Positions 1-64,000 of a DNA stretch of 64,000 bases are shown piece by piece. Within the stretch, counting starts at the first letter, position 1. The number at the start of each line of letters is the position of its first letter. The translations under genes and the position numbers were made by a program. The DNA is from an uncultured Ruminococcus sp. (GTDB lineage: Bacteria; Bacillota; Clostridia; Oscillospirales; Acutalibacteraceae). The stretch covers positions 83,706 to 147,705 of the forward strand of contig CACYIC010000002.1 of the NCBI GenBank assembly GCA_902774325.1, read 5' to 3'. A model generated the notes under the pieces. That model did not search any database. It was not told the origin of the DNA and was given only the letters and a program-made list of their open reading frames with translations.

Positions 1-280
1 CCATAATGGTCAGAAGCAAACCGATGATGTACGGAAGAATAAAGACGCACACCGAAATGATATACTTCCAGAAGTTCTTTACCGTCCAAACCTTTTGGAA
101 CATTACATAGACATTATAAAAGGGGATAATGCCCTTCCAGCCGGGCTCACCCATTTTGATAAACATCTTCCATGAAGCCAGAAGGCTGAGTACGGCAGCG
201 GCGATAGCTATGGAATAACAGGTCAGATAGTAGATCACCAAAAAAGCCGAGCCCGCGCCGGCGAACGGATTATAAGCCAT
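1..280 (-). CDS. Small multi-pass membrane protein, DUF5684-like (partial)
   Basis: The gene starts at the ATG complementary to 278-280, behind an AAAGGAG ribosome site, and runs off the left edge, so only the first 93 codons are visible. The protein begins MAYNPFAGAGSAFLVIYY. It has a hydrophobic helix, then the stretch GEPGWKGIIPFYNVY, then a second hydrophobic segment. A helix followed by 'GxPGWxxxIPFYN' is typical of the DUF5684 family of small membrane proteins, which sometimes sit next to or fused with signal peptidases. The function of the family is unknown to me. The assignment rests on that motif only, and the C-terminal part is missing. Confidence 0.6.
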   Translation of the reverse strand, partial: MAYNPFAGAGSAFLVIYYLTCYSIAIAAAVLSLLASWKMFIKMGEPGWKGIIPFYNVYVMFQKVWTVKNFWKYIISVCVFILPYIIGLLLTIM

Positions 281-324
281 AAAAACAACTCCTTTTATCA
301 GTTTGTCATAATATTATCATACAA

Positions 325-993
325 TTATTCCTTTGTCAATAGAGGGTCAAGGCGCGGGATGACCTCCGAGAGATCCCTGCACAGAAAGTCGATCATCGGA
401 AGGAGCTCCGGGGTCGGTTGGAGCATATCCGGCACCATGACGGTGATATTTCCCGCCGAGCGCGCTGCCCTGATCCCGTTTATGCTGTCCTCAAGCGCCA
501 GACAGCTCTCGGGCGCCTCGCAGAGCTTTTCGGAGGCGGTGAGGAAAACCTCGGGGTCGGGCTTGCCGTTTCTGACCTCGTTTCCGCACACAAGAACGTC
601 AAAGTATTTCGCGGTGTCGGTGAGCTCAAGGTTGAGCTCCGTGGTCTGCCTTGAGGTCGAGGTCGCGACGGCGAGCTTTACGCCGTTGGCCCTGAGAAAA
701 CCGAGCAGCTCGTACAAGCCCTTTTTGACGGGCAGACCCTCTCGCTTCACCCGCTCGATATAATTATTCCTGCACATATCGGCAAGCTCCCAATAGGGGA
801 AATCCGCTCCGTAGACGCTCTTGTAATAGAGCTCTACCTCCTCCTTGCGCTTGCCTACGGTCTTTTTGTAGATATCGAGGTTATATTCAAAGCCGCGCCG
901 CGTCATCATTTCGAGCCAGTTTTCATAAACCAGCTTTTCGGTGTCGAACATCAGCCCGTCCATGTCAAAAATCGCTCCCCGGAGCATTTTCAT
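325..993 (-). CDS. HAD-superfamily phosphatase/phosphomutase (beta-phosphoglucomutase-like)
   Basis: A 222-residue HAD hydrolase of the PGMB/YcjU-like subgroup. The nucleophile motif FDMDGLMFDTE gives Asp10 and Asp12; motif II is VATSTSR; motif III is the Lys in NGKPDPEVF; motif IV is ALEDSINGI, which binds Mg. The helical cap between residues 18 and 85 fits sugar-phosphate or nucleotide-phosphate substrates. The start at 993 was chosen because AAAGG lies five bases upstream; the GTG one codon earlier lies too close to that site. It is transcribed in the same direction as its neighbours but separated from them. The exact substrate cannot be read from the sequence. Confidence 0.85.
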   Translation of the reverse strand: MKMLRGAIFDMDGLMFDTEKLVYENWLEMMTRRGFEYNLDIYKKTVGKRKEEVELYYKSVYGADFPYWELADMCRNNYIERVKREGLPVKKGLYELLGFLRANGVKLAVATSTSRQTTELNLELTDTAKYFDVLVCGNEVRNGKPDPEVFLTASEKLCEAPESCLALEDSINGIRAARSAGNITVMVPDMLQPTPELLPMIDFLCRDLSEVIPRLDPLLTKE

Positions 994-1069
994 CACATCC
1001 TTTTATTCTGATAAAGCGCGTTGCGTTTGTGAGGCGAGCAATAGGCAGACGGTGAGAAACAGCCGCCGA

Positions 1070-3904
1070 TTAAGCGTGGATATAGGGGATTATCATCTGT
1101 CCGATATGCTCATACCCGCTGTCCGACGGGTGGGTTTTATCGTTAAGATATATTATTGTTTTGCCTTCGACGTCTTTTGAGAGGAACCTGCCGTCGTGGT
1201 AACAGTCAAAAGAATATCTGACCGGGCACAATTCATCAATTTGCAGCGCGGATTGGTTTTTTATAAGTATTCTGGAGTATTTTGTAACGCCTTGCCAGCG
1301 GTCATATCCCGAATTTGTTCCGATAGGAAGCTGCGCCGGAAGCCAGTACACGACCTTGATATCGGGATTGAACGCTTTTATTGAGCTTACGATTATGCTT
1401 ACATATTCCAAAATCTCTTCTTCGGAATCAAAGTCGCCTCTTGACATATCATTTGTACCCAAATTCACAAATACAATGTCGGGGGAAACGTTATTCAGCT
1501 TTTTTTCGACGTACCAGCCAAAATCAAATTCTCCCTTTTCGGGGTTGTAGAACGGATTCGGGATACTCAAGCCGTCAGCCAGAGCCGGGTCGTCCCGCTG
1601 GTTTGCGCATTTTGCAAAGGTGTAGTTTCTCCATCCGCTGCGTCCTTCGTTGCGGTAAACCCCGGTGCCCCAAGTGCCGAGCAGGGTCAGCTCTTTTCCG
1701 AGGGAGGTTATCGTATCATAAACGTATTTGGGATAAACATTGTGAGCGGTGTAGCTGTCTCCGATAAATAAAACCTTTGCGCCGTCCGCGATCTCAACCT
1801 CTGTTTTTTGCGGCAGATCATCGACGTTCGCGACGGAAAAGCCCTCGTGACCGTTTTGCTTCGAGAAGGCTGCGTCCGGATCGCCGGCATCAATAAAGCG
1901 CTTGTTGAACAGCGACTGAGGATAGATCGAAAGCTCTGTTTCGCTGCTGTAGAGATACGGTACGTTGAAGTCCGGAGTGATTTCGGTTTCATTTGATATT
2001 ACGCCGATATAAGCGTCTTTGTTCATGCAGAGGTCAAGATATTTGGCGATATGCTTCTGGATGATCGTCGCGTCGCGGATATCGACAATGCCGTCAAGAT
2101 TTGCATCGGCGGCAACAAGCTGCTTATGGATGAATTCTATTTTCTTTGTCAGCATTTGCTGAACCAGGGTTACGTCATTTATGTTGACCGCTCCGTCGTC
2201 GTTCAGATCTCCGCAGTCAAGCTCGTCGTCGATCATTGGGATGATCTCCTGTTCTATCAGCCACTCGCTGCAGCGCGAACAGCGCACACCCTCTGTCAGT
2301 CCGGCGTGTATTCGATTTGCCGGAGTTTCGTCAACCATCTCGTAAATGTGTCCCAGAGCGGGAATCTCCCGCGAGGAAAACATCTCTCCGCAGATAATGC
2401 AGTGGCATGCTCTTGTGAATCCTGTTTCGGTGCAGGTCGGGTCCTTTGAGGGCCGGTCGACGACGAGCGTGTGGTCGAGCTTTGGAATCTGTTTTTGAGG
2501 CACAAAAACGAAGCCGCAGACCATGCAGTGCGAACCGGATGAACGCCCGTCATGCATACAGGTCGGGGTAACAGCCTTGTCAATAACAGGTCGGTGTCCG
2601 GCGGCAGGGATAACAACTTGCTCTGCCAGTATTTCGCCGCAGACGGAGCAGTGCGAACCGTCGGTCAAGCCGTCATGAGTGCAAGTCGCGGGAAATCCTT
2701 CATCCTCAATGACGGTATGACCTGTGGCGGGGATAGTTTCCTGAGGGATAATGATCTCACCGCAGACGGAGCAGTGAGAGCCGTCGGTCAGACCGTCCAG
2801 AGTACAGGTCGCGGGAAACCCCTCGTCCTCAATGACGGTATGCCCGGTAGCGGGGATAGTTTCCTGAGGTACGATGATCTCGCCGCAGACGGAGCAGTGA
2901 GAGCCGTCGGTCAAGCCATCCCGAGTGCAGGACGCGGGAAATCCCTCGTCCAAAGTGGCGGAATGCCCGGTAGCGGGGATAGTTTCCTGAGGGACAATGA
3001 TCTCACCGCAGACGGAGCAGTGAGAGCCGTCGGTCAAGCCATCATGAGTGCAGGTCGCGGGAAATCCCTCGTCCAAAGTGGCGGAATGCCCGGTAGCGGG
3101 GATAGTTTCCTGAGGGACAATGATCTCACCGCAGACGGAGCAGCGCGAACCGTCGGTCAAGCCTTCATGAGTGCAGGTCGCGGGAAATCCCTCGTCCAAA
3201 GTGGCGGAATGCCCGGTAGCGGGGATAGTTTCCTGAGGGACGATGATCTCACCGCAGACGGAGCAGCGCGAACCGTCGGTCAGACCGTCCAGAGTGCATG
3301 CCGCGGGGCGACCGTTATCGGTTATGATATCATCTTCGGAAAGAACGCTGTCGCAATGCGGACAGAAGCAGACAAACACCTTGAACGGGATATCGTTGGT
3401 CTGAGCGTAGTCTTGAGCGAATGAGCTTTTGCGCCCGTAAATCATAAACTTTTCCGATCGGTTTTCAAATGCATCTGTTTCAATTTCCGTAACATTTTCG
3501 AGAAGGACTATATTTGAAAGATTTGTGTTTTTAAACGCGCAGGCGCCGATAGATATCATACTGTTCGGAACAGTAACGCTTGAAAGCTCCGACAGATCCA
3601 AAAAAGCATTGCTTCCGATACCGGTGACCCCCTCCTTCAGGATCACTTTTTTTATGCCGGCTGTTTTCCATTGTCCATTCCCTTCGCCCTCGGGATAATC
3701 ACCTGTTTTTCCGTTGCCGCAGATCAAAAGAGTGCCTTCGTTATCAAGCTCCCACGTACAGTCTCCTGTGACGCCGCATAATACTTCTGCATACGCTTCG
3801 GCGTTCTGTGTTGCGTTTGCGCCGAATAGTGACGTCGCTGTCATTCCGACCGCCAAAATCAAAATCGGAATTAAGGCAATTACTTTTTTGAGCGCTCCTT
3901 TCAT
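1070..3904 (-). CDS. Secreted dockerin protein with leucine-rich region, 41-residue Cys repeats and SGNH hydrolase domain
   Basis: A 944-residue exported protein. It has an N-terminal signal peptide (residues 1-30), then a short BspA/LRR_5-like region with VTVPNSMISIGACAF at about 70-170. Next come about nine modules of the form CTxxGLTDGSxCSVCGE...IPATGH (about 177-560), six of them almost identical. A type I dockerin follows (about 563-625) with two calcium loops, DLNDDGAVNINDV and DANLDGIVDIRDA. A C-terminal SGNH/GDSL hydrolase domain has Ser717 in GDSY, Asn818 in GTND, and Asp922/His925 in DKTHP. Dockerins bind cohesins on cell-surface scaffoldins, and SGNH enzymes in such proteins are usually carbohydrate esterases. 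The order is odd because the dockerin is internal rather than terminal. The esterase substrate is not known. Confidence 0.88.
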   Translation of the reverse strand: MKGALKKVIALIPILILAVGMTATSLFGANATQNAEAYAEVLCGVTGDCTWELDNEGTLLICGNGKTGDYPEGEGNGQWKTAGIKKVILKEGVTGIGSNAFLDLSELSSVTVPNSMISIGACAFKNTNLSNIVLLENVTEIETDAFENRSEKFMIYGRKSSFAQDYAQTNDIPFKVFVCFCPHCDSVLSEDDIITDNGRPAACTLDGLTDGSRCSVCGEIIVPQETIPATGHSATLDEGFPATCTHEGLTDGSRCSVCGEIIVPQETIPATGHSATLDEGFPATCTHDGLTDGSHCSVCGEIIVPQETIPATGHSATLDEGFPASCTRDGLTDGSHCSVCGEIIVPQETIPATGHTVIEDEGFPATCTLDGLTDGSHCSVCGEIIIPQETIPATGHTVIEDEGFPATCTHDGLTDGSHCSVCGEILAEQVVIPAAGHRPVIDKAVTPTCMHDGRSSGSHCMVCGFVFVPQKQIPKLDHTLVVDRPSKDPTCTETGFTRACHCIICGEMFSSREIPALGHIYEMVDETPANRIHAGLTEGVRCSRCSEWLIEQEIIPMIDDELDCGDLNDDGAVNINDVTLVQQMLTKKIEFIHKQLVAADANLDGIVDIRDATIIQKHIAKYLDLCMNKDAYIGVISNETEITPDFNVPYLYSSETELSIYPQSLFNKRFIDAGDPDAAFSKQNGHEGFSVANVDDLPQKTEVEIADGAKVLFIGDSYTAHNVYPKYVYDTITSLGKELTLLGTWGTGVYRNEGRSGWRNYTFAKCANQRDDPALADGLSIPNPFYNPEKGEFDFGWYVEKKLNNVSPDIVFVNLGTNDMSRGDFDSEEEILEYVSIIVSSIKAFNPDIKVVYWLPAQLPIGTNSGYDRWQGVTKYSRILIKNQSALQIDELCPVRYSFDCYHDGRFLSKDVEGKTIIYLNDKTHPSDSGYEHIGQMIIPYIHA
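2638..3340 (-). repeat. Tandem 123-bp coding repeat (41-residue Cys modules)
   Basis: The marker CGCAGACGGAGCAG recurs at 2638, 2761, 2884, 3007, 3130 and 3253, an exact 123-bp period. It encodes the CSVCGE...IPATGH module of the dockerin/SGNH protein. Adjacent units differ by only a few bases, which implies recent duplication or gene conversion. Further diverged units lie at 2280-2637. Confidence 0.95.
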
Positions 3905-4091
3905 AATATCACATCCTCAGATCTTGCATATTATCGCCATAATTATATCATAAAGTGACAGAACGCGCAATAATTATCTATCCGAAAAACTGAAAAACGA
4001 TCTGTTCGTCTTGAGCAGAGCCTCAGGAAGCGCAGACAGCATAAAATCGTTTTTAGAAGCAATTGAGCGGGAGGCTGTCCGTTCCGGACAA

Positions 4092-4133
4092 ACAGCAGGC
4101 GCCCGATCCTTTGGCGAATCGGGCGCTTGCTGT
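4092..4133. terminator. Long inverted repeat, possible terminator
   Basis: ACAGCAGGCGCCCGAT pairs with ATCGGGCGCTTGCTGT across a loop of about 10 bases. It lies downstream of the small secreted gene on the minus strand and upstream of the dockerin gene. The following T-run is weak on either strand, so it could be a terminator or a repeat hairpin. Confidence 0.5.
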
Positions 4134-4184
4134 CTTTATCATGGATATTTGGGGTAATTATCACTTGGTTTAGTGGGATATTTT

Positions 4185-4610
4185 TCACTCGTATCTGGTG
4201 TCGGTAACGTATTCTCTGCCGGTCTGTCTGCCGGTTACGTTGAGTCCTCTGTCGACGGTGTAGCGGATGGGGACGTTGTGCCACTTGCCGTCGATAGTCG
4301 CGTATTTTATGACCGCGTTGGTAACTCCCTCGTAAGAGCCTGTCGCTCTGAAGGTGTATTTTCCGGTGCTGAAATCGTAGGTGCACTTTATTTTTGCCGC
4401 GCTGCTGTCCGCCCTGTAGTCCCAATCGTAGCCGTAGGAGGTCTTGCCGCTGAAGCTGATCGAGCAGCTTTTTGCCGCGGGAGCGGATACGGCTTCGCTC
4501 GTCTGAGCGGCTGAAACGCTTGCGGTGGAAATGGCTGTTGCCGCCGAGACAGCGCAGAACGCCGCCATGATCGTCGCGATTACTTTTGTGTTTATTTTAT
4601 TTCTTTTCAT
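4185..4610 (-). CDS. Small secreted protein of unknown function
   Basis: A 141-residue protein starting MKRNKINTKVIATIMAAF, with a signal peptide that probably ends near SVSAAQ (about residue 31). The open frame extends upstream to 4799, but the ATG at 4608-4610 is preferred because GGGAG lies upstream at good spacing and the signal peptide begins there. The mature part is polar and rich in Tyr, Thr and Lys, with alternating patterns such as TYDFSTGKYTFRATGSYEG that suggest a beta-sandwich. I do not recognise a domain family. It stands alone between terminators and may be a secreted carbohydrate- or wall-associated protein (inference). Confidence 0.65.
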   Translation of the reverse strand: MKRNKINTKVIATIMAAFCAVSAATAISTASVSAAQTSEAVSAPAAKSCSISFSGKTSYGYDWDYRADSSAAKIKCTYDFSTGKYTFRATGSYEGVTNAVIKYATIDGKWHNVPIRYTVDRGLNVTGRQTGREYVTDTRYE

Positions 4611-4802
4611 GTTGAAAACTCCCTTTATCATTTGGTATCGTCGTCGGGAGCTGTCGTTCCCTTGACTGTGGCTATATGATAACAAACGCAGTATAACAAC
4701 AGTATTACAAAAAACGGAATTTTTTAAATTTTTTATTTTTCCTGTAGTTTTGGAATCATACCGGTTTTCGATTACGATCTTTCCGAGTATGCCGGGCAAA
4801 GA

Positions 4803-4834
4803 AAAAGGAGCCGACAGAAAGTCAGCTCCTTAGT
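4803..4834 (-). terminator. Rho-independent terminator of the sugar ABC operon
   Basis: On the minus strand AAGGAGCTGAC pairs with GTCGGCTCCTT and is followed by TTTCTTT. It starts about 15 bases after the stop of the last permease gene. Confidence 0.85.
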
Positions 4835-4848
4835 AAAGTTTAACAGGT

Positions 4849-5712
4849 TTATCCCTTTACCGCGCCGGCGGCAACACCCTTGATGATGTACTTCTGGCAG
4901 ATGAGGTAGAATACGATAACGGGGATGATGGACATGAGGATCAAAGCCATCGTCGCGCCGAGGTCTACCGTGCCGTAGCTGCCCTTGAGGTACTGGATGT
5001 GGATGGGGATGGTGCGGTACTTGTTGATGTCAAGTACGAGCGAGGGGAGAAGGTAGTCGTTCCAGATCCACATGATCTCAAGAATGCCGACTGAGATCAT
5101 GGTGGGCTTGAGCATGGGGAGAACTACCATGAAGTAGGTTCTGAGCGGGCCGCAGCCGTCGATAGAGGCGGCTTCCTCGATCTCAACGGGGATCGATTTG
5201 ACAAAGCCCACGAACATAAATATCGCGAGTCCCGCTCCGAAGCCCAGATAGACGATTGGTATCGTCCACGGGGTATTGAGCTTGAGGGTGTCGGCGGTTT
5301 TTGAGAGGGTGAACATTACCATCTGGAAGGGAACCACCATCGAGAATACGCAGAGATAATAGAAGATCTTGCATACGAAGGAGTTCACTCTGGCGATGTA
5401 CCACGCCGCCATCGAGGTGAACAGAAGGATAAGGAAGGTGGAGAGGATGGTGATGATCACGCTGTAAAGCACGCTCTTGAGGAAGGGATAGTTTCCGAAG
5501 GTCATGCCCGTTTTGAAATTGTCAAAGCCGGCCCACATATCGCCTGTCGGCAGAGCGAAGGTGTCGGTCTTGACATAGGTGTTTTTCTTAAAGGAGTTTA
5601 TGAGCACCGAAACGACGGGAAGCACGTAGATCACGCAAATTACCGCCAGCACCACCGAAAGGGTGGTTTTTCTTCTGCGCTCCGCAGCCAGAGATTTTGC
5701 TCTTTTAGTCAT
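4849..5712 (-). CDS. Carbohydrate ABC transporter permease, MalG type
   Basis: A 287-residue inner-membrane permease of the CUT1 family. It has six predicted membrane segments and the conserved cytoplasmic EAA loop, here EAASIDGCGPLRTYF, which contacts the ATPase. It pairs with the MalF-type subunit encoded just upstream: the ATG overlaps the upstream TAA stop by one base (TAATG), indicating translational coupling. Together with the lipoprotein encoded at 6700-8049 it should import an oligosaccharide. Nearby amylases make maltodextrin a reasonable guess, but the sequence does not prove the substrate. No ATPase gene is present in the cluster; in Firmicutes a shared MsmK/MsmX ATPase encoded elsewhere often serves such systems. 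Confidence 0.93.
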   Translation of the reverse strand: MTKRAKSLAAERRRKTTLSVVLAVICVIYVLPVVSVLINSFKKNTYVKTDTFALPTGDMWAGFDNFKTGMTFGNYPFLKSVLYSVIITILSTFLILLFTSMAAWYIARVNSFVCKIFYYLCVFSMVVPFQMVMFTLSKTADTLKLNTPWTIPIVYLGFGAGLAIFMFVGFVKSIPVEIEEAASIDGCGPLRTYFMVVLPMLKPTMISVGILEIMWIWNDYLLPSLVLDINKYRTIPIHIQYLKGSYGTVDLGATMALILMSIIPVIVFYLICQKYIIKGVAAGAVKG

Positions 5713-6599
5713 TACTGCTGTACCTCCCTCTTGCGTGTGATGCCAAGCTGTACCAGACCGATCGCGGCTACGAGGATGAAGAACAGAACAGCCTTAGCCT
5801 GAGCGGTGCCGTGAGCGGAGATGGAGGAGCCTGAGAAGGTGTTGTAGATGTTGAGCGCGAGCATTTCCGTTGTCTTGATGGAGGAACCGTCGGGCTGGAT
5901 CTCAAAGGGCAGACCGCCTGTGAGCGCGAGGTTCTGGTCAAACAGCTTGAAGCCGTTTGTAAGACTCAGGAAGGTGCATATCGTTATCGACGGCATTACG
6001 TTTGGTATCACGACCCTGAAAAGCGTCTGGGTCTTTGTCGCGCCGTCGATCTTAGCCGCCTCAAGCATATCCTCCGGGACAGCCTGCAGGCCTGCTATGT
6101 AAATGATCATCATGTAACCTATCTGCTGCCAGCACATGAGGATGATCAGTCCCCAGAAGCCGTATTTGCTCTCGAGCAGGATCGAGGTGTCGAACATCGA
6201 AAGCACGCCGTCGAAGATCATCGACCAGATATAGCCGAGAACGATACCGCCGATGAGGTTAGGCATGAAGAATACCGTGCGGAAAAGGTTGCTGCCCTTG
6301 ATGCCCTGCGTGAGCAGATAGGCGACCGTGAAGGCGAGCACGTTGATGAGCACAAGGCTGACGACCGCGAAGAGCGCGGTGTACCAGAACGAGTGCATGA
6401 AGCTGGCGTCCTTGATAGCCTTGACGTAGTTGTCAAAGCCGACGAAGGTAGCCTTTGTGACGATCTTGAATTTGCAGAAGGAGAGGAAGATTCCCTGGAA
6501 GAAGGGCCATACGAAGCCGATGATAAATGCTATGGCCATAGGTCCCAAAAACAGCCAGCCCCATCTGCGGAGGGGGTTTTTAAAAATACCTTTTTTCAA
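5712..6599 (-). CDS. Carbohydrate ABC transporter permease, MalF type
   Basis: A 295-residue permease with an N-terminal cytoplasmic stretch, six membrane segments and the EAA loop EAAKIDGATKTQTLF. It forms the heterodimeric channel with the MalG-type partner encoded next, to which it is coupled through TAATG. It lies 100 bases downstream of the substrate-binding lipoprotein gene, separated from it by a strong hairpin at 6637-6664 that probably lowers permease expression relative to the binding protein. A short periplasmic-type insertion (IQPDGSSIKT) precedes the last helices. The family assignment is firm and the substrate is unknown. Confidence 0.93.
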   Translation of the reverse strand: MKKGIFKNPLRRWGWLFLGPMAIAFIIGFVWPFFQGIFLSFCKFKIVTKATFVGFDNYVKAIKDASFMHSFWYTALFAVVSLVLINVLAFTVAYLLTQGIKGSNLFRTVFFMPNLIGGIVLGYIWSMIFDGVLSMFDTSILLESKYGFWGLIILMCWQQIGYMMIIYIAGLQAVPEDMLEAAKIDGATKTQTLFRVVIPNVMPSITICTFLSLTNGFKLFDQNLALTGGLPFEIQPDGSSIKTTEMLALNIYNTFSGSSISAHGTAQAKAVLFFILVAAIGLVQLGITRKREVQQ

Positions 6600-6636
6600 T
6601 TTGTCGTCCTCCCGATTAAGGATGAAAAGAGAAACA

Positions 6637-6664
6637 GAGGCGGGCAGAATGCTACCCGCCTCTC
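6637..6664 (-). terminator. Intercistronic attenuating hairpin
   Basis: On the minus strand GAGGCGGGTAG pairs with CTGCCCGCCTC over a 4-base loop, followed by TGTTTCTCTTTTC. It sits between the binding-protein and permease genes, where partial terminators commonly set a high binding-protein to permease ratio. Confidence 0.75.
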
Positions 6665-6699
6665 GAGCTGTTCAGGTTTTATTCGATTTTACTTGGAAA

Positions 6700-8049
6700 T
6701 TATTCCTGAGTAGCGGCGTACTGAGTAGCCCAACCGTCTACGAAAGCGGTCTTAACAGCGTCCCAGTTAGCGTCGGACTGATCCTGGCAGTAGGAGTTCA
6801 GAGCGGATACGAGAGCCTTTCTGTACTCGTCTACGTTAGGCTGATAGTTAGTAGCCCAATCCATTACATAGCAGCCCTTCTCGGTGTACTCGGCGGAGTT
6901 CTTGAGGAAGCCGTTGGAGGACTCTACAGCGCTCTTGTAAGGCATGATGCCGAGCTGCTCAACCATCTTGGCGGAAGCGTCGGGATCGGTTACGAGCCAT
7001 ACCATGAAGTCGATGGTAGCCTGCTGATCCTCAGCGGAAACGTCGGCGTTAACTGCCCAGCAGTTTTCTGTACCGCAGTTGAGACCGGCCTTGTCTTCGC
7101 CGTCAACACCGCAGTAGTAGGGGATCATTACAGCGTTGGGAACCTTCTCGGAGATTGCAGCATAGTCCCATGAGCCGGTGAAGAAGAAGGTGCTCTTGCC
7201 TTCGATGAACTGATTCATGGGATCATGTCCGCCGGTAGCAAGCTCTTTGGCGTCTGTTACGCTGTTGTTGATAGCCAGATCAAAGAGGTTCTTGTAGTTC
7301 TCCATGTACTTACCGGTGATGGTAGCGGGGCACTCTGTCCAGGTCTTGCCTGCTTCCTTCTCCTCGTAGAAGTACTCGAGGTTAGCAACGTGACCTGTTA
7401 CACGCCATGAGGAGCTGTCGTCCATATCGGTAGCGGAGAAAGCGTCGAAGCCGAGGGTGTCGGCGTTCTTGTGGATGTCTTCGGCAACGGCCTTCAGGGA
7501 AGCAAAGTCCTTGATCTCGTCCATCTTGTGGCCTGCCTTCTCAACGTTGTCGGGATTAACAACGATGCCGTAGCACTCATAGCAGTAGCCGATGGAAACG
7601 AGCTTGCCGTTTTCGTCCTTGAGGTTGTAAGCGTCTGTGTTGAGTTCTTTTGCGATAGCGGTGTCGGTAAGGTCAAGAGCGCTCTCGCCCCAGTCCTTAA
7701 CGCCCTGCTGGTTGCCGATCACGAACAGAGTCGGCGGAGTGGACTTAGCCATTTCGGAGGTGAGCTGATCGCTGTAGGTACCGGAAGCGGCGGTAACGAC
7801 CTTAACCTCTACGCCCTTGGCAGCCTTGTAATCCTTAGCGAGCTGCTGGAGGGTATCGTCGAGCTCGGGCTTGAAGTTGAGCCAGTAAACGGAGCCCTTG
7901 GAGCCGTCAACAGCGGAGGTATCCGTTTTTGAAGCGTCGTCAGTCTTTGATGTGTCGGTGGAGTTGCCGCCGCAGCCTACAAGAGCTGCGCCTGCCATCA
8001 TGGCAGCGAGAGTAACGGCGGTTACTCTCTTGAGAGTTTCCTTTTTCAC
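6700..8049 (-). CDS. Sugar ABC transporter substrate-binding lipoprotein
   Basis: A 449-residue CUT1 solute-binding protein. The start is the GTG at 8047-8049, chosen because AGGTGATT lies six bases upstream and because it opens a normal lipoprotein signal: KKETLKR, a hydrophobic core, then lipobox LVGC with Cys26. A Ser/Thr/Asp-rich linker (STDTSKTDDASKTD) follows, then the type II periplasmic-binding fold. Aromatic-rich segments such as VYWLNFKP and SFFFTGSWDY are typical of oligosaccharide binding. The gene heads the operon with the two permeases and has its own promoter. An upstream in-frame ATG at 8082 is considered too far from any ribosome site. Confidence 0.93.
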   Translation of the reverse strand: MKKETLKRVTAVTLAAMMAGAALVGCGGNSTDTSKTDDASKTDTSAVDGSKGSVYWLNFKPELDDTLQQLAKDYKAAKGVEVKVVTAASGTYSDQLTSEMAKSTPPTLFVIGNQQGVKDWGESALDLTDTAIAKELNTDAYNLKDENGKLVSIGYCYECYGIVVNPDNVEKAGHKMDEIKDFASLKAVAEDIHKNADTLGFDAFSATDMDDSSSWRVTGHVANLEYFYEEKEAGKTWTECPATITGKYMENYKNLFDLAINNSVTDAKELATGGHDPMNQFIEGKSTFFFTGSWDYAAISEKVPNAVMIPYYCGVDGEDKAGLNCGTENCWAVNADVSAEDQQATIDFMVWLVTDPDASAKMVEQLGIMPYKSAVESSNGFLKNSAEYTEKGCYVMDWATNYQPNVDEYRKALVSALNSYCQDQSDANWDAVKTAFVDGWATQYAATQE

Positions 8050-8163
8050 GTTAATCACCTTTTCTAAAAAATATTTGTCCAATTACGCGGACGGGCGCGC
8101 CGCGCCGTTTCCGCATCAGCGGGACATTTCGCTCGGGGAATGGATTCTTCCCTCTTACGTTAT

Positions 8164-8192
8164 AATATATCACAAAATTATCGCAATTGCAA
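8164..8192 (-). promoter_or_regulatory. Sigma-70 promoter of the sugar ABC operon
   Basis: TTGCAA, 17 bases, TATATT on the minus strand, about 115 bases before the GTG start of the binding protein. No clear operator is seen. Confidence 0.6.
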
Positions 8193-8287
8193 GTGAAAAA
8201 TTAGCGTTTTTTGGTTGCAGATTTGACATAATTTGTTTATGTTTTTTCGACCTTTTTCGCTTGAAATTTTAAATATTCCAATTGTTA

Positions 8288-8316
8288 TTGAAGCGCGGCG
8301 GTTTTTATGGTAAAAT
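8288..8316 (+). promoter_or_regulatory. Promoter of the 8360 membrane-protein gene
   Basis: TTGAAG, 17 bases, TAAAAT, 43 bases before the ATG at 8360. Confidence 0.6.
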
Positions 8317-8359
8317 ATAGGCGTATCTTATTAGTATCTTATTATAAGGACGGTAACGC

Positions 8360-9175
8360 ATGGAACGTCGTGGAACTCGTTTCGGAAAAATCATAGCCGC
8401 AGGGCTTTTGTTCTCGCTTAGCTTCGCGCTCTTGACCGGCGCGGCGGCGCTTGCCGGCAGACTCTCGGGCTACAATAATATTTTTGTCCGCGCGCTGGGG
8501 ATAATTTTTGCCGCTCCGCTGTACGCGGGGTTTGTCGGAGTCGTGAAGCAAAGCCCGGAGGACGACGGCTCGCTCTCGGTCGTCAGGCTGTTTTTCGCCT
8601 CGGTGGCGAAAAAGTGGAAGCTGTTCTCGCTTCTGGGCATCGCCGCTTATCTGGTCACAGCCTGCAGCTTCTTCGCTGTTTTCTATTACAGCGTGCTCGT
8701 TGGAGACAACCCTCTGTTCATCATCGCGCTCGCGGCTTACTCGCTTTTCGCCCAGCTTCTGCTCATGGCGCTGATGCTCACGCCTCTCTTCGCCATGGAC
8801 GAGAACAGGTTCCGCGACGTGATCGCGAGATCCTTTCGCGCGGTGTTCTCAAATTTCCCGCGCGTCCTTCTCGCGGCGCTTTCTGCCGAGCTTCTCTGCG
8901 CGGCGGCAGCGGCGGGCTTCTGGTTTTCCGGAGGAGTTCTGCGGCGGCTGATCGCGGCGGCGGCATTTTTGATCCTTCCGACAGCCGTGACTCTGATCGA
9001 CGTGCTGTTCCTCTCGCCGTTGGTCTGGGAAAAGCCCGAGCGGGAGCCTGCTCCCCCAGAGGAAGATGGCGGCGAAAGGCTCGCGGAGCTCGCCGCGGAA
9101 AGCGACAGCGACTACATTTTCATCAACGGAAGGACGGTCAAAAACCCCAACAAGGGCAAGGGCGCCGGGGAATGA
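8360..9175 (+). CDS. Polytopic membrane protein of unknown function
   Basis: A 271-residue protein with about five to six hydrophobic segments between residues 10 and 225, then a charged cytoplasmic tail rich in Glu and Pro ending NPNKGKGAGE. A conserved-looking segment, MDENRFRDVIARSFRAVFSNF, sits between two helices and resembles the amphipathic loop in DUF975-like or 'glycerophosphoryl' membrane proteins. Local GC is high. A similar layout (many helices, an amphipathic loop, no catalytic motif) is seen in the protein at 61160-61903, but no strong identity is visible. It is monocistronic before lexA, and its function is unknown. Confidence 0.7.
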   Translation: MERRGTRFGKIIAAGLLFSLSFALLTGAAALAGRLSGYNNIFVRALGIIFAAPLYAGFVGVVKQSPEDDGSLSVVRLFFASVAKKWKLFSLLGIAAYLVTACSFFAVFYYSVLVGDNPLFIIALAAYSLFAQLLLMALMLTPLFAMDENRFRDVIARSFRAVFSNFPRVLLAALSAELLCAAAAAGFWFSGGVLRRLIAAAAFLILPTAVTLIDVLFLSPLVWEKPEREPAPPEEDGGERLAELAAESDSDYIFINGRTVKNPNKGKGAGE

Positions 9176-9239
9176 GGCATAATGTCATCGCGGCGCGCTC
9201 GTCCTGCCGCGCAACATGAAAAAAATCCGCGAAATCCAA

Positions 9240-9251
9240 AAACATTTGTTT
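9240..9251 (+). promoter_or_regulatory. Putative LexA operator
   Basis: AAACATTTGTTT is a dyad (AAAC-4-GTTT) one base per half-site from the Firmicutes LexA box GAAC-4-GTTC. Its right end overlaps the -35 hexamer of the lexA promoter, as expected for autorepression. Confidence 0.6.
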
Positions 9252-9278
9252 GATTTTTTCGATTAGCTGTGGTATAAT
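9250..9278 (+). promoter_or_regulatory. lexA promoter
   Basis: TTGATT, 17 bases, TATAAT. The -35 box overlaps the putative LexA operator by two bases. Confidence 0.8.
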
Positions 9279-9327
9279 GATCATGAAAATATATTCATAG
9301 AAAAAACAGGCGGAAAGGCGTGGGCTT

Positions 9328-9900
9328 ATGAGAAAAGAATTGAGCAAGAGCCAGCAGAAAATACTGGAATATCTAAAGGAGTGCTCCCGTTACGGCAGAG
9401 TGCCTTCGGTGCGTGAGATCTGCGACAATACTGGACTGAGCTCGACCTCTACCGTGCACCATCACCTCAAGTCGCTCGAGGAAAAGGGTCTGATAGAGCG
9501 CGAGCACGGCGTGAACCGCTGCATCCGCATCACGGGCGAGGAAAAGAGCTTCAGCGTGCCGGTGCTCGGCAGGGTCGCCGCCGGCATTCCGATCACCGCC
9601 ATCCAGGAAGTCGAAGCCTACGTTCCCGTGCCCGAATCGCTCAGGCGGGGAAGGGAGCTTTTCGCGCTTAGGGTCCAGGGCGAGAGCATGATAAACGCGG
9701 GCATCCTCGACGGCGACATTGTTGTGGTCAACCGCGTGCCTGTCGCGGAGAACGGCGAGATCGTGGTCGCGCTGGTAGACGATTCCGCTACGGTAAAGCG
9801 CTTTTATAAGGAAAACGGTCATTTTCGACTCCAGCCCGAAAACGACGCCTTTGAGCCGATAATCGTTGACGAGGTCGTGCTGCTCGGCAAGGTCTTATGA
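9328..9900 (+). CDS. lexA: LexA repressor of the SOS response
   Basis: A 190-residue LexA. The N-terminal winged helix (about 1-68) has the recognition region VPSVREICDNTGLSS. The C-terminal S24 peptidase domain has the self-cleavage bond Ala85-Gly86 (in GRVAAGIP), the nucleophile Ser120 in GESM, and the general base Lys157 in ATVKRFY. All catalytic elements are intact, so RecA-stimulated autocleavage is expected. It represses DNA-damage genes and probably itself through the dyad at its promoter. The stop overlaps the start of the next gene, a secreted dockerin protein, by four bases (ATGA), which is unusual for lexA; the more common neighbour would be a division inhibitor. Confidence 0.96.
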   Translation: MRKELSKSQQKILEYLKECSRYGRVPSVREICDNTGLSSTSTVHHHLKSLEEKGLIEREHGVNRCIRITGEEKSFSVPVLGRVAAGIPITAIQEVEAYVPVPESLRRGRELFALRVQGESMINAGILDGDIVVVNRVPVAENGEIVVALVDDSATVKRFYKENGHFRLQPENDAFEPIIVDEVVLLGKVL

Positions 9901-11222
9901 AACGTGTGATTTCCGCTTTATTGATCCTTGTTATTCTCGCGGCTGCCACCGTTCTGCCCGCCTCGGCGGCGGATAAGGTGACGCTCACCTACGACCTCAT
10001 GTATGACGGTCTGAAGAGCGCGGTCGCCGTTGACAGAGGAGAGTGCCCGCCCGAAGCTCCCGGTTTTGAGCGCGAGGGCTATACTCTTTACAATTATTAC
10101 GCCGATCCGGGCTTTAAGCAGTATTTTGATTTTACTGAGCCGCTCGAAGCCGACACGACGGTTTATGTCCGCTGGGTCACAGAGGATGAGCTCGCCTATA
10201 TCAGCCTCTATCTGTCGCCGGATGACGAATATCCGGTCATATCGGCAGCGGCGGTCAAGGACGAGGTGTTCGGTCAGCCGTCCGAGCCCGCCAGGGAAGG
10301 CAAGGTGTTTGCGGGCTGGTATCTCAACAAGGGTCTGAACGTGCCCTACGATCCGACGTCGACCATATACCGCGATATGGATCTCTACGCCTGCTTCGCG
10401 GATTCGGAGGACGAGGTCGCCTACTACAATATTTTCACCTCGCCCGACGCGGAGGAGCCTGTCTGCGGCGGCTGCGTAAAAATGGGCGGAAGTATGTTCT
10501 TGCCGAGCGATCCCGAGATGAGCGACGACGAGATCCTTCTGGACTGGTATTATAACCGCGAGCTGACCGAGAAGGCTGATTTTGCCGAGCCGGTCACAAG
10601 AAAATACTTTTCACTTTTCCCGAAGATCAGGAACGAGGATGAGCTGTTCACTGTATTTATTTATTTCAGCCCGGATTCCGAATTCGCGGTAGGCGGAGGA
10701 TATGTTGAAAAGGGTCAGCCGATCCCCGAGCCCGATGATATGTACAGGGAAGGCTTCACCTTTAAGGGCTGGTACACCGACCGCGCGCTCACCCAAAAAG
10801 CGGATTTCAGCTCGCCGCGCTATACGGACGTCGAGCTGTTCCCGCGCTTTGATGAGATCTGCAACCACAGCTTTACCGAGGTCGCGGAGGTTCCCGCCAC
10901 AGCGACGACGGACGGCTGTTCGGCTCATTATTACTGCGAGAACTGCGGAAAAATTTTCGAGCCGACGCTCACCGCGATAATTGAGATAGAGGACCCGGAA
11001 GCTATCGTGATCCCCGCGACAGGTCCCTACCTTATGGGCGACGCGAACGGCGACGGAAGGGTGAACATCATCGATGCGACTGCTGTCCAGCGCTACATCG
11101 CGGGGCTTGATCCCGGTCCGTTCTGCCGCGCTGCTGCAAACGTCATAGCTGTCGACGGCATAAACGTCAATGACGTCACGAGGATCCAGCAGTATATAGC
11201 GAAGCTGTTCGATACTTTTTAG
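9897..11222 (+). CDS. Secreted protein with InlB-like repeats and C-terminal dockerin
   Basis: A 441-residue exported protein. It has a signal peptide (1-25, ending ASAAD), then four Listeria-Bacteroides (Flg_new/InlB B-type) repeats recognised by the pattern 'GYTLYNYYADPGFKQYFDF', 'GKVFAGWYLNKGL' and 'GFTFKGWYTDRALT'. One Cys-rich module, VPATATTDGCSAHYYCENCG (about 330-375), resembles those in the 1070-3904 protein. A dockerin ends the protein: GDANGDGRVNIIDA and AVDGINVNDVTRIQ. The second calcium loop is degenerate. It begins at an ATGA overlap with lexA and has no promoter of its own that I can see, so it should be co-transcribed and possibly SOS-controlled. It probably attaches to a cell-surface scaffold. 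No catalytic domain is visible. Confidence 0.87.
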   Translation: MKRVISALLILVILAAATVLPASAADKVTLTYDLMYDGLKSAVAVDRGECPPEAPGFEREGYTLYNYYADPGFKQYFDFTEPLEADTTVYVRWVTEDELAYISLYLSPDDEYPVISAAAVKDEVFGQPSEPAREGKVFAGWYLNKGLNVPYDPTSTIYRDMDLYACFADSEDEVAYYNIFTSPDAEEPVCGGCVKMGGSMFLPSDPEMSDDEILLDWYYNRELTEKADFAEPVTRKYFSLFPKIRNEDELFTVFIYFSPDSEFAVGGGYVEKGQPIPEPDDMYREGFTFKGWYTDRALTQKADFSSPRYTDVELFPRFDEICNHSFTEVAEVPATATTDGCSAHYYCENCGKIFEPTLTAIIEIEDPEAIVIPATGPYLMGDANGDGRVNIIDATAVQRYIAGLDPGPFCRAAANVIAVDGINVNDVTRIQQYIAKLFDTF

Positions 11223-11259
11223 GCAAAACTTTCAAGGCGAATTCTTTAGGTGATGATTT

Positions 11260-11838
11260 ATGCGGAATATCTGTGTATTTGGCTCGTCGAGTGAAAAAAT
11301 CGACAGGCGATATCTTGACAGCGCGGAAAGCCTCGGCGGGGCGATCGCCCGCAGAGGCATGGGCGTTGTATTCGGAGGAGGAAAATACGGAGTTATGGGC
11401 GCGGTAGCGCGCGGAGCCGCTTCGGAGCGCGGCGCGCTGATCGGCGTTTCCCCGAGCTTTTTCATAGAATTAGACGTGCTTGTGGATAAGGCGGAGATCG
11501 AAAACTACGAGGAGATCTTTACCGAAACGATGCGCGAGCGCAAGGGAGTTATGGAGGATCGCGCCGACGCCTTTGTGATCTGCGCCGGCGGTATCGGCAC
11601 CTTCGAGGAGTTCTTTGAGGTGCTTACTCTCAAGCAGCTCGGACAGCACAACAAGCCGATCATTATTTACAATGTCGCGGGCTACTACGATCCGATGATA
11701 GATCTGATGAACAGCGGTATCTCGGAGCGTTTTCTCAGCGACGACGTCCACATGCTCTATACCGTCGCCGAAACCGAGGAGGAGGTTTTCGATCAGCTCG
11801 AAAACTATACCCCGTATCAATATAATAAGTATGATTGA
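11260..11838 (+). CDS. LOG-family protein (TIGR00730, cytokinin-riboside phosphoribohydrolase-like)
   Basis: A 192-residue Rossmann-fold protein with the phosphate-binding pattern GGGKYGVMG and the family signature GGIGTFEEFFEV (PGGxGTxxE, with Ala in place of the first Pro). The Arg in MRERKGVM and the Glu of GTFEE form the active site in LOG enzymes, which release the base from nucleoside 5'-monophosphates. Older annotations as 'lysine decarboxylase' are not supported. It starts at an ATG behind AGGTGAT. The next small gene begins eight bases after its stop, so the two are probably co-transcribed. Confidence 0.88.
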   Translation: MRNICVFGSSSEKIDRRYLDSAESLGGAIARRGMGVVFGGGKYGVMGAVARGAASERGALIGVSPSFFIELDVLVDKAEIENYEEIFTETMRERKGVMEDRADAFVICAGGIGTFEEFFEVLTLKQLGQHNKPIIIYNVAGYYDPMIDLMNSGISERFLSDDVHMLYTVAETEEEVFDQLENYTPYQYNKYD

Positions 11839-11846
11839 GGTGCGCG

Positions 11847-12020
11847 ATGGCGGATAACTGTGAGATGTGCGTCCACTATACGGTCGACGAGGAATTGGGA
11901 GATTACTGCGGCGTCGATCTTGACGAGGACGAGATGGAAAAGTTTCTTACCCGTAGGATGGAGAGCTGTCACTATTTTCAGCTCTATGACGAGTACAAAA
12001 TAGTCAGAAAGCAGAACTGA
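11847..12020 (+). CDS. Small Cys-containing protein, DUF6472-like
   Basis: A 57-residue acidic protein with the pattern MADNCEMCVHY...DYCGVDLDEDEMEKF...ESCHYFQLYDEYKIV. The four Cys (CxxC plus two single Cys) could bind a metal. The arrangement matches the small DUF6472 proteins common in Ruminococcaceae, which have no known function. The ATG at 11847 is chosen because GAGG lies six bases upstream; the TTG at 11835 would bury that site inside the gene. It is wedged between the LOG-family and Cof-type HAD genes, all on the plus strand. Confidence 0.75.
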   Translation: MADNCEMCVHYTVDEELGDYCGVDLDEDEMEKFLTRRMESCHYFQLYDEYKIVRKQN

Positions 12021-12035
12021 CGGAACGGTGATTAT

Positions 12036-12842
12036 ATGGATTACAAGCTGATCGCGGTGGATTTGGACGGTACCCTGCTCAACTCAAAAAAGGAAATAAG
12101 CCCCAGAAACCGTTACGCCCTCCTCGAAGCTCAGGCTCAGGGAAAACGCGTGGTTATAGCCTCCGGAAGACATCCGATCGGAGTGCTTCCCATAGCGGGC
12201 GATCTGATGCTCGAGCGCTACGGCGGTTTCATCATGTCCTTCAACGGAGGAATAATCATCGACTGCCGCACGGGAAAAACGGTCGCGGGCAAGCTGTTTC
12301 CGAAGGAATTCCTCGGGGATATCATCAGCGTCCTCAAGGGAACTAACGTTACCGTCATGACCTTTGACAGCCAAAAAATATACGCCGACAACAAGGTCAA
12401 CGATTATACCTTTATTGAACGCGAGGTGCTCAAAACCGACATGATCGTGCTGGATGATTTTGTTTCGGGGATCAAGTTCGATATACACAAGCTCCTGCTC
12501 GCCGGAGAGCCCGACGAGCTAAACCGCTGTCAGGAAATGCTGAAACGGCGTTACGACGGCTTGCTGGAGATCTATAAGAGCGCTCCGTATTATCTCGAGC
12601 TTATGCCCTTCGGGGTGTCCAAGGGCTCAATGCTCCCGGGTCTGCTCGAGAATATCGGGGTCAGCCGCGAGGAGCTTCTCGCCTTCGGAGACAGCTTCAA
12701 CGACCTCACCATGATAGGCTACGCCGGCATGGGCGTCGCGATGGACAACGCCGATCCCGAGGTCAAGAGGATATCAAATTTTGTCTGCGAGAGCAACGAC
12801 GACGACGGCGTCGCGAGATTTATCGAAAAATACGTGCTTTAA
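12036..12842 (+). CDS. Cof-type HAD-IIB phosphatase
   Basis: A 268-residue HAD hydrolase of the Cof/YidA type. It has VDLDGTLLNSKKEI (nucleophile Asp9, acid/base Asp11), ASGRHP (motif II), a large alpha/beta C2 cap between about 85 and 190, KGSMLPGL with the motif III Lys, and GDSFNDLTMI (motif IV, Mg ligands). Such enzymes dephosphorylate sugar phosphates, pyridoxal phosphate or flavin mononucleotide; the substrate is not evident here. It is the last gene of a plus-strand group and is followed by a terminator. Confidence 0.92.
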   Translation: MDYKLIAVDLDGTLLNSKKEISPRNRYALLEAQAQGKRVVIASGRHPIGVLPIAGDLMLERYGGFIMSFNGGIIIDCRTGKTVAGKLFPKEFLGDIISVLKGTNVTVMTFDSQKIYADNKVNDYTFIEREVLKTDMIVLDDFVSGIKFDIHKLLLAGEPDELNRCQEMLKRRYDGLLEIYKSAPYYLELMPFGVSKGSMLPGLLENIGVSREELLAFGDSFNDLTMIGYAGMGVAMDNADPEVKRISNFVCESNDDDGVARFIEKYVL

Positions 12843-12918
12843 AATGATTTGATCCGGGCGGCAGTCCTTGATCGGGCAGCCGAAGGGCTTTTCCGTCCGG
12901 CAGGGCGAAAATATTATT

Positions 12919-12950
12919 CAGGCAAGGCGATCGGCTTTGCCTGTTTTTTT
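12919..12950 (+). terminator. Rho-independent terminator after the Cof-type HAD gene
   Basis: CAGGCAAG pairs with CTTTGCCTG and is followed by seven Ts. The rest of 12843-13218 holds no convincing gene: the open frame at 12849-13103 has no ribosome site and overlaps this hairpin. Confidence 0.85.
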
Positions 12951-13160
12951 ATAGGAAGCTGCGCGGCGTCGCCCGAAGCTTTCGGCGTGTTATCAGAAAA
13001 TAGTATTAAAGTTGTCTGGAGAGAACGCCTGCCGGAATTTTTTGTGAAAAAAACCGCAGCGCGCCGTCCTTGCTTTGCTTTTCGGCAAATTGCCCAAAAA
13101 TGAGCCTGAAAATTTGTCAGGGCTAAAAAGTATATATTTCTAATAAAGAATTATGCTGAT

Positions 13161-13190
13161 TTAGCTCAACTATATATTTTTTTGTATAAT
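13161..13190 (+). promoter_or_regulatory. Probable amylase promoter
   Basis: A consensus TATAAT at 13185-13190 with a weak -35 (TTAGCT, 18-base spacing), 29 bases before the ATG and in a very AT-rich stretch. Confidence 0.4.
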
Positions 13191-13218
13191 GCTCATTTTA
13201 TAAGGAGGAGTATCTATT

Positions 13219-15468
13219 ATGGCAAAATTCAAAAAGATTCTTGCTCTAGTCCTCAGCGTATGCGTGCTTTGCACCGTCGGCGTTCTTGCCGTTACCGCCG
13301 CGCCCGTTGACGCTGACGCGGAGACCGGTGCCGCAGGCATCATCGTCCACTACTACTGCGAGAACGGAACCCCCACGATCTACTATTGGAACAGCCTGCC
13401 CACGAACAAGGAAACATCCTATCCCGGTCCCGCGATGACCTCGGAGGGCAATCACTATTTCAAGTACACCTTCAGCGATGTTACCAAGATCAATATGCTC
13501 TTCGTTGTCAACGGCGTCCAGTCCGCCGAGCTCACCCGCAATTCGGGCGAATGGTGGTACAAGGGAAGCCGCTGATACAACCACGATCCCGAGCAGATCC
13601 CCGATTGGGACAGATCGGACCTCAGAGAGGATTCCATCTACTTCCTGATTATCACCCGCTTCTATGACGGCGACAGCGGAAACAACGTTCACTGCTGGGA
13701 GGATCAGAACGCCAACAACCCCGACTCCGACCCCGCGTGGCGCGGCGACTTCAAGGGTCTGATCGAAAAGCTCGACTACATCAAGGCTCTGGGCTTCTCC
13801 GCGATCTGGGTAGCTCCCGTAGTTACCAACGGAGGCGGCTACGACTACCACGGCTATCACGCAATGGATTTCTCTACCATCGACGTGCGCTATGAGAGCG
13901 ACGACGCGACCTTCCAGGATCTTATCGACGCCTGTCACGAAAAGGGCATCAAGCTCATTCAGGACGTTGTTTGGAACCACACCGGAAACTTCGGCGAGGC
14001 ATACCTCTGCCCGATGTTCACAAAGGAATACAACACCATCCAGGATCTCGCCTCGCCGAGCAGCATGAAGGTCATCCCCGGCAGCGAGCTGGATCAGGCA
14101 TACCCCAACTATGATAATCTCGGCGGAAGCGCTCAGTTCCAGGCTCGTCTGAATATCATGCAGGGCATCCACACAAGCGGCCACAACAGCAATCATTATT
14201 ATCATGACGCCGAGATCGCTACCTACGGTCAGGTAACAGAGCAGACAGGCTCGATCGAGGGCGACTGCCGCGATACCAACACCGAGAACCCCGCTGTCGC
14301 GGAGTATATCACCAACGCGTATAAGGAATATGTCGATATGGGTGTTGACGGCTTCCGTCTTGACACCGAGAAGCATATCAACCGCTGGACGCTCAACCAT
14401 GCCTACTTCCCCGCTTTCGCGAGCTATGACAAGTTCTACATCTTCGGCGAGGTCTGCGCGAGATGGAACCAGTACGTCAATGAGGGCGGTCTGTCCGACT
14501 CTCCGTTCTTCTACACCTGGAAGGAAACCGACAGCAAGTGGACGAACAACTGGGGAACCTCTCCGTCGTCCTGGAGCCAGAACTTCACCAATTCCAAGGC
14601 GCACTTCTCGGAGTATAACAACGGCAACGTTCCCTACAACAGCACCAACGCCAAGCTCAACGGCGTGACCTACCACACCCCCGATTACTCTCAGGCTAAC
14701 GGCACCGGCGTAATCGACTTCACGATGCACTGGAACTTCTACACCGCCAACAGCGCGTTCAGCACCGCTCTCGGCGAGGATCACGCCTTCAACGATTCCA
14801 CCTGGAACGTAGTTTATGTCGATTCGCACGACTACTCGCCCAATGAATGTCAGGACTTCCGTTACACAGGCGGTCAGGAGGCATGGGCAGAGAACATGGA
14901 TCTCATGTTCACCTTCCGCGGAATCCCCTGCGTATACTACGGCTCCGAGATCATGTTCCAGGAGGGTAAGAAGATCGACGCGGGCACGACCGCGGCGCTC
15001 TCCACCACAGGCCGCGCTTACTTCGGCGACAACATCACCGGCAGCGTGACCGCCACCGATTTCGGTAAGTACACCAATGCCTCGGGCAATGTCCAGTCAA
15101 CCCTCGGCCATCCCCTTGCCAAGCACCTCCAGCAGCTCAACCAGATCAGAAGAGCTATCCCCGCGCTCCAGAAGGGTCAGTACAACACCTCGAATGTTTC
15201 CAACAGCAATATCGGGTTCATTCGCCGCTATACCGCTAACGGCGTTGACAGCCTCGCCTGCGTAGCGATCTCCGGCGGAGCGACCTTCACGGGTCTTCCC
15301 AACGGCACCTACATCGACGCCGTCACCGGCGACCAGAAAACCGTTTCCAACGGAACCCTCACGGTTTCCTCTTTGGGCAAGGCTAATATGCGCGGTTACG
15401 TTTGCTGCGCCTCCGGCTTCAAGGGAATCAGCGGAAGGATCGGTAGCAACGGCACATATCTCAAATAA
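13219..15468 (+). pseudogene. Secreted CBM26-GH13 alpha-amylase interrupted by an in-frame TGA
   Basis: One reading frame of 749 codons runs from the ATG at 13219 (perfect AAGGAGGAG site) to 15468, broken only by TGA at 13573-13575 (codon 119). Before the stop lie a signal peptide (1-31) and a CBM26-like starch-binding module (IYYWNSLP...SYPGPAM...GEWWYK). After it lies a complete GH13 domain: DVVWNHTGN, nucleophile Asp382 in FRLDTEKH, acid/base Glu411 in FGEVCA, and Asp538 in DSHDY. The stop falls in the linker after WWYKGSR, before YNHDPEQIPDW, and is one base from TGG (Trp). Without readthrough only a 118-residue secreted binding module is made; the next in-frame ATG (13864) would omit the start of the barrel. 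It may be a pseudogene, a programmed readthrough or a sequencing error. No dockerin is present. Confidence 0.88.
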
Positions 15469-15485
15469 AAATTTACCAATTATTC

Positions 15486-15515
15486 ACAGCCCGCGAAGCG
15501 ATTCGCGGGCTGTTT
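15486..15515 (+). terminator. Rho-independent terminator after the amylase
   Basis: AGCCCGCGAA pairs perfectly with TTCGCGGGCT over a 4-base loop and is followed by GTTTTC. Confidence 0.85.
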
Positions 15516-15599
15516 TCCATAGCTTGAATACAAGAAACGCGAAAAAGTGAAAAAATTACAGATAATTATGAAAAAAAGTTAAATATTTATGAAATAAAT

Positions 15600-15628
15600 T
15601 TGATAATATTCTAAAAAGGAATTATAAA
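15600..15628 (+). promoter_or_regulatory. Promoter of the cohesin-like gene
   Basis: TTGATA, 17 bases, TATAAA, in an AT-rich upstream tract that could act as an UP element. It gives a leader of about 75 bases. Confidence 0.65.
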
Positions 15629-15662
15629 TGTGATATAGTTTGCTAAAATATGCTTGAATAGA

Positions 15663-15681
15663 TTGTCATAGTTAATGACAA
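15663..15681 (+). promoter_or_regulatory. Perfect 7-bp inverted repeat in the leader
   Basis: TTGTCAT, 5 bases, ATGACAA, ending about 10 bases before the ribosome site AGGAGTG. It could be an operator or a small hairpin in the 5' leader of the cohesin-like gene. Confidence 0.5.
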
Positions 15682-15707
15682 AATTAAATTTAGGAGTGAC
15701 GTAAATC

Positions 15708-17297
15708 ATGAACACAAGAAGAATCATTTCAATCTTGCTTTCCGTATGCATGCTGCTTGGCATTGCGGGAATTTCCGCTAGTGCTGCGACTGCTGCGGAG
15801 GGTGCCGGTGCCGCCGACCTCACGATCGCTGCGACATCTAACATCGGTGCATCTGCTACAGAAACCATTGATTCGACGACCGGTCAGGTAACAGTTACAT
15901 ATTATGTAAATTGTGCCACGGCTGATCTTATGAACGCTCAGTGGACTCTCACCTACGACAGTGAATACCTCACCTTTGACACAACCAATGGCGCGAACCT
16001 CAGCTACAACGACAATGATATTGATGATGTAAATGAGTACTTCATGATGCCCTTCGCCAACGGCGACGGAGTGTTCAATTTCGGCAGAACAAACGAAGTT
16101 ATCGGCAACCTCACCAAACTCGGCAAGTACAAGCTCTCCTCAAACGGCAGCAAGGTTGAATTTGTAAGCATTAAGTTCAAGCCCAAGAAGGCGGGTAACA
16201 CCACAGTTAACCTCGACGTAGAGGTTTCTCAGGTCGTTAAGAACGGCGCTACCGACGAGAGTGATTTCATCATGAATTCCGAGATCGTAGATAATACCGT
16301 TGCGCTCGGCGCTTCTGCGGCTATCACAACCGACTCACGTGTTGATCCTGCCCTCACTTTTGCAGGCGCTAACATGACCTTTGCCAACAACCTGGCGATC
16401 AACTTCTATATCAATCAGTCCCTTAAGGACAATTACTCCGATTTCAGAATCGTTTGCACAAGAGTCGGTCTGCAGGGCGCTGACGAGAGAAATATCGATA
16501 CCTACGCTGCAGTTACAATCAGCGGCAGAGCTGTATATCGCTTCGACTATGAGGGGCTCAATCCTCAGCTCCTCGGTGACGAGATCACAACTGTTCTCTA
16601 TGCTAAGTCAAAGGCGGACGGCAAAGAGTATTGCTCAGATCCCCTTGTTTACAACGGCAAGACCTATGCTTACAACCAGCTCCGCAAGAGCGGTCAGACT
16701 GCCAAGTATAAGACTCTCCTCGTAGACCTTCTCAACTACTGCGCGGCTGCTCAGATTGAAAGAGGCTACAAGACCAACGCTCTTGTTAATGCTGACCTTA
16801 CCACCGCTGAGGCAGCTTGCGGAACTCAGACCGTACGCAGCTTCAACGATATCTCCAACAAGATAGACAAGTCCGACAAGACCGTTAACTTCCTCGGCGC
16901 GAACGTTGTTATGGGCTCCTCCATCTCCGAGCTGGTTTACTTCCAGACAACTCTCGACCTCAGCACTATTACAATCAAGATTTCCGTAGGCAATCGTGAG
17001 AACGTCGCTTCCTACACCGCTGCTGATTTTGAGGTTTACAACGCTGCCAATAATCAGTACACCCTGCTCTGCGATAAGATCTTTGCCAACGAGCTCAGCG
17101 ACAAGATCACTGCCAAGGCTTATGATAAGAACGGCAACCTCATCAGCAACACCATCGAATACAGCATCGAGTCTTATGTTGCCAGAACTCTTCCCAAGAC
17201 CGGACAGAAGGCTGAGTTCCTCGAGCTCTTAAAGGCTATGATGAAGTACGGTGATTCCGTAATGGCTTACACCGGCAAGACTGCTCCTGTAGTTTGA
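15708..17297 (+). CDS. Secreted cohesin-like protein with two repeated C-terminal domains
   Basis: A 529-residue exported protein with a signal peptide (1-30). Residues about 37-190 resemble a cohesin: TGQVTVTYYVNC, MNAQWTLTYDSEYLTF and VEFVSIKFKPKKAGNTTVNL match the strand pattern of that jelly-roll. Two related domains of about 150 residues follow. One begins FAGANMTFANNLAINFY and contains PLVYNGKTYAYNQL and GQTAKYKTLLVDLLNY; the other begins FLGANVVMGSSISELVYF and ends TGQKAEFLELLKAMMKYGDS. The repeats carry no recognised name. No LPXTG motif or S-layer anchor is visible. Cohesins bind dockerins such as those encoded at 1070-3904 and 9897-11222, so a scaffold or adaptor role is plausible (inference). 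The cohesin call rests on pattern only. Confidence 0.7.
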   Translation: MNTRRIISILLSVCMLLGIAGISASAATAAEGAGAADLTIAATSNIGASATETIDSTTGQVTVTYYVNCATADLMNAQWTLTYDSEYLTFDTTNGANLSYNDNDIDDVNEYFMMPFANGDGVFNFGRTNEVIGNLTKLGKYKLSSNGSKVEFVSIKFKPKKAGNTTVNLDVEVSQVVKNGATDESDFIMNSEIVDNTVALGASAAITTDSRVDPALTFAGANMTFANNLAINFYINQSLKDNYSDFRIVCTRVGLQGADERNIDTYAAVTISGRAVYRFDYEGLNPQLLGDEITTVLYAKSKADGKEYCSDPLVYNGKTYAYNQLRKSGQTAKYKTLLVDLLNYCAAAQIERGYKTNALVNADLTTAEAACGTQTVRSFNDISNKIDKSDKTVNFLGANVVMGSSISELVYFQTTLDLSTITIKISVGNRENVASYTAADFEVYNAANNQYTLLCDKIFANELSDKITAKAYDKNGNLISNTIEYSIESYVARTLPKTGQKAEFLELLKAMMKYGDSVMAYTGKTAPVV

Positions 17298-17334
17298 TCT
17301 CAATACTATTTGAATAGAAGTCTTATAATTATGA

Positions 17335-17368
17335 AACCGCTCTGCCCCGAGGCAGGGCGGTTTTTTTC
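17335..17368 (+). terminator. Rho-independent terminator after the cohesin-like gene
   Basis: ACCGCTCTGCC pairs with GGCAGGGCGGT over CCGA and is followed by seven Ts. Confidence 0.9.
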
Positions 17369-17475
17369 GCTATAGATAATCCAATCCTTGATTAGCTGAA
17401 TGAGATCGCACACGACGTAAGGCTGTTTGGCGTTTTATCGGTTATAATAGGCGAGGGCGGTTCCGACAGCGCTTT

Positions 17476-17500
17476 TTGCGCGAAAGCAGTTGCGCGAAAG
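17476..17500 (+). repeat. Direct repeat of TTGCGCGAAAG at the lepA promoter
   Basis: Two perfect 11-bp copies at 17476-17486 and 17490-17500. The second contains the -35 hexamer. A repressor or activator site is possible, and so is a chance duplication. Confidence 0.6.
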
Positions 17501-17518
17501 ATTTTTTTATGATACAAT
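17490..17518 (+). promoter_or_regulatory. lepA promoter
   Basis: TTGCGC, 17 bases, TACAAT, 35 bases before the TTG start. Confidence 0.6.
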
Positions 17519-17553
17519 TAACGAGTAATAAAAACAGGAAAAGGTGATCGACC

Positions 17554-19365
17554 TTGTCATTCCCACAGGATAAAATAAGAAACTTCAGTATAATCGCGCA
17601 TATTGATCACGGAAAGAGCACGCTTGCCGACCGTATCCTACAGCATACAAACTCCGTGGCGGAGCGCGACATGGAGGCTCAGCTCCTTGATGATATGGAG
17701 CTCGAGCGCGAGCGCGGAATAACGATAAAGGCTCGCGCCGTGAGCGTTATCTACAATGCCGACGACGGCGAGAAATATCTTTTTAACCTCATAGATACCC
17801 CCGGTCATGTCGACTTTAACTACGAGGTCTCGCGTTCGCTTGCCGCCTGCGAGGGAGCTATTTTGGTGGTAGACGCCTCTCAGGGAATCGAGGCGCAGAC
17901 TCTCGCCAACACCTATCTCGCGGTTGACAGCGGCTTGGAGATAGTTCCCGTGGTAAATAAAATCGATCTGCCGAGCGCCGACCCCGACAGGGTCATCACC
18001 GAGATCGAGGACGTCATCGGAATTCCCGCCGAGGACGCGCCTAAGATCTCCGCAAAGGCGGATATCAATATCCACGCCGTGCTTGAGAAAATAGTATCCG
18101 ATATTCCCGCGCCTGAGGGCGACAGCTCCGCTCCCCTTCGAGCGCTGATTTTCGACAGCTACTACGACAGCTACAAGGGCGTTATCATTTACGTCCGTCT
18201 GAAGGAGGGACAGATCCATCCCGGCGACGAATTCAAGCTCATGGCGACCGGAAGCGTCTTTAATGTTGTAGAATGCGGACTGATGCACGCTACGACCTTT
18301 GAGAAAACCGAAGGCTTATACGCGGGTGAGGTCGGATATATCACAGGCTCGATAAAAACCCTCGCGGACGCGAAGGTGGGCGATACCGTGACGCTGACCT
18401 CAAATCCTGCCGCGGAGCCTCTTCCGGGCTACAGAGAAGCCCAGCCGATGGTTTTCTGCGGCATCTATCCCGCTGACGGCGCTAAGTACGGCGATTTGAA
18501 GGACGCGCTTGAAAAGCTGCAGCTCAATGACGCGGCGCTTTCCTTTGAGCCCGAAACCTCGGTAGCGCTCGGCTTCGGCTTCCGCTGCGGATTTTTGGGA
18601 CTTCTTCACATGGAGATTATCCAGGAGCGCCTTGAGCGCGAGTATCTGCTGGATCTGATAACCACCGCTCCGAGCGTTATTTACAGGATCACGCGCACAA
18701 ACGGCGACGTTGAGTTGATAGACAACCCCACAAATTATCCCGACCCCTCGCTTATCGCGATGGCTGAGGAGCCTGTCACGGACGCGCATATCTATTCCCC
18801 GAAGGAGTACGTCGGCAATATCATGGAGCTTTGTCAAGACAGGCGCGGCACCTTTGTTGATATGCAGTATATCGACGCCGACCGCGTCGATCTGCACTAC
18901 GTTCTGCCCCTCGCTGAGATAATTTACGACTTCTTTGATACGCTTAAAAGCCGCACCAGAGGCTACGCGTCCTTTGACTATGAGCTGAAGGGCTACGTCC
19001 AGAGCGAGCTTGTCAAGCTCGACATCATGCTCAACGGCGAGGTCGTCGACGCGCTTTCCTTCATCATCCATAAGGAGAAGGCTTATCCCAGAGCCCGCAA
19101 GATGGCGGAGAAGCTCAAGGAGAAGATCCCCAGACAGCTCTTCGAGGTGCCTATACAAGCATGCATAGGCGGCAAGATCATTGCCCGCGAAACCGTCAAG
19201 GCGATGCGCAAGGACGTTCTCGCAAAGTGCTACGGCGGCGATATCACCAGAAAGAAAAAGCTCCTCGAAAAGCAGAAGGAGGGCAAGAAGCGCATGCGCC
19301 AGCTCGGTACGGTAGAGGTGCCGCAGGAGGCGTTCATGGCAGTCCTCAAGCTCGATACGGACTGA
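17554..19365 (+). CDS. lepA: Elongation factor 4 (LepA), ribosomal back-translocase GTPase
   Basis: A 603-residue translational GTPase of the expected LepA length. G1 is [10 protein letters not shown], the switch region is RGITIKA, G3 is DTPGHVDF, and G4 is NKID. The LepA-specific C-terminal domain ends in basic [19 protein letters not shown]. It acts on stalled or mispositioned ribosomes. The start is a TTG at 17554 because AAGGTGAT lies at the correct distance and the next residues ([19 protein letters not shown]) align with the family N-terminus. It is monocistronic, with its own promoter and terminator. Confidence 0.97.
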
Positions 19366-19379
19366 TATATTTATTTCGG

Positions 19380-19414
19380 AAGGCTGACCGACTCGGTCGG
19401 CCTTCGTTGCTTTT
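19380..19414 (+). terminator. Rho-independent terminator after lepA
   Basis: GGCTGACCGA pairs with TCGGTCGGCC, followed by TTCGTTGCTTTTT. Just after it an 18-bp sequence GCTTTTTCACGGYTGATT occurs twice (19409 and 19431). Confidence 0.75.
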
Positions 19415-19453
19415 TCACGGTTGATTCGCTGCTTTTTCACGGCTGATTTCCAC

Positions 19454-19482
19454 TTGATTTTTACGCAAAAAAGTATTATGAT
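19454..19482 (+). promoter_or_regulatory. Promoter of the sirtuin gene
   Basis: TTGATT, 17 bases, TATGAT, 69 bases before the ATG at 19552. Confidence 0.5.
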
Positions 19483-19551
19483 AATAATATAAGCGGGCGG
19501 TATTATCGCTCTGCTTCTTTTCGGGAAACAATATTATTGGGAGGCGGGCTT

Positions 19552-20274
19552 ATGAGCACGGTTGAACAGCTTCAAAAGGTAATTGACAACAGCAAACGTA
19601 TCGTATTTTTCGGCGGCGCGGGCGTGAGCACCGAGAGCGGGATCCCCGATTTTCGCAGCGTGGACGGGCTTTACAATCAGAAGTACGACTATCCCCCCGA
19701 GCAGATTCTGAGCCATACGTTTTTCGAGCGCAAGACAGAGGAGTTTTACCGCTTTTATCGCGACAAGATGCTCTGCCTCGACAAAAAGCCAAACAAGGCG
19801 CATTTAAAACTCGCGGAGCTTGAGCGCGCGGGAAAGCTCACCGCCGTAGTCACCCAGAATATCGACGGTCTCCACCAGGCGGCGGGGAGCAAAAGGGTCT
19901 ATGAGCTCCACGGAAGCGTACTGAGAAATTATTGCCGAAAATGCAGGAAATTCTACGGAGCGGAGTTTATTAAAAACAGCGAGGGCGTCCCGCGCTGTGA
20001 GTGCGGCGGCGTTATAAAGCCGGACGTTGTGCTCTATGAGGAAGGGCTTGACGACAGCGTCGTAAACGGCGCGCTAAACGCGATCATGCAGGCGGATACT
20101 CTTATCATCGCGGGCACAAGCCTGACGGTTTACCCCGCGGCGGGCTTTGTGCGATATTTTCGCGGCGATACCGTTGTTCTTATCAACCGCGACTCCACGC
20201 CGTTCGACAGCGAAGCGGATCTTGTTTTCCACGAGAGCGTCGGAGCTCTGCTCGATCAAATAAAGGTCGGCTGA
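19552..20274 (+). CDS. cobB: NAD-dependent protein deacylase (SIR2 family, CobB-like)
   Basis: A 240-residue sirtuin. The Rossmann signature GAGVSTESGIPDFRS binds NAD, TQNIDGLHQAAG and the catalytic His in ELHGSV follow, and a zinc module is formed by CRKCRKF and CECGG. GTSLTVYPAAGF closes the NAD site. The enzyme removes acetyl or other acyl groups from lysine, producing O-acyl-ADP-ribose. The ATG at 19552 is chosen because GGGAGG lies just upstream; a TTG at 19537 would include that site. It stands alone and is convergent with the PrsW-like gene, sharing a bidirectional terminator with it. Confidence 0.94.
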   Translation: MSTVEQLQKVIDNSKRIVFFGGAGVSTESGIPDFRSVDGLYNQKYDYPPEQILSHTFFERKTEEFYRFYRDKMLCLDKKPNKAHLKLAELERAGKLTAVVTQNIDGLHQAAGSKRVYELHGSVLRNYCRKCRKFYGAEFIKNSEGVPRCECGGVIKPDVVLYEEGLDDSVVNGALNAIMQADTLIIAGTSLTVYPAAGFVRYFRGDTVVLINRDSTPFDSEADLVFHESVGALLDQIKVG

Positions 20275-20302
20275 ACGGCTGCTGAAAAGATAAACAAAAA
20301 AT

Positions 20303-20343
20303 GGATGGCACTCTCATGATTGAGATCGTGCCATCCGTTTTTT
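20303..20343. terminator. Bidirectional terminator between the sirtuin and PrsW-like genes
   Basis: GGATGGCAC pairs with GTGCCATCC, with an inner CTCATGATTGAG stem, an A-run on the left and a T-run on the right. It therefore works for both convergent genes. Confidence 0.9.
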
Positions 20344-21535
20344 AATAAGGATCATTATTGTTGTTTTGATCCCACTGCGGCGGGTTCTGCGGCTGATTCA
20401 TCGGCGGTTGGTTCCATTGCGGCGGGTTCTGCGGCTGATTCATCGGCGGTTGGTTCCATTGCGGCGGGTTCTGGGGTTGATTCATCGGCGGTTGGTTCCA
20501 TTGCGGCGGGTTCTGCGGCTGATTCATCGGCGGTTGGTTCCATTGCGGCGGGTTTTGCGGCTGATTCATCGGCGGTTGATTCCACTGCTGCGGAGCCTGC
20601 TGCTGATTCATGGGAGGCTGATTCCACTGTTGCGGAGTCTGCTGCTGAGTCGTCGGGGGAATGAAATACTGCGCGTATTCGGGAAGGGTGCTGACAAATT
20701 TGGTAGCTTGCGGATACCTCTTGAGCACCATATCCATCGAGATGAAGCTGCTGAGATTATCCGCCTTTGAGAGCTTGTGAACATTTCGGAAGCAGAGGAA
20801 ATACAGAAAGCCGAGGAAGAGGAAGAAGATGATCATAAAGAACCAGCTGTCGACCGAGGCGCAGAAATCGTAGAAGCCGTGAGCGAAGGTCGGGACGGCG
20901 ATGCTGAGAACGAGCGGAAGCGCCGCGCCGAAGCCGGGCTTGCTTACCGAGATTATGTTATTCTGGCGCAAGCGGCGCTCGAGCGTCCCCGCCTTGCGTC
21001 TGATGTGCCACAGGCTGTAATAATAACCCATGAGTACCGCGAAGAAGCAGTGACCCGGAACGGCAGTGACCATACGCAGTAGGGCGGTGCCGATACCGTT
21101 CTGGAACACATAAAGGATATTTTCTGCGGCGGCAAAGCCGAGCGATACAAAGACGGAGTATACAACGCCGTCGAACAGGCAGTTGAAATTTTTGTTTTTG
21201 AAGGTGATGAGGAACATGAAGATCCACTTGCACGCCTCCTCGATCAGGGCGATGCAGAAGAAGTTGTTAAGAAACTCATAGAAGTATTGCGATCCTGTTG
21301 ATGAAAAGAAAATGGCGTCAGAGTCAAAGCTTCCGCCGAACAGGACGTTCAGCACGCCTCCGGCGAGCAGCTCCAAGATAATAGCGGGAATGACGGAGCC
21401 GACTCCGAGAAAGAAAAGACCGATTAACAGCCCGATCGGTTCCTTGTCAAAGCGATCCATCTTGTAGATGTAGAACAGCAGTCCCGCCGCGGGCAGCAGG
21501 GCGAGAACAGCCATGATTATACTTGTTACACTCAT
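20342..21535 (-). CDS. PrsW-family intramembrane protease with Pro/Gln-rich tandem tail
   Basis: A 397-residue membrane protein. Its helices carry the PrsW hallmarks: LIEEACKW (Glu99, Glu100, Lys103), FDGVVYSVFVSLGFAAAENILY, and PGHCFFAVLMGYY with its His. PrsW proteins are glutamic-type intramembrane proteases, known to cleave anti-sigma factors in Bacillus and Clostridioides. The last 120 residues are a low-complexity cytoplasmic tail of about seven MNQPQNPPQWNQPP-type repeats (42 bp each). The start lies 11 bases after the hydF stop, so the gene ends the hydrogenase-maturation operon, an unexpected partner. The substrate is unknown, and no anti-sigma factor is encoded nearby. Confidence 0.85.
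   Translation of the reverse strand: MSVTSIIMAVLALLPAAGLLFYIYKMDRFDKEPIGLLIGLFFLGVGSVIPAIILELLAGGVLNVLFGGSFDSDAIFFSSTGSQYFYEFLNNFFCIALIEEACKWIFMFLITFKNKNFNCLFDGVVYSVFVSLGFAAAENILYVFQNGIGTALLRMVTAVPGHCFFAVLMGYYYSLWHIRRKAGTLERRLRQNNIISVSKPGFGAALPLVLSIAVPTFAHGFYDFCASVDSWFFMIIFFLFLGFLYFLCFRNVHKLSKADNLSSFISMDMVLKRYPQATKFVSTLPEYAQYFIPPTTQQQTPQQWNQPPMNQQQAPQQWNQPPMNQPQNPPQWNQPPMNQPQNPPQWNQPPMNQPQNPPQWNQPPMNQPQNPPQWNQPPMNQPQNPPQWDQNNNNDPY
20377..20660 (-). repeat. 42-bp tandem coding repeat in the PrsW-like gene
   Basis: Units begin at 20377, 20419, 20461, 20503, 20545, 20587 and 20629, exactly 42 bp apart. The first five are nearly identical. They encode the Pro/Gln/Asn/Trp tail. Confidence 0.95.
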
Positions 21536-21546
21536 ATTTTTACTCC

Positions 21547-22740
21547 TTAAATCAGTTTCTCAAGCTGCGGAAAAACGCTCAAGGTGCGTTTCAGTATGCC
21601 CTGCATATAGGCGAGCGCGATGCCGTAGTTTGTAAAGGGCACGCCGCTGTCCTCGGCGAGCCGACGGCGGTAGTTCATCTCGCGTTCATTGAGCATACAG
21701 CCTCCGCAGTGGATTATCAGCTTGTAGGGCGTAAGATCCTCCGGGAACCCCTTGCCGGAGGAGGTTTCGATGACGAAGTCCTTTCCGGTGTGCCGTCTGA
21801 GCATGGCGGGCAGCTTTACGGTGCCTATATCGCCGCATTGACGGTGATGGGTACAGCCCTCGGAAATGAGGATCCTGTCGCCGCTTCTAAGCTCCTCGAT
21901 CGCGGCGGCGCCTTTAACTGCCGTTTCGAGAAAGCCCTTGTAGCGAGCCATGAGGATAGAAAAAGAAGTCAGGCGGATGCTTTCGGGAACGACGTCCTTT
22001 ACCTTGCCGAAAACCTGGCTGTCGGTTATCACCAGAGCAGTTCTTTCACCGAGCAGCTCAAGCGTTTGAGCAAGCTCGGTGTCGCGGCAGACGATCGACA
22101 GTGCGCCCTTGTCAAGCAAGTCGCGGATGGTCTGCTGCTGGGGGAGGATGAGTCTGCCCTTGGGAGCCGCCTTGTCGATCGGGACAACGAGCACAACGGC
22201 GTCTCCGGGGCTTACAAGATCGGCGCAGAGCTTTTTGTTTTCATCACCCGTTTTTACAAGATGCGCGAGGGTTTCTTTAAGAAGTGTGATATTTTCGCCC
22301 GTCAGAGCGCTGACGGTCAGCCCGTCCTCCCGGGCTTCAAGACCGGTCAGATCGCCCTTGTTGTAGGCGATTATAAATGGGATATCCCTTTCGGAAAAGA
22401 GCGATATGAGCTCGCGGTCGGTCTCGCTCAAGCCGTCGACGGCGTCGGCGACCAGAACCGCGATATCTACGCGCCGGAGCACTTCCTTGGCGCGTTTTAC
22501 CCTTTCCTCGCCCAAGCCGCCGGTATCGTCAAAGCCGGGGGTATCGATTATCATTACGGGACCCAGAGGCAAAAGCTCCATAGCCTTGCTCACGGGGTCG
22601 GTGGTGGTGCCCTTTACGTCGGACACCACGGAGAGCGGCTGCCCCGTCACGGCGTTCACAAGGCTGGACTTGCCCGCGTTGCGCCTGCCGAAAAAGCCGA
22701 TATGCGTTCTTTCGCCCGAGGGCGTGCTGTTCATACTCAT
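21547..22740 (-). CDS. hydF: [FeFe]-hydrogenase H-cluster maturation GTPase HydF
   Basis: A 397-residue protein. The N-terminal GTPase domain has the P-loop GRRNAGKSS (about 18-26), switch threonines in VKGTTTDPV, DTPGFDD and AYNKGDL. The C-terminal FeS-binding domain has the HydF cysteine signature CTHH followed by HCGGC. HydF is the scaffold on which the 2Fe subcluster is assembled before transfer to the hydrogenase. It lies directly after hydG with a 9-base gap, in the order regulator-hydE-hydG-hydF-PrsW-like. The hydrogenase structural genes are not in the window. Confidence 0.96.
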   Translation of the reverse strand: MSMNSTPSGERTHIGFFGRRNAGKSSLVNAVTGQPLSVVSDVKGTTTDPVSKAMELLPLGPVMIIDTPGFDDTGGLGEERVKRAKEVLRRVDIAVLVADAVDGLSETDRELISLFSERDIPFIIAYNKGDLTGLEAREDGLTVSALTGENITLLKETLAHLVKTGDENKKLCADLVSPGDAVVLVVPIDKAAPKGRLILPQQQTIRDLLDKGALSIVCRDTELAQTLELLGERTALVITDSQVFGKVKDVVPESIRLTSFSILMARYKGFLETAVKGAAAIEELRSGDRILISEGCTHHRQCGDIGTVKLPAMLRRHTGKDFVIETSSGKGFPEDLTPYKLIIHCGGCMLNEREMNYRRRLAEDSGVPFTNYGIALAYMQGILKRTLSVFPQLEKLI

Positions 22741-22749
22741 AGCCGCTCC

Positions 22750-24177
22750 TCAGAAGCGGAAATCGCGCTTGCCGTCGTTTTGTATCTCGCTGATGTACCG
22801 CGCCGCGCGCTCTCTGACCTTGGGGTTGGGGATATTTTCAAGCTGCTCCCGGATCACCTTGTCGCCGATAGCCTTGGTTTCGGGGGCGGCGTAGTCGATC
22901 AGGTACTCCTCGAGGGTCATCAGGGCGTTGGGATGGCAGCAGTTTTGGATCTGACCGCTCTTACACAGCGCCATAAAGCGGTCGCCCGTGCGTCCCGCGC
23001 GGTAGCAGGCGGTGCAGAAGGAGGGGATATAGCCCAGCTCCATCAGCCAGCGCACGACCTCGTCGAGGGTTCGGCGGTCGGAAACGTCGAACTGCGCGGA
23101 GTTTTCCTCCTCCTTTTCCTCCTCGACGTAGCCGCCGACAGAGGTGCGCGAGCCGCCGCTGATCTGAGAGATGCCGAGATGAAGGGCGCGGGCGCGCACC
23201 TTCTCGCTCTCGCGGGTCGAGATTATCATGCCGGTGTAGGGGACGGCGATGCGGATAATGGCGATCAGCTTCGCGAAGGTGTCGTCGTCTATGCCGTTGT
23301 CAAAATCGCCGGGGTCGATATCGTCGGCGGGCTGGATCCTCGGGACGCTGATGGTGTGAGGACCGACGCCGTGGACCGCCTCAAGGTGCTCCGCGTGCAT
23401 GAGGAGTCCCGCGAGCTCGTAGCGGTAGAGCTCGAGTCCGAAGAGAACGCCAAGACCGACGTCGTCGATACCGCCCTCCATGGCGCGGTCCATCGCCTCG
23501 GTGTGGTAGTTGTAGTTGTGCTTGGGACCTGTGGGATGAAGCTTCTCGTAGCTCTCCTTGTGATAGGTCTCCTGAAAGAGGATGTAAGTGCCGATGCCCG
23601 CGTCGTGGAGCTTTTTGTAGTTCTCGACTGTGGTGGCTGCGATATTTACGTTAACGCGGCGGATGGCGCCGTTCTTGTGCTTGATAGAATATATCGTTTT
23701 GATGCACTCGAGGATGTATTCGATCGGGTTATTTACGGGATCCTCGCCCGACTCGATCGCAAGGCGCTTGTGACCCATATCCTGAAGGGCGATCACCTCC
23801 TGCTTTACCTCCTCCTGAGTGAGCTTTTTGCGGCAGATATGCTTGTTCTTCGCGTGATAGGGGCAGTAAACGCAGCCGTTCACGCAGTAGTTTGAGAGAT
23901 AGAGAGGCGCGAACATGACGATCCTGTCGCCGTAAAAATCCTTTTTGATCTGTTCGGCAAGCGAGAATATCTCCTCGGTTTTTTGGGGGTCGTCGCAGGC
24001 GAGCAGCACGCTTGCCTCGCGGTGGCTCAGTCCCTTTCTAAGCTTCGCCTTTTCGATGATCTCGTCGATCAGGGCGAGGTTGTCCTTGTTTTCGTCAGCG
24101 TATTTCAGGGTGTCGCGTATTTCGGCGTCGTTGATAAATTCATCGGCGACCAATGATTTCGGATCATACTTAAACAT
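22750..24177 (-). CDS. hydG: [FeFe]-hydrogenase maturase HydG, radical-SAM tyrosine lyase
   Basis: A 475-residue radical-SAM enzyme. The SAM cluster motif is CVNGCVYC (Cys98, Cys102, Cys105). The C-terminal auxiliary cluster is the HydG signature CTAC followed by a further Cys in QNCCHPNA, with the conserved YRAGRTGDRFM between them. HydG cleaves tyrosine to make the CO and cyanide ligands of the H-cluster as an Fe(CO)2(CN) synthon. It is in an operon, five bases after the hydE stop and ahead of hydF. The sequence is full length with all cluster ligands present. Confidence 0.97.
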   Translation of the reverse strand: MFKYDPKSLVADEFINDAEIRDTLKYADENKDNLALIDEIIEKAKLRKGLSHREASVLLACDDPQKTEEIFSLAEQIKKDFYGDRIVMFAPLYLSNYCVNGCVYCPYHAKNKHICRKKLTQEEVKQEVIALQDMGHKRLAIESGEDPVNNPIEYILECIKTIYSIKHKNGAIRRVNVNIAATTVENYKKLHDAGIGTYILFQETYHKESYEKLHPTGPKHNYNYHTEAMDRAMEGGIDDVGLGVLFGLELYRYELAGLLMHAEHLEAVHGVGPHTISVPRIQPADDIDPGDFDNGIDDDTFAKLIAIIRIAVPYTGMIISTRESEKVRARALHLGISQISGGSRTSVGGYVEEEKEEENSAQFDVSDRRTLDEVVRWLMELGYIPSFCTACYRAGRTGDRFMALCKSGQIQNCCHPNALMTLEEYLIDYAAPETKAIGDKVIREQLENIPNPKVRERAARYISEIQNDGKRDFRF

Positions 24178-24182
24178 TTTTA

Positions 24183-25247
24183 TTACTCCTTATTACCGGT
24201 TGTTTTGTGTTGCTTGAAGTCTCCTCTGTCGGTGACTGTTTCATAGCCTATTGATTTCATGCGCAGCGAAAGGCAGTTTACGCACTCCGCCGCCTCGTCT
24301 CCCGTGCAGATCTTGTTGTCGTAGAGAGAGTAATCCTTGCGGTGCTCCTTCGGAGAGAGGTTCGGCATCACGACGTTTGCTCCGTGAAGTATCCCCAGCT
24401 CCCTGCCGCGCGGGTCGATCGTCCCGAGGGCGGTGGTGGAGGGAAGGAGGACGTCGGGCAGCAGCAGCCTGACTATCGAGAGCAGCTTGAGCGTGAGATC
24501 AAGGCTGCCCTGCGGATAATTGCCGAAGGGGGTGTCGCGGTGGGGGATGAAGGGACCGATACCGCACATCTGCGGCTCAAAAGCCTTCAAAAACAGCAGG
24601 TCGTCCGCAAGGTCGTCGGTTGTCTGGAAGGGTGAGCCGACCATGAAGCCCGCGCCTGTCTGAAAGCCGATCTCTTTGAGCGCTCTAAGGCACGAAAGGC
24701 GGTTTTCAAAGCTCATATCGCCGGGGTGCAGCCTTTCGTAATGCGGCTTGGAGGCGGTTTCGTGGCGCAGGAGATATCGGTCGGCGCCTGCCTCGAACAG
24801 CCTTAGATAGCTCTCTCTGCTTCGCTCCCCGAGCGAGAGGGTCACAGCGCAGTCGGGGAAGCGCTTTTTCACTTCGCTCACTATATCCGTGATCACCTCG
24901 TCGGTGTAACAGCCGTCCTCTCCGCTCTGGAGCACAAAGGTGCGGAAGCCGAGAGCATAGCCGTTTTCGCAGCAGCCGAGTATCTGCTCCTTTGTGAGCC
25001 GGTAGCGGGCGACCCTGCCGTTTGAGCGGCGCAGTCCGCAGTAGAAGCAGTCGTTTTTGCAGATATTTGAAAATTCGATCAGTCCTCGGACAAAGATCTT
25101 GTTTCCGAACCGCTCGCGCGCCCTTGCCTGCGCTTTGACGCGCAGGAGCTCGAGGTTATCCTCGCTCTTGTCGTTTAGCAGCAGAATGAGCTCTTCGCGG
25201 TCGGCGTTTTGTTCGGAGGCGAGTTTTTCTATTATTTCTTTGATCAT
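24183..25247 (-). CDS. hydE: [FeFe]-hydrogenase maturase HydE, radical-SAM
   Basis: A 354-residue radical-SAM protein with the cluster motif CKNDCFYC (Cys63, Cys67, Cys70), then the BATS domain around PFIPHRDTPFGN. HydE acts on the HydG-derived iron complex while the bridging dithiolate of the H-cluster is built. The ATG at 25245-25247 is used: it lies four bases after the upstream stop, and the protein aligns from MIKEIIEKL. An upstream ATG (25289) would overlap the regulator gene. The ribosome site is weak (AAAAAG), suggesting translational coupling to the upstream gene. Confidence 0.95.
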   Translation of the reverse strand: MIKEIIEKLASEQNADREELILLLNDKSEDNLELLRVKAQARARERFGNKIFVRGLIEFSNICKNDCFYCGLRRSNGRVARYRLTKEQILGCCENGYALGFRTFVLQSGEDGCYTDEVITDIVSEVKKRFPDCAVTLSLGERSRESYLRLFEAGADRYLLRHETASKPHYERLHPGDMSFENRLSCLRALKEIGFQTGAGFMVGSPFQTTDDLADDLLFLKAFEPQMCGIGPFIPHRDTPFGNYPQGSLDLTLKLLSIVRLLLPDVLLPSTTALGTIDPRGRELGILHGANVVMPNLSPKEHRKDYSLYDNKICTGDEAAECVNCLSLRMKSIGYETVTDRGDFKQHKTTGNKE

Positions 25248-25251
25248 CTTT

Positions 25252-25506
25252 TTATTTTTTTGAATAGGCAGCCTTGGCGGTGACTCCATCGAGCCGTCCC
25301 AGCCTGCCGGAGATGTTGTTTATTATATCCTGTTCGGCGTCGATAACTATGCTTATGATGCTGATCCCCTTTTCGCGGTAGGGGATCCCCATGCGGCCGA
25401 TTATCGAGTCTGAGGCGTCGTGCAGGATCTCGTTGATGTCCTTTACGCGGTCGGGGTTCTCGACAATGATGCTGATCACCGCGACGCGGGTGGTGTTTTC
25501 CGACAT
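25252..25506 (-). CDS. TM1266-family iron-only hydrogenase system regulator (putative)
   Basis: An 84-residue ACT-like protein beginning MSENTTRVAVISIIVENPDRV, with the motif GRMGIPYREKGISIISIVID. These features match the small TM1266 family found beside hyd maturation genes and annotated as a putative hydrogenase-system regulator. It resembles the C-terminal effector domain of NikR-like regulators but has no DNA-binding part, so it may sense a ligand rather than bind DNA directly. It is the first gene of the operon, preceded by a hairpin-rich leader. Confidence 0.88.
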   Translation of the reverse strand: MSENTTRVAVISIIVENPDRVKDINEILHDASDSIIGRMGIPYREKGISIISIVIDAEQDIINNISGRLGRLDGVTAKAAYSKK

Positions 25507-25525
25507 TTTTTCATTCCTTTTCAGG

Positions 25526-25631
25526 GCGCCTCTGGTACTGATCTCAGATAAAAAGCGGTCTGCGGAAAATAGACCGCAAAGAATGTCTATTTTCTGCGTT
25601 AGTATAAAAAATCCCTGTTGTTCAGAGGCGC
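25526..25631 (-). repeat. 106-bp palindromic element with 9-bp terminal inverted repeats
   Basis: GCGCCTCTG at 25526-25534 is the inverse complement of CAGAGGCGC at 25623-25631. The interior contains a 33-bp hairpin sequence (25561-25593) that reappears almost unchanged at 63919-63951, and its right end (TGTTGTTCA, R, AGGCGCG) reappears at 52038-52054. It looks like a small MITE-type or REP-type repeat inserted upstream of the hyd genes. The remaining space to 25886 holds two further GC-rich hairpins (25698-25721, 25739-25756) but no gene. Confidence 0.6.
25548..25577 (-). terminator. Terminator-like hairpin in the hyd leader (possible attenuator)
   Basis: On the minus strand GCGGTC pairs with GACCGC and is followed by TTTTTAT, 40 bases upstream of the first hyd gene. 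An alternative stem of 13 positions (25562-25574 with 25585-25597) would open this hairpin. Confidence 0.5.
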
Positions 25632-25886
25632 GGATATTTTGAAAGATTTTTGATTTCGGGCAGCTATGATTCTTTAATGATCCCTTTAAAAATTATAGGC
25701 GGCGCCGAAGATGACGCCGCCGTGAATCATGGCTTTTACCGCCCTTTTGGGCGGTTTATGGCGTGGATCTTCAGAGTCAAATCAATTTTCCCCTCAGGAA
25801 CACTTTTTGCTGTTTTATTGTATTCCGTCCCTGCCGTTAAGTACGCTTTACGAAGGGACGTTTGTAGGCGGGAGACCGTTTTTCTG

Positions 25887-26714
25887 TCAGAAGCTGCCGG
25901 AGCTGTGAGCGCCGCCGGAGCCTGAGCCGCCTGAGCCGCCGGAGCCTCCCGAGCTGCCTGAGCTTGTATTGATGGTGGTGTAGGTGGTGCGGCGGTCGAT
26001 TATTACGTCCTGCTGATCCGTGAGCCTGAGCTGGCTGTTTTTCTTGAGGTCGTAGGTGCCGCTCTTTCCCATGTGCTTGTAGCGTCCGCGGTTTATCAGA
26101 ATAAACGCCGCAAAGACGATGAGCGCAATGATGAGATAGATCCACCAGCGGCTGAGAGAAACCAGGAACCTGTTTGTTTCCTTTTTCTCTGTTGCTGCGC
26201 CATCTTCGTTGTAATCGGTCACGCGTCCGGAGCTGTAGGCGTATTCCATCTGGTTCACAAATTCCTTGGCGGCGCCGAAGTTATCGTTGCTTTCAAGGTA
26301 GGGCTTCATCGCGGCTTTTACGTCATTGAGGACGCTGTCGCTGAAGTAGCTCTGTGTGGAACCGTAGTTCAAAATAACGCGGTTGCCGGAAGCGGTATCA
26401 AAAACGAGCATGACCGCCTCGGCGTTATACCTGCTCTCGCTGTAGAAATAGTCGTCATAGTGAGAGGTCATTGCGTCGGATGACGCTCCGTAGGTATCCG
26501 TATGGACGATGATCTGCCAGCCGGTGGCGGTGTGAGCCTTGGACATCTCGTCCGTCAGCTCGGTCGCCTCCGATTCGGTGAAAAGGTCGGCGTCGTCGCT
26601 GAGAGCATAGCCGTCCGTATAAACGCTCTGAGCCGCGAAAACGGCGGGAGCGCAGGCAAAAGCGATAACAGCCGCGCAGCTGAGAGCCGCGGCTTTTTTA
26701 GCAAGCTTTGTCAT
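25887..26714 (-). CDS. TPM-domain membrane protein
   Basis: A 275-residue protein. It has a signal peptide (MTKLAKKAAALSCAAVIAF...FAAQS), then a TPM (TLP18.3/Psb32/MOLO-1) domain from about 30 to 170 that includes TGWQIIVHTDTYG and NRVILNYG, one membrane helix (WWIYLIIALIVFAAFIL), a cytoplasmic segment and a Gly/Ser-rich tail. TPM domains face the cell exterior and are linked to membrane-protein quality control or phosphatase activity. The ATG at 26712-26714 forms an ATGA overlap with the upstream zinc-ribbon gene, so the two are coupled. The longer frame to 26777 is not used. Confidence 0.85.
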   Translation of the reverse strand: MTKLAKKAAALSCAAVIAFACAPAVFAAQSVYTDGYALSDDADLFTESEATELTDEMSKAHTATGWQIIVHTDTYGASSDAMTSHYDDYFYSESRYNAEAVMLVFDTASGNRVILNYGSTQSYFSDSVLNDVKAAMKPYLESNDNFGAAKEFVNQMEYAYSSGRVTDYNEDGAATEKKETNRFLVSLSRWWIYLIIALIVFAAFILINRGRYKHMGKSGTYDLKKNSQLRLTDQQDVIIDRRTTYTTINTSSGSSGGSGGSGGSGSGGAHSSGSF

Positions 26715-27793
26715 GCGAACAACATACCTCCCAACAAACAAACTATGAAAACGAGGATCGCGATGATCGCCGCCCAAAGCACCAGCTTGCCCATGGCAAC
26801 AGGCAGGCTGCCGTAGATCTTGCCGGTCTGACCGTTGATGGCGTAGGGAAGGATCTCTCCGTTGAATTTGTAGGTGACGATCCAGACAGGGAGGAGGGTG
26901 TAATTCCAGCGCTTGTTGAAAACCTTGTGGTTAAAGCTCTCGGTGGTAACGCCCTGATAGCCGTTTATCGTATCCTTGAGAAGCTGCTCGGCATAGCCCT
27001 TGATCCTCTCGTCGAGGATGGGAGCCGCTTCAGCCTGTTCGATGTCGCGCTTCTCCGCGGAAAAGCCCGAGAGATAGCTCATGGCAAAGGGCTGAGCCTT
27101 GCTGAGATCGAAGGGATGGACGCTTTGGAGCATCTCGCGGCTGTTGCTCTTGAGAGCGCGCTCAAAAACGTTCATGATCTGCATATCGCCCGCGCGGAAA
27201 AGCCGGAAGATCGTGGTTTCGGTGTAGCGGCGGTTGCCCTGGGTCCAGCTTCTTTCTTTTTTGCCTCTGGCGGTAAGCGCACCGCTGAGCTGTTCGTCGA
27301 GGTACCAGTAGGGGAAATAAACGCCCTGCATCTTCTCGACCTGCTTTTTGCTTGTGAAGCCGGCGGGGAGGAATTTTTTCTTTCCGCAGAGCTTGAGGAA
27401 GGTTTCAACAGCCTTGTCCTTTGAGAGCGCGAAGGGCACGACCCTGTCGGGCTTAAAGGCGTCCGAAAGCCTGCTGCCGAGCACTACGGGGCTCTGGCAG
27501 TAGAAGCAGTTGGTAGCGGCGGTGGTGGCGGTGGTCACGACCTCGGCTCCGCAGGACGGGCAGGTGTAGCCGACCAGATCGTCGCCGTCGCCTTCTCCGC
27601 GAGCGGCGCGCCGCTCCTGCGCCTTGATCTCCTTTTCGTCGTAGGTTTCGCTCTGCTCGTTTTGGGCATACATCGCCTGGATCTGCTGAGGCTGAAAATC
27701 CGAAAGGCAGTACTGACAGCTGAACATCTGCTTATCGGGATTAAAGGAAAGAGGACCGCCGCAGTTCGGGCATTTGTATTCCATGGTTGCCAT
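26711..27793 (-). CDS. Zinc-ribbon membrane protein
   Basis: A 360-residue protein with two N-terminal zinc ribbons (CPNCGG...CQYC and CPSCGA...CFYC). A large soluble region follows, including VYFPYWYLDEQLSGALTARG and YTLLPVWIVTYKFNGE, and a single C-terminal membrane helix ends LGGMLFA. This 'TFIIB-type zinc ribbon' family recurs beside TPM and SPFH genes in Clostridia. Its biochemical role is unknown, but the C-terminal anchor and the coupling to the TPM gene suggest a membrane complex. AGAGGTGA lies upstream of the ATG. Confidence 0.85.
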   Translation of the reverse strand: MATMEYKCPNCGGPLSFNPDKQMFSCQYCLSDFQPQQIQAMYAQNEQSETYDEKEIKAQERRAARGEGDGDDLVGYTCPSCGAEVVTTATTAATNCFYCQSPVVLGSRLSDAFKPDRVVPFALSKDKAVETFLKLCGKKKFLPAGFTSKKQVEKMQGVYFPYWYLDEQLSGALTARGKKERSWTQGNRRYTETTIFRLFRAGDMQIMNVFERALKSNSREMLQSVHPFDLSKAQPFAMSYLSGFSAEKRDIEQAEAAPILDERIKGYAEQLLKDTINGYQGVTTESFNHKVFNKRWNYTLLPVWIVTYKFNGEILPYAINGQTGKIYGSLPVAMGKLVLWAAIIAILVFIVCLLGGMLFA

Positions 27794-27869
27794 GAATCAA
27801 TTCACCTCTCATATTGTGATTATTGAAAACAAGAGCGCGCACGGGGGCGCGCTCTTTCTGAAACGCTTA

Positions 27870-29132
27870 TTAAGCCTTGTTGCCGCAGTTGGGGCAGAAT
27901 TTCGCGCCTTCGGCGAGCTCGTTTCCGCAGTTCTGGCAGAAACGCTTTTTGGGAGCCTCGGGCTTCTTGCTTCCGCAGTTCATGCAGAAGTTGCCTGTGT
28001 TTTGGGTTCCGCACTGGCAGGTCCAGCCCTGAGCGGGCGCTGCCTGCTGCTGGGGAGCCTGCTGCTGAGGAGCCTGCTGGGGCTGCTGCTGAGGCTGCTG
28101 CTGACCGCCGTTAGCCGCGGCGTATTGGGGATTCTGCATATAACCGCCCATCATGTTGCCGCCCATCATCTGACCGAAGCCCATGCCCATGAAGGCATTG
28201 GTAGCGCCGCCGGTGTTGCTGCCCGCTGCCTTGATACCCTCGGAGATGTTGGCAGCGACGTAAGCCTGCTGATTCGCGCCGTCGCGCAGATAGCTGACCT
28301 TCGCGCCCATCTCGGCACGGCTGTCGATGATAGCCTGGCTCTTGTCGGAGTAGGAGGGGTTCTTGATGGCTACGGAAACGATCTCAAAGCCTCTGAGATC
28401 CTTCCACTCGGGATCAAGACCGTCCGCCATATATTTTCTGAGCTCTCTGGTCTTGGAGGTGATGAAGCTGATGCGGTTGCCGTCGGCTGAATACTGATTG
28501 AACGCGGCGCTGAGCTCGCTTACGAACTCGTCGTTATACTGCCTGATGAATTCGCCGGAGAAGTCAAGGCTCTTATTGTTTGTGATGACCTCGCCCGGGA
28601 TGACCTCCTGATAGAACTTGAAGGGGTCTGTTATCCTGATCGAGTAGGTGCCGTGCAGACGCATGAAGAGCTCCGCCTCATAGAAGGAATCGTAGTACTG
28701 AACGGGGTTGGAGGTGCCGAACATGATGTCCTTGATCTCCTTGAGGTTGATGAAGAATACTCTCTGGGTGTTCGAGGGGATTCCGCCGTATTTTACGCGG
28801 GAGAAGCTCTCCTTGATAGTATCTCCGAACTGTCCGTTGAACAGCGAGGGAGTGGAGCTCATGCTTACGGTGTAAAGACCGGGCTCGCAGGTGTAGTCTA
28901 CGATCTTGCCGTTGTCCACCAAAATCATCATTTGGTGATCGAAAACGTGGATCTTTGAACCGTTGGAAACAACGTTTGAGGTGCCCTTGGTGTTGGAGCT
29001 TCTGCCGTTGGTGATCATTTTGCCGGGAACAATGACGGTGTTTTTGCCCATATCGTCAGGCTCGATGACTTCGAGCCAGGTGTCGGCAAGGCCTCCGCCG
29101 ATCGCGCCTATCGCAGCTTTGATTATGCCCAT
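27870..29132 (-). CDS. SPFH-domain protein with C-terminal zinc ribbons
   Basis: A 420-residue protein. The N-terminal SPFH/band-7-like domain covers about 15-290 (DDMGKNTVIVPGKMIT, QMMILVDNGKIVD, LRGFEIVSVAIKNPSYSDKSQAI). A Met/Gly-rich and Gln/Pro-rich low-complexity linker follows, then two zinc ribbons (CQCGTQNTGNFCMNCG and CQNCGNELAEGAKFCPNCG). It corresponds to the family often called 'virion core protein', a misleading name. SPFH proteins oligomerise at membranes. It has its own promoter at 29185-29213 and lies 76 bases upstream of the zinc-ribbon/TPM pair, forming a functional cluster. Confidence 0.9.
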   Translation of the reverse strand: MGIIKAAIGAIGGGLADTWLEVIEPDDMGKNTVIVPGKMITNGRSSNTKGTSNVVSNGSKIHVFDHQMMILVDNGKIVDYTCEPGLYTVSMSSTPSLFNGQFGDTIKESFSRVKYGGIPSNTQRVFFINLKEIKDIMFGTSNPVQYYDSFYEAELFMRLHGTYSIRITDPFKFYQEVIPGEVITNNKSLDFSGEFIRQYNDEFVSELSAAFNQYSADGNRISFITSKTRELRKYMADGLDPEWKDLRGFEIVSVAIKNPSYSDKSQAIIDSRAEMGAKVSYLRDGANQQAYVAANISEGIKAAGSNTGGATNAFMGMGFGQMMGGNMMGGYMQNPQYAAANGGQQQPQQQPQQAPQQQAPQQQAAPAQGWTCQCGTQNTGNFCMNCGSKKPEAPKKRFCQNCGNELAEGAKFCPNCGNKA

Positions 29133-29184
29133 AATTAACTCTCCTTTTAAATGAAGTATTATAAAGTAATATACTTTAATTTAT

Positions 29185-29213
29185 ATTGTAATATTTTTTG
29201 CGAAAAAAAGCAA
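29185..29213 (-). promoter_or_regulatory. Promoter of the SPFH-TPM cluster
   Basis: TTGCTT, 17 bases, TACAAT on the minus strand, about 50 bases before the SPFH start, in an AT-rich tract. Confidence 0.55.
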
Positions 29214-29286
29214 TATAAAATCCGTCTTTTTTTGCGGTTATTTAAGGAATTATTACAAAAATCCCCTTTGAACTGATAAAAACATA

Positions 29287-30081
29287 TCAGTAGGCGGTTT
29301 TGAGGCGGGTTTCCTCGTGAACAGCGTCGAATTTCCACGAGCGGGTATTGATCTCCAGGATGCCGCTTCCGCAGTATTCGCAGAACTTTTGCCCGATGGT
29401 CTTGACGGGAGCGCCGCAGTTGGGGCAGTGGACGCCGATAGCCGAGGTCTCGGAGCTCTCAGCCATCTTGTCCTCGTCCTGAACGTAAACCAGCTCGACG
29501 GTGTAGATCGTTTGCTTCTTCCTGTCCTCGCTTCCGAAAACGACCTTGCCCTTGTCGTCGGTTATGTAATCGTAAAGACCCACGGCAGAGCTGAATACAA
29601 GATCAACTGTCGCGCCGTTTTTGATGTAGCGCGAAAGCTCCATCGAATGGATGACGACCTCGTTGAAGTGCTGGTCGTATCCGCGGCTGTTGAGATCCTC
29701 GATTATTCCCTGAATATGGTTTATCAGCGCGGCGGAGCACTCCGGACCCACCGTGGAGGCGTGCTTGCTCTCAATGGCGTTGAAGTAGCCGCGCAGGACG
29801 CCCTTTGCCTTTTCAACGTAGAGATCGTAGTCGAACTCCGGAAAATCCCTGATGATCTCGGGCTTGTATATGCTCGTCATGGATCGGACGGTCTTGGGAG
29901 TCTCGCTGAGCTTCTTGTTGGCTTCGTTCATGCCCTTGAAAAAATCCTTTGTGCCGAACGCCTCCATGGAGAATTTTTGCATTTTGGTTTTGATAAAGAT
30001 GATCGCGGCGACGATTACGATCAGCAGAACGGCTATTATCACCAGCGGAATTATGATTCCGCTCCACGCGGCAGCGCCCAT
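29287..30081 (-). CDS. Membrane-anchored protein with zinc ribbon, Tim44-like region possible
   Basis: A 264-residue protein with one N-terminal membrane helix (IIIPLVIIAVLLIVIVAAIIF), a soluble region (FPEFDYDLYVEKAKGVLRGYFNAIESK) that resembles the start of Tim44-like domains, and a zinc ribbon near the C-terminus (CPNCGAPVK...CEYCG). It begins 18 bases after the aspS stop, so it is probably co-transcribed with hisS-aspS. Its zinc ribbon and topology recall the following SPFH/TPM cluster, and it may belong to that functional group. I cannot assign an activity. Confidence 0.75.
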   Translation of the reverse strand: MGAAAWSGIIIPLVIIAVLLIVIVAAIIFIKTKMQKFSMEAFGTKDFFKGMNEANKKLSETPKTVRSMTSIYKPEIIRDFPEFDYDLYVEKAKGVLRGYFNAIESKHASTVGPECSAALINHIQGIIEDLNSRGYDQHFNEVVIHSMELSRYIKNGATVDLVFSSAVGLYDYITDDKGKVVFGSEDRKKQTIYTVELVYVQDEDKMAESSETSAIGVHCPNCGAPVKTIGQKFCEYCGSGILEINTRSWKFDAVHEETRLKTAY

Positions 30082-30099
30082 TGAAATACTCCTTCCGGA

Positions 30100-31875
30100 T
30101 CACTCGGTTTTTTTCAGCTCTATGCCCAGCACGTCAAGGCTTTCGCTGTCGACGGGCGAGGGGCAGGAGGACATGAGCTCGCTGGCGTTCTGCACCTTTG
30201 GAAAGGCGGTGACGTCGCGAAGATTATCGGCGCCGCAGAGCAGCATAACGATGCGGTCGAGTCCGATGCCCATGCCGCCGTGGGGCGGAGCGCCGTATTT
30301 GTAGGCTTCAACAAGGAAGCCGAATTTTGCCTCGATCTCCTCGTCGGTCATCTTGAGGGCGCGGAACATCTTCTGCTGCAGCTCGGGATCGGTGATACGC
30401 ATGGAGCCGCTCGAAAGCTCAACGCCGTTGAGGGTGAGGTCGAACGCCTTGGCGATGACCTTTGAGGGGTCGGAATCGAGATATTGGATGCATTCCTCCT
30501 TGGGCATGGTGAAGGGGTGATGCATGGCGAGCCATTCGCCGCTCTCCTCGTCCCACTCGAAGAAGGGGAAGTCGACGATCCAGAGGAATTTGAATTCGTC
30601 GGGGATTATCCCGAGCCTCTTGGCTACGGTCAGCCGCAGCGCTCCCAGGGTCGAGAGCACGACGGGATTCTTGTCCGCGACGATCAGGATGACGTCGCCC
30701 TTTTCGGCGCCCAGACGCTCGTATATCGCGGCAAGCTCCTCTTCCTTCATGAATTTTTTGAAGGAGGCGTTAGGTTCGTCAACCCATCTGACGTAGGCGA
30801 GTCCCTTAGCGCCGATGCCCTTGGCGTATTCGGTGAGCTTGTCGATCTCTTTTCTGGTGTAGACTGAGGCGGCGTCTTTGGCGACGATCGCTCTGACGGA
30901 GCCGCCGTTCTCGATTGCGCCCGTGAATACTCCGAAGCCGCAGTCTTTGACCAGATCGGAGATGTCCTTTATCTTCATGTCAAAGCGGATGTCGGGCTTG
31001 TCGGAGCCGTAGTTTTCCATCGCCTCGGTGTAGGTCATGCGCTCAAAGGGAGTTTTGAGCTCCTTGCCGAGCACTTCACTGAACAGGCGCTTGAAGAGTC
31101 CCTCGTTGACCTCGAGGATATCCTCGACGTCTACGAACGAAAGCTCCATATCTATCTGGGTAAACTCGGGCTGGCGGTCGGCTCTCAGATCCTCGTCGCG
31201 GAAGCAGCGAGCGAGCTGGATGTAACGGTCAAAGCCCGCGACCATCAAAAGTTGCTTGTAGATCTGCGGCGACTGCGGGAGAGCGTAGAACCTGCCGTTG
31301 TGGATGCGCGAGGGAACAAGGTAGTCGCGCGCTCCCTCGGGGGTGGATTTTATCATCATCGGGGTTTCGATCTCAATGAAGCCGTTCTCCGCGAAGTAGT
31401 CGCGGGCGACCTTTGCGATCCTGCTGCGGGTGATCAGGTTGTTGAGCAGCGGACGGCGGCGAAGGTCGAGATAGCGGTACTTGAGCCTCAGCTCCTCGCC
31501 TGTTTTGGTGTCGTCAACTATTTCAAAGGGAGGCGTCTGCGCCTTTGAAAGCACGCGCAGATCGTCGACTATGATCTCTATTTCGCCGGTGGGTATCTCG
31601 GTGTTCTTGGAACTGCGCTCGCTGACCCTGCCCTTTGCCGCGAGAACAAATTCTCCGCGGCAGGCTACCGCCTTTTCAAATATCTCCCTGTCGGTCTGAT
31701 CGTTAAAGGCGAGCTGGACGACGCCCGTGCGGTCGCGCAGGTCAATAAATACAAGTCCGCCCAGATCGCGGCAGCGCTGGACCCAGCCGCAGACGGTGAC
31801 CTCCCTGCCCTCGTCGGCAAGGCGAAGCTCACCGCAGTAATTTGTACGCTTCAAGCCCTTCATATATTCAGCCAT
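30100..31875 (-). CDS. aspS: Aspartyl-tRNA synthetase
   Basis: A 591-residue class II synthetase of bacterial type. The N-terminal OB fold (WVQRCRDLGGLVFIDLRD) binds the anticodon. Motif 2 is in FRDEDLRADRQPEFTQID, the bacterial GAD insertion is at about 300-420, and motif 3 is GIGLDRIVMLL. It charges tRNA-Asp, and the length matches family members with the GAD insertion. It follows hisS by 19 bases, the classic hisS-aspS order in Firmicutes. Confidence 0.98.
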   Translation of the reverse strand: MAEYMKGLKRTNYCGELRLADEGREVTVCGWVQRCRDLGGLVFIDLRDRTGVVQLAFNDQTDREIFEKAVACRGEFVLAAKGRVSERSSKNTEIPTGEIEIIVDDLRVLSKAQTPPFEIVDDTKTGEELRLKYRYLDLRRRPLLNNLITRSRIAKVARDYFAENGFIEIETPMMIKSTPEGARDYLVPSRIHNGRFYALPQSPQIYKQLLMVAGFDRYIQLARCFRDEDLRADRQPEFTQIDMELSFVDVEDILEVNEGLFKRLFSEVLGKELKTPFERMTYTEAMENYGSDKPDIRFDMKIKDISDLVKDCGFGVFTGAIENGGSVRAIVAKDAASVYTRKEIDKLTEYAKGIGAKGLAYVRWVDEPNASFKKFMKEEELAAIYERLGAEKGDVILIVADKNPVVLSTLGALRLTVAKRLGIIPDEFKFLWIVDFPFFEWDEESGEWLAMHHPFTMPKEECIQYLDSDPSKVIAKAFDLTLNGVELSSGSMRITDPELQQKMFRALKMTDEEIEAKFGFLVEAYKYGAPPHGGMGIGLDRIVMLLCGADNLRDVTAFPKVQNASELMSSCPSPVDSESLDVLGIELKKTE

Positions 31876-31894
31876 AACTCATTTCCTCCTCAGC

Positions 31895-33190
31895 TTAAAA
31901 CTCAAAAGATTTGTCGCTCGTCAGTACGTGCACCGAGAATTTGTCGGCAAAGCTGTCGTCAAGGTCGAGCTCGATCTGCTCGCCTGTTTCCATGTTTTTG
32001 ACCTTGGCGCGGTTCTGTTCTATCTCGTTGTCGCCGAGCACGACCGAGAATCTCGCCCCGATCTTGTCGGCGTATTTCATCTGGGCGCGCAGTCCCCTGC
32101 CTACGACGTCGGTTTCCGCGATCAGACCGCACTCGCGCACCTGACGGAGCAGCGAAAACGCCTTGACCTTGGCGGCGTCGCCCATCGTCGCGATGTAAAG
32201 CGAGCAGACGTCGTTGTCCGGGATCTCGACGCCCTGAGCGTCCATGACCATGAGCAGCCGCTCAAGTCCCATTGCGAAGCCGAGCGAGGGGATATGCTTG
32301 CCGCCAAGCTCGTCCATCAGACCGTCGTATCTTCCGCCGCCGCAGACTGTGCCCTGGGCGCCGATGAGGTCGGTGACGAACTCAAAAACGGTCTTTGTAT
32401 AGTAGTCAAGTCCGCGCACGATGGTGGGGTTGACGGTGTATTTTATTCCCACCGCGTCGAGATACTTCTTGACCTCGGAAAAGTGGTTCTCGCAGTCCTC
32501 GCAGAGGTAGTCGATGATCTTGGGCGCGTTCTCGGCGATCTTTTTGTCCTCCGGGCTTTTGCAGTCGAGAAGGCGCATCGGGTTTTTCTCGAGGCGCGAA
32601 AGACAGGTTTCGCAGAGCCTGTCGCGGTAAGCGCCGAAGTAATCGCGCAGCGCCCGGTTGTATTTCGCGCGGCATTCGGGACAGCCTATCGAGTTCAGCT
32701 CAAGGCGCACCTGCTCGAGTCCTAGGCGGTCAAGTATAGACTGCGCGGCGCAGATCAGCTCGGCGTCGGCGACGGGCGACTGGGTGCCGTACACCTCAAG
32801 ACCGAACTGGTGGAACTCTCTGAGCCTTCCCGCCTGAGGCTTCTCATAGCGGTAGCAGGAAACAAAATAGCTCGCCTTTATCGGCAGACCCTCGTTGTCG
32901 AGAGAATGCTCGAGCACCGCTCTCGCGGCTCCCGCCGTGCCCTCGGGACGAAGCGTGACGCTCTCGCCTCCCTTGGTGTCAAAGGTGTACATCTCCTTTT
33001 GGACAACGTCCGTAGTCTGACCGACGCCCCTCGCGAAGAGCTCGGTGTGCTCAAAAACGGGCGTTCTGATTTCCTTGAAGCCGTAGGACTTGCTCTCCTC
33101 GCGCATTATCTGTTCGATAAACTGCCAGCGGTAGCTCTGCTTGGGCAGCACGTCCTCGGTGCCCTTGATTTTCTTGGTGATCAGTGCCAT
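31895..33190 (-). CDS. hisS: Histidyl-tRNA synthetase
   Basis: A 431-residue class II synthetase. Motif 1 region: IRTPVFEHTELFARGVG; motif 2: CYRYEKPQAGRLREFHQFGLE; histidine-specific motifs LDYYTKTVFEF and CGGGRYDGL; motif 3 in LGFAMGLERLL; then the anticodon-binding alpha/beta domain. The ATG at 33190 is chosen because GGAGG lies five bases upstream; the upstream ATGs would be too close to it or contain it. No T-box leader was found; instead a GC hairpin (33215-33237) lies just ahead of the ribosome site. Confidence 0.97.
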   Translation of the reverse strand: MALITKKIKGTEDVLPKQSYRWQFIEQIMREESKSYGFKEIRTPVFEHTELFARGVGQTTDVVQKEMYTFDTKGGESVTLRPEGTAGAARAVLEHSLDNEGLPIKASYFVSCYRYEKPQAGRLREFHQFGLEVYGTQSPVADAELICAAQSILDRLGLEQVRLELNSIGCPECRAKYNRALRDYFGAYRDRLCETCLSRLEKNPMRLLDCKSPEDKKIAENAPKIIDYLCEDCENHFSEVKKYLDAVGIKYTVNPTIVRGLDYYTKTVFEFVTDLIGAQGTVCGGGRYDGLMDELGGKHIPSLGFAMGLERLLMVMDAQGVEIPDNDVCSLYIATMGDAAKVKAFSLLRQVRECGLIAETDVVGRGLRAQMKYADKIGARFSVVLGDNEIEQNRAKVKNMETGEQIELDLDDSFADKFSVHVLTSDKSFEF

Positions 33191-33214
33191 CATTACCTCC
33201 ATATATACACAATT

Positions 33215-33237
33215 ATCGGGCAGCAGCGCCGCCCGAT
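33215..33237 (-). promoter_or_regulatory. Leader hairpin ahead of hisS
   Basis: ATCGGGC pairs with GCCCGAT over a 9-base GC-rich loop, about 15 bases upstream of the hisS ribosome site. It may influence translation or be a repeat remnant. Confidence 0.4.
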
Positions 33238-33309
33238 AAAAGAAAATTAACTGAATTTTACAAACTACTGATATAAATCAGACCGCAGGTCATCTGCTGT
33301 TATTATGGC

Positions 33310-33338
33310 AAAAAGCGCGTTTTCGGCGCATACCGCGC
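33310..33338 (-). terminator. Probable terminator after mgsA
   Basis: On the minus strand GCGCG pairs with CGCGC across a 14-base loop, followed by TTTTTGCC. An adjacent GCGGC/GCCGC stem may stack on it. Confidence 0.5.
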
Positions 33339-33364
33339 AGTGCGGCACGCGGTCTGCCGCTTGA

Positions 33365-33760
33365 TTATTTAAGGATATTTCTCCAATCGAGATCGCCGCG
33401 CTCGAGTCCGTGGATCAACACCTCGGCGGTGGCGATATTTGTCGCTACGGGGATGTTGTGCATGTCGCAAAGGCGCAGCATATTCATATCGTTGGGCTCG
33501 TTGGGCTTGGGCGAGAGGGGATCGCGGAAGAAGAGCAGCATATCTATCTCGTCGCAGGAGATCCTCGCCGTGATCTGCTGGCTGCCGCCCTGGGAGCCGG
33601 CAAGGAATTTTTGAATTGAAAGTCCGGTGGCTTCTGCTACCATCTTGCCTGTTGTGCCCGTGGCGCACAGATTGTTGCGGCTGAGCACGCCGCAGTATGC
33701 GATGCAGAACTGCACCATTAGTTCTTTTTTCTCGTCATGTGCAATAAGCGCGATATTCAT
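33365..33760 (-). CDS. mgsA: Methylglyoxal synthase
   Basis: A 131-residue enzyme converting dihydroxyacetone phosphate to methylglyoxal and phosphate. Family motifs: ALIAHDEKK, ATGTTGK (phosphate binding), GSQGGSQQI, and LLFFRDPLSPKPNEPND with its catalytic Asp. ATG 33760 follows AAGGAG by eight bases; the TTG two codons earlier is not preferred. It lies 85 bases downstream of minD at the end of the cell-shape cluster, an order common in Clostridia. Confidence 0.95.
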   Translation of the reverse strand: MNIALIAHDEKKELMVQFCIAYCGVLSRNNLCATGTTGKMVAEATGLSIQKFLAGSQGGSQQITARISCDEIDMLLFFRDPLSPKPNEPNDMNMLRLCDMHNIPVATNIATAEVLIHGLERGDLDWRNILK

Positions 33761-33845
33761 ATTCAAAACTCCTTTTTCAAAATTTCCGAGATGGTTAACT
33801 CACAAAGCGCGTTGATATGCAGGACAACGGCGCGCGGCGCCGGAA

Positions 33846-34580
33846 TTACAGGGCGATGGGGATGCGTCTGCCCTCGAGCCGCCTTGCCAGACGGTCAAAC
33901 ACCGCGAAGGAGGCGCCCGTTTTGAGTCCGGCGGCACCCTGCTGCATTACAACGGAGATGTTGATGTCAAAGGGGACCACGGCGATGAGCTGGGTCTGGG
34001 CGGCGTCGATGACCGCGTCCAGATCGCTGTAGTAGCCCATTTTCTTAAATACCCTTTTGTCAAAGCGGTTGATGACCAGACGGATCGATCTGACGCCAAG
34101 GGAATCGAGCTTCCTTCTGACCTTGACCGCGCCGCGAACGCTTGTGGGCTCGGGGTTGGTGACGATCAGGGCGCTGTCCGCCGGAGAAGCCGCGGTGACA
34201 AAGCCCGAGCCTATCCCCGCGGGCGAGTCGATGATAACGTAGTCAAAATTATCCTTGACCGTGTCGACCAGCTGCTTAAAAACTGAGGGGCTGAGCTCGT
34301 TTTCGGCGTCGAAGGGAGCCGCCATCAGATATAGGTTTTCGTTATTCGGGCTTTTGTATACCGCCTCGCCATAGGCGCAGTTGCCGCAAACCGCGTCGGA
34401 CGCGTCAAAGAGAATATCCTGCTCCACGTCGAGCATGATATCAAGTCCGCGCATTCCGCAGTCGCAGTCGATAAGCAGTACCTTTTTGCCCTGTTTTATC
34501 AGCGCCACGGACAGGCAGATGCAGACGGTGGATTTTCCCGTGCCGCCCTTGCCCGAGGCTACAACGATGACATTACTCAT
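33846..34580 (-). CDS. minD: Septum-site determining ATPase MinD
   Basis: A 244-residue ParA/MinD ATPase with the deviant Walker A KGGTGKST (Lys11, Lys16), switch region DCDCGMRGLDIML and Walker B region DYVIIDSPAGIGSG. MinD cycles on the membrane and positions division with MinC and a topological factor. Neither minC nor minE is encoded next to it. The C-terminal end (RLARRLEGRRIPIAL) is short, but its basic/hydrophobic character could still form a membrane-targeting helix. The gene has its own promoter between pbp2 and itself. Confidence 0.88.
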   Translation of the reverse strand: MSNVIVVASGKGGTGKSTVCICLSVALIKQGKKVLLIDCDCGMRGLDIMLDVEQDILFDASDAVCGNCAYGEAVYKSPNNENLYLMAAPFDAENELSPSVFKQLVDTVKDNFDYVIIDSPAGIGSGFVTAASPADSALIVTNPEPTSVRGAVKVRRKLDSLGVRSIRLVINRFDKRVFKKMGYYSDLDAVIDAAQTQLIAVVPFDINISVVMQQGAAGLKTGASFAVFDRLARRLEGRRIPIAL

Positions 34581-34600
34581 AATTACAGTACCTCTGTTTT

Positions 34601-34629
34601 ATTTTATCACAAAACCGCTGAAAGAGCAA
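34601..34629 (-). promoter_or_regulatory. minD promoter
   Basis: TTGCTC, 17 bases, TAAAAT on the minus strand, about 20 bases before the start. It suggests that minD-mgsA can be transcribed apart from mre-pbp2. Confidence 0.55.
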
Positions 34630-34748
34630 GAAAACATGAAAAGATTTATCAACCAAATTTTCGACCTTTATTTTATGCAAAATACACAAAAACAGCGTTG
34701 AAAAATCGTCGAAACGTTAATAAGATGTTGTAGCTGTGCGTTTTTTGC

Positions 34749-36779
34749 TTATTGATTTTGCCCGCGGTTTTTTTCGGAAAAGTAACTGTCGAGCAAATCT
34801 CTGGCCACCCCCATAGGGAATCTGCCCCATACTCCGTGCTCTATGACCACCGCGACCGCCACCTCGGGCTTCTCAAAGGGAGCATAGCAGATAAACGTCG
34901 CGTGGTCGGAGCCCGCGTTTTCCGCCGTGCCTGTCTTGGCGGCGACCTTGATCCCGTAATCTCCGAAAAACGAGTGGGCGGTGCCGTCCGCGCTCCGGGT
35001 CACGTCGAGCATCGCCTTTTGGACTGCCCGGAGATTTTTGGCTGAAACGCCCGCGTCGGAGAGCTTCTCGGGTTTTGAATGATCCGCCGATATGGTTTTT
35101 CTCTCGTAATCGGTTATCTTTTGAACGATATGAGTTCTCAAACGCGTCCCGTTGTTGGCTATCGTCGCGGCGTAGGCGGCAAGCTGAACGGGCGTGAAGG
35201 CGTTGTCCGACTGACCGATCGCCGCCTGGACCGTATTGCCCGCCTGCCAGGAGGCGCTGTCCCGACCCGCGAGCGTCCCCCGCGATTCCTCAAGCTCCAG
35301 CCCTGTCGCCTCTCCCAGACCGAAGCCCTCGGCGTATTCGGAGATGGAGCCGATACCGAGCCTTCTGCCCGCTTCGGCAAAGAAGCAGTTGCACGACTGA
35401 ACGAGAGCGCCGTGGAAGGTGAGCGCTCCGTGACGGTGCATACACCGGACGGCGTTAGAGGGGTAATAGTCGTAGCTCCCGCCGCAGAATATCTCGGAGT
35501 CGGAGCGGATCACCTTTTCCTCAAGAGCCGCCATAGCCACGCAGGGCTTGAAAACCGAGCCGCAGGCAAAGCTGCCCGAAAAAGCGCGGTCGTACATCGG
35601 AGATCGTTCGTCCCGCATCAGCCGGCTGAAATAATCTCCGTCTGAGGTGTAGCGCTCAAGGTCGTAGCCGGGATAGCTCGCGGCAGCCAGCACGGCGAAA
35701 TCGCTGACCCTCAGCATGACCGCAGCTCCCGTTTCGCAGTCCTCGCCTACGTTTTTGACGTTCCCGCTCTTTGCAGCCAGCCTGCCCTCGGCGTTTGCCG
35801 CACGGATATTTTTTTCGAGCGAGTCTGCGGCTGTTTTTTGAAGCCTGCTGTCGAGCGTCAGCCAAACGGTTTTCCCGGGCTCCGCTTCAACCGTTTCGAC
35901 CGTTTCCGGAGCGCCGCCGTCCGCGCCGCGGCTTATCACCAGTCTGCCGCTTTTTCCTCGCAGCTCGTTCTCAAAGGCGTGTTCTATCCCGAATTTCCCG
36001 ATCCTGTCGTTGAGCCCGTAGCCCTTGTCGGAAAGCTCCTCGTATTCCTCGGCGGAAAGCGCTCCGAGCGCTCCGATGATGTGAGGCGCGAGCGAGGGCT
36101 TGTCAACGGTGCGCAGAGGATAGGTCTGCACCTCAACCCCGCCCAGCCCCCTGAAGCTTTCGCTGACCGCAGCAGCCGCCGCGCCGCCGATATCCTCGGC
36201 GAGAACAAAGGGCGTTTCCCCCGAATATCCCTGCCTTTCCATGGAGTAGCGGATGGAAACGAGGGTAAGGAGCTGATCTCGCGTATAGCTTTCCTCCAGC
36301 CCGTAGCGGCGTCGGAGCGCGTCGAAGCAGTCCTCCGCCGAGGCGGTTTTGCCGAGTCCCGTAAAGCTGTCGGAGAGCAGGAGCTCCCTTTCGTCGCCGG
36401 CGTCGGTTTTGAACGCGCAAACGCCGTTCCTGTCCTCGAGCGGCAGGAGGTCGGTAAAGCTGTCGCCTGTTTTTCGCAGCAGTCCGACCAGCTCAAGCAG
36501 GACGCCGTCGAGCTTTTTTTCATCGGTAAGGGGCTTTATGATAACGATCCGCCGCAGGGTCTTGTTGGTGACAAGTCCGTTGCCGTTCCTGTCGAGGATC
36601 TCGCCGCGTATCGGCTCGGAGCTTATGGTGTAGTTCGTCGAGCTGTCCGCGAGCTCGCGGTACTCGCCGCCGCGAACGAGCTGCCAGTCAGCGAGACGCG
36701 CGGTGAAAAGCGCGAAAAAGCCCAGAACAGCCGCGGCGCAGGTATAATAAACGTATTTTCTTTCGCGGTTCTTTTTCAT
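34749..36779 (-). CDS. mrdA: Class B penicillin-binding protein, PBP2/MrdA type (elongasome transpeptidase)
   Basis: A 676-residue protein with a short cytoplasmic tail, one membrane helix (YYTCAAAVLGFFALFTARLA), a dimerisation domain with EPIRGEILDRNG, and a C-terminal transpeptidase domain. The catalytic motifs are SVFK (Ser408, Lys411), SCN (about 462-464) and KTG (about 615). It cross-links peptidoglycan during side-wall elongation. The gene follows mreD with a 3-base gap in mreB-mreC-mreD-pbp2. SpoVD-like proteins share the fold, but the operon supports the elongation type; no PASTA domain is present. Confidence 0.93.
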   Translation of the reverse strand: MKKNRERKYVYYTCAAAVLGFFALFTARLADWQLVRGGEYRELADSSTNYTISSEPIRGEILDRNGNGLVTNKTLRRIVIIKPLTDEKKLDGVLLELVGLLRKTGDSFTDLLPLEDRNGVCAFKTDAGDERELLLSDSFTGLGKTASAEDCFDALRRRYGLEESYTRDQLLTLVSIRYSMERQGYSGETPFVLAEDIGGAAAAAVSESFRGLGGVEVQTYPLRTVDKPSLAPHIIGALGALSAEEYEELSDKGYGLNDRIGKFGIEHAFENELRGKSGRLVISRGADGGAPETVETVEAEPGKTVWLTLDSRLQKTAADSLEKNIRAANAEGRLAAKSGNVKNVGEDCETGAAVMLRVSDFAVLAAASYPGYDLERYTSDGDYFSRLMRDERSPMYDRAFSGSFACGSVFKPCVAMAALEEKVIRSDSEIFCGGSYDYYPSNAVRCMHRHGALTFHGALVQSCNCFFAEAGRRLGIGSISEYAEGFGLGEATGLELEESRGTLAGRDSASWQAGNTVQAAIGQSDNAFTPVQLAAYAATIANNGTRLRTHIVQKITDYERKTISADHSKPEKLSDAGVSAKNLRAVQKAMLDVTRSADGTAHSFFGDYGIKVAAKTGTAENAGSDHATFICYAPFEKPEVAVAVVIEHGVWGRFPMGVARDLLDSYFSEKNRGQNQ

Positions 36780-36782
36780 GAG

Positions 36783-37295
36783 TTATCCCCGATTTTTAAA
36801 GATAAAATTTTTAAGATAATAATTGAAGCCGTAGAGCGGCGGGACGCAAAGGTAAGTCAAAGCCATGCGTGGGAGATAGCGGCTCGGAAAAAGCGCGCCC
36901 AAGCAGTCGGCTCCGAAGGGCAGGCGGAACAGCAGAAAGTAGCCCCCGACGACCGCAGCGACCGCCGCCGAAGAAAAGAGCATGAGCGAAAAGAGATTCG
37001 CGCGGAACCGTGAGCCCAGCATAGAGGAGATGAAAAAACATGTCAGGGTGAGCGCGAGCGCGTAGTATCCGATCCCCCCGCCCGCAAGGTCGGTCGCCGC
37101 GCCGCATACCGCTCCGAGTATCATCGAGGCGGTCGCGTTTTCAACCGCGCAGAAGGACAGCGCCGCCGAGACGAGCAGCAGAGGCTTTGCCCCGAGCGTC
37201 TGGGGAATGAGCTCCGGCGTGCTCTGCGCCGCCGCCAGCAGAAGGAGCTCTGTCGTGTAAGCGACGTATCTTAAAAGCCCGCGATCAATCGCCAT
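36783..37295 (-). CDS. mreD: Rod-shape determining membrane protein MreD
   Basis: A 170-residue hydrophobic protein with about five membrane helices, of the expected size for MreD. The start ATG at 37295 overlaps the end of mreC by 11 bases and follows GAGGTG. Translational coupling to mreC is likely. MreD links MreC to the cytoplasmic MreB filament and the wall synthases. Sequence conservation in the family is low, so the call leans on topology and on the mreC/pbp2 neighbours. Confidence 0.9.
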   Translation of the reverse strand: MAIDRGLLRYVAYTTELLLLAAAQSTPELIPQTLGAKPLLLVSAALSFCAVENATASMILGAVCGAATDLAGGGIGYYALALTLTCFFISSMLGSRFRANLFSLMLFSSAAVAAVVGGYFLLFRLPFGADCLGALFPSRYLPRMALTYLCVPPLYGFNYYLKNFIFKNRG

Positions 37296-38118
37296 TTTTT
37301 TCGGACACCTCGCCTTTGCCGTCAAAATCGGTGATAACCGCCGCGCTGTCCAGCCTTTCGATATCGTCGAGGGGCTCGATCACCGCGCAGTCAGAGGCTT
37401 CAAAGGCGTTGAAGCGGATCTCCGTCACCCTTCCGATGATCAGGTCAGGCGGATAAAATCCTCCCATCCCGGAGGTGACGATCAGATCGCCCTTGCGGAT
37501 ACCGCAGTTTCGTTTAAGCCCCTTCATCAGTGTCAGGCTGTCCGCGCTGAACTCGGCGGTTCCGCTGACGATCCCCGTTTCGCCGCTCTTGAGCTCCGCC
37601 GCCCCGACCTTGGTATCGGGTGAAAGTATCGTTCTCACCAGACAGGTACAGGAGTCCGCGCGGGCTACGCGTCCGACCAGTCCGTTTTCGGTCACGACCG
37701 GGTCGTTTTGCCTCACGCCCTCGGCTTTTCCGACGTCGAGGGTAAAGGAGCCGAAGTCGTCGCTCGGATCGCGGCTTATGACCTTTGCGGGCTTTATTTT
37801 ATAGGAGGGATTTTTCTTTTTCAAGCCGTAGAATTTCATGAGCCGCGCGTTTTCGCTTTTTGTTTCAAGAAAGTCAGTGAGCTGTGAGCGAAGGGCGGCG
37901 TTTTCACTTTTCAGGGCTTTGTTTTCACTTTGAAGCTCCTCATAAGAGGGCGAGTCTTGCCGCGCCGCCTGAACGCTCAGACTGAACAGACCGCGAGCCG
38001 CCGCGCTGAAGGCGGCGGAAATAGGAGAATTTTCGCTCTGCGACAAAACACCCATCACCGAAACAATGATGAGTGTGATTATCAGCGGTATACGGCTTTG
38101 CTTTTTGTATTTGTCCAT
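37285..38118 (-). CDS. mreC: Rod-shape determining protein MreC
   Basis: A 277-residue bitopic protein with a cytoplasmic KYKKQSR start, one membrane helix (IPLIITLIIVSVMGVL), a coiled coil (YEELQSENKALKSENAALRSQL) and an extracellular beta-barrel pair with the conserved VISRDPSDDFGSFTLDVG and VVTENGLVGRV. MreC bridges MreB/MreD and the elongation PBPs. It sits nine bases after the mreB stop. Confidence 0.96.
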   Translation of the reverse strand: MDKYKKQSRIPLIITLIIVSVMGVLSQSENSPISAAFSAAARGLFSLSVQAARQDSPSYEELQSENKALKSENAALRSQLTDFLETKSENARLMKFYGLKKKNPSYKIKPAKVISRDPSDDFGSFTLDVGKAEGVRQNDPVVTENGLVGRVARADSCTCLVRTILSPDTKVGAAELKSGETGIVSGTAEFSADSLTLMKGLKRNCGIRKGDLIVTSGMGGFYPPDLIIGRVTEIRFNAFEASDCAVIEPLDDIERLDSAAVITDFDGKGEVSEKNGD

Positions 38119-38127
38119 GAGCGTCCT

Positions 38128-39141
38128 CTATCTTCCGATGTGTCTGAAGCGCGTTCCCGCTCGTCTGCCCAGCCGTTTTCCCGCGCCTTCAACAACGCAG
38201 TCGAGCGGACGCGAGGCGATATTGATGGTCATTCCTGTCTGCTGCATCACCAGCATATCTATCCCTCGCAGCATCGCGCCGCCGCCGGTGAGGGTGATCC
38301 CCCGGTCGATGATGTCGGCGGAAAGCTCGGGAGGCGTCTTTTCGAGTGTCGTTCTGATAGCCTCGATGATCGTGGACAGCGGATCGGACAGCGCCTCGCG
38401 TATCTCCTCGGCGGAAACAGTAATATCCTTCGGCAGTCCGTCGAGTAGGTTTCTGCCCTTGACGACCATGCTTTTTTCATTGTCGTAGGGGAAAGCCGAG
38501 CCGATTCTTATTTTGATCTCCTCGGCGGTTCGTTCGCCGATGAGGAGGTTGTAGGTCTTTTTGATATGGGTCAGTATCGCCTCGTCAAAGCGGTCGCCCG
38601 CGACGCGTACCGAGCAGGCGGTGACGATATCTCCCAGGGAGATCACCGCAACCTCGCTTGTGCCGCCGCCAATATCGACGACCATGCTTCCGGCGGGCTC
38701 GTCCACAGGCATACCCGCGCCTATAGCCGCCGCCATAGGCTCCTCGATCAGGATGACCGGAGGCTTGGCGCCCGCCTGATAAGCTGCGTCCTCAACCGCC
38801 TTTCGCTCGACCTCCGTAACGCCCGTGGGCATACAGATAATGACGCGCGGCTTGCTGAACAGCCCGGGCTTGACCGCCTTGCGGATGAAGTGCTGGAGCA
38901 TTTTCGCGGTGATTTTGAAATCCGCGATAACGCCGTCCTTCAGAGGACGGACGGCGACTATCGAATCGGGAGTCCTGCCTATCATTTCCTTTGCCCGCGA
39001 GCCGACAGCCAGCACCGAATCCGTGCGGGTATCGACCGCGACGACCGAGGGCTCGCGAAGCGTTATCCCCTTGCCCTTGATAAAAACAAGGGTGTTCGCG
39101 GTGCCTAAATCAATTCCTATATCCTTTGAAAACGAGAACAA
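38128..39141 (-). CDS. mreB: Actin-like cell-shape protein MreB
   Basis: A 337-residue actin homologue. Phosphate-1 loop: [14 protein letters not shown]; phosphate-2: [17 protein letters not shown]; adenosine motif: [12 protein letters not shown]. It polymerises beneath the membrane and directs lateral wall synthesis. The start is a TTG at 39141 (TTG TTC TCG TTT), eight bases after AGAGG. The nearby ATG is out of frame and closes quickly. It heads mreB-mreC-mreD-pbp2. The 507 bases upstream to dut contain only repeats. Confidence 0.97.
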
Positions 39142-39277
39142 GAAGCCATCCTCTCCTTAGCGCTTAAAAAATCGCGGCGCGTCCGACGTCCGCCGGAGCT
39201 TTTTCGCGCACAGGATTATTATACTACGCCCGCCGTCAGTTATTTGTCGAAGCGTGTCCCTTCTCAAGCCGCCTCAA

Positions 39278-39363
39278 GCAGTTCTCTCCAACCCCTCGCA
39301 GCAATAAAAATTCGGTCGGGCACAAAAGGTTCGTCATTAAGAAAACCCATCTGCCCGACCGCA
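39278..39363. repeat. Composite intergenic repeat: module B + module A (copy 1)
   Basis: Module B (GCAGTTCTCTCCAACCCC...AATTCGG) runs straight into module A, a hairpin whose arms GGTCGGGCA and TGCCCGACC lie at 39314-39360. A near-identical B/A junction of about 67 bp recurs at 39538-39604. Confidence 0.8.
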
Positions 39364-39391
39364 TTTTTATTTTTCAGTTTTCAATTAACAA

Positions 39392-39467
39392 ACAACCAAG
39401 CCTTTGATATAGGAGAAGCCACCCCCAAAAAAACGGCATTACAAATACGGAGCGGAGCGACCCGAAA
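39392..39467. repeat. Intergenic repeat module B (copy 2)
   Basis: It contains CCTTTGATATAGGAGAAGCC, ACGGCATTACAAATACGG and AGCGGAGCGACC, matching the copy at 47590-47655 module by module. Confidence 0.7.
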
Positions 39468-39496
39468 CTAGCCGCTAACCGCTCTGAATACCAAAA

Positions 39497-39604
39497 ACAA
39501 ACCTTTGATATAGGAGATACCGCTCTCCCCAAAACTCCGCAGCAATAAAAATTCGGTCGGGCACAAAAGGTTCGTCATTAAGAAAACCCGTCTGCCCGAC
39601 CGCA
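39497..39604. repeat. Composite intergenic repeat: module B + module A (copy 3)
   Basis: CCTTTGATATAGGAGATACC, CTCTCCCC and CCGCAGCAATAAAAATTCGG lead into the module A hairpin at 39554-39602. Together with the two preceding entries it fills most of the mreB-dut gap (39142-39648), where no gene is seen. Confidence 0.75.
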
Positions 39605-39648
39605 ATTATTCATTATTATTCCTTCTGCCACTAACTTCCAACCCGTAA

Positions 39649-40107
39649 TTATTCGTTATTGGTTTCTTCTTTCCTTCCCGTCGAGCCAAAGCCGCCGGCT
39701 CCCCGCGCTGTGTCGCTGAGCTCCGTTGCCTCGACGATCTCCGGGGTGAGCACGGGAGCTATTACCATTTGGCAGATCCTTTCCTCGGGCTCGATCGTAT
39801 AGGGCTTGTCCGAAACGTTGCAGAGTCCCGCGCAGACCTCGCCGCGGTAGTCGCTGTCGATCACGCCGACGCCGTTTGAAAGGCAGATACCGTGCTTGAC
39901 GCCGAGTCCGCTCCTGGCGTAAAGAAGGGCGGCGCAGCCGCTGTCGGGCAGCTCGATGGCGATCCCCGTGGGTACGATCGCGAGCTGCCCGGGTTCAAGC
40001 GTGATCGGCTGTTCTATGCAGGCGTAAAGATCCATCCCCGCCGAGCCGTTTGTGGCGCGCTTGGGGATATGAGCGCCCTCCCTGATTTTTTTTATTTTGA
40101 GTTCCAT
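39649..40107 (-). CDS. dut: dUTP diphosphatase
   Basis: A 152-residue trimeric dUTPase with all five motifs: SAGMDLYA, ARSGLGVKHGI, GVIDSDYRGEV, EERICQMVI and the C-terminal arm GAGGFGSTGR. It hydrolyses dUTP to dUMP, keeping uracil out of DNA and supplying thymidylate synthesis. The ATG at 40107 is chosen because AAGG lies nine bases upstream; the ATG at 40116 abuts that site. It follows the U32 peptidase gene on the same strand with 168 bases between. Confidence 0.96.
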   Translation of the reverse strand: MELKIKKIREGAHIPKRATNGSAGMDLYACIEQPITLEPGQLAIVPTGIAIELPDSGCAALLYARSGLGVKHGICLSNGVGVIDSDYRGEVCAGLCNVSDKPYTIEPEERICQMVIAPVLTPEIVEATELSDTARGAGGFGSTGRKEETNNE

Positions 40108-40275
40108 TTTTATCATCCTTCATTCTTGCAATTTTTTGAAGCCATCATGCATAGGGGCTTTTATTATTCCACATTAAAATTTCAGAAAAGAAATTAGATC
40201 CTGCTCTATTTTCCAAAAGGGAAATTTCTGTTTTTCCTTTCGGAGAATAATAACCTTGTTAACACTTTTCACAGA

Positions 40276-42339
40276 TTATTCAACACCGCGTTTATACAGT
40301 CCGTGGGTAAAACGGTCTTTTAACATCGAAAACGGCGGTAGCTCCGCTGACTTTTCAACGTTTTCCACATAGTTTTCCACAGAAAAGCGCAGTGTGTGGA
40401 AAGATGTTGAAAGTTTTGATAATTCTTTATCGGCAGTATAAAGAGGCACGCAATTGAGCACCTCGGTGTACCCCGGACCGCAGCGCAGGAAAAAGCTCTT
40501 GCCCTTTCTGTCCGTCATTTTTGATTGGTTTTTGCAGGATTTGCAGCTGATGCCGGCGCTTTTGTTCGGACAGACGCGGCAGAGCATGAGCGGGAGATAG
40601 CCGTAGCTGACTATTCCCCTGTCAAGCGAGGTTTTAAGGCGGTTGAGTCTTTCAAAGGTGAGCTCAAGGCTCATTTCGGCGTCGGCAAGACCGTATTCCC
40701 TTGCCCAGAGCAGGTCGTAGGAGTTAACGAGATTCAGACCGAAGCCGCCGTGAAGGATGAAGCCCTCCTCTTTGGCAAGCTCCAGCGCGCCGATATTCTG
40801 GCAGAGCGCGTCCGAGACGCCGAGCTCATGGACCCGTCTGAGCTGCGCAGATATCCGCTTTTCCGCTCCGAACATCCCGCGCGGTATCTCGACCCCTATC
40901 CGGAAGCCTTGGTTTTTGAGCCGCTCGATTTCCCTGAGATCGGAGAACAGCGGCACAAAGACCATGTCGAGCGACTTAAAAGCCTCTCCGAGCTTTGTAC
41001 CCGTCACGACGGCGCGGGTTTTAAGCGGCTTTTCGGAAAATTCCTCCATCCCCTCAAAAAGAGTTATCCGGTTTATTTTATATTCGTGGCGAAGGGCTCG
41101 CTTTTTGTCGAGCTCGCCCAGAGCGGCGCGCCTCAGAGCGTTCAGTGAGGACAGGGGAAAGGAGACGTCCTCACCCAAGCCGATCTCGAGCTTTTCAAAC
41201 AAATAAGCCGTGCCGCCTGTTTTTGTCAGTTGGGCGCGGCATTTTTCCGCGTCGAGAGGAAGCTTCACCGCTGTTTCGCAGACGGAGTCCGAAACGGCTT
41301 TTACGCTGTTTTCACCGTCCGAGATCTCAAGAACGGCGGGGCTGCCTGCCTCGGCTGTAAAGCGACCGCTTATCCCGACGTTGCGGAGCTCGTCCTTGAA
41401 GCCCGCGCGGATCTCCGAAAGCAGCTTGTCGTCGGCGGCTATGACGTCGTCGCGCGTCCTTGTTCCGAACATCTCGCGTCCGCGCCGGTCGGCGTAGTAG
41501 CCGTCGGTGAAGCCGGTGCGCGAGAAAACTCCGCGCAGAAGTCTGGAGGTATTGTCGGTGACAAAGCCCAGGTCAAGGCTTTCGCGGCAGGCTTTGACCG
41601 CCGCAGCGACGTATTCGGGACGCTTCATCCTGCCCTCGATCTTCGCCGAGGCGACTCCGATATCGCGCAGATCGCGCAGGCGGTCGATCAGGCTGTTGTC
41701 CTTGAGGCTGAGGGCGTGACCGCTTTTTTCCCTGCCGACGCAAAACGGCAGGCGGCAGGTCTGGGCGCAGGCTCCCCGGTTGCCGCTTCTGGAGCCCAGC
41801 ATGGCGCTGAAATAGCATTGTCCCGAAACGCTCATGCAGAGCGCGCCGTGGACAAAGACCTCAAGCTCTATCGGGATCTTTGCCGCCTCGATAATTTCGG
41901 CGCGGCTCATTTCGCGGGCGAGCACAACCCTCTTGAAGCCCATTTCGTACAGCGCCCTGACGCCCGAGGCGGTGTGGATGCTCATCTGGGTCGAGGCGTG
42001 AAGCGGCAGCTCGGGCGCGATTTTTTGAGCGAGGACGGCGACTCCCGGGTTTTGGACGATAAGCGCGTCAACATCAGCCCTTGCCGCGTCCTCGATCGCC
42101 GTTTTCAGCCGTTCCAGCTCGTCGTCAAAGACAATGGTATTCAGCGTGACGTACAGCTTTGTCCCGTGGATATGGCAGTAAGCGGCGGCGTCCCTCAGCT
42201 CGTCAAAATCAAAATTCTTTGCCGAGGCGCGTGCCGAAAAGCTCTTTTCTCCGACGTATACCGCGTCCGCGCCGGAGCGGACGGCGGCGATCAGGCTGTC
42301 CATGCCACCCGCCGGAGCGAGGATCTCCAAACGGCGCAT
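40276..42339 (-). CDS. U32-family peptidase / RlhA-like protein with DUF3656 region
   Basis: A 687-residue protein. The N-terminal U32 barrel has APAGGMDSLIAAVRSGADAVY, the family signature EVFVHGALCMSVSGQCYFS, and cysteines in RGACAQTCRLPF. A middle DUF3656-like region follows, then a second barrel-like part ending with CRVCPNKSAGISCKSC, a likely FeS or zinc site. Members such as RlhA hydroxylate rRNA and others act in tRNA hydroxylation or collagen breakdown; RNA modification is the most likely role here (inference). Its start overlaps the zapA-like stop (TAATG), so the two are coupled. Confidence 0.88.
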   Translation of the reverse strand: MRRLEILAPAGGMDSLIAAVRSGADAVYVGEKSFSARASAKNFDFDELRDAAAYCHIHGTKLYVTLNTIVFDDELERLKTAIEDAARADVDALIVQNPGVAVLAQKIAPELPLHASTQMSIHTASGVRALYEMGFKRVVLAREMSRAEIIEAAKIPIELEVFVHGALCMSVSGQCYFSAMLGSRSGNRGACAQTCRLPFCVGREKSGHALSLKDNSLIDRLRDLRDIGVASAKIEGRMKRPEYVAAAVKACRESLDLGFVTDNTSRLLRGVFSRTGFTDGYYADRRGREMFGTRTRDDVIAADDKLLSEIRAGFKDELRNVGISGRFTAEAGSPAVLEISDGENSVKAVSDSVCETAVKLPLDAEKCRAQLTKTGGTAYLFEKLEIGLGEDVSFPLSSLNALRRAALGELDKKRALRHEYKINRITLFEGMEEFSEKPLKTRAVVTGTKLGEAFKSLDMVFVPLFSDLREIERLKNQGFRIGVEIPRGMFGAEKRISAQLRRVHELGVSDALCQNIGALELAKEEGFILHGGFGLNLVNSYDLLWAREYGLADAEMSLELTFERLNRLKTSLDRGIVSYGYLPLMLCRVCPNKSAGISCKSCKNQSKMTDRKGKSFFLRCGPGYTEVLNCVPLYTADKELSKLSTSFHTLRFSVENYVENVEKSAELPPFSMLKDRFTHGLYKRGVE

Positions 42340-42896
42340 TATTTCTTACCCTTTTTGTCGGAGCCGTCGAAGAGAGAGCCCTGCCTCATGGGGACGTATC
42401 CCATAATTTTTTTGTTCTTTTTGTCCTGAACAGCCTTTTCAAACGCTTTTTCGCTGTCTGATTTTTTGGATTCACCCGCTTTTTTGAGCCTCTCGTTTTC
42501 CTTGTTGAGAGCTCTGAGCTGATCCTCGAGTGCGCGGATGCGCTTTGTCAGATTGGTGTTCTCGTTGATAGCGTCAGTAAGGCGCTCGCGGTAGTCCTTT
42601 ATCTGCTTTTTGCTTTCCTGGACCTGCTTGTTGAGCTCGGTGGTCTGCCTGATGATCTGATCCGCCTTGTCGACCAGATCCTTGTTCTTCCTGGTCGCCT
42701 TGTTGCGGTCGTCGCAGAAATCAAGCGCCGCGAGAATCGCGCAGTCGCGTATCTCTAGCTGTTTTGCCGAGCGGGAGGCTCTCAGTATCGCCTGACTGAC
42801 CTCATAGGCGACCTGCTTGACGTAATCCTCGTCGTCGGTGGTGATCACCGCGTAGCTCCTGCCCTCGATATTGACGCTTACTCTTTTCTTTTCCAT
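42339..42896 (-). CDS. zapA: ZapA-like cell-division protein with long coiled coil
   Basis: A 185-residue protein. The N-terminal 95 residues match ZapA (KKRVSVNIEGRSYAV, DEDYVKQVAYEVSQAI, CAILAALDFCDD). A long coiled coil (about 70-150: ENTNLTKRIRALEDQLRALN) and a basic tail, KNKKIMGYVPMRQGSLFDG, follow. ZapA bundles FtsZ filaments at midcell. This form is about twice the usual length because of the coiled coil, as seen in other Clostridia. It has its own promoter and is followed by the coupled U32 gene. Confidence 0.87.
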   Translation of the reverse strand: MEKKRVSVNIEGRSYAVITTDDEDYVKQVAYEVSQAILRASRSAKQLEIRDCAILAALDFCDDRNKATRKNKDLVDKADQIIRQTTELNKQVQESKKQIKDYRERLTDAINENTNLTKRIRALEDQLRALNKENERLKKAGESKKSDSEKAFEKAVQDKKNKKIMGYVPMRQGSLFDGSDKKGKK

Positions 42897-42930
42897 AATT
42901 GTCCCAACTCCTTATTGGTTTCCATATTAT

Positions 42931-42959
42931 AGTATAGCACAAGTCCGAGTGACATACAA
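42931..42959 (-). promoter_or_regulatory. Promoter of the zapA-U32 operon
   Basis: TTGTAT, 17 bases, TATACT on the minus strand, about 35 bases before the start. Confidence 0.6.
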
Positions 42960-43113
42960 GTATAGTTTTCGACTGTTTTGGGCAAAGCGTCGGCTTTATA
43001 CTATTTTCTGATAAAACGCTTTTTTACAGAGCTGAGCGACATTTTTCGTTAACAGATAAGTAACAGATTTACGGTTTTTTTCTTCACACAGAATGGCTTT
43101 TTTCTTCAGGCGG

Positions 43114-43142
43114 TTGAAAAAAACTGAGAAATATGATATAAT
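43114..43142 (+). promoter_or_regulatory. Strong promoter of the neopullulanase-like gene
   Basis: TTGAAA, 17 bases, TATAAT, a near-consensus sigma-70 promoter 46 bases before the ATG at 43189. Confidence 0.8.
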
Positions 43143-43188
43143 ACAACCGAATATGCAGACTTTTTCTTTGCAGACCAAGGAGGTCATT

Positions 43189-45057
43189 ATGGCTATTCCC
43201 TTTGATTCTCAAAAAAAATATTACAGAACGCCCTTCGGCGCTGTTGAGCAGGGCACAACCATCCATTTCCGTACCCTCCTTCCGCGCAATGAGCACTCAA
43301 AAATCGTTGAGCTTTGCGTAAAATACGACTACGACTACAACTGGGAGTATCACAAGCTGATCTGGTGCGGCACCTTTGACAGCGACACCGAGATCTGGGA
43401 GTGCGATTTCACGCCCGACCGTCTGGGACTTTACTGGTATATGTTCCGCCTCAAAACTCCCGACGGCAAGAGATATATAGTCCCGAGCGACCCCTACCGC
43501 ATTTCGAGCGTTGAGGATTCCCCGGGCAGAAGCTGGCAGATCACCTGCTACAAAAAGGGCTTCACCACTCCGAAATGGCCCGTGGGCGGCGTGATGTACC
43601 AGATCTTTCCCGACCGCTTTTATTTCAGCGGCGAGGAAAAGAAGCTGGAGCGCACCGATTTTAAGCGCAACAGCGATTGGTACGCCCTTCCCCAATGGGC
43701 GCCCGACGAAAACGGCATGATCACGAACAGCGATTTCTTCATGGGCGACCTCAAGGGCATAACCCAAAAGCTCGACTATCTCGAGCATCTGGGAGTGAGC
43801 TGCATCTACCTCAATCCCATCGGCGAGGCTTACTCAAATCACCGCTACGATACCGGTGATTATTCCCGCGTCGATCCCATCCTCGGTACGAACGACGATT
43901 TTAAAACTCTCTGCGAGGAGGCTCGCAGCAGAGGTATCCACGTCATAAATGACGGCGTGTTCTCGCACACCGGCTCCGACAGCAAGTATTTCAACCGCTC
44001 GGGCCGCTACGGAGAGGGCGGCGCCTTCCGCGATAAGGATTCACCCTATTTCAGTTGGTACAAGTTCCACGAATGGCCCTACAATTACCATAGCTGGTGG
44101 GGCTTTGATACCCTTCCCGAGGTCATCGAGACCGACCCCGCCTTCAACGAGTATATCAACGGCAAGGACGGCATTATCCGTCAGTATATGAGGCTCGGCA
44201 ATTCGGGCTGGCGACTCGACGTAGCCGACGAGCTCCCCGACGAATTTATGGAGAACCTTAGAAAATCCGTCAAGGAGGAGAATCCCGAGGCGTTCATCGT
44301 CGGCGAGGTTTGGGAGGACGCGAGCAATAAGGAGAGCTACGGCGCCCGCAGGAAATTCATCCTCGGCGATCAGCTCGATTCGGTCATGAACTACGTTTTC
44401 AGGAACGCTATCCTCGATTTCTGCCGAGGTCAGGACGCGCGTCATACAATGGCGGCGATAATGAGCGTGGTGGAAAATTATCCCCGTCCGGTGCTCAGGG
44501 TGCTGATGAATTCGCTGTCCACCCACGACACCGAGCGCGCCCTCACCGTTATCGCGGGCGAGCCCCTAAACGGCAGGGACAGGGCGTGGCAGGCGAATAC
44601 CCATCTTTCGCCCGAGCAGCGTGAGCGCGGGCTCAGGGTGCTCAAGCTGGCAGTTGCCATGCAGTATACCCTCCCGGGCTTCCCCTGCGTCTATTACGGC
44701 GACGAGGCGGGCATGGAGGGCTATCGCGATCCCTTTAACCGCTGCTGCTATCCCTGGGGCAGAGAGAACAAGGAGCTGGTCGAATACCACGCCAGGCTCG
44801 GCAAGCTGCGCGCCTCCTGCTCGGCGCTCTGGGACGGCGAGTTCTTCAACGCCTTTGCGGAGGGCAGAAGGCTCTCTTATATCCGCCACGATCCAAAGAC
44901 CGCGATCTACTGCACCTTCAATATGTCAGACGAAGAGATGATAATCGACCCGCCTCCGGGCTTTTCAAACGCCGAGGTTTTCTTCGGCTCAAAGCTCGAG
45001 GATCACAAGCTTCACCTCAAGCCGCTCAGCAGCGAGTTTTTGATCATAGATATGTAA
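43189..45057 (+). CDS. Cytoplasmic GH13 alpha-glycosidase (neopullulanase/cyclomaltodextrinase type)
   Basis: A 622-residue enzyme without a signal peptide. The N-terminal CBM34-like domain (about 1-130: AVEQGTTIHFRTLLPRNE) is followed by a GH13_20-type barrel: DGVFSHTGSDS, nucleophile Asp344 in WRLDVADE, acid/base Glu373 in GEVWED, and Asp447 in STHDTE. Such enzymes hydrolyse imported maltodextrins or cyclodextrins in the cytoplasm, complementing the sugar ABC importer and the secreted amylase. The ATG at 43189 is used because a perfect AAGGAGG precedes it; the longer frame from 43093 starts upstream of the promoter. Confidence 0.94.
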   Translation: MAIPFDSQKKYYRTPFGAVEQGTTIHFRTLLPRNEHSKIVELCVKYDYDYNWEYHKLIWCGTFDSDTEIWECDFTPDRLGLYWYMFRLKTPDGKRYIVPSDPYRISSVEDSPGRSWQITCYKKGFTTPKWPVGGVMYQIFPDRFYFSGEEKKLERTDFKRNSDWYALPQWAPDENGMITNSDFFMGDLKGITQKLDYLEHLGVSCIYLNPIGEAYSNHRYDTGDYSRVDPILGTNDDFKTLCEEARSRGIHVINDGVFSHTGSDSKYFNRSGRYGEGGAFRDKDSPYFSWYKFHEWPYNYHSWWGFDTLPEVIETDPAFNEYINGKDGIIRQYMRLGNSGWRLDVADELPDEFMENLRKSVKEENPEAFIVGEVWEDASNKESYGARRKFILGDQLDSVMNYVFRNAILDFCRGQDARHTMAAIMSVVENYPRPVLRVLMNSLSTHDTERALTVIAGEPLNGRDRAWQANTHLSPEQRERGLRVLKLAVAMQYTLPGFPCVYYGDEAGMEGYRDPFNRCCYPWGRENKELVEYHARLGKLRASCSALWDGEFFNAFAEGRRLSYIRHDPKTAIYCTFNMSDEEMIIDPPPGFSNAEVFFGSKLEDHKLHLKPLSSEFLIIDM

Positions 45058-45103
45058 AGGCTGTTTTCAAATTGAAAATGGAAAATTGAAAATGGGAAAT
45101 TTT

Positions 45104-45150
45104 GGTCGGGCAGATGGGTTTTCTTAATGATGAACCTTCTTGCCCGACCG
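45104..45150. repeat. Module A hairpin repeat (copy 3)
   Basis: GGTCGGGCA pairs with TGCCCGACC around GATGGGTTTTCTTAATGATG. It is the inverse complement of the copies at 39313 and 39554. Confidence 0.85.
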
Positions 45151-45234
45151 AATTTATTATGCCGGTGGTTTGGCAGACTGCGGCTCCTTTATCAGAAGTA
45201 TCGTTATGATACCGCAAGGGAAAAATAATAAAAA

Positions 45235-45266
45235 AATAAAAAAGAGGCTGGTGTCAGCCTCTTTTA
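45235..45266. terminator. Bidirectional terminator between the GH13 gene and truB
   Basis: AAAGAGGCTG, GTGT, CAGCCTCTTT, with a long A-rich run on the left (T-run for the minus-strand truB operon) and TTTTAAT on the right. Confidence 0.9.
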
Positions 45267-45276
45267 ATGTACGTAA

Positions 45277-45318
45277 TAGTGTTCAGGCGGGGCGCGCCGT
45301 GAATTGCGCGGTGTTGCC
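45277..45318. repeat. Module C repeat (copy 1)
   Basis: TTCAGGCGGGGCGCGCCGTG followed by AATTGCGCGGTGTTGCC abuts the truB stop codon. It matches the copy at 54971-55006. Confidence 0.65.
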
Positions 45319-46227
45319 CTAATTCTTTTCGGAAAAAAGCTTGTAGATCTTAATCAGTCCGCTTTCACTGTCGGTGATCCCCAGACCCAAAAAGCCGCCG
45401 TCGCTGCCCTTTATCCTGAAAACGCTTTTGTCGGGGACGACCCTTCCGCGCAGCTCTGTGCGCGAAATATCGAGAGCGCCGCCGTTTTTAAACCTCTTTG
45501 CCTGATTCTGAGTAACGCTTACGGACGGATAGGAGCAAAAAAGGCTTTCGGTCGGACGCACCAGCGCCGCGATATCCTCAGCGCTCATTTGGCGCAGCCT
45601 TTCAAGCGGAGCGCAGTCCTCCAGCTTATAGCCGCACGCTTCGGTTCTTCTCAGCGCGGTCATGACCGCGCAGTGACCCAGAGCCTTGCCGAGATCGTCG
45701 ATCAGCGAACGTATATAAGTGCCTCTCGAGCACGAAACCTCAAGCGTTCCGCTCTGCTTTTCCTCGTCAAATCCGGTCAGCTCGAGCCGGTATATCTTGA
45801 CCCGCCGCTTTTCGCGCTCGACCTCGATACCCTTGCGGGCGAGGTCGTAGAGTCTTTGACCGTCCTTTTGGACCGCCGAGAACATAGGAGGGAGCTGCTC
45901 GATCTCTCCCCTGAAATCGCGGAGCTTTTCAACCAACTCGTCGCGCGTGATATGAGTTTCTTTTTGCTCAAGCACCTTTCCCCAGATATCGAGGGTGTCC
46001 GTCCTTGTTCCGAGAGCAAACTCCGCGCGGTAGGACTTGTCGTGGTTCGGAATAAGATCCTGAGCCTTTGTCGCCGAGCCGAGCAGAACGGGCAAAACTC
46101 CCGTTGCGTTCGGGTCGAGCGTGCCGGTATGACCCGTTTTGCGCTGAGAGGTGAGCTTGCGCACCACCGCGATGACGTCGAAGGAGGTGAAGCCCTCGGG
46201 CTTGTCGATCAGTAGAATGCCGTTCAT
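45319..46227 (-). CDS. truB: tRNA pseudouridine-55 synthase TruB
   Basis: A 302-residue TruB with the catalytic loop HTGTLDPNATGVLPV (Asp38), GTRTDTLDIWG, and SCSRGTYIRSLIDDLG. It makes pseudouridine 55 in the T-loop of tRNAs. The first four bases overlap the stop of the upstream DHH phosphoesterase gene (ATGA). It is the last gene of the rimP-nusA-infB operon; ribF, frequently next in Firmicutes, is absent here. Confidence 0.97.
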   Translation of the reverse strand: MNGILLIDKPEGFTSFDVIAVVRKLTSQRKTGHTGTLDPNATGVLPVLLGSATKAQDLIPNHDKSYRAEFALGTRTDTLDIWGKVLEQKETHITRDELVEKLRDFRGEIEQLPPMFSAVQKDGQRLYDLARKGIEVEREKRRVKIYRLELTGFDEEKQSGTLEVSCSRGTYIRSLIDDLGKALGHCAVMTALRRTEACGYKLEDCAPLERLRQMSAEDIAALVRPTESLFCSYPSVSVTQNQAKRFKNGGALDISRTELRGRVVPDKSVFRIKGSDGGFLGLGITDSESGLIKIYKLFSEKN

Positions 46228-47162
46228 AGCCTGCTCTCGACCGCTTTTCTCAGGGTTTCCCTGACCTCGTCGAGCGTGCCCTCAAGCTGGCAGCCCGCCG
46301 CTTCGATATGTCCTCCGCCCCCGAAGCCCGCGCAAAACTCGGCGGCGTTTATTATTCTGCTGTCGCTGCGGACAGATATTTTAAAGACATTCTCCTCCTT
46401 TTCGCGGAGGGTTATTCCGATCGCGACTCCCTCGATCTGCCGCGGGATCGAGGCGAGCCCGTCGAGCTCGTCGTCGCCGATCCCGAGCCTGCGCTGCATT
46501 TCAAGTGTAGCGGCTATCATGGCGCAGCGATCCCCGGCGCAGTAGTGGATATTGCCGTAGATCTCCTGCTCAAGACGGATCTTCAGCTTGGTTTTTGTGT
46601 CGAACATCACCTTGTTTATCCTCGCGTTTTCGGCTCCGCAGTCGAGCAGCACGGCGGCTGTCCTCAGCGTCCGCGAGGTGGTGTTGCCGAATTTGAAGCA
46701 GCCCGTATCGGTTGAAACTCCCGTATAAAGGCTGTTTGCCAGAGTCCTGTCGATTTTGATATCCATTAATCGAAAGAGCTCGAAGATGATCTCGCAGTTT
46801 GAAGCCGCGCCCGGGTCAACGAATCTGAGCGGAGCGCTGACCCTGTTGCTCGCGTGGTGGTCGAGGCACAGCTCGATCCTGCCCTCGTAGGCTTCCCTGT
46901 TTTTTCCGAGCAGCTTTTCGTCTGCGATATCGACGCTGACGACCGTCTGCGCCTCAAATTCCTGCTCCTTTATTCCCTCGAGCAAAAAGACAAAATCCTT
47001 CGGGAGCGCGGTGGTGACGACCCGCGCTCTTTTTCCCATCCGCTGAAGCGCAAGACAGAGCGCGAAGGCGCTGCCGAGCGTGTCGCCGTCGGGATATTCA
47101 TGCGTCAGTATTTCAAAATCATCGCGTTCTCCAAGGAACCGCGCCGCGTCCTCAAGCTTCAT
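46224..47162 (-). CDS. nrnA: DHH/DHHA1 phosphoesterase, NrnA-like (oligoribonuclease / pAp phosphatase)
   Basis: A 312-residue enzyme with the DHH-family metal motifs HEYPDGDTLGS, DIAD, LDHHASN and DTGCF, and the C-terminal DHHA1 motif GFGGGGHIEAAGC. NrnA degrades nano-RNAs of two to five bases and dephosphorylates 3'-phosphoadenosine 5'-phosphate. The ATG at 47162 (GAGG six bases upstream) overlaps the 3' end of rbfA. The longer frame lacks a ribosome site. The position between rbfA and truB is the standard Firmicutes order. Confidence 0.93.
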   Translation of the reverse strand: MKLEDAARFLGERDDFEILTHEYPDGDTLGSAFALCLALQRMGKRARVVTTALPKDFVFLLEGIKEQEFEAQTVVSVDIADEKLLGKNREAYEGRIELCLDHHASNRVSAPLRFVDPGAASNCEIIFELFRLMDIKIDRTLANSLYTGVSTDTGCFKFGNTTSRTLRTAAVLLDCGAENARINKVMFDTKTKLKIRLEQEIYGNIHYCAGDRCAMIAATLEMQRRLGIGDDELDGLASIPRQIEGVAIGITLREKEENVFKISVRSDSRIINAAEFCAGFGGGGHIEAAGCQLEGTLDEVRETLRKAVESRL

Positions 47163-47523
47163 TTTTGTCCTCGCTTTCGGAGATGTCGAGGCTGTCAAGA
47201 ATACGGCTGATATTCGCGCTGTATTCGATGCTGTCAGTCGCCTTGAAGATCAGCTCGGGAACGTGGCGAAGGCGCAGCCTGTGACCGAGCTCTCGGCGGA
47301 TATAGCCGCCTGCCGATCTCAGACCCTTGACCGCTTCCTTGGCGCGGTCAAGCCCTTCCATGGCGCTGACCGAAACCGTGCAGTAGGAGAGGTCGTTTGT
47401 GACCTCAACGCGCACTATCGACAAAAACGCGCCCGTCACCCTCGGATCCTTGAGCTCGCGAAAAACAGCCGTGAGCTCGCGGCGTATATCCTCGGTTGTT
47501 CGTTCTATTTTATGACTTGCCAT
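47152..47523 (-). CDS. rbfA: Ribosome-binding factor A
   Basis: A 123-residue KH-like protein with MASHKIERTTEDIRREL, the conserved LKDPRVTGAFLSIVRVEVT and LRLRHVPELIFKATDS. RbfA matures the 5' end of 16S rRNA in the 30S subunit. ATG 47523 follows GAGG by nine bases; the upstream in-frame ATG lacks a site. It overlaps the start of the nrnA-like gene by 11 bases. A repeat at 47590-47655 separates it from infB. Confidence 0.95.
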   Translation of the reverse strand: MASHKIERTTEDIRRELTAVFRELKDPRVTGAFLSIVRVEVTNDLSYCTVSVSAMEGLDRAKEAVKGLRSAGGYIRRELGHRLRLRHVPELIFKATDSIEYSANISRILDSLDISESEDKNEA

Positions 47524-47589
47524 TTTTATTATCCTCACTTTTTTAGTGAACGCTTTTCAATTATCAATTTACAAACAGAAAACGCTTAA

Positions 47590-47655
47590 TAAAGGAGATG
47601 CCGTTCTCCCCGAAGCCCCGCGGCATTATAAATCCGGAGCGAAGCGACCGATCAC
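47590..47655. repeat. Intergenic repeat module B (copy 4)
   Basis: AAAGGAGATGCCGTTCTCCC, CGCGGCATTATAAATCCGGA and GCGAAGCGACC lie between infB and rbfA, inside the operon. Each piece matches the copies in the mreB-dut gap. Confidence 0.75.
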
Positions 47656-47676
47656 CGGCCACTGATCGTTCATTCT

Positions 47677-50013
47677 TTATTCTCTGTACTCTTCTATTGT
47701 ATAGACCTCAAACATATCGCCTTCCTTGAGGTCGTTGAACTTTTCAAGACCGATACCGCACTCGTAGCCCTCTCTGACCTCCTTGACGGCGTCCTTGAAG
47801 CGCTGGAGCGAGCCGATATGATCCTCCGCGATAACGATGCCGTCGCGGATCACCCTCACGCCGGCGCCGCGCTGAACGATACCGTTCTTGACGTAGGAGC
47901 CCGCGATGGTGCCGACGGATTTGATCTTGATGACGTTACGGCACTCCGCCGTACCGAGAACTACCTCGCGGGTCTTGGGCGCGAGCATGCCCTTGAGGGC
48001 GGCTTCGATCTCGTTGATCGCGTCGTAGATAACGCTGTAGAGCCTCATATCAACGCCCGCGCGCTCCGCGTTTTCGGAGGCTACCGCATCGGGACGTACG
48101 TTAAAGCCGACTATGATCGCCGAGGAAGCGTCCGCTAGCATTACGTCGCTCTCGTTGATCGCGCCGACGGCTCCGTGGATGACGTTTACTCTTACCTCGT
48201 CGTTTGAAAGCTTCTCGAGCGACTGCCTTACAGCCTCTACCGAGCCCTGAACGTCTGCCTTTACGATGATCTGCAGCTCCTTGACTTCGCCGAGCTTCAT
48301 CTGGTCAAAGAGGTTGTCAAGAGTGACCTTTGTCCTGGAGTTGAAGAGCTCCTCCTTCTTCTGCGACTTTCTCTGTTCAACGAGAGTGCGCGCGAGGCGC
48401 TCGTCCGAAACAGCGTCGAAGGTGTCGCCGCCGGTGGGGACCTCGTCAAGACCGGTGATCTCAACGGGAACCGAGGGACCGGCTTCGGTGACGCGCTCGC
48501 CCTTGTCGTTCATCATAACTCTTACTCTGCCCACGCTTGTGCCGGCGATGATGATATCGCCCTTGCGGAGCGTGCCGTTCTGAACGAGCACGGTCGCGAT
48601 GGGACCTCTGCCCTTGTCGAGGCGCGCCTCGATGACCGTACCCTTGGCGGCGCGGTCGGGGTTCGCCTTGAGCTCCTTCATTTCGGCGACCAGAGCGACC
48701 ATTTCGAGAAGGTCGTCAAGACCCTCCTTGGTCTTGGCTGAAACGGGGATGCAGGGCGTATCGCCGCCCCATTCCTCGGGAACAAGCTCATACTCGGTAA
48801 GCTGCTGCTTTACCTGCTCGGGATTCGCTCCGACCTTATCCATTTTGTTGATAGCGACGATAACCGAAACGCCCGCCGCCTTGGCATGGTTGATAGCCTC
48901 AACGGTCTGAGGCATGATGCCGTCGTCCGCGGCGACAACCAGGATCGCGATATCCGTCACCTGAGCGCCTCTGGCTCTCATGGTGGTGAACGCCTCGTGT
49001 CCGGGAGTATCGAGGAAGGTGATGGGCTTGCCGTCGATCATGACCCTGTAGGCGCCGATATGCTGGGTGATGCCGCCCGCCTCGCCCGCGGTAACGTTCG
49101 CGTGGCGGATGGCGTCGAGGATAGAGGTCTTGCCGTGGTCGACGTGACCCATGACAACGACGACGGGAGCTCTGCCGACAAGATTTGCCTCGTCGTCCTC
49201 GCTGTCGTCGATGAGCTTTTCTTCTATTGTAACGACGACCTCCTTCTCTACCTTGGCGTGGAACTCCATAGCCAGCAGAGAGGCGGTGTCAAAGTCGATA
49301 GTATCGGTGGCGGTGACCATCGTGCCCATGAGGAACGCCTTCTTTACGACCTCGGCAACGGTCGCCTTGAGCCTGAGCGCCAGCTCCTGAACGGTGATCT
49401 CATCGGGGATCATGACCGTGATGGGCTTTTGCTTGCGCTCGCGGGCGATCCTCTCCAGGCGCTCCTTCTCGGTTTCGCGCTTGCCCTGGCGTCTGCCCTT
49501 CTGCTTTTGGGTGCGGTTCGAGAACTTCTGCTTCTTGGTGGTGTGGTCGCTGTCTGTGCGGCGGGACTTTGAGGTGTCGCTCGCGAGATCGTCATACTTT
49601 GAGTTGTAGCGCTCAACGTCGACGTTCGTGGCGCGGGTGTCAATGACCTTGCGCTTGCGCTCGCGGGTCTGAACGGGCTTGTCGTCAGCCTTTTTCTGAG
49701 CGGGCTTAGCTTCCTTTTTGGCGTCCTTGCCTGCCTCCTTTTTGTCCTCCGCCTTTTCCTCGCCGGGCTTGCTCTCCTCTGCCTGAGGCTCGGACTGCTC
49801 CTCGAGCTTTTTGTTTCTGACGGCAAAATATTTTTCAAAGCTGTCAAGCTTTCTCTGCTGAGTGATTATATCAAAAATAACATCCAGCTCGGCGTCCTCG
49901 AGCGAGGTTCCCGCCTTTTTGCTGACATTCAGGTTCTTTTCGAGGATCTCGGTGATCTGCTTATTTGTGACCCCCAGATCCGTTGCGATATCCTTCACCT
50001 TGTATTTCATCAT
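47677..50013 (-). CDS. infB: Translation initiation factor IF-2
   Basis: A 778-residue IF-2. The N-terminal IF2-N domain begins [20 protein letters not shown], then a long Lys/Glu-rich linker (about 80-190) and the GTPase domain: [17 protein letters not shown] and NKMDK. The C-terminal domains bind fMet-tRNA. The start at 50013 has GGAG six bases upstream; earlier in-frame ATGs do not. It sits in the rimP operon 148 bases after ylxQ. The linker is of moderate length for a Clostridia member. Confidence 0.97.
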
Positions 50014-50161
50014 AGAATTCTCCTCTCTGTTCATTCTCGATATCATACCGATTCCCAAAATAAAGCAGACAAAGGCTTTGTGAGGATGATTTTCGCAGGT
50101 CGGGCGAAGAAAGCCGTCGAAGTATCGCGGAAATCAAACCACAAGGTTCTTTTGCTTTTTA

Positions 50162-50470
50162 TCAGATATCGGTATCGATCATGCTGCGCAGCTTTTGGGC
50201 AAAGCCCCTGTCCTCTATCGAAACAACTCCGCACAGCTTGCCGAGCGCCAGGCTCAGCTCGTTTTTGCTGCGGTTGATCTCCAGCGCTTTGACGTTCGCC
50301 TTTGATGCGGCTTCAAGCACAGGCTTCAGGCTTGAGCGCGAGAAATCATTCGCGTATATGATAAGTCTTGACTTGCCCTCGCGCAGCGATTTTTCGCAGG
50401 CTTCGGCTCCGATAATGAGCTTACGCGCGCGCCGGCACAAGCCGAGAAAAGACAATAAGCTGTCGTTCAT
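50162..50470 (-). CDS. ylxQ: L7Ae/L30e-family RNA-binding protein (YlxQ)
   Basis: A 102-residue member of the L7Ae/L30e/S12e superfamily: LLSFLGLCRRARKLIIGAE, the NDFSR stretch, and SLALGKLCGVVSIEDRGFA. YlxQ proteins are thought to bind structured RNA and are always encoded between ylxR and infB. It starts two bases after the ylxR stop. Confidence 0.92.
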   Translation of the reverse strand: MNDSLLSFLGLCRRARKLIIGAEACEKSLREGKSRLIIYANDFSRSSLKPVLEAASKANVKALEINRSKNELSLALGKLCGVVSIEDRGFAQKLRSMIDTDI

Positions 50471-50472
50471 AT

Positions 50473-50781
50473 TTATTCCTTCGTTTTCTCCTTTTGGGCG
50501 AGCAGGAGCTGCTTTTCCATCTCCTCGTATACTTCCTCGGGGATTCTGCAGCTCAGCGAGCGTTCAAAGCCGCGCTTTTTGCGGGCGAGGGCAAAGCAGT
50601 CCGCGCTGTTGCAGACATAAGCTCCTCTGCCCGGTTTTTTGCCTGTCAGGTCGAGCGAGATATCTCCGCCCGAGGCTGAGCCTTCACCGGGATCGAGGGG
50701 AGCCTTGACTACCCTGATGAGCTCGCGTTTCGGCTTCATTTCGCCGCAGCCCGTACATTTTCTGAGCGGTATCTTTTTCAT
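50473..50781 (-). CDS. ylxR: YlxR-family RNA-binding protein (RnpM, DUF448)
   Basis: A 102-residue basic protein with the YlxR signature KCTGCGEMKPKRELIRVVK and GRGAYVC. The Bacillus homologue RnpM binds RNase P RNA and modulates its activity. The first two Cys suggest a small metal or redox site. It starts two bases after the nusA stop and is tightly coupled with ylxQ. Confidence 0.94.
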   Translation of the reverse strand: MKKIPLRKCTGCGEMKPKRELIRVVKAPLDPGEGSASGGDISLDLTGKKPGRGAYVCNSADCFALARKKRGFERSLSCRIPEEVYEEMEKQLLLAQKEKTKE

Positions 50782-50783
50782 GG

Positions 50784-51995
50784 TTATTCTTCCGCGGCTT
50801 CTTCAACCGCTTCTTCCGCAGCTTCCTCAACGGCTTCCTCAACCGCTTCTTCCGAGGTTTCCTCTGCTGCCGCTTCCGAGGTTTCCTCAACCGCTTCACC
50901 GACCGTTTCGGCGGGAGCGGTTTCGTCCTCGTCCTCATCCTCGCCGTAGAAGCCGCTCTCGGGACGGATATCTATCTTCCAGCCCGTGAGTCTGGCGGCG
51001 AGCCTTACGTTCTGACCCTTGTTGCCGATAGCCAGAGAAAGCATATCGTCGGGAACGGTCGCCTTGCAGGATTTTTTCTCCGCGTCGATTATCTTGACGT
51101 TCACTACCTTGGCGGGGGAGAGAGCGGCGGAAATATACTTTTCGGGAATATCGCTGTACTCGATGATGTCGATCTTCTCGCCGCCGAGCTCCGAAACGAT
51201 GCTGTTTACGCGCGCGCCCTTGGGACCTATGCAGGCGCCGATGGCGTCGACCTCGGGGTTGCTGCTGATTACAGCCATTTTTGTGCGCGAGCCCGCCTCG
51301 CGGGAAACGGATTTGATCTCAACGATGCCGTCGAAGATCTCGGGCACCTCCTGCTCAAAGAGCCTTCTGACGAAGCCGGGATGACTTCTCGAGATCGTGG
51401 CGTGGGGACCTCTCTCGTTGTCTTTGACGTCCTGGATGTAGATTTTCACAAGATCGCCCTCGCTGAGCTCGCCGCAGCCTACCTGCTCGCTCTTGGGCAG
51501 CATAGCCTCGCTCTTGCCGATGCGGATAACGGCGGCGCCGTTCTTGGGATCGACCCTCTCGACGGTGGCGGTGACCAGCTCGCCGAGCTTGCTCTGGAAT
51601 TCCATGAGCGACTGACCCTTTTCGCTGGCTCTTATGCCCTGACGGATGACGTTCTTGGCGGCGGCTACCGATATCCTGCCGAGCTTTTTGGGATCGAGCG
51701 GGATCTCAGCCTCGTCGCCGACGGCGAATTTCTTGCGTTTGATGAGCTTTGAGGCGTCCTCGGCGGTGATTTCAAAATCGGGGTCAAAGACCTCGTCAAC
51801 AACGGTCTTTTTCAGCTTGACCTCGAGAGTGTTTTTCTCGGGATCCGCCTTAAAGACGACGTTTTCGTTGCCGTTGTAATAGTTCTTGCAGGCGATCACG
51901 ATCGCTTTTTCGATTTGCGCGAGCATGTAATCCATGGGAATATTCTTTTCCCTCTCAAACATTTTCAGCGCTTCAAAGAGTTCCTTGTTAGTCAT
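50784..51995 (-). CDS. nusA: Transcription termination/antitermination factor NusA
   Basis: A 403-residue NusA. The N-terminal RNA-polymerase-binding domain begins MTNKELFEALKMFEREK, followed by the S1 domain (ATVERVDPKNGAAVIRIG), KH1 (CIGPKGARVNSIV) and KH2 (AIGNKGQNVRLAA). The protein ends in an acidic run of EEA repeats (about 350-403) instead of the E. coli C-terminal repeats. ATG 51995 is chosen for its AGGA site; the ATG at 52007 directly touches AAGG. It follows rimP after 139 bases that contain a short repeat. Confidence 0.96.
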   Translation of the reverse strand: MTNKELFEALKMFEREKNIPMDYMLAQIEKAIVIACKNYYNGNENVVFKADPEKNTLEVKLKKTVVDEVFDPDFEITAEDASKLIKRKKFAVGDEAEIPLDPKKLGRISVAAAKNVIRQGIRASEKGQSLMEFQSKLGELVTATVERVDPKNGAAVIRIGKSEAMLPKSEQVGCGELSEGDLVKIYIQDVKDNERGPHATISRSHPGFVRRLFEQEVPEIFDGIVEIKSVSREAGSRTKMAVISSNPEVDAIGACIGPKGARVNSIVSELGGEKIDIIEYSDIPEKYISAALSPAKVVNVKIIDAEKKSCKATVPDDMLSLAIGNKGQNVRLAARLTGWKIDIRPESGFYGEDEDEDETAPAETVGEAVEETSEAAAEETSEEAVEEAVEEAAEEAVEEAAEE

Positions 51996-52020
51996 TTTTC
52001 CTATCATCCTTTACTAAAGA

Positions 52021-52054
52021 GCGCCCGGAAGATTGTCTGTTGTTCAAAGGCGCG
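52021..52054. repeat. Short relative of the 25526-25631 palindromic element
   Basis: GCGCC at 52021 and GGCGC at 52049 form ends. The right part TGTTGTTCAAAGGCGCG differs by one base from 25617-25632. It could be an internally deleted copy, located between rimP and nusA. Confidence 0.5.
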
Positions 52055-52134
52055 ATATTTATAGTATATTTTTGGCGGCAAAATGCCGAAAATAAAATGC
52101 GTCTGCGGGAGCGGGAAGCTTTTCGGATGCGTCC

Positions 52135-52614
52135 TTAATCAAAATCATCCAGCTTGATCCACGCGGCTTCCTTTTTGTTGAAGGTGATCTCGTTTTCGCC
52201 CGCGTGGTCGGCGACAGTTACCTCGCCGCCGCTGTATGCCCTGAGCACTCCGTCAAACTCTCTGCCGATCCCCTCTATCGGGCGCAGCATCTTGACCATT
52301 ACGTCCGCGCCGATAAACTGCTCGAAGTGTTCGTCGTTCACAAGCTCGCGCTCAACGCCCGGCGAACAGACCTCAAGGCAGTATGAGCTTTCGATCGGAT
52401 CGAGCTCGTCGAGCGGATCGTTGATCGCGCGCGAGACCGCCTCGCAGTCGTCGATCGAAACCCCGCCGTCCTTGTCAATAAAAATGCGCAGATACCAGTC
52501 CGCGCCCTCTTTCAGATAGCGCACGTCCCAGAGCCTAAGCCCAAGTCCGGTAACGATAGGCTCGCACAGCTTACGAACCCTTGAAACCGTGACGCCGCCT
52601 TTGCTTTTTGCCAT
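52135..52614 (-). CDS. rimP: Ribosome maturation factor RimP
   Basis: A 159-residue RimP with LGLRLWDVRYLKEG, LRIFIDKDGGVSIDDCEAVS and the signature YCLEVCSPGVERELV; a C-terminal Sm-like domain follows. RimP helps 30S assembly. The start at 52614 has GGGAGGTG seven bases upstream; the longer frame is ignored. It opens the rimP-nusA-ylxR-ylxQ-infB-rbfA-nrnA-truB operon, with a strong promoter at 52690-52718. Confidence 0.96.
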   Translation of the reverse strand: MAKSKGGVTVSRVRKLCEPIVTGLGLRLWDVRYLKEGADWYLRIFIDKDGGVSIDDCEAVSRAINDPLDELDPIESSYCLEVCSPGVERELVNDEHFEQFIGADVMVKMLRPIEGIGREFDGVLRAYSGGEVTVADHAGENEITFNKKEAAWIKLDDFD

Positions 52615-52689
52615 AACGCACCTCCCTGTCAAACACAAAGGAGCGGGTTGACTGCCCACTCCTTAGTTTCAACGTATTCATCATCTAGA

Positions 52690-52718
52690 ATTATATCACC
52701 AACCGAAAAAAATTTCAA
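52690..52718 (-). promoter_or_regulatory. Promoter of the rimP-nusA-infB operon
   Basis: TTGAAA, 17 bases, TATAAT on the minus strand, a near-consensus promoter about 75 bases before rimP. Confidence 0.85.
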
Positions 52719-52789
52719 GCCTTTTTTTCAGATTTCAAGCCGTTTTCCGCACTTTGTCAAAAAAAAATAAAAAAACTTTTAAAAAACAT

Positions 52790-52818
52790 TTGAATTTTTC
52801 AAATAAGTATGTTATAAT
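52790..52818 (+). promoter_or_regulatory. tRNA-Thr promoter
   Basis: TTGAAT, 17 bases, TATAAT, 26 bases before the tRNA. Confidence 0.8.
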
Positions 52819-52844
52819 ACTTAATCGTTGGGACAAATCAATAT

Positions 52845-52906
<62 letters not shown>

Positions 52907-52920
<14 letters not shown>

Positions 52921-52994
52921 TAATGACAGGGTATCCAAACGGATACCCTGTCATTATTTTACCACAGCAAAAGGCTGATAACCGGATTTGAAGG
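52907..52994 (+). repeat. 88-bp direct repeat carrying tRNA tail and terminator (copy 1)
   Basis: It begins in the tRNA acceptor stem (GGTTATCAGCTCCA), continues through the terminator, and ends in GCTGATAACCGGATTTGAA at 52974-52992, a 19-base inverted copy of the tRNA 3' part (52898-52916). It is perfectly repeated 216 bases downstream. Confidence 0.95.
52921..52959 (+). terminator. tRNA-Thr terminator
   Basis: TAATGACAGGGTATCC and GGATACCCTGTCATTA form a perfect 16-bp stem with loop AAAC, followed by TTTT. An identical copy lies at 53137-53175. Confidence 0.95.
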
Positions 52995-53122
52995 CGAGCG
53001 TGCCCGCCGCAGGCGGGTAAAAACGTCACGGTGTGACGTTTTTAGCGAGAGAGACGAACGCGCGGCAGAGCTATGCACACGCCGCAGCAAGCGAGCCGGA
53101 ACGATTCGGAAAAACCGTAACA

Positions 53123-53210
53123 GGTTATCAGCTCCATAATGACAGGGTATCCAAACGGATACCCTGTCATTATTTTACCACAGCAAAAGGCTGATAACCG
53201 GATTTGAAGG
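53123..53210 (+). repeat. 88-bp direct repeat carrying tRNA tail and terminator (copy 2)
   Basis: Identical to copy 1 but without the 5' part of a tRNA, so it is a duplicated tail rather than a second tRNA. The 128 bases between the copies contain other hairpins (around 53020-53042, AACGTCAC/GTGACGTT) but no gene. The stretch 53211-53408 is GC-rich, with a repeated GACGAGTACG.CCGCCGCCTG motif at 53212 and 53327, and no supported gene. Confidence 0.95.
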
Positions 53211-53408
53211 TGACGAGTACGTCCGCCGCCTGTGGCGGATGAAGGGAGTACGAGGAAGCGCAGAAACAGGGAGTTCGAGGAAGCGGCTTCAGCCGCGACG
53301 CTGAACGACCATGTTTCAAACGGAGACGAGTACGACCGCCGCCTGCGGGCGCATTTTGGACATCATCGCGGGGACGGGAAATATCCCGCCGGGCATGAAG
53401 CCGACTTA

Positions 53409-54110
53409 TCAAATCAGCGACTGGTCAAATTCGTAGAGGGCTTCGTTGATTTGGAAGCGGTTGTAGATACCGCGGCTGATAAAGAATTCTATGATAATAT
53501 CGAACTTGCTGCTGTGAGAGAGGGCGTAGCCGGCTTTTTCGAGCAGCTCGCGTGTTTCTTTCGTATCAAGCTCGAGAGCTACCGCGAAGGCTACGGCGGT
53601 CTGCTTGCTCGGTTTGTACAGCGGATTTGAGCGGATCTTTGAGAACAGCTTTCGGTCGACCGCCGCCTTTTTGTAGCACTGAGAATCGCTCATGCCGCGT
53701 TCGTCGATCTTGCGCAGGAGCATTTCGGAGAAGCCCTCGTCCAGCTCCCTGAGCGCGTCGGAGAGGCTTTTCGGAGCGGATCCCACAGCTTTTTCGCGCA
53801 TGCCGTTGGCAGGTGCGGCTGCCGCGCGGAAGTCCGCGGCAAAGTCCTCGTCGGGCTCCGGCATGGCGGCGGGCATTGCTTCGGGGACGCTTTTGGACTC
53901 GGGATACTCCGGCGCGGATTTGCTTTTTGCCCGAAAAGAGGGCATAGGCGCCGACCGCCTTTCGGCAAGCGGAGCTTGAGTCGGGACGGCTCCGAAGGAG
54001 CGCGTGGGGAACGGCTCTGTCGGGCGGTAGTTCTCCGCGATATATTGATTAAGTGTGAGCAGCAGCGCTGAATCGAGTCTTTCGCGCTTGGGCTTTTTTC
54101 GTGAAAACAT
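53409..54110 (-). CDS. Conserved-looking protein of unknown function with helical C-terminal domain
   Basis: A 233-residue protein in two parts. Residues 1-130 start [20 protein letters not shown] and are rich in Pro, Ala and Ser, probably disordered. Residues about 135-233 form a compact all-helical domain: [53 protein letters not shown], and [20 protein letters not shown]. This pattern resembles a helix-turn-helix of the Cro/C1 type extended by further helices (inference). It is divergent from the VWA gene, and its promoter sits beside a perfect palindrome. A regulatory partnership with the VWA protein is plausible. Confidence 0.75.
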
Positions 54111-54127
54111 GTTATCACCTCAGTAAA

Positions 54128-54156
54128 AGCATAACAAATTTATAATTTATTTGCAA
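54128..54156 (-). promoter_or_regulatory. Promoter of the 53409-54110 gene
   Basis: TTGCAA, 17 bases, TATGCT on the minus strand, 18 bases before the start. Confidence 0.55.
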
Positions 54157-54162
54157 GTAAAT

Positions 54163-54179
54163 GTCGCTTTATAAGCGAC
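54163..54179. promoter_or_regulatory. Palindrome between divergent promoters
   Basis: GTCGCTT, 3 bases, AAGCGAC, followed on the plus strand by CTTTTTGTTTTTT. It lies between the divergent -35 region of the helical-protein gene and the TATAAT (54201-54206) of the VWA gene. It could be an operator or a terminator-like hairpin. Confidence 0.55.
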
Positions 54180-54263
54180 CTTTTTGTTTTTTGCATCTGC
54201 TATAATACAGTTGTCAAATGAAAAAAGACAAATCAATAAAATAATTATTTCGGAGGTATCACC

Positions 54264-54932
54264 ATGAAAAAGACAAACACAGTAAAGAACAACATCACCG
54301 AGCTGGTATTCATCCTCGACCGCAGCGGTTCTATGGGAGGACTCGAGAGCGACACCATCGGAGGCTTCAACTCCATGCTTGAGAAGCAGAAAAACGAAAC
54401 GGGCAAGGCTTATCTTTCGACAATTCTTTTTGATCATGAGAGCATTGTGCTTCACGACCGCCTGCCGATCGAGGAAGTCAAGCCCATGACGAGGAACGAC
54501 TACAGCGTGCGCGGCTGCACGGCTCTCTGCGATGCGATCGGCGACTCCGTGAAACATATCCAAAATATCCACAAGTACGCCCGTCCCGAGGATGTGCCGG
54601 AGCACACCGTCTTTATCATCACCACGGACGGCATGGAAAACGCCAGCAAGCGCTACTGCGGAAGAGATATCAAAAAGCTCATTGAGGCTCAGAAGGAGAA
54701 GGGCTGGGAGTTCATCTTCCTCGGCGCGAATATCGACTCCGTTTCGACCGCGCGGGATTTCGGTATCAGTGAGGACAGAGCGGTAAATTACCACGCCGAC
54801 TCAAAGGGAACCGGAGCCGTTTATAAGGCTATGAGCAACGCGGTTTCAAACGTCCGCAACTGCGCCCCGATGACAAACGAATGGCGCGAGGAGATCGACG
54901 CGGACTACAATGGAAGAAGAAAGGGAAAATAA
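54264..54932 (+). CDS. VWA-domain protein (TerY-like)
   Basis: A 222-residue single von Willebrand A domain without signal peptide. The MIDAS motif is complete: DRSGSMGG (DxSxS), the Thr in RGCTALCDAIG, and the Asp in ITTDGMEN. Cytoplasmic VWA proteins bind a partner through the metal site and often act with AAA+ ATPases or toxic/stress-response modules; no such partner is encoded here. The best candidate partner is the divergent helical protein. GGAGGT precedes the ATG. Its downstream side is occupied by repeat modules C and A. Confidence 0.9.
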   Translation: MKKTNTVKNNITELVFILDRSGSMGGLESDTIGGFNSMLEKQKNETGKAYLSTILFDHESIVLHDRLPIEEVKPMTRNDYSVRGCTALCDAIGDSVKHIQNIHKYARPEDVPEHTVFIITTDGMENASKRYCGRDIKKLIEAQKEKGWEFIFLGANIDSVSTARDFGISEDRAVNYHADSKGTGAVYKAMSNAVSNVRNCAPMTNEWREEIDADYNGRRKGK

Positions 54933-54959
54933 AGGAAAGAATAACGGATAATGAACAGT

Positions 54960-55006
54960 CAACACCGCATAATTCAGGCGCGCGCCGCGAATTGTGCGGT
55001 GTTGCC
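54960..55006. repeat. Module C repeat (copy 2), inverted repeat
   Basis: CAACACCGCATAATTC at 54960-54975 pairs with GAATTGTGCGGTGTTG at 54989-55004. The GCGCGC core matches the copies at 45277 and 57107. Confidence 0.75.
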
Positions 55007-55050
55007 GATAATTCCCTGCGGCTTTCCTGCAGAATAAGCTGTAGTACAAA

Positions 55051-55093
55051 ATCGGGCAGACAGGTTTACAAAAACGAACCTGTCTGCCCGACT
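55051..55093. repeat. Module A hairpin repeat (copy 4), terminator-like
   Basis: TCGGGCAGACAGGTT pairs perfectly with AACCTGTCTGCCCGA, with TTTT runs on both sides. It lies between convergent VWA and LCP genes and could terminate both. Confidence 0.85.
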
Positions 55094-55105
55094 GAATTTT
55101 TTAAA

Positions 55106-56284
55106 TTAATTATTCTTTTTTTCGGTTGCTGTTGTCGCGGCTGAGGCTGAGGATGAGGGGACTCCGGTGATCGCGTCCTCATAGATAAACTCCGCGAGCG
55201 CAAGTCGCTGCGCGTCCATATCGGCGATTATGATGGCTGAGCCGACGGGCGTATCGTCGTCGTAGTACCAAAGACCCTCGCTCGGGACGTAGAACTGAAC
55301 GACCTCATAGCTGAGATAGGTGAGAGCGTGGGAAACCAGCGAGGTGATCTCGTCCTTCTTGAGGTTGGTGGTGATCTTGGGACCGACCGTGCTCACGATC
55401 TGGATGATCTCGGGAAGGCTCGCGGACTTCATGCTCTCGATCATTGTCTGCAAAAACTTCCTCTGTCTGAGCGTTCTGTCCCAGTCGTCGCCGTCAATGC
55501 CGATCTCGTTTCCGTCCTCGCCCTTTTTCAAGCCTCGGTTTCTCGCGTACCAGAGCGCCTCCTGACCGGTAAGCTTGATGACGCCCGGCTGTTCCTTTAT
55601 GGTGGACCATTCGCTCGACTGCTTGTTCTTGTACATCTGATAGTTGATATACTCGATCTCGTCGGCAGTCACCTCGATCTCGATGCCTCCGAGGGTGTCT
55701 ATGATATCAATAAAGCTGTTGAAATCGACGACCGCGTATCGGTCGATCTTTATACCGAAGTTCGCCTCGATGGTTTCGATCGTCAGCTTGGGACCGCCGA
55801 AGGTGTAGGCGGCGTTTATTTTGTCATAGCCGAAGCCCGGGATATAAACGTAGCTGTCGCGCTGGAAGGAGGTCAGCTTGATCTTTTTGTGGCGGTTGTC
55901 GATCGACATCATTATCATGGTGTCTGTTCTGCCGTATTTTTCGCCCTGATTGTTGTCCTCGCCGAAAAGCATCACGTTCAGAACCTTGCTGTCCTGAAGC
56001 AGCTGTCCGCTGCCTATGGTGAGCTGGGATTTTCCGTTTATCGGCTCGGCATCGGTGCCTGGGGTCGTGGCGTCGGGCTCCTTGTGAACCACAAAGCTCG
56101 AAATGTCCTTGAAGTTAAGGGAATTGAGCACGGAGTAGTAGTACAAAAGTCCGCCTCCGGAGAGCAGCAGCACTATGGACAGCACCAGCGCGATTATCCG
56201 CAGCGCCTTTCCCTTCTTGTTGTAGACCCTGTAAACCTGCGATGAGGAGCTTATATCTACAACGCCTGAGTTTTTATTTGCCAT
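55106..56284 (-). CDS. LytR-CpsA-Psr (LCP) family cell-wall polymer ligase
   Basis: A 392-residue protein with a short cytoplasmic part, one membrane helix (IIALVLSIVLLLSGGGLLYY) and the extracellular LCP domain. It has the signature Arg/Asp pairs GEDNNQGEKYGRTDTM, FQRDSYVYIPGFG and ARNRGLKKGE. LCP enzymes transfer teichoic acids or other lipid-linked polymers to peptidoglycan. The tail is Ser/Ala/Thr-rich. It is monocistronic and encoded close to GT2 and LicD genes that could make or decorate such polymers. Confidence 0.93.
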   Translation of the reverse strand: MANKNSGVVDISSSSQVYRVYNKKGKALRIIALVLSIVLLLSGGGLLYYYSVLNSLNFKDISSFVVHKEPDATTPGTDAEPINGKSQLTIGSGQLLQDSKVLNVMLFGEDNNQGEKYGRTDTMIMMSIDNRHKKIKLTSFQRDSYVYIPGFGYDKINAAYTFGGPKLTIETIEANFGIKIDRYAVVDFNSFIDIIDTLGGIEIEVTADEIEYINYQMYKNKQSSEWSTIKEQPGVIKLTGQEALWYARNRGLKKGEDGNEIGIDGDDWDRTLRQRKFLQTMIESMKSASLPEIIQIVSTVGPKITTNLKKDEITSLVSHALTYLSYEVVQFYVPSEGLWYYDDDTPVGSAIIIADMDAQRLALAEFIYEDAITGVPSSSASAATTATEKKNN

Positions 56285-56345
56285 TATTAAGCCTCCAATA
56301 AAGGTTTCTTAATGATTACGCTGTTATCTGTAAATATACTGCACA

Positions 56346-56373
56346 ATTATAGCATGATAATTCTAAAAAGTAA
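56346..56373 (-). promoter_or_regulatory. Promoter of the LCP gene
   Basis: TTACTT, 16 bases, TATAAT on the minus strand, about 65 bases before the start. Confidence 0.5.
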
Positions 56374-56434
56374 TTCTAATTTAGAAAAAAGATATAATTA
56401 TAGTGGCGAAATTGGCGCAAAAAAACGTCGCATT

Positions 56435-57022
56435 TTAGTCTAATTCGTCGAGCGTAAGGCAATATGAGGGCAAAAACTCATTGAAAAACACCTCAGCCTC
56501 GGGCAATTCCATCTCGTGAATGGAGCGCTCGACGCTCTCCTTCGCCATGATGAATTCGTTGTTGCCCATCCTTATTTCCTCTATGCATTTTATCAGCGCC
56601 GAAAACCGATCCGCCGCCTTCACGAGCGGGAGGAGCTCCCTGTCGGCGTCGTCGGTCTGCTTGAGCACAGCGGAATAATCTTCCCTGAGATCCGGGGGCA
56701 GCCGGCGCAGAAGATCGTCGGCAGCTTTGTCCTCGATCTCCCTGTACACCTCTCTGATCTCGGGATTCGCGTATTTTACGGGCGTGGGCATATCGCCCGT
56801 TATGATCTCGGTCGCGTCGTGAAAGACCGCGAGCAGCGCGGCGCGCTCGGCGCTGACGTCCCCGTTGAAGCGCTTGTTGCGGATGGTCGCGAGGCAATGG
56901 GCGAGGATAGCGGTCTGGTGGCTGTGCTCGCTTATATTCTCCTGTCTTGTATTGTTCATAAGACCCCAGCGGTTGATGTATTTCATGCGCGAAAGCATGG
57001 CGTAAAAATGGTATCCCTTCAT
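56435..57022 (-). CDS. HD-domain 5'-deoxynucleotidase, YfbR-like
   Basis: A 195-residue HD phosphohydrolase with NISEHSHQTAILAHCLA (metal His), FHDATEIITGDMPTPVKY (HD dyad) and the distal Asp in KAADRFSALIKC. These match YfbR, which dephosphorylates deoxynucleoside 5'-monophosphates and serves dNTP balance. GAGG precedes the ATG at 57022. It lies alone on the minus strand between the LCP gene and a repeat-rich divergent region. Confidence 0.92.
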   Translation of the reverse strand: MKGYHFYAMLSRMKYINRWGLMNNTRQENISEHSHQTAILAHCLATIRNKRFNGDVSAERAALLAVFHDATEIITGDMPTPVKYANPEIREVYREIEDKAADDLLRRLPPDLREDYSAVLKQTDDADRELLPLVKAADRFSALIKCIEEIRMGNNEFIMAKESVERSIHEMELPEAEVFFNEFLPSYCLTLDELD

Positions 57023-57106
57023 ATTTTTTTACCTCAAAAATCGAGCCGCAAAAAATTTTAATAAAAATAGTGCATTTTGCCGCGGCTTGTGATATAATAA
57101 AGCTTG

Positions 57107-57268
57107 GGCAACTCCGCGCAATTCGCGGCGCGCGCCTTGCTTTTCATTAGATTCCGTCAGTCTGCCCTGTAAATCCCGGCAAGGCGACAAGCCTTACCTC
57201 AGCTGATTTGCGCACCTGACGAAAAATCTTGCTTCGCAATCCGCACACCTGAATCATGCGGTATTGCC
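57107..57268. repeat. Module C repeat (copy 3), possibly a 160-bp element
   Basis: GGCAACTCCGCGCAATTC then GCGGCGCGCGCC is the inverse complement of the other C copies. GAATCATGCGGTATTGCC at 57251-57268 matches the inverse of its left end at 13 of 18 positions, as in a MITE-like element. The 57023-57331 gap holds no gene; a TATAAT at 57093 may belong to an upstream promoter for yfhO. Confidence 0.5.
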
Positions 57269-57331
57269 TTTGCTACTATTATAGTACGATTATTTTAAAA
57301 GTCAAAGAAAAAACGAAAGGATATTTTAACT

Positions 57332-59779
57332 ATGGGCAACAGGCTTCGAGCCGTTGAGAAAAAACGGCCTTACGGACTGATCACCTTCGGGATCGCGCTG
57401 CTGCTGGCGGCGATGCTGATCGTACCGTTCATCATATACAGAGGCGGTATCTTTTGGTATTACGGCGACTTCAACGGGCAGGAGATACCCTTCTATCAGT
57501 TGATCCATTCTTATGTCCGGGACGGCAATATCGGCTGGAACCCGCTCACCGACCTCGGTTCAGACACGATCACCTCCTACAGCTTTTACCTGATCGGCAG
57601 TCCGTTCTTCTGGGCGACTATACCCTTCCCGAACTGGTTCGTGCCTTATCTCATAGGACCGCTGCTGATAATAAAGATCGCCTGCAGCGCGCTTTCGGCT
57701 TACGTCTATTTGAAGCGCTACGTCAGCCACAAGCCCAACGCCGTGCTCGGCGGTCTCCTCTACGCCTTCTCGGGCTTTTCCGTTTACAACATCTTCTTCT
57801 TCCATTTCCATGAGGCGATGATAATCCTGCCGCTCATGCTGGCGGCGCTCGATTCCTTCCTCTTTGAGAAGAAGCGCGGGCTCTTTGCCCTGATGGTGTT
57901 TGTCGGCGCGATAGTGAATTACTACTTCTTCGCGGGTCAGGCGGTTTTCGTGCTGGTCTATTTCCTGATGCTGACCCTTACAAAGACATGGAAATTCTCG
58001 ATCAAGGAGTTCGCTTTTCTCGCTGTCGAAACCGTGACGGGCTTCGCGGCGTCTGCGATCGTGACCGTACCGACGGTGCTTGCCATTATCGGCAACCCGC
58101 GCGTCACCAGGATACGCGACGGCTGGAACGGTATCGTATATCTTGACGTGCAGAGGTATTTCGCGATATTCGCGAGCTTCTTCTTCCCGTCGGATGTTTC
58201 GGCATATCCGGTCTTTACCCCGGACCTCAAGAGCAAGTGGGCGTCAAACGCCGCATGGCTGCCGCTGTTCGGCATGACGGGCGTTATCGCCTACCTCCAG
58301 ATGAGAAAGCGCGACTGGCTCAAAAAGCTCCTCGTTCTGCTGTTTTTGATGTCGGCGATCCCGCTGTTCAACAGCGCCTTTCAGATGTTCAACCTCACGA
58401 TCCACTACTCGCGCTGGTTCTATATGCTCGATTTGATGATGATACTTGCCACCCTCAAGGCATGCGAGGCGCCCGAGGATGAGGTGGACTGGAGCCGCGC
58501 GATCATTTGGTCGGCGGGGATCACGGCGGTCGGAATACTGCTTGTGGGACTCATGCCGAATTACGGCGACGCCGACGACTCGCGAAAGCTCAAGCTCGGC
58601 GTTATGAGGAGCATCCCCTTCGGGTGGGTTTACGGCATTATAGCCCTTTCCTGCATTTTGCTTTTAGCTCTGATTTACAAGCGTTATTTCAGCCGCGACA
58701 GGAAGCGCTTCTTCACCCTGGCGCTCGTCGCGGTGATCGTGATATCGGTGCCGATCTCCGTGATACCGGTAGCGTTCGGCGTGACCGTCAGCAGCTCGAC
58801 GGTCATGTACCGCGACTATGTTCTCAACGCGCGCGACAAAATCGAGATCGACGACTTAGAACAGGTGAGAAGCGACATCTTCGGATCAAACGACAACGTC
58901 GGGATGTACTGGAAAACGCCCTTTATCAATTGCTTCCAGAGCACTGTTTCAAATTCGATCATGGAGTTTTACGACATGGTGGGCTATTACCGCAGCGTAG
59001 GCTCGCGCCCTGATTTCACGATGTACGGACTGCGCCCCCTCCTGAGCGTAAAATACTATTTTGACTATACAAAGGACAACACCAAAGCCGACAGCGACAA
59101 GAACTTCCTTGACGAGGAGGGCAATACCAAGATGCCCGACTGGAAGTATCTCAAGACCTGCAACGGCTTTGATATCTACGAGAACGAGAACTATATCCCG
59201 ATGGGCTACTGCTTCAGCGAATTCGTCACCGAGGAGGAGTTTGAGCGGATCGAGGAAAGCCACCGCACCGAGGCTCTGCTCTACGCGATGGTGCTCTCGC
59301 GCGGCGACATGAAAAAGTACGCCGACATCACGGGCTACACCGACGAGAAATACTCGAAGCTCTACAGCAAGGACTCAAAGAAATTCAAGAGCGCGGTCGA
59401 CAAATACTCCTACGGAAGCGCTCCCTACCGCAAGGCGTGCAAGGAGCTCGCCTCGCGCTCTTGCTCGGAATTCAAATACGTTAAAAACGGCTTTGAGGCG
59501 ACCTTCAACAACACCGGAGACGATAATCTCCTGTTCTTCTCGGTGCCCTACAGCAAGGGCTTTTCCGCGACGGTGAACGGCGAGAGCGCCGAGATCGTCA
59601 AGGCGGACAAGGGCTTGATGGCGGTGAGGGTGCCCGGTCACAGGGAATCGAAGATAGTCTTTTCCTACGAAACCCCCGGACTCAAGGCGGGCGTCGCGAT
59701 CAGTCTTTGCTCGGTATTCGTATTCGCCGCATATCTGATCGTCGCCGCTATCCTGAAAAAACGTGAAAGAAACAAATAA
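57332..59779 (+). CDS. yfhO: YfhO-family polytopic membrane protein
   Basis: An 815-residue protein with about 12-14 membrane helices and a C-terminal extracellular domain that ends with one further helix. It shows the YfhO pattern: an early acidic loop (YYGDFNGQEIPFYQL), helical core, and a beta-rich tail with LLFFSVPYSKGFSATVNG. In Bacillus and Listeria YfhO adds a sugar to lipoteichoic acid using a lipid carrier, so it belongs to the GT-C class (established for those homologues). AAAGGA precedes the ATG. The dipeptidase gene follows after 10 bases. Confidence 0.9.
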   Translation: MGNRLRAVEKKRPYGLITFGIALLLAAMLIVPFIIYRGGIFWYYGDFNGQEIPFYQLIHSYVRDGNIGWNPLTDLGSDTITSYSFYLIGSPFFWATIPFPNWFVPYLIGPLLIIKIACSALSAYVYLKRYVSHKPNAVLGGLLYAFSGFSVYNIFFFHFHEAMIILPLMLAALDSFLFEKKRGLFALMVFVGAIVNYYFFAGQAVFVLVYFLMLTLTKTWKFSIKEFAFLAVETVTGFAASAIVTVPTVLAIIGNPRVTRIRDGWNGIVYLDVQRYFAIFASFFFPSDVSAYPVFTPDLKSKWASNAAWLPLFGMTGVIAYLQMRKRDWLKKLLVLLFLMSAIPLFNSAFQMFNLTIHYSRWFYMLDLMMILATLKACEAPEDEVDWSRAIIWSAGITAVGILLVGLMPNYGDADDSRKLKLGVMRSIPFGWVYGIIALSCILLLALIYKRYFSRDRKRFFTLALVAVIVISVPISVIPVAFGVTVSSSTVMYRDYVLNARDKIEIDDLEQVRSDIFGSNDNVGMYWKTPFINCFQSTVSNSIMEFYDMVGYYRSVGSRPDFTMYGLRPLLSVKYYFDYTKDNTKADSDKNFLDEEGNTKMPDWKYLKTCNGFDIYENENYIPMGYCFSEFVTEEEFERIEESHRTEALLYAMVLSRGDMKKYADITGYTDEKYSKLYSKDSKKFKSAVDKYSYGSAPYRKACKELASRSCSEFKYVKNGFEATFNNTGDDNLLFFSVPYSKGFSATVNGESAEIVKADKGLMAVRVPGHRESKIVFSYETPGLKAGVAISLCSVFVFAAYLIVAAILKKRERNK

Positions 59780-59789
59780 GAGGTTTAAA

Positions 59790-61163
59790 ATGTTGTTTGG
59801 AAGTAAAATACTTGAATACAAAGAGGAGCTGCTCGCCGATCTCGACAGGCTGATGAGATTCGAGTCTGTTGACGGAGCGGGCAACGGAGGCTGCGAGGAC
59901 GCGATGGATTTTGTTATCGCGCGCGCCCGCGACTTCGGACTTACCGCCGAAAAGGTCACCGACAAGAGCTGCCACGTTCAGCTCGGCGAGGGCGGCAGGC
60001 TCTGCGCCACGCTCTCTCACCTCGACGTAGTGCCCGCGGGCAACAACTGGAGCTTTATCCCCTTTGCTCTCACCGAGAAGGACGGCAGGCTCTACGGCAG
60101 GGGAATAGCCGACGACAAGGGCGCCTCGATGGTCGCGCTCTACTGTCTGCGAGCTCTTAAGGAGAGCGGCGTTGAGGGCAAAAACACCCTTCGCTGCATC
60201 TTCGGCACGGCTGAGGAAACGGGCATGAGCGATATGGACGGATATTTCAAGAAGCAGCCGCTTCCCGATTATGCCTTCACCCCCGACAGCGACTACGGGA
60301 TATGCCGCGCGGAAAAGGGAATACTCCATATCGAGGTCAGCACTCCCTCAAACGAGGCGACGGTGCTCTCGCAGTTCCACGCGGGCAAGGCTATCAACGC
60401 CGTACCCGACCTCGCTTATGTAATGCTCGATTCCTCGAGCTATGACGAACAGCTTCTCATGCGCCTGAGCGACGGAGCCAGGGGCAATTTTGAGTTCAAT
60501 TATACGATCGACGGTCTGATGATAATCAGCCGCGGCAGGGCGGCTCACGCCTGCGAGCCCGAAAAGGGTCTGAACGCGGCGGCTGAGCTGGCGGAGCTGA
60601 TCTCCCACGCCTACGACGTGCACGAAATCGGCGCGGTCTGCTCGTTTATTGACTACGCCGTAAACTGCGAAACCAACGGCAGGTCGCTCGGCCTCAAGAT
60701 GAGCGACGCGGTATCGGGCGCGCTGACGGTGAATCTCGGCGCGGTACATATCGAGGGACAGGAGGCTGTCGCCCGCTTCGATATCCGCTATCCCGTTACG
60801 GTCAGCGGCGAATATGTTATCCGCCAGTTCCGAAAGGTCGCCGAGAACAGCGGGCTTACAGTCAAGGTTCTCCACCACGACAAGCCGCTTTATATCGAAG
60901 AGGACAGCGCGCTCATACGCCTGCTCAGCGGAGCTTACGAGTCCGTTACCGGAGAGCTGCCCGATATCTATTCAACGGGCGGCGGCACCTACGCGCGTAA
61001 GCTCGGCGGCAGGGGCGTAGCCTTCGGTCCCGCCTTCAAGGGAGACGTTATCAATATGCACAACGCCGACGAGGGCATGGACAAGGAGAACTTTTTCAGG
61101 CACGCTCAGATCTGCGCCGAGGCGATGTACCGACTTTATACGGAAGAGCTGGATCGATCATGA
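59790..61163 (+). CDS. M20-family dipeptidase (Sapep/PepV type)
   Basis: A 457-residue metallopeptidase. The metal ligands are seen in SHLDVVPAG (His, then Asp), GIADDKGA (bridging Asp), GTAEETG (Glu-Glu pair), DSDYG, and HNADEGMD near the C-terminus (His). A dimerisation/lid domain sits at about 180-350. Such enzymes cleave Xaa-peptides, often beta-Ala or D-Ala dipeptides. The ATG at 59790 has AGAGG upstream; the frame from 59763 lies within yfhO. Its end overlaps the next gene (ATGA), making yfhO-dipeptidase-61160 one operon. Confidence 0.93.
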   Translation: MLFGSKILEYKEELLADLDRLMRFESVDGAGNGGCEDAMDFVIARARDFGLTAEKVTDKSCHVQLGEGGRLCATLSHLDVVPAGNNWSFIPFALTEKDGRLYGRGIADDKGASMVALYCLRALKESGVEGKNTLRCIFGTAEETGMSDMDGYFKKQPLPDYAFTPDSDYGICRAEKGILHIEVSTPSNEATVLSQFHAGKAINAVPDLAYVMLDSSSYDEQLLMRLSDGARGNFEFNYTIDGLMIISRGRAAHACEPEKGLNAAAELAELISHAYDVHEIGAVCSFIDYAVNCETNGRSLGLKMSDAVSGALTVNLGAVHIEGQEAVARFDIRYPVTVSGEYVIRQFRKVAENSGLTVKVLHHDKPLYIEEDSALIRLLSGAYESVTGELPDIYSTGGGTYARKLGGRGVAFGPAFKGDVINMHNADEGMDKENFFRHAQICAEAMYRLYTEELDRS

Positions 61164-61903
61164 ATAAGGAAAGAATCATAAAACAACAGGCGCGCGAGTC
61201 GCTCAGGGGAAATCTTTTGGTGCTTTTATCGGGCGTTGTGCTGACTACCGCTCTTATCTTCGGGATATATTATCTCTTTTTTCTGATACTGACCTGCTTC
61301 GGAGCTGCGGACGCGGAAACAGAGCAGGTGGTTTCGGGTATGGAGCCGGTTTGTTTCGCCGCGCTGTGCGGCTGCGCGGTCATCAGCTTTGCCCTTTCGC
61401 CGTTAATCAACGGCTTCATGAAGGCGGCGGCGAACGCTGCGGTCACGAAAAACTGCGAGATAACCGATTATTTTTATTTTTTCAGCGGCGCGCGTTATCT
61501 CAAAACCGTCGCGCTCAACCTGATCCTGACCCTGATCACAAGCCTGATATCCTCTCCCGTCAGGATGTTTACGACTGTCTGGAAATATATGGGAAATGAG
61601 CTTTTGCCGGCGGCGGAGGTCGCGCTTTCGGTCGTTTCGGTCATCCTGACGGTCATTGTCGCGATGCTCTTCGCGCACTATCCGCTCTGCGCCTACGCGC
61701 TTGACGACAGCCGCGGCTTGGGCTATTACGCCTTCGCTCTGATCGGCTTCTCGTTCAAAAACTTCGGAAAGCTTTTGAGGCTCACGCTCAGCTTCGCCGG
61801 CTGGATACTGCTTTGCTTCTTCGTTGTTCCGGCGCTCTACGTCGTCCCCTACATGGAAACGGCGTTCCTGAACTCCGCAAGATGGCTCTTGGCGTTTAAA
61901 TAG
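61160..61903 (+). CDS. Polytopic membrane protein, DUF975-like
   Basis: A 247-residue protein beginning MNKERIIKQQARESLRGNL, a common opening of DUF975-type membrane proteins, followed by about six helices. Conserved-looking features are LRGN, SPLINGFMKAAANAAV and the amphipathic FKNFGKLLRLTLSFAG. It has no catalytic motif. It starts in an ATGA overlap with the dipeptidase and is followed by a module A hairpin that may end the operon. Function unknown; compare with the protein at 8360-9175. Confidence 0.75.
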   Translation: MNKERIIKQQARESLRGNLLVLLSGVVLTTALIFGIYYLFFLILTCFGAADAETEQVVSGMEPVCFAALCGCAVISFALSPLINGFMKAAANAAVTKNCEITDYFYFFSGARYLKTVALNLILTLITSLISSPVRMFTTVWKYMGNELLPAAEVALSVVSVILTVIVAMLFAHYPLCAYALDDSRGLGYYAFALIGFSFKNFGKLLRLTLSFAGWILLCFFVVPALYVVPYMETAFLNSARWLLAFK

Positions 61904-61917
61904 AACCTTTTAAATGA

Positions 61918-61963
61918 GTCGGGCGCGAAAGGCTTATTATAAACGAATCTGTCTGCCCGACCG
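61918..61963. repeat. Module A hairpin repeat (copy 5)
   Basis: GTCGGGC pairs with GCCCGAC around a diverged core that keeps ACGAA, TCTGTCTGCCCGACCG. It lies between two same-strand genes. Confidence 0.75.
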
Positions 61964-61995
61964 AAATTCCTCACATCTTCTCCCGGAGGTGCACC

Positions 61996-63063
61996 GTGGT
62001 AGTTTCACTCTGCATGATCGCGTATAATGAGGCTGAGGCGATAGAGGGACTTTTCACCGATATGTCGCTTCAGGATTATCCTCACGATAAAATTGAAATC
62101 GTATTTGTCGACAGCATGTCGACCGACTCTACGCTTGAGCGTATGAACCGGTTCAAGGAAGAGGACTACGGCTTTCTGGATGTAAAGATAGTCCAGTGCG
62201 CCAAGCGCAACCAGGCGTTTTCATGGAACGCCGCGCTGATGACCGCTACGGGCGACGTGATAATCCGCGTCGACGCCCACGCGAGGATACCGCGCAACTT
62301 TGTGACCCGCAACGTCTTTAATCTTGAACAGGGCGAGAACGTTGTCGGCGGCGGCAGACCTAATATCAGCTCTAACGTCAGCTCCTGGAAGATGACCCTG
62401 CTCGCGGCGGAGGACAGCCTTTTCGGAAGCTCGATCGCGGCATACCGACGCCCCGCGACGCAGAAGGAGTATATGGACAGCCTCTTCCACGCCGCCTACA
62501 GGCGCGAGGTTATCGCCAAGGTCGGCGGCTTCAATGAGGATCTGGGCAGGACGGAGGACAACGAATTCCACTACCGCATAAGAATGGCGGGCTACAGGAT
62601 GTGCTGCTGCCCGGATATCATCTCCTACCAGCATTCGAGGAACACCCTCAAAAATATGATCCGTCAAAAATACGCCAACGGCAGGTGGATCGGACTGACG
62701 GTATCTGTCTGCCCGGGCTGCCTCTCATATTTTCACTTCGCGCCCTTTTTGTTCGTTATGATGATCCTGATACTCTCTGTCGTCGCCGCTCTGGGCTTTC
62801 CGTATCTGCTCTATATGCTGCTGCTTGTTTACGGGATGTTCGACGTGGTGAACGCGGTCGGAGTATTTACAATGAAGAACGTCCAGCCGCAGTTTGTCCT
62901 GCTCCCGCTGATCTTCCCGCTGCTCCACGTCGCCTACGGAATAGGAACGTTCGCGGGACTGATAGAGATACCCTTCTGGAAGCGCAAGCTGCGCGGCAGC
63001 CACGCCAAGGAGCACATCGAAAAGGTCAGACAAAAGGTAATTAAGAATACGGTAAAAAGATGA
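61996..63063 (+). CDS. Glycosyltransferase family 2, ExoA-like, with C-terminal membrane helices
   Basis: A 355-residue GT2 enzyme. It opens VVSLCMIAYNEAEAIEGLF, the GT-A nucleotide-sugar fold follows, the DxD-like motif is in IIRVDAHARI, and the acceptor-site motif is GRTEDNEFHYRIRMAGY (ED). Two to three helices follow (about 250-325). The layout resembles ExoA from succinoglycan synthesis and other membrane-bound polysaccharide transferases. The start is a GTG at 61996 behind GGAGGTG. The next gene (LicD) overlaps by four bases, so sugar transfer and phospho-group addition may be linked on a surface polymer. Confidence 0.92.
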   Translation: MVVSLCMIAYNEAEAIEGLFTDMSLQDYPHDKIEIVFVDSMSTDSTLERMNRFKEEDYGFLDVKIVQCAKRNQAFSWNAALMTATGDVIIRVDAHARIPRNFVTRNVFNLEQGENVVGGGRPNISSNVSSWKMTLLAAEDSLFGSSIAAYRRPATQKEYMDSLFHAAYRREVIAKVGGFNEDLGRTEDNEFHYRIRMAGYRMCCCPDIISYQHSRNTLKNMIRQKYANGRWIGLTVSVCPGCLSYFHFAPFLFVMMILILSVVAALGFPYLLYMLLLVYGMFDVVNAVGVFTMKNVQPQFVLLPLIFPLLHVAYGIGTFAGLIEIPFWKRKLRGSHAKEHIEKVRQKVIKNTVKR

Positions 63064-63902
63064 TGGACAAGGTTGATCTCACCCCCGAGCTTTTGCGTGA
63101 GCTGCAGCTCAAGCAGCTCGATATGCTGAAATATTTCAAGGATTTTTGCGAAAAAAACGGGCTGACCTATTATCTGATAGGCGGCGCGCTCATAGGCGCT
63201 TTGCGCGAGGGCGGCTTCGTCCCGTGGGACGACGATATCGACGTCATGCTTCCGCGCCCCGACTATGAAATGCTTTACAGGCTGTGGCGCGAGCAGCATG
63301 CCGACGGAAGGTTCCGGCTGCTCAGGACCGACGGCGAGGTATTCACGGGCAACATCTTCATGACCGTGACAGATACGAATTATACGATGGTAAAGACCAA
63401 TCAGGTCAACGTAGATATTCCGCACGGTCTTGTGCTCGACGTTTTTCCGCTCGACGCCGCGCCCAACGGCAGACTCGCGCGCAGGGCGCAGCTTTTTTGG
63501 ACTATGCTCTACTCGCTCTTTCTGGCGCAGGTCGTCCCCGAGAACCACGGCGGGCTCCTCGCCTTCGGAAGCAGACTGCTTCTGGGTATATTCAGGGGAA
63601 AGAAGGTCAGGGAAAAAATTTGGCGCTTCAGCGAAAAGCAGATGTCAAAGTACAGCTTCGAGGAAAACGACTTTGTCACCGAGCTGTGCTCGGGTCCCTA
63701 CTGGATGAAATTCGAGTACCCAAAGCGCATATACGAGGGCGTAGCTACGGTGAATTTCGAGGGCATCGAGCTGACCTGCATGGCGGGCTACGACGAGTAT
63801 CTGAGAATGGTATTCGGCGATTATATGACCGAGCCTCCCGAGGAGGAGCAGGTGCCTCACCACGATATCGCCGTGCTCGATCTGAACAAGCCGTGCGTAT
63901 GA
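63060..63902 (+). CDS. licD: LicD-family phosphotransferase
   Basis: A 280-residue LicD protein with the nucleotidyltransferase-like core YYLIGGALIGALREGGFVPW followed by DDDIDVMLPRPDY (metal-binding Asp residues), later VDIPHGLVLDVFPLDAAP and the C-terminal FEGIELTCMAGYDEYLR. LicD enzymes attach phosphocholine or similar groups to teichoic acids and polysaccharides. No choline uptake or LicC gene is in view, so the donor is unknown. The start at 63060 overlaps the GT2 stop (ATGA). Both genes probably decorate a surface glycan. Confidence 0.9.
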   Translation: MMDKVDLTPELLRELQLKQLDMLKYFKDFCEKNGLTYYLIGGALIGALREGGFVPWDDDIDVMLPRPDYEMLYRLWREQHADGRFRLLRTDGEVFTGNIFMTVTDTNYTMVKTNQVNVDIPHGLVLDVFPLDAAPNGRLARRAQLFWTMLYSLFLAQVVPENHGGLLAFGSRLLLGIFRGKKVREKIWRFSEKQMSKYSFEENDFVTELCSGPYWMKFEYPKRIYEGVATVNFEGIELTCMAGYDEYLRMVFGDYMTEPPEEEQVPHHDIAVLDLNKPCV

Positions 63903-63918
63903 TACTAAACTCAAATAA

Positions 63919-63951
63919 AAAATAGACAATCTTTGCGGTCTATTTTCCGCA
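63919..63951 (+). repeat. 33-bp hairpin repeat also found at 25561-25593
   Basis: AAAATAGAC and GTCTATTTT form a stem around a 9-10-base loop. The 33 bp, read on the plus strand, differ from the minus-strand hyd leader copy by one or two bases. It lies after the licD stop; the remaining bases to 64000 show no clear feature. Confidence 0.8.
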
Positions 63952-64000
63952 ATACTTCGTTGTCGTCTCGTCGTCGCGCGCTGTGCTTGCTGACAACGGT

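Follow-up and report, generated by a model that had tools for sequence, protein, structure and literature searches.

The islands and prophages mobilized by tyrosine integrases occupy the 3′ ends of tRNA and tmRNA genes, where the tail of the gene comes to be present twice, further elements accrete in tandem and the tRNA is kept intact, with one island type using one or a few tRNA targets. Other repeats of bacterial genomes, such as the REP/BIME, ERIC and MITE-type sequences, are short, non-coding, hairpin-forming and present in many copies, their helper being unknown or encoded elsewhere. The casposase of A. boonei is reported to act at the 3′ end of tRNA-Pro, to need the motif TCAAATC 9–15 bp upstream and to generate 14–15-bp duplications (PMC6614799). 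Finally, template switching is reported to homogenize the arms of inverted repeats (PMC8604942, PMC7202029).

The window, i.e., the whole 64,000-nt stretch of a contig from an uncultured Ruminococcus sp. analyzed here, contains behind its tRNA-Thr(GGT) gene an array which, as judged from the sequence, consists of two units of an apparently undescribed repeat family (Table 1). Like tRNA- and tmRNA-integrating islands, the family is found at tRNA/tmRNA 3′ ends with the tail duplicated on both sides in an attL/attR-like manner, but its units carry a non-coding core of approximately 130 nt and a tailored inverted copy of the T-arm and occur at some 20 tRNA kinds and tmRNA, and no integrase was found among the ORFs flanking the Thr-GGT array. 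The units share with casposons the location at the tRNA 3′ end and a T-loop motif upstream; unlike casposons, they are non-coding and display no casposon-type terminal inverted repeats that we could see. The direct repeat comprises 14 nt (nt 63–76) in the genus, close to the casposase duplication, but starts at about nt 55–59 in other families, and the terminator may be duplicated as well. Casposases represent the nearest known logic, but with regard to the enzyme the units do not qualify as casposons. Short length, the lack of coding capacity, hairpin formation and high copy number are features shared with the REP/BIME, ERIC and MITE-type repeats, from which the units differ in being tied to tRNA/tmRNA 3′ ends and in having a segment re-tailored to the local tRNA; unlike the REP elements of the Y1/RAYT system, they do not need a Y1 transposase, which is absent from 6 of 12 unit-rich genomes. 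As in the structured RNAs of Rfam, covarying helices are found in intergenic DNA, but none of the units searched reaches the gathering score of any Rfam family.

Table 1. Features of the two-unit array behind tRNA-Thr(GGT). Window coordinate 52844+n corresponds to position n of the tRNA, such that 52907 is nt 63 and 52920 is A76.
Feature	Window position	Strand	Basis
tRNA-Thr, anticodon GGT, CCA encoded	52845..52920	+	ARAGORN; Rfam RF00005, 75.8 bits
tRNA-Thr nt 54-72 (T-loop plus the 3′ strands of both T-stem and acceptor), found again in inverted form	52898..52916	+	19/19
tRNA-Thr nt 63-76, first of the two 14-nt direct copies	52907..52920	+	direct repeat
Intrinsic terminator of tRNA-Thr, perfect 17-bp stem and T-rich tail	52920..52960	+	inverted pair
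First inverted copy of tRNA-Thr nt 72-54, ending exactly at T54	52974..52992	+	19/19
Structured core of the first unit, 133 bp, hairpin-rich, right end ...GTAACA	52990..53122	+	covariance model R1
Apical core hairpin (TAAAAACGTCAC/GTGACGTTTTTA), the one that covaries across the family	53018..53044	+	inverted pair; covariation in relatives
Second copy of tRNA-Thr nt 63-76	53123..53136	+	direct repeat
Second copy of the terminator, perfect 17-bp stem	53136..53176	+	inverted pair
Second inverted copy of tRNA-Thr nt 72-54	53190..53208	+	19/19, exact
Second unit, beginning of a core variant in which the apical domain is longer (GGTGACGAGTACG...)	53209..53349	+	repeats; type-B query

The first-pass annotation had noticed that bases 52907–52994 recur exactly at 53123–53210 and that each copy contains the tRNA tail with CCA, a perfect terminator and a 19-nt inverted copy of the tRNA. 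Repeat search confirmed the recurrence and extended it to 91 bp with 90/91 identity (52907–52997 versus 53123–53213), and all of these components were verified in both units. Absent from that reading was the central part of the element, the conserved structured core lying between the duplicates. In the first unit, the core matched the covariance model of the family (R1) with 77.6 bits, complete over model positions 1–118, this unit being among the 40 sequences used to build the model, whereas the type-B query matched the core of the second unit (G000:C2:136914-137054, G000 being the genome from which the window derives) at 94% over 138 nt. No third copy of the tRNA-Thr tail was found by repeat search in 52500–53700, and thus the second unit is cut off or decayed. 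A Pfam scan of the seven ORFs flanking the array identified RimP, NusA, YlxR, an L7Ae-like protein and LytR-CpsA-Psr, leaving two ORFs without a match, and no recombinase or integrase among the seven. The 233-aa ORF behind the array (53409–54110, minus strand) has no Pfam match.

Within its own genome, the 91-bp sequence is present in full only in these two copies. The search for the duplicate at other tRNA genes was accordingly negative for the exact sequence and positive for the design, each time built with the tRNA's own sequence. The design was identified behind Thr-CGT, Arg-TCT, Gly-GCC, Leu-TAA, Leu-CAA, Leu-CAG and Ser-GGA, in the order terminator, inverted copy of the T-arm of that tRNA and one of two shared sequences; the terminator is missing from the Arg-TCT unit, and the inverted copies of the Gly and Ser units contain gaps or mismatches. 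Where the contig continues, the tail is also present as a direct copy, namely at Thr-GGT, Thr-CGT, Gly and Ser. The tmRNA gene also has a unit, and all inspected core matches of this genome lie behind a tRNA, a tmRNA or a tRNA 3′ fragment. The cores at Thr-CGT and Arg-TCT are identical over the 63 nt that are readable. A complement of the tRNA's own nt 54–65, with at most 1/12 mismatches and located 15–135 nt downstream, was found for 6 of 25 tRNAs, whereas 500 shuffles gave 0.69 on average and never more than 4; tRNA-Thr(GGT), which was filed under another locus and stands outside this set, has its complement with 0 mismatches and represents a seventh case. The design at the tRNAs of this genome is beyond chance.

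Contigs C18, C23, C52 and C53 of the same genome end shortly behind a tRNA gene, as does locus L042; such ends of draft contigs may be as expected if the repeats confuse assembly. Assembly error as the source of the duplicate itself was rejected, because units are present in genomes assembled as a single contig (L210 of G090 and L223 of G172) and tandem copies have diverged rather than being identical.

The tRNA-linked pattern is also present in relatives, with the 113-nt core query matching 133 of the 150 genomes of the genus, including 64 of the 75 near-complete ones; the 17 genomes without a match include G007, which holds units missed by BLAST, and hence these misses are not proof of absence. 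Searches with R1 of 94 sources, chosen for holding core matches, yielded 120 matches, 115 of them distinct, of which 73 are located at most 330 nt behind a tRNA or tmRNA predicted by ARAGORN, 10 are in tandem, 7 lie at contig edges and 25 are none of these. The genes upstream of the 73 matches comprise 22 tRNA kinds and tmRNA (4 matches), as counted by the nearest upstream gene, so that, in operons, a few matches may instead pertain to the following tRNA. Among the remaining 25, L112, L118, L196, L197, L214, L098 and L129 follow a 3′ fragment of a tRNA to which the arm matches, some others are found behind a tail-like stretch only, and some behind nothing recognizable. In L112, L118, L197, L214 and L129, where several of the fragments start at approximately the anticodon loop, the unit accompanies the tRNA 3′ half; integrative elements using that site would leave fragments of this kind. 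The genus motif was further found in 23 stretches of named MAG records, assigned to uncultured Ruminococcus, Ruminococcaceae, Clostridiales or Clostridia.

Units of the genus share a common anatomy, consisting of tRNA nt 63–76, the terminator, the inverted arm (nt 54 to approximately 66–72) and the core, followed by nt 63–76 again. In an alignment of 43 units from many species, the inverted arm ends at T54 and is mostly followed by GGCGA[G/C]CGT, a variable hairpin or cargo, the sequence AAAACAGTCC-NNN-GGACTGTTTTTAG[C/G]GAGAGCG or a compensated version thereof, a second hairpin region (..CACGCCGCAACAAGCGAGGCAG..), an A-rich stretch, with the right end of the core often being ACA or ATA, and tRNA nt 63–76. 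Of the 81 loci having an inverted arm with at most 2 mismatches, 54 contain a direct copy of the tail, the start of which is nt 63 in 38 units and lies within nt 61–65 in 53. Core lengths are mostly approximately 118 or 132 nt, with 39/54 units falling into the ranges of 115–119 or 130–134 nt. Downstream of the last tail, L111 and L115 contain a further shared stretch, comprising a terminator (ATCCTGTC...) and then TTTGTATTATTCATT..TTTTAAGTCTTCA; the two loci are from two species, and the tRNA gene that precedes the stretch is a different one in each.

Tailoring of the arm to the upstream tRNA was assessed for 66 distinct units anchored on the core motif alone, to avoid circularity. The arm matched the tRNA at nt 57 in 66/66 units (shuffled mean 37), at nt 59 in 63/66 (24.5), at nt 60 in 66/66 (53) and at nt 63 in 64/66 (38). 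The counts were 56, 58, 52, 47 and 43 of 66 at nt 64–68 (shuffled 24, 34, 26, 19 and 20) and 31–38 of 66 at nt 69–71 (shuffled 20), with nt 72 and nt 74–76 at chance; the match in these core-anchored units decays outward from the T-loop. At the inner border, nt 54 was matched in 58/58 and nt 53 in 0/58 aligned genus units, which had been preselected by arm match. In several species, the acceptor part is unmatched and identical (GCGGTT) in the units at Thr-GGT and Thr-CGT, whereas their T-arm parts differ, each fitting its own tRNA. This pattern suggests that the T-arm part changes when a unit changes tRNA, the acceptor part being carried along. A gap in the arm is common to the Gly-TCC and Gly-GCC units.

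The core bears signs of conserved structure. In 28 short-type sequences (21 distinct), 8 of the 14 proposed pairs change on both sides, in 19 cells, which was reached in 0 of 500 shuffles, and the signal was lost when the partner was slid; in the lower helix, no more than 6/21 form the outermost pair (columns 5/47). The lower helix, in which GA and AG stand opposite each other between paired steps, looks kink-turn-like, and is longer in several units from outside the genus. An L7Ae-family protein (Pfam PF01248) is encoded at 50162–50470 of the window, between the YlxR and infB-like ORFs. Although relatives bind kink-turns, the proximity of the gene to such a helix is probably a coincidence. 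No Rfam 15 family reached its gathering score on the unit in the window and 17 loci searched with a permissive E-value; overlaps with the units were sub-threshold, e.g., ylbH with 26 of 50 bits in L276, and the one other family above its cut-off near a unit, Gut-1 (RF01706) in L285, is located downstream of that unit. The open-licence literature and Rfam yielded no description of the repeat family, which does not prove its absence in print.

Alleles with and without units position the insertion. At Thr-GGT, there are two units in G031 and none in G033, and the sequence right behind the CCA in G033 aligns with that following the last tail in G031. The empty Leu-GAG site of the window's own genome compared to two units in G032, and the empty site of G013 (15 nt readable) compared to one unit in G092, agree with this observation. 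These comparisons place the units between the CCA and the host terminator. The terminator of the unit resembles that of the host in G031 but differs from it in G032 and G092, and the terminator stems at Thr-GGT of G000, G006 and G026 are wholly different in otherwise similar flanks. Terminators thus appear to turn over fast, and they may be either duplicated on insertion or carried in with the unit. The reading of the direct repeat as a target duplication of fixed length (14 bp) is weakened by the nt 55–59 start in other families and by the terminator likeness in G031.

To what extent the cores follow the tRNA kind was evaluated on 37 units from 27 genomes, taken from the 54 units with both ends after exclusion of units exceeding 135 nt and of those belonging to named records. 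Median identity was 0.73–0.75 for cores at different tRNAs of the same genome (11 pairs), 0.66 for the same tRNA in different genomes (53 pairs) and 0.67 for different tRNAs in different genomes (547 pairs). In this small sample, cores mostly do not seem to sort by tRNA kind; however, the highest single identity (0.86) was between units at the same tRNA kind in two genomes, which argues for some inheritance by locus. Polar growth of the arrays was not supported. Of 19 arrays scored with R1, 15 had the higher score in the unit nearest to the tRNA (15:3, p=0.0075), but tRNA-proximal units had served to build R1, which biases this count; when sequences from the same genome were left out of the models, the nearest unit scored higher in 12, lower in 6 and equally in 1 of the 19 (p=0.24). 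Both counts omit L182, a duplicate of L101, and L166, in which the first unit is cut by the contig edge and scores lower than the second.

Beyond the genus, 44 of 245 genomes from across the order had a match at E≤0.01, many of which correspond to the apical hairpin alone; such matches (model positions 16–46) were excluded from family membership. Among 19 out-of-genus loci, ten are clear tRNA-linked units (L267, L269, L271, L273, L276, L277, L281, L285, L286 and L291), with a terminator or hairpin, a matching inverted arm, the core and the tail behind a tRNA. L268, L270, L275 and L278 are unit-like and adjoin a stretch resembling a tRNA, a tRNA on the reverse strand or an isolated tail, and L272, L280, L284, L287 and L289 were rejected as units. 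A second set, with 8 of 10 loci displayed, added one clear unit (L293), two armless loci and five representing another repeat; in L282 and L295, both behind tRNA-Tyr, the core and tail are present and the inverted arm is not recognizable. The eleven clear units, including L293, belong to families f1 (in another genus), f3, f8, f17, f20, f21 and f25, and the direct copy outside the genus starts at about nt 55–59. In the predicted single-sequence folds of some of these units, e.g., L276 and L281, pairing of the inverted arm with the tail closes the structure around several hairpins. L279, L283, L288, L292 and L294 represent another interspersed repeat, located away from tRNAs and carrying the same ACAGTCC..GGACTGT hairpin, with several copies each in G180, G244, G297 and G281.

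Candidate helper enzymes were compared between 12 unit-rich and 11 BLAST-zero genomes; the latter include G007, which does hold units, and, the zero set being flawed in this way, only absences in unit-rich genomes carry weight. Cas1, RVT_1, Y1_Tnp and Transposase_20 were all without a match in G000, which is unit-rich and 91% complete. Cas1 had no match in 7 of the 12 unit-rich genomes (G000, G008, G110, G006, G095, G124 and G148, all drafts) and was present in the other 5. RVT_1 and Y1_Tnp were each found in 10 of the 23 genomes, the former being absent from the unit-rich G000, G008, G110, G006, G124, G172 and G090, the last two of which are single-contig assemblies, and the latter from G000, G102, G008, G110, G172 and G148 (6/12). 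IS110-type transposases occurred in 7/12 unit-rich versus 1/11 BLAST-zero genomes (Fisher 0.027, with the unit-holding G007 counted in the zero set) and were absent from the unit-rich G000 and the single-contig G172, a weak association with the units. Since each is missing from several unit-rich genomes, none of Cas1, reverse transcriptase, Y1 and IS110-type enzymes appears to be needed.

In 2 of 10 IS110-type loci examined, L306 (G006:C146) and L312 (G007:C32), the element interrupts a tail unit at the base of its apical hairpin, indicating that the units can serve as IS110/IS1111 targets; these two elements near units were accordingly set aside as autonomous versions. L140, in which the inverted arm is followed by a promoter-like stretch, was considered as an autonomous version and dismissed, the gene beyond not being a transposase as judged by eye. 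The unit was not found in viral contigs (2 exact-pattern scans), in plasmids or in phages, for which the best 20 of 71 matches cover little beyond the tRNA part of the query.

We favor, with a probability of roughly 0.4, the explanation that the repeat is a small non-coding mobile or recombining element residing between the CCA end of a tRNA or tmRNA and the host terminator. The core would be copied to a site behind a further tRNA gene, a step aided by its T-arm segment being complementary to the T-loop common to all tRNAs. The tRNA would be kept intact, its tail and perhaps its terminator being duplicated or re-supplied. The T-arm segment would then be matched to the new tRNA, most likely by template-switch homogenization of the two inverted arms, for which the invariant bases of the T-loop would serve as the anchor, and the match might be kept by selection. 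Such anchoring fits the outward decay of the match from the T-loop. This explanation builds on the observed anatomy, tailoring, covariation, filled and empty alleles, arrays and cores mostly unsorted by tRNA kind; from there we infer the role of T-arm pairing in directing insertion, the way in which the arm is re-tailored and the supplier of the enzyme.

A serious rival, somewhat unlikely in our estimate, is a resident functional RNA under selection, which does not move and in which tailoring reflects coevolution. In one version, RNA reading through the terminator may pair its 5′ inverted arm with the 3′ tRNA tail to form a tRNA-like CCA end, which tRNA-processing enzymes could mature; in the other, the anti-T-arm may pair with the upstream tRNA for quality control or termination. 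Covarying helices, near-perfect tailoring at the variable positions of nt 54–63 and the presence of the unit in most genomes of the genus speak for such an RNA, as does the predicted closure of the fold by arm and tail in some out-of-genus units (e.g., L276 and L281). Yet the best-matched segment, nt 54–62, is absent from the downstream tail in the genus, the closing acceptor half is often unmatched (31–38/66 at nt 69–71, chance level at nt 72), the terminator usually precedes the unit, only part of the tRNAs of G000 have one and empty alleles exist.

Alternatively, the units could be an enzyme-free by-product of the palindromic nature of terminators and T-arms, with fold-back replication, template switching and unequal recombination amplifying tail, inverted tail and hairpin, and the core spreading only by rare gene conversion between tRNA loci. 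The process is established (PMC7202029, PMC8604942), and because it makes inverted arms identical, it accounts for the tailored arm of the units; the alternating inverted arrangement, the tandem units, the decay of the match with distance from the T-loop, the wholly different Thr-GGT terminator stems of G000, G006 and G026 in similar flanks and the four enzyme kinds without a match in G000 all point in the same direction. Template switching does not, however, explain the conserved structured core, its spread and the tRNA specificity: compensated core structure and two preferred lengths are not expected from random palindrome turnover, and the preferred ACA/ATA right end and the link to tRNA/tmRNA 3′ ends are left unaccounted for. 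We regard this alternative as unlikely.

A bolder form of mobility is an RNA- or single-stranded DNA-guided selfish element, with the complement of the universal T-arm as its guide. Such an element would enter any tRNA or tmRNA gene harmlessly and have its guide overwritten by each target, being re-programmed with every move. We consider this doubtful.

The first-pass annotation had offered two readings of the duplication, a small integration remnant or a self-propagating tRNA-tail repeat. The latter fits better and is supported in part, by the many tRNA kinds and tmRNA across the genus and related families, the filled and empty alleles, the arrays and the cores mostly unsorted by tRNA kind. 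The former fits poorly, with no flanking recombinase, units at approximately 20 tRNA kinds and an arm tailored to each. A remnant of a tRNA-integrating island, with a tyrosine integrase and attL/attR sites, would account for direct repeats of the tRNA 3′ end flanking the core, as at integrase sites; but no recombinase is encoded by the seven neighboring ORFs, the core of approximately 130 nt is devoid of cargo genes, one and the same insert could reach so many tRNA kinds only with an attP tail fitting each of them, and the tailored inverted arm is left unexplained. The recurrence of units at many tRNA kinds largely refutes this possibility, which we consider very improbable. Least credible of all is a casposon-like, Cas1-family insertion, in which an enzyme reading the T-loop would produce 14-bp duplications at tRNA 3′ ends: the 14-nt direct repeat (nt 63–76) in the genus and the reported precedent of the A. 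boonei casposase at the tRNA-Pro 3′ end (PMC6614799) speak for it, but Cas1 is without a match in 7/12 unit-rich genomes, all seven of them drafts, no casposon-type terminal inverted repeats were seen and the duplication length differs outside the genus.

Collectively, the units apparently form an undescribed family that is present genus-wide, has relatives in other families of the order and is tied to tRNA genes. To our knowledge, no other bacterial repeat has one arm matching the adjacent tRNA while the rest is mostly unsorted by tRNA kind. Repeats built from tRNA tails may break draft assemblies at tRNA genes and mislead predictions of attachment sites. If the family is resident, it would constitute an unrecognized tRNA-linked RNA; if it is mobile, it would represent a way to colonize essential genes harmlessly, with recognition re-tailored at each target.
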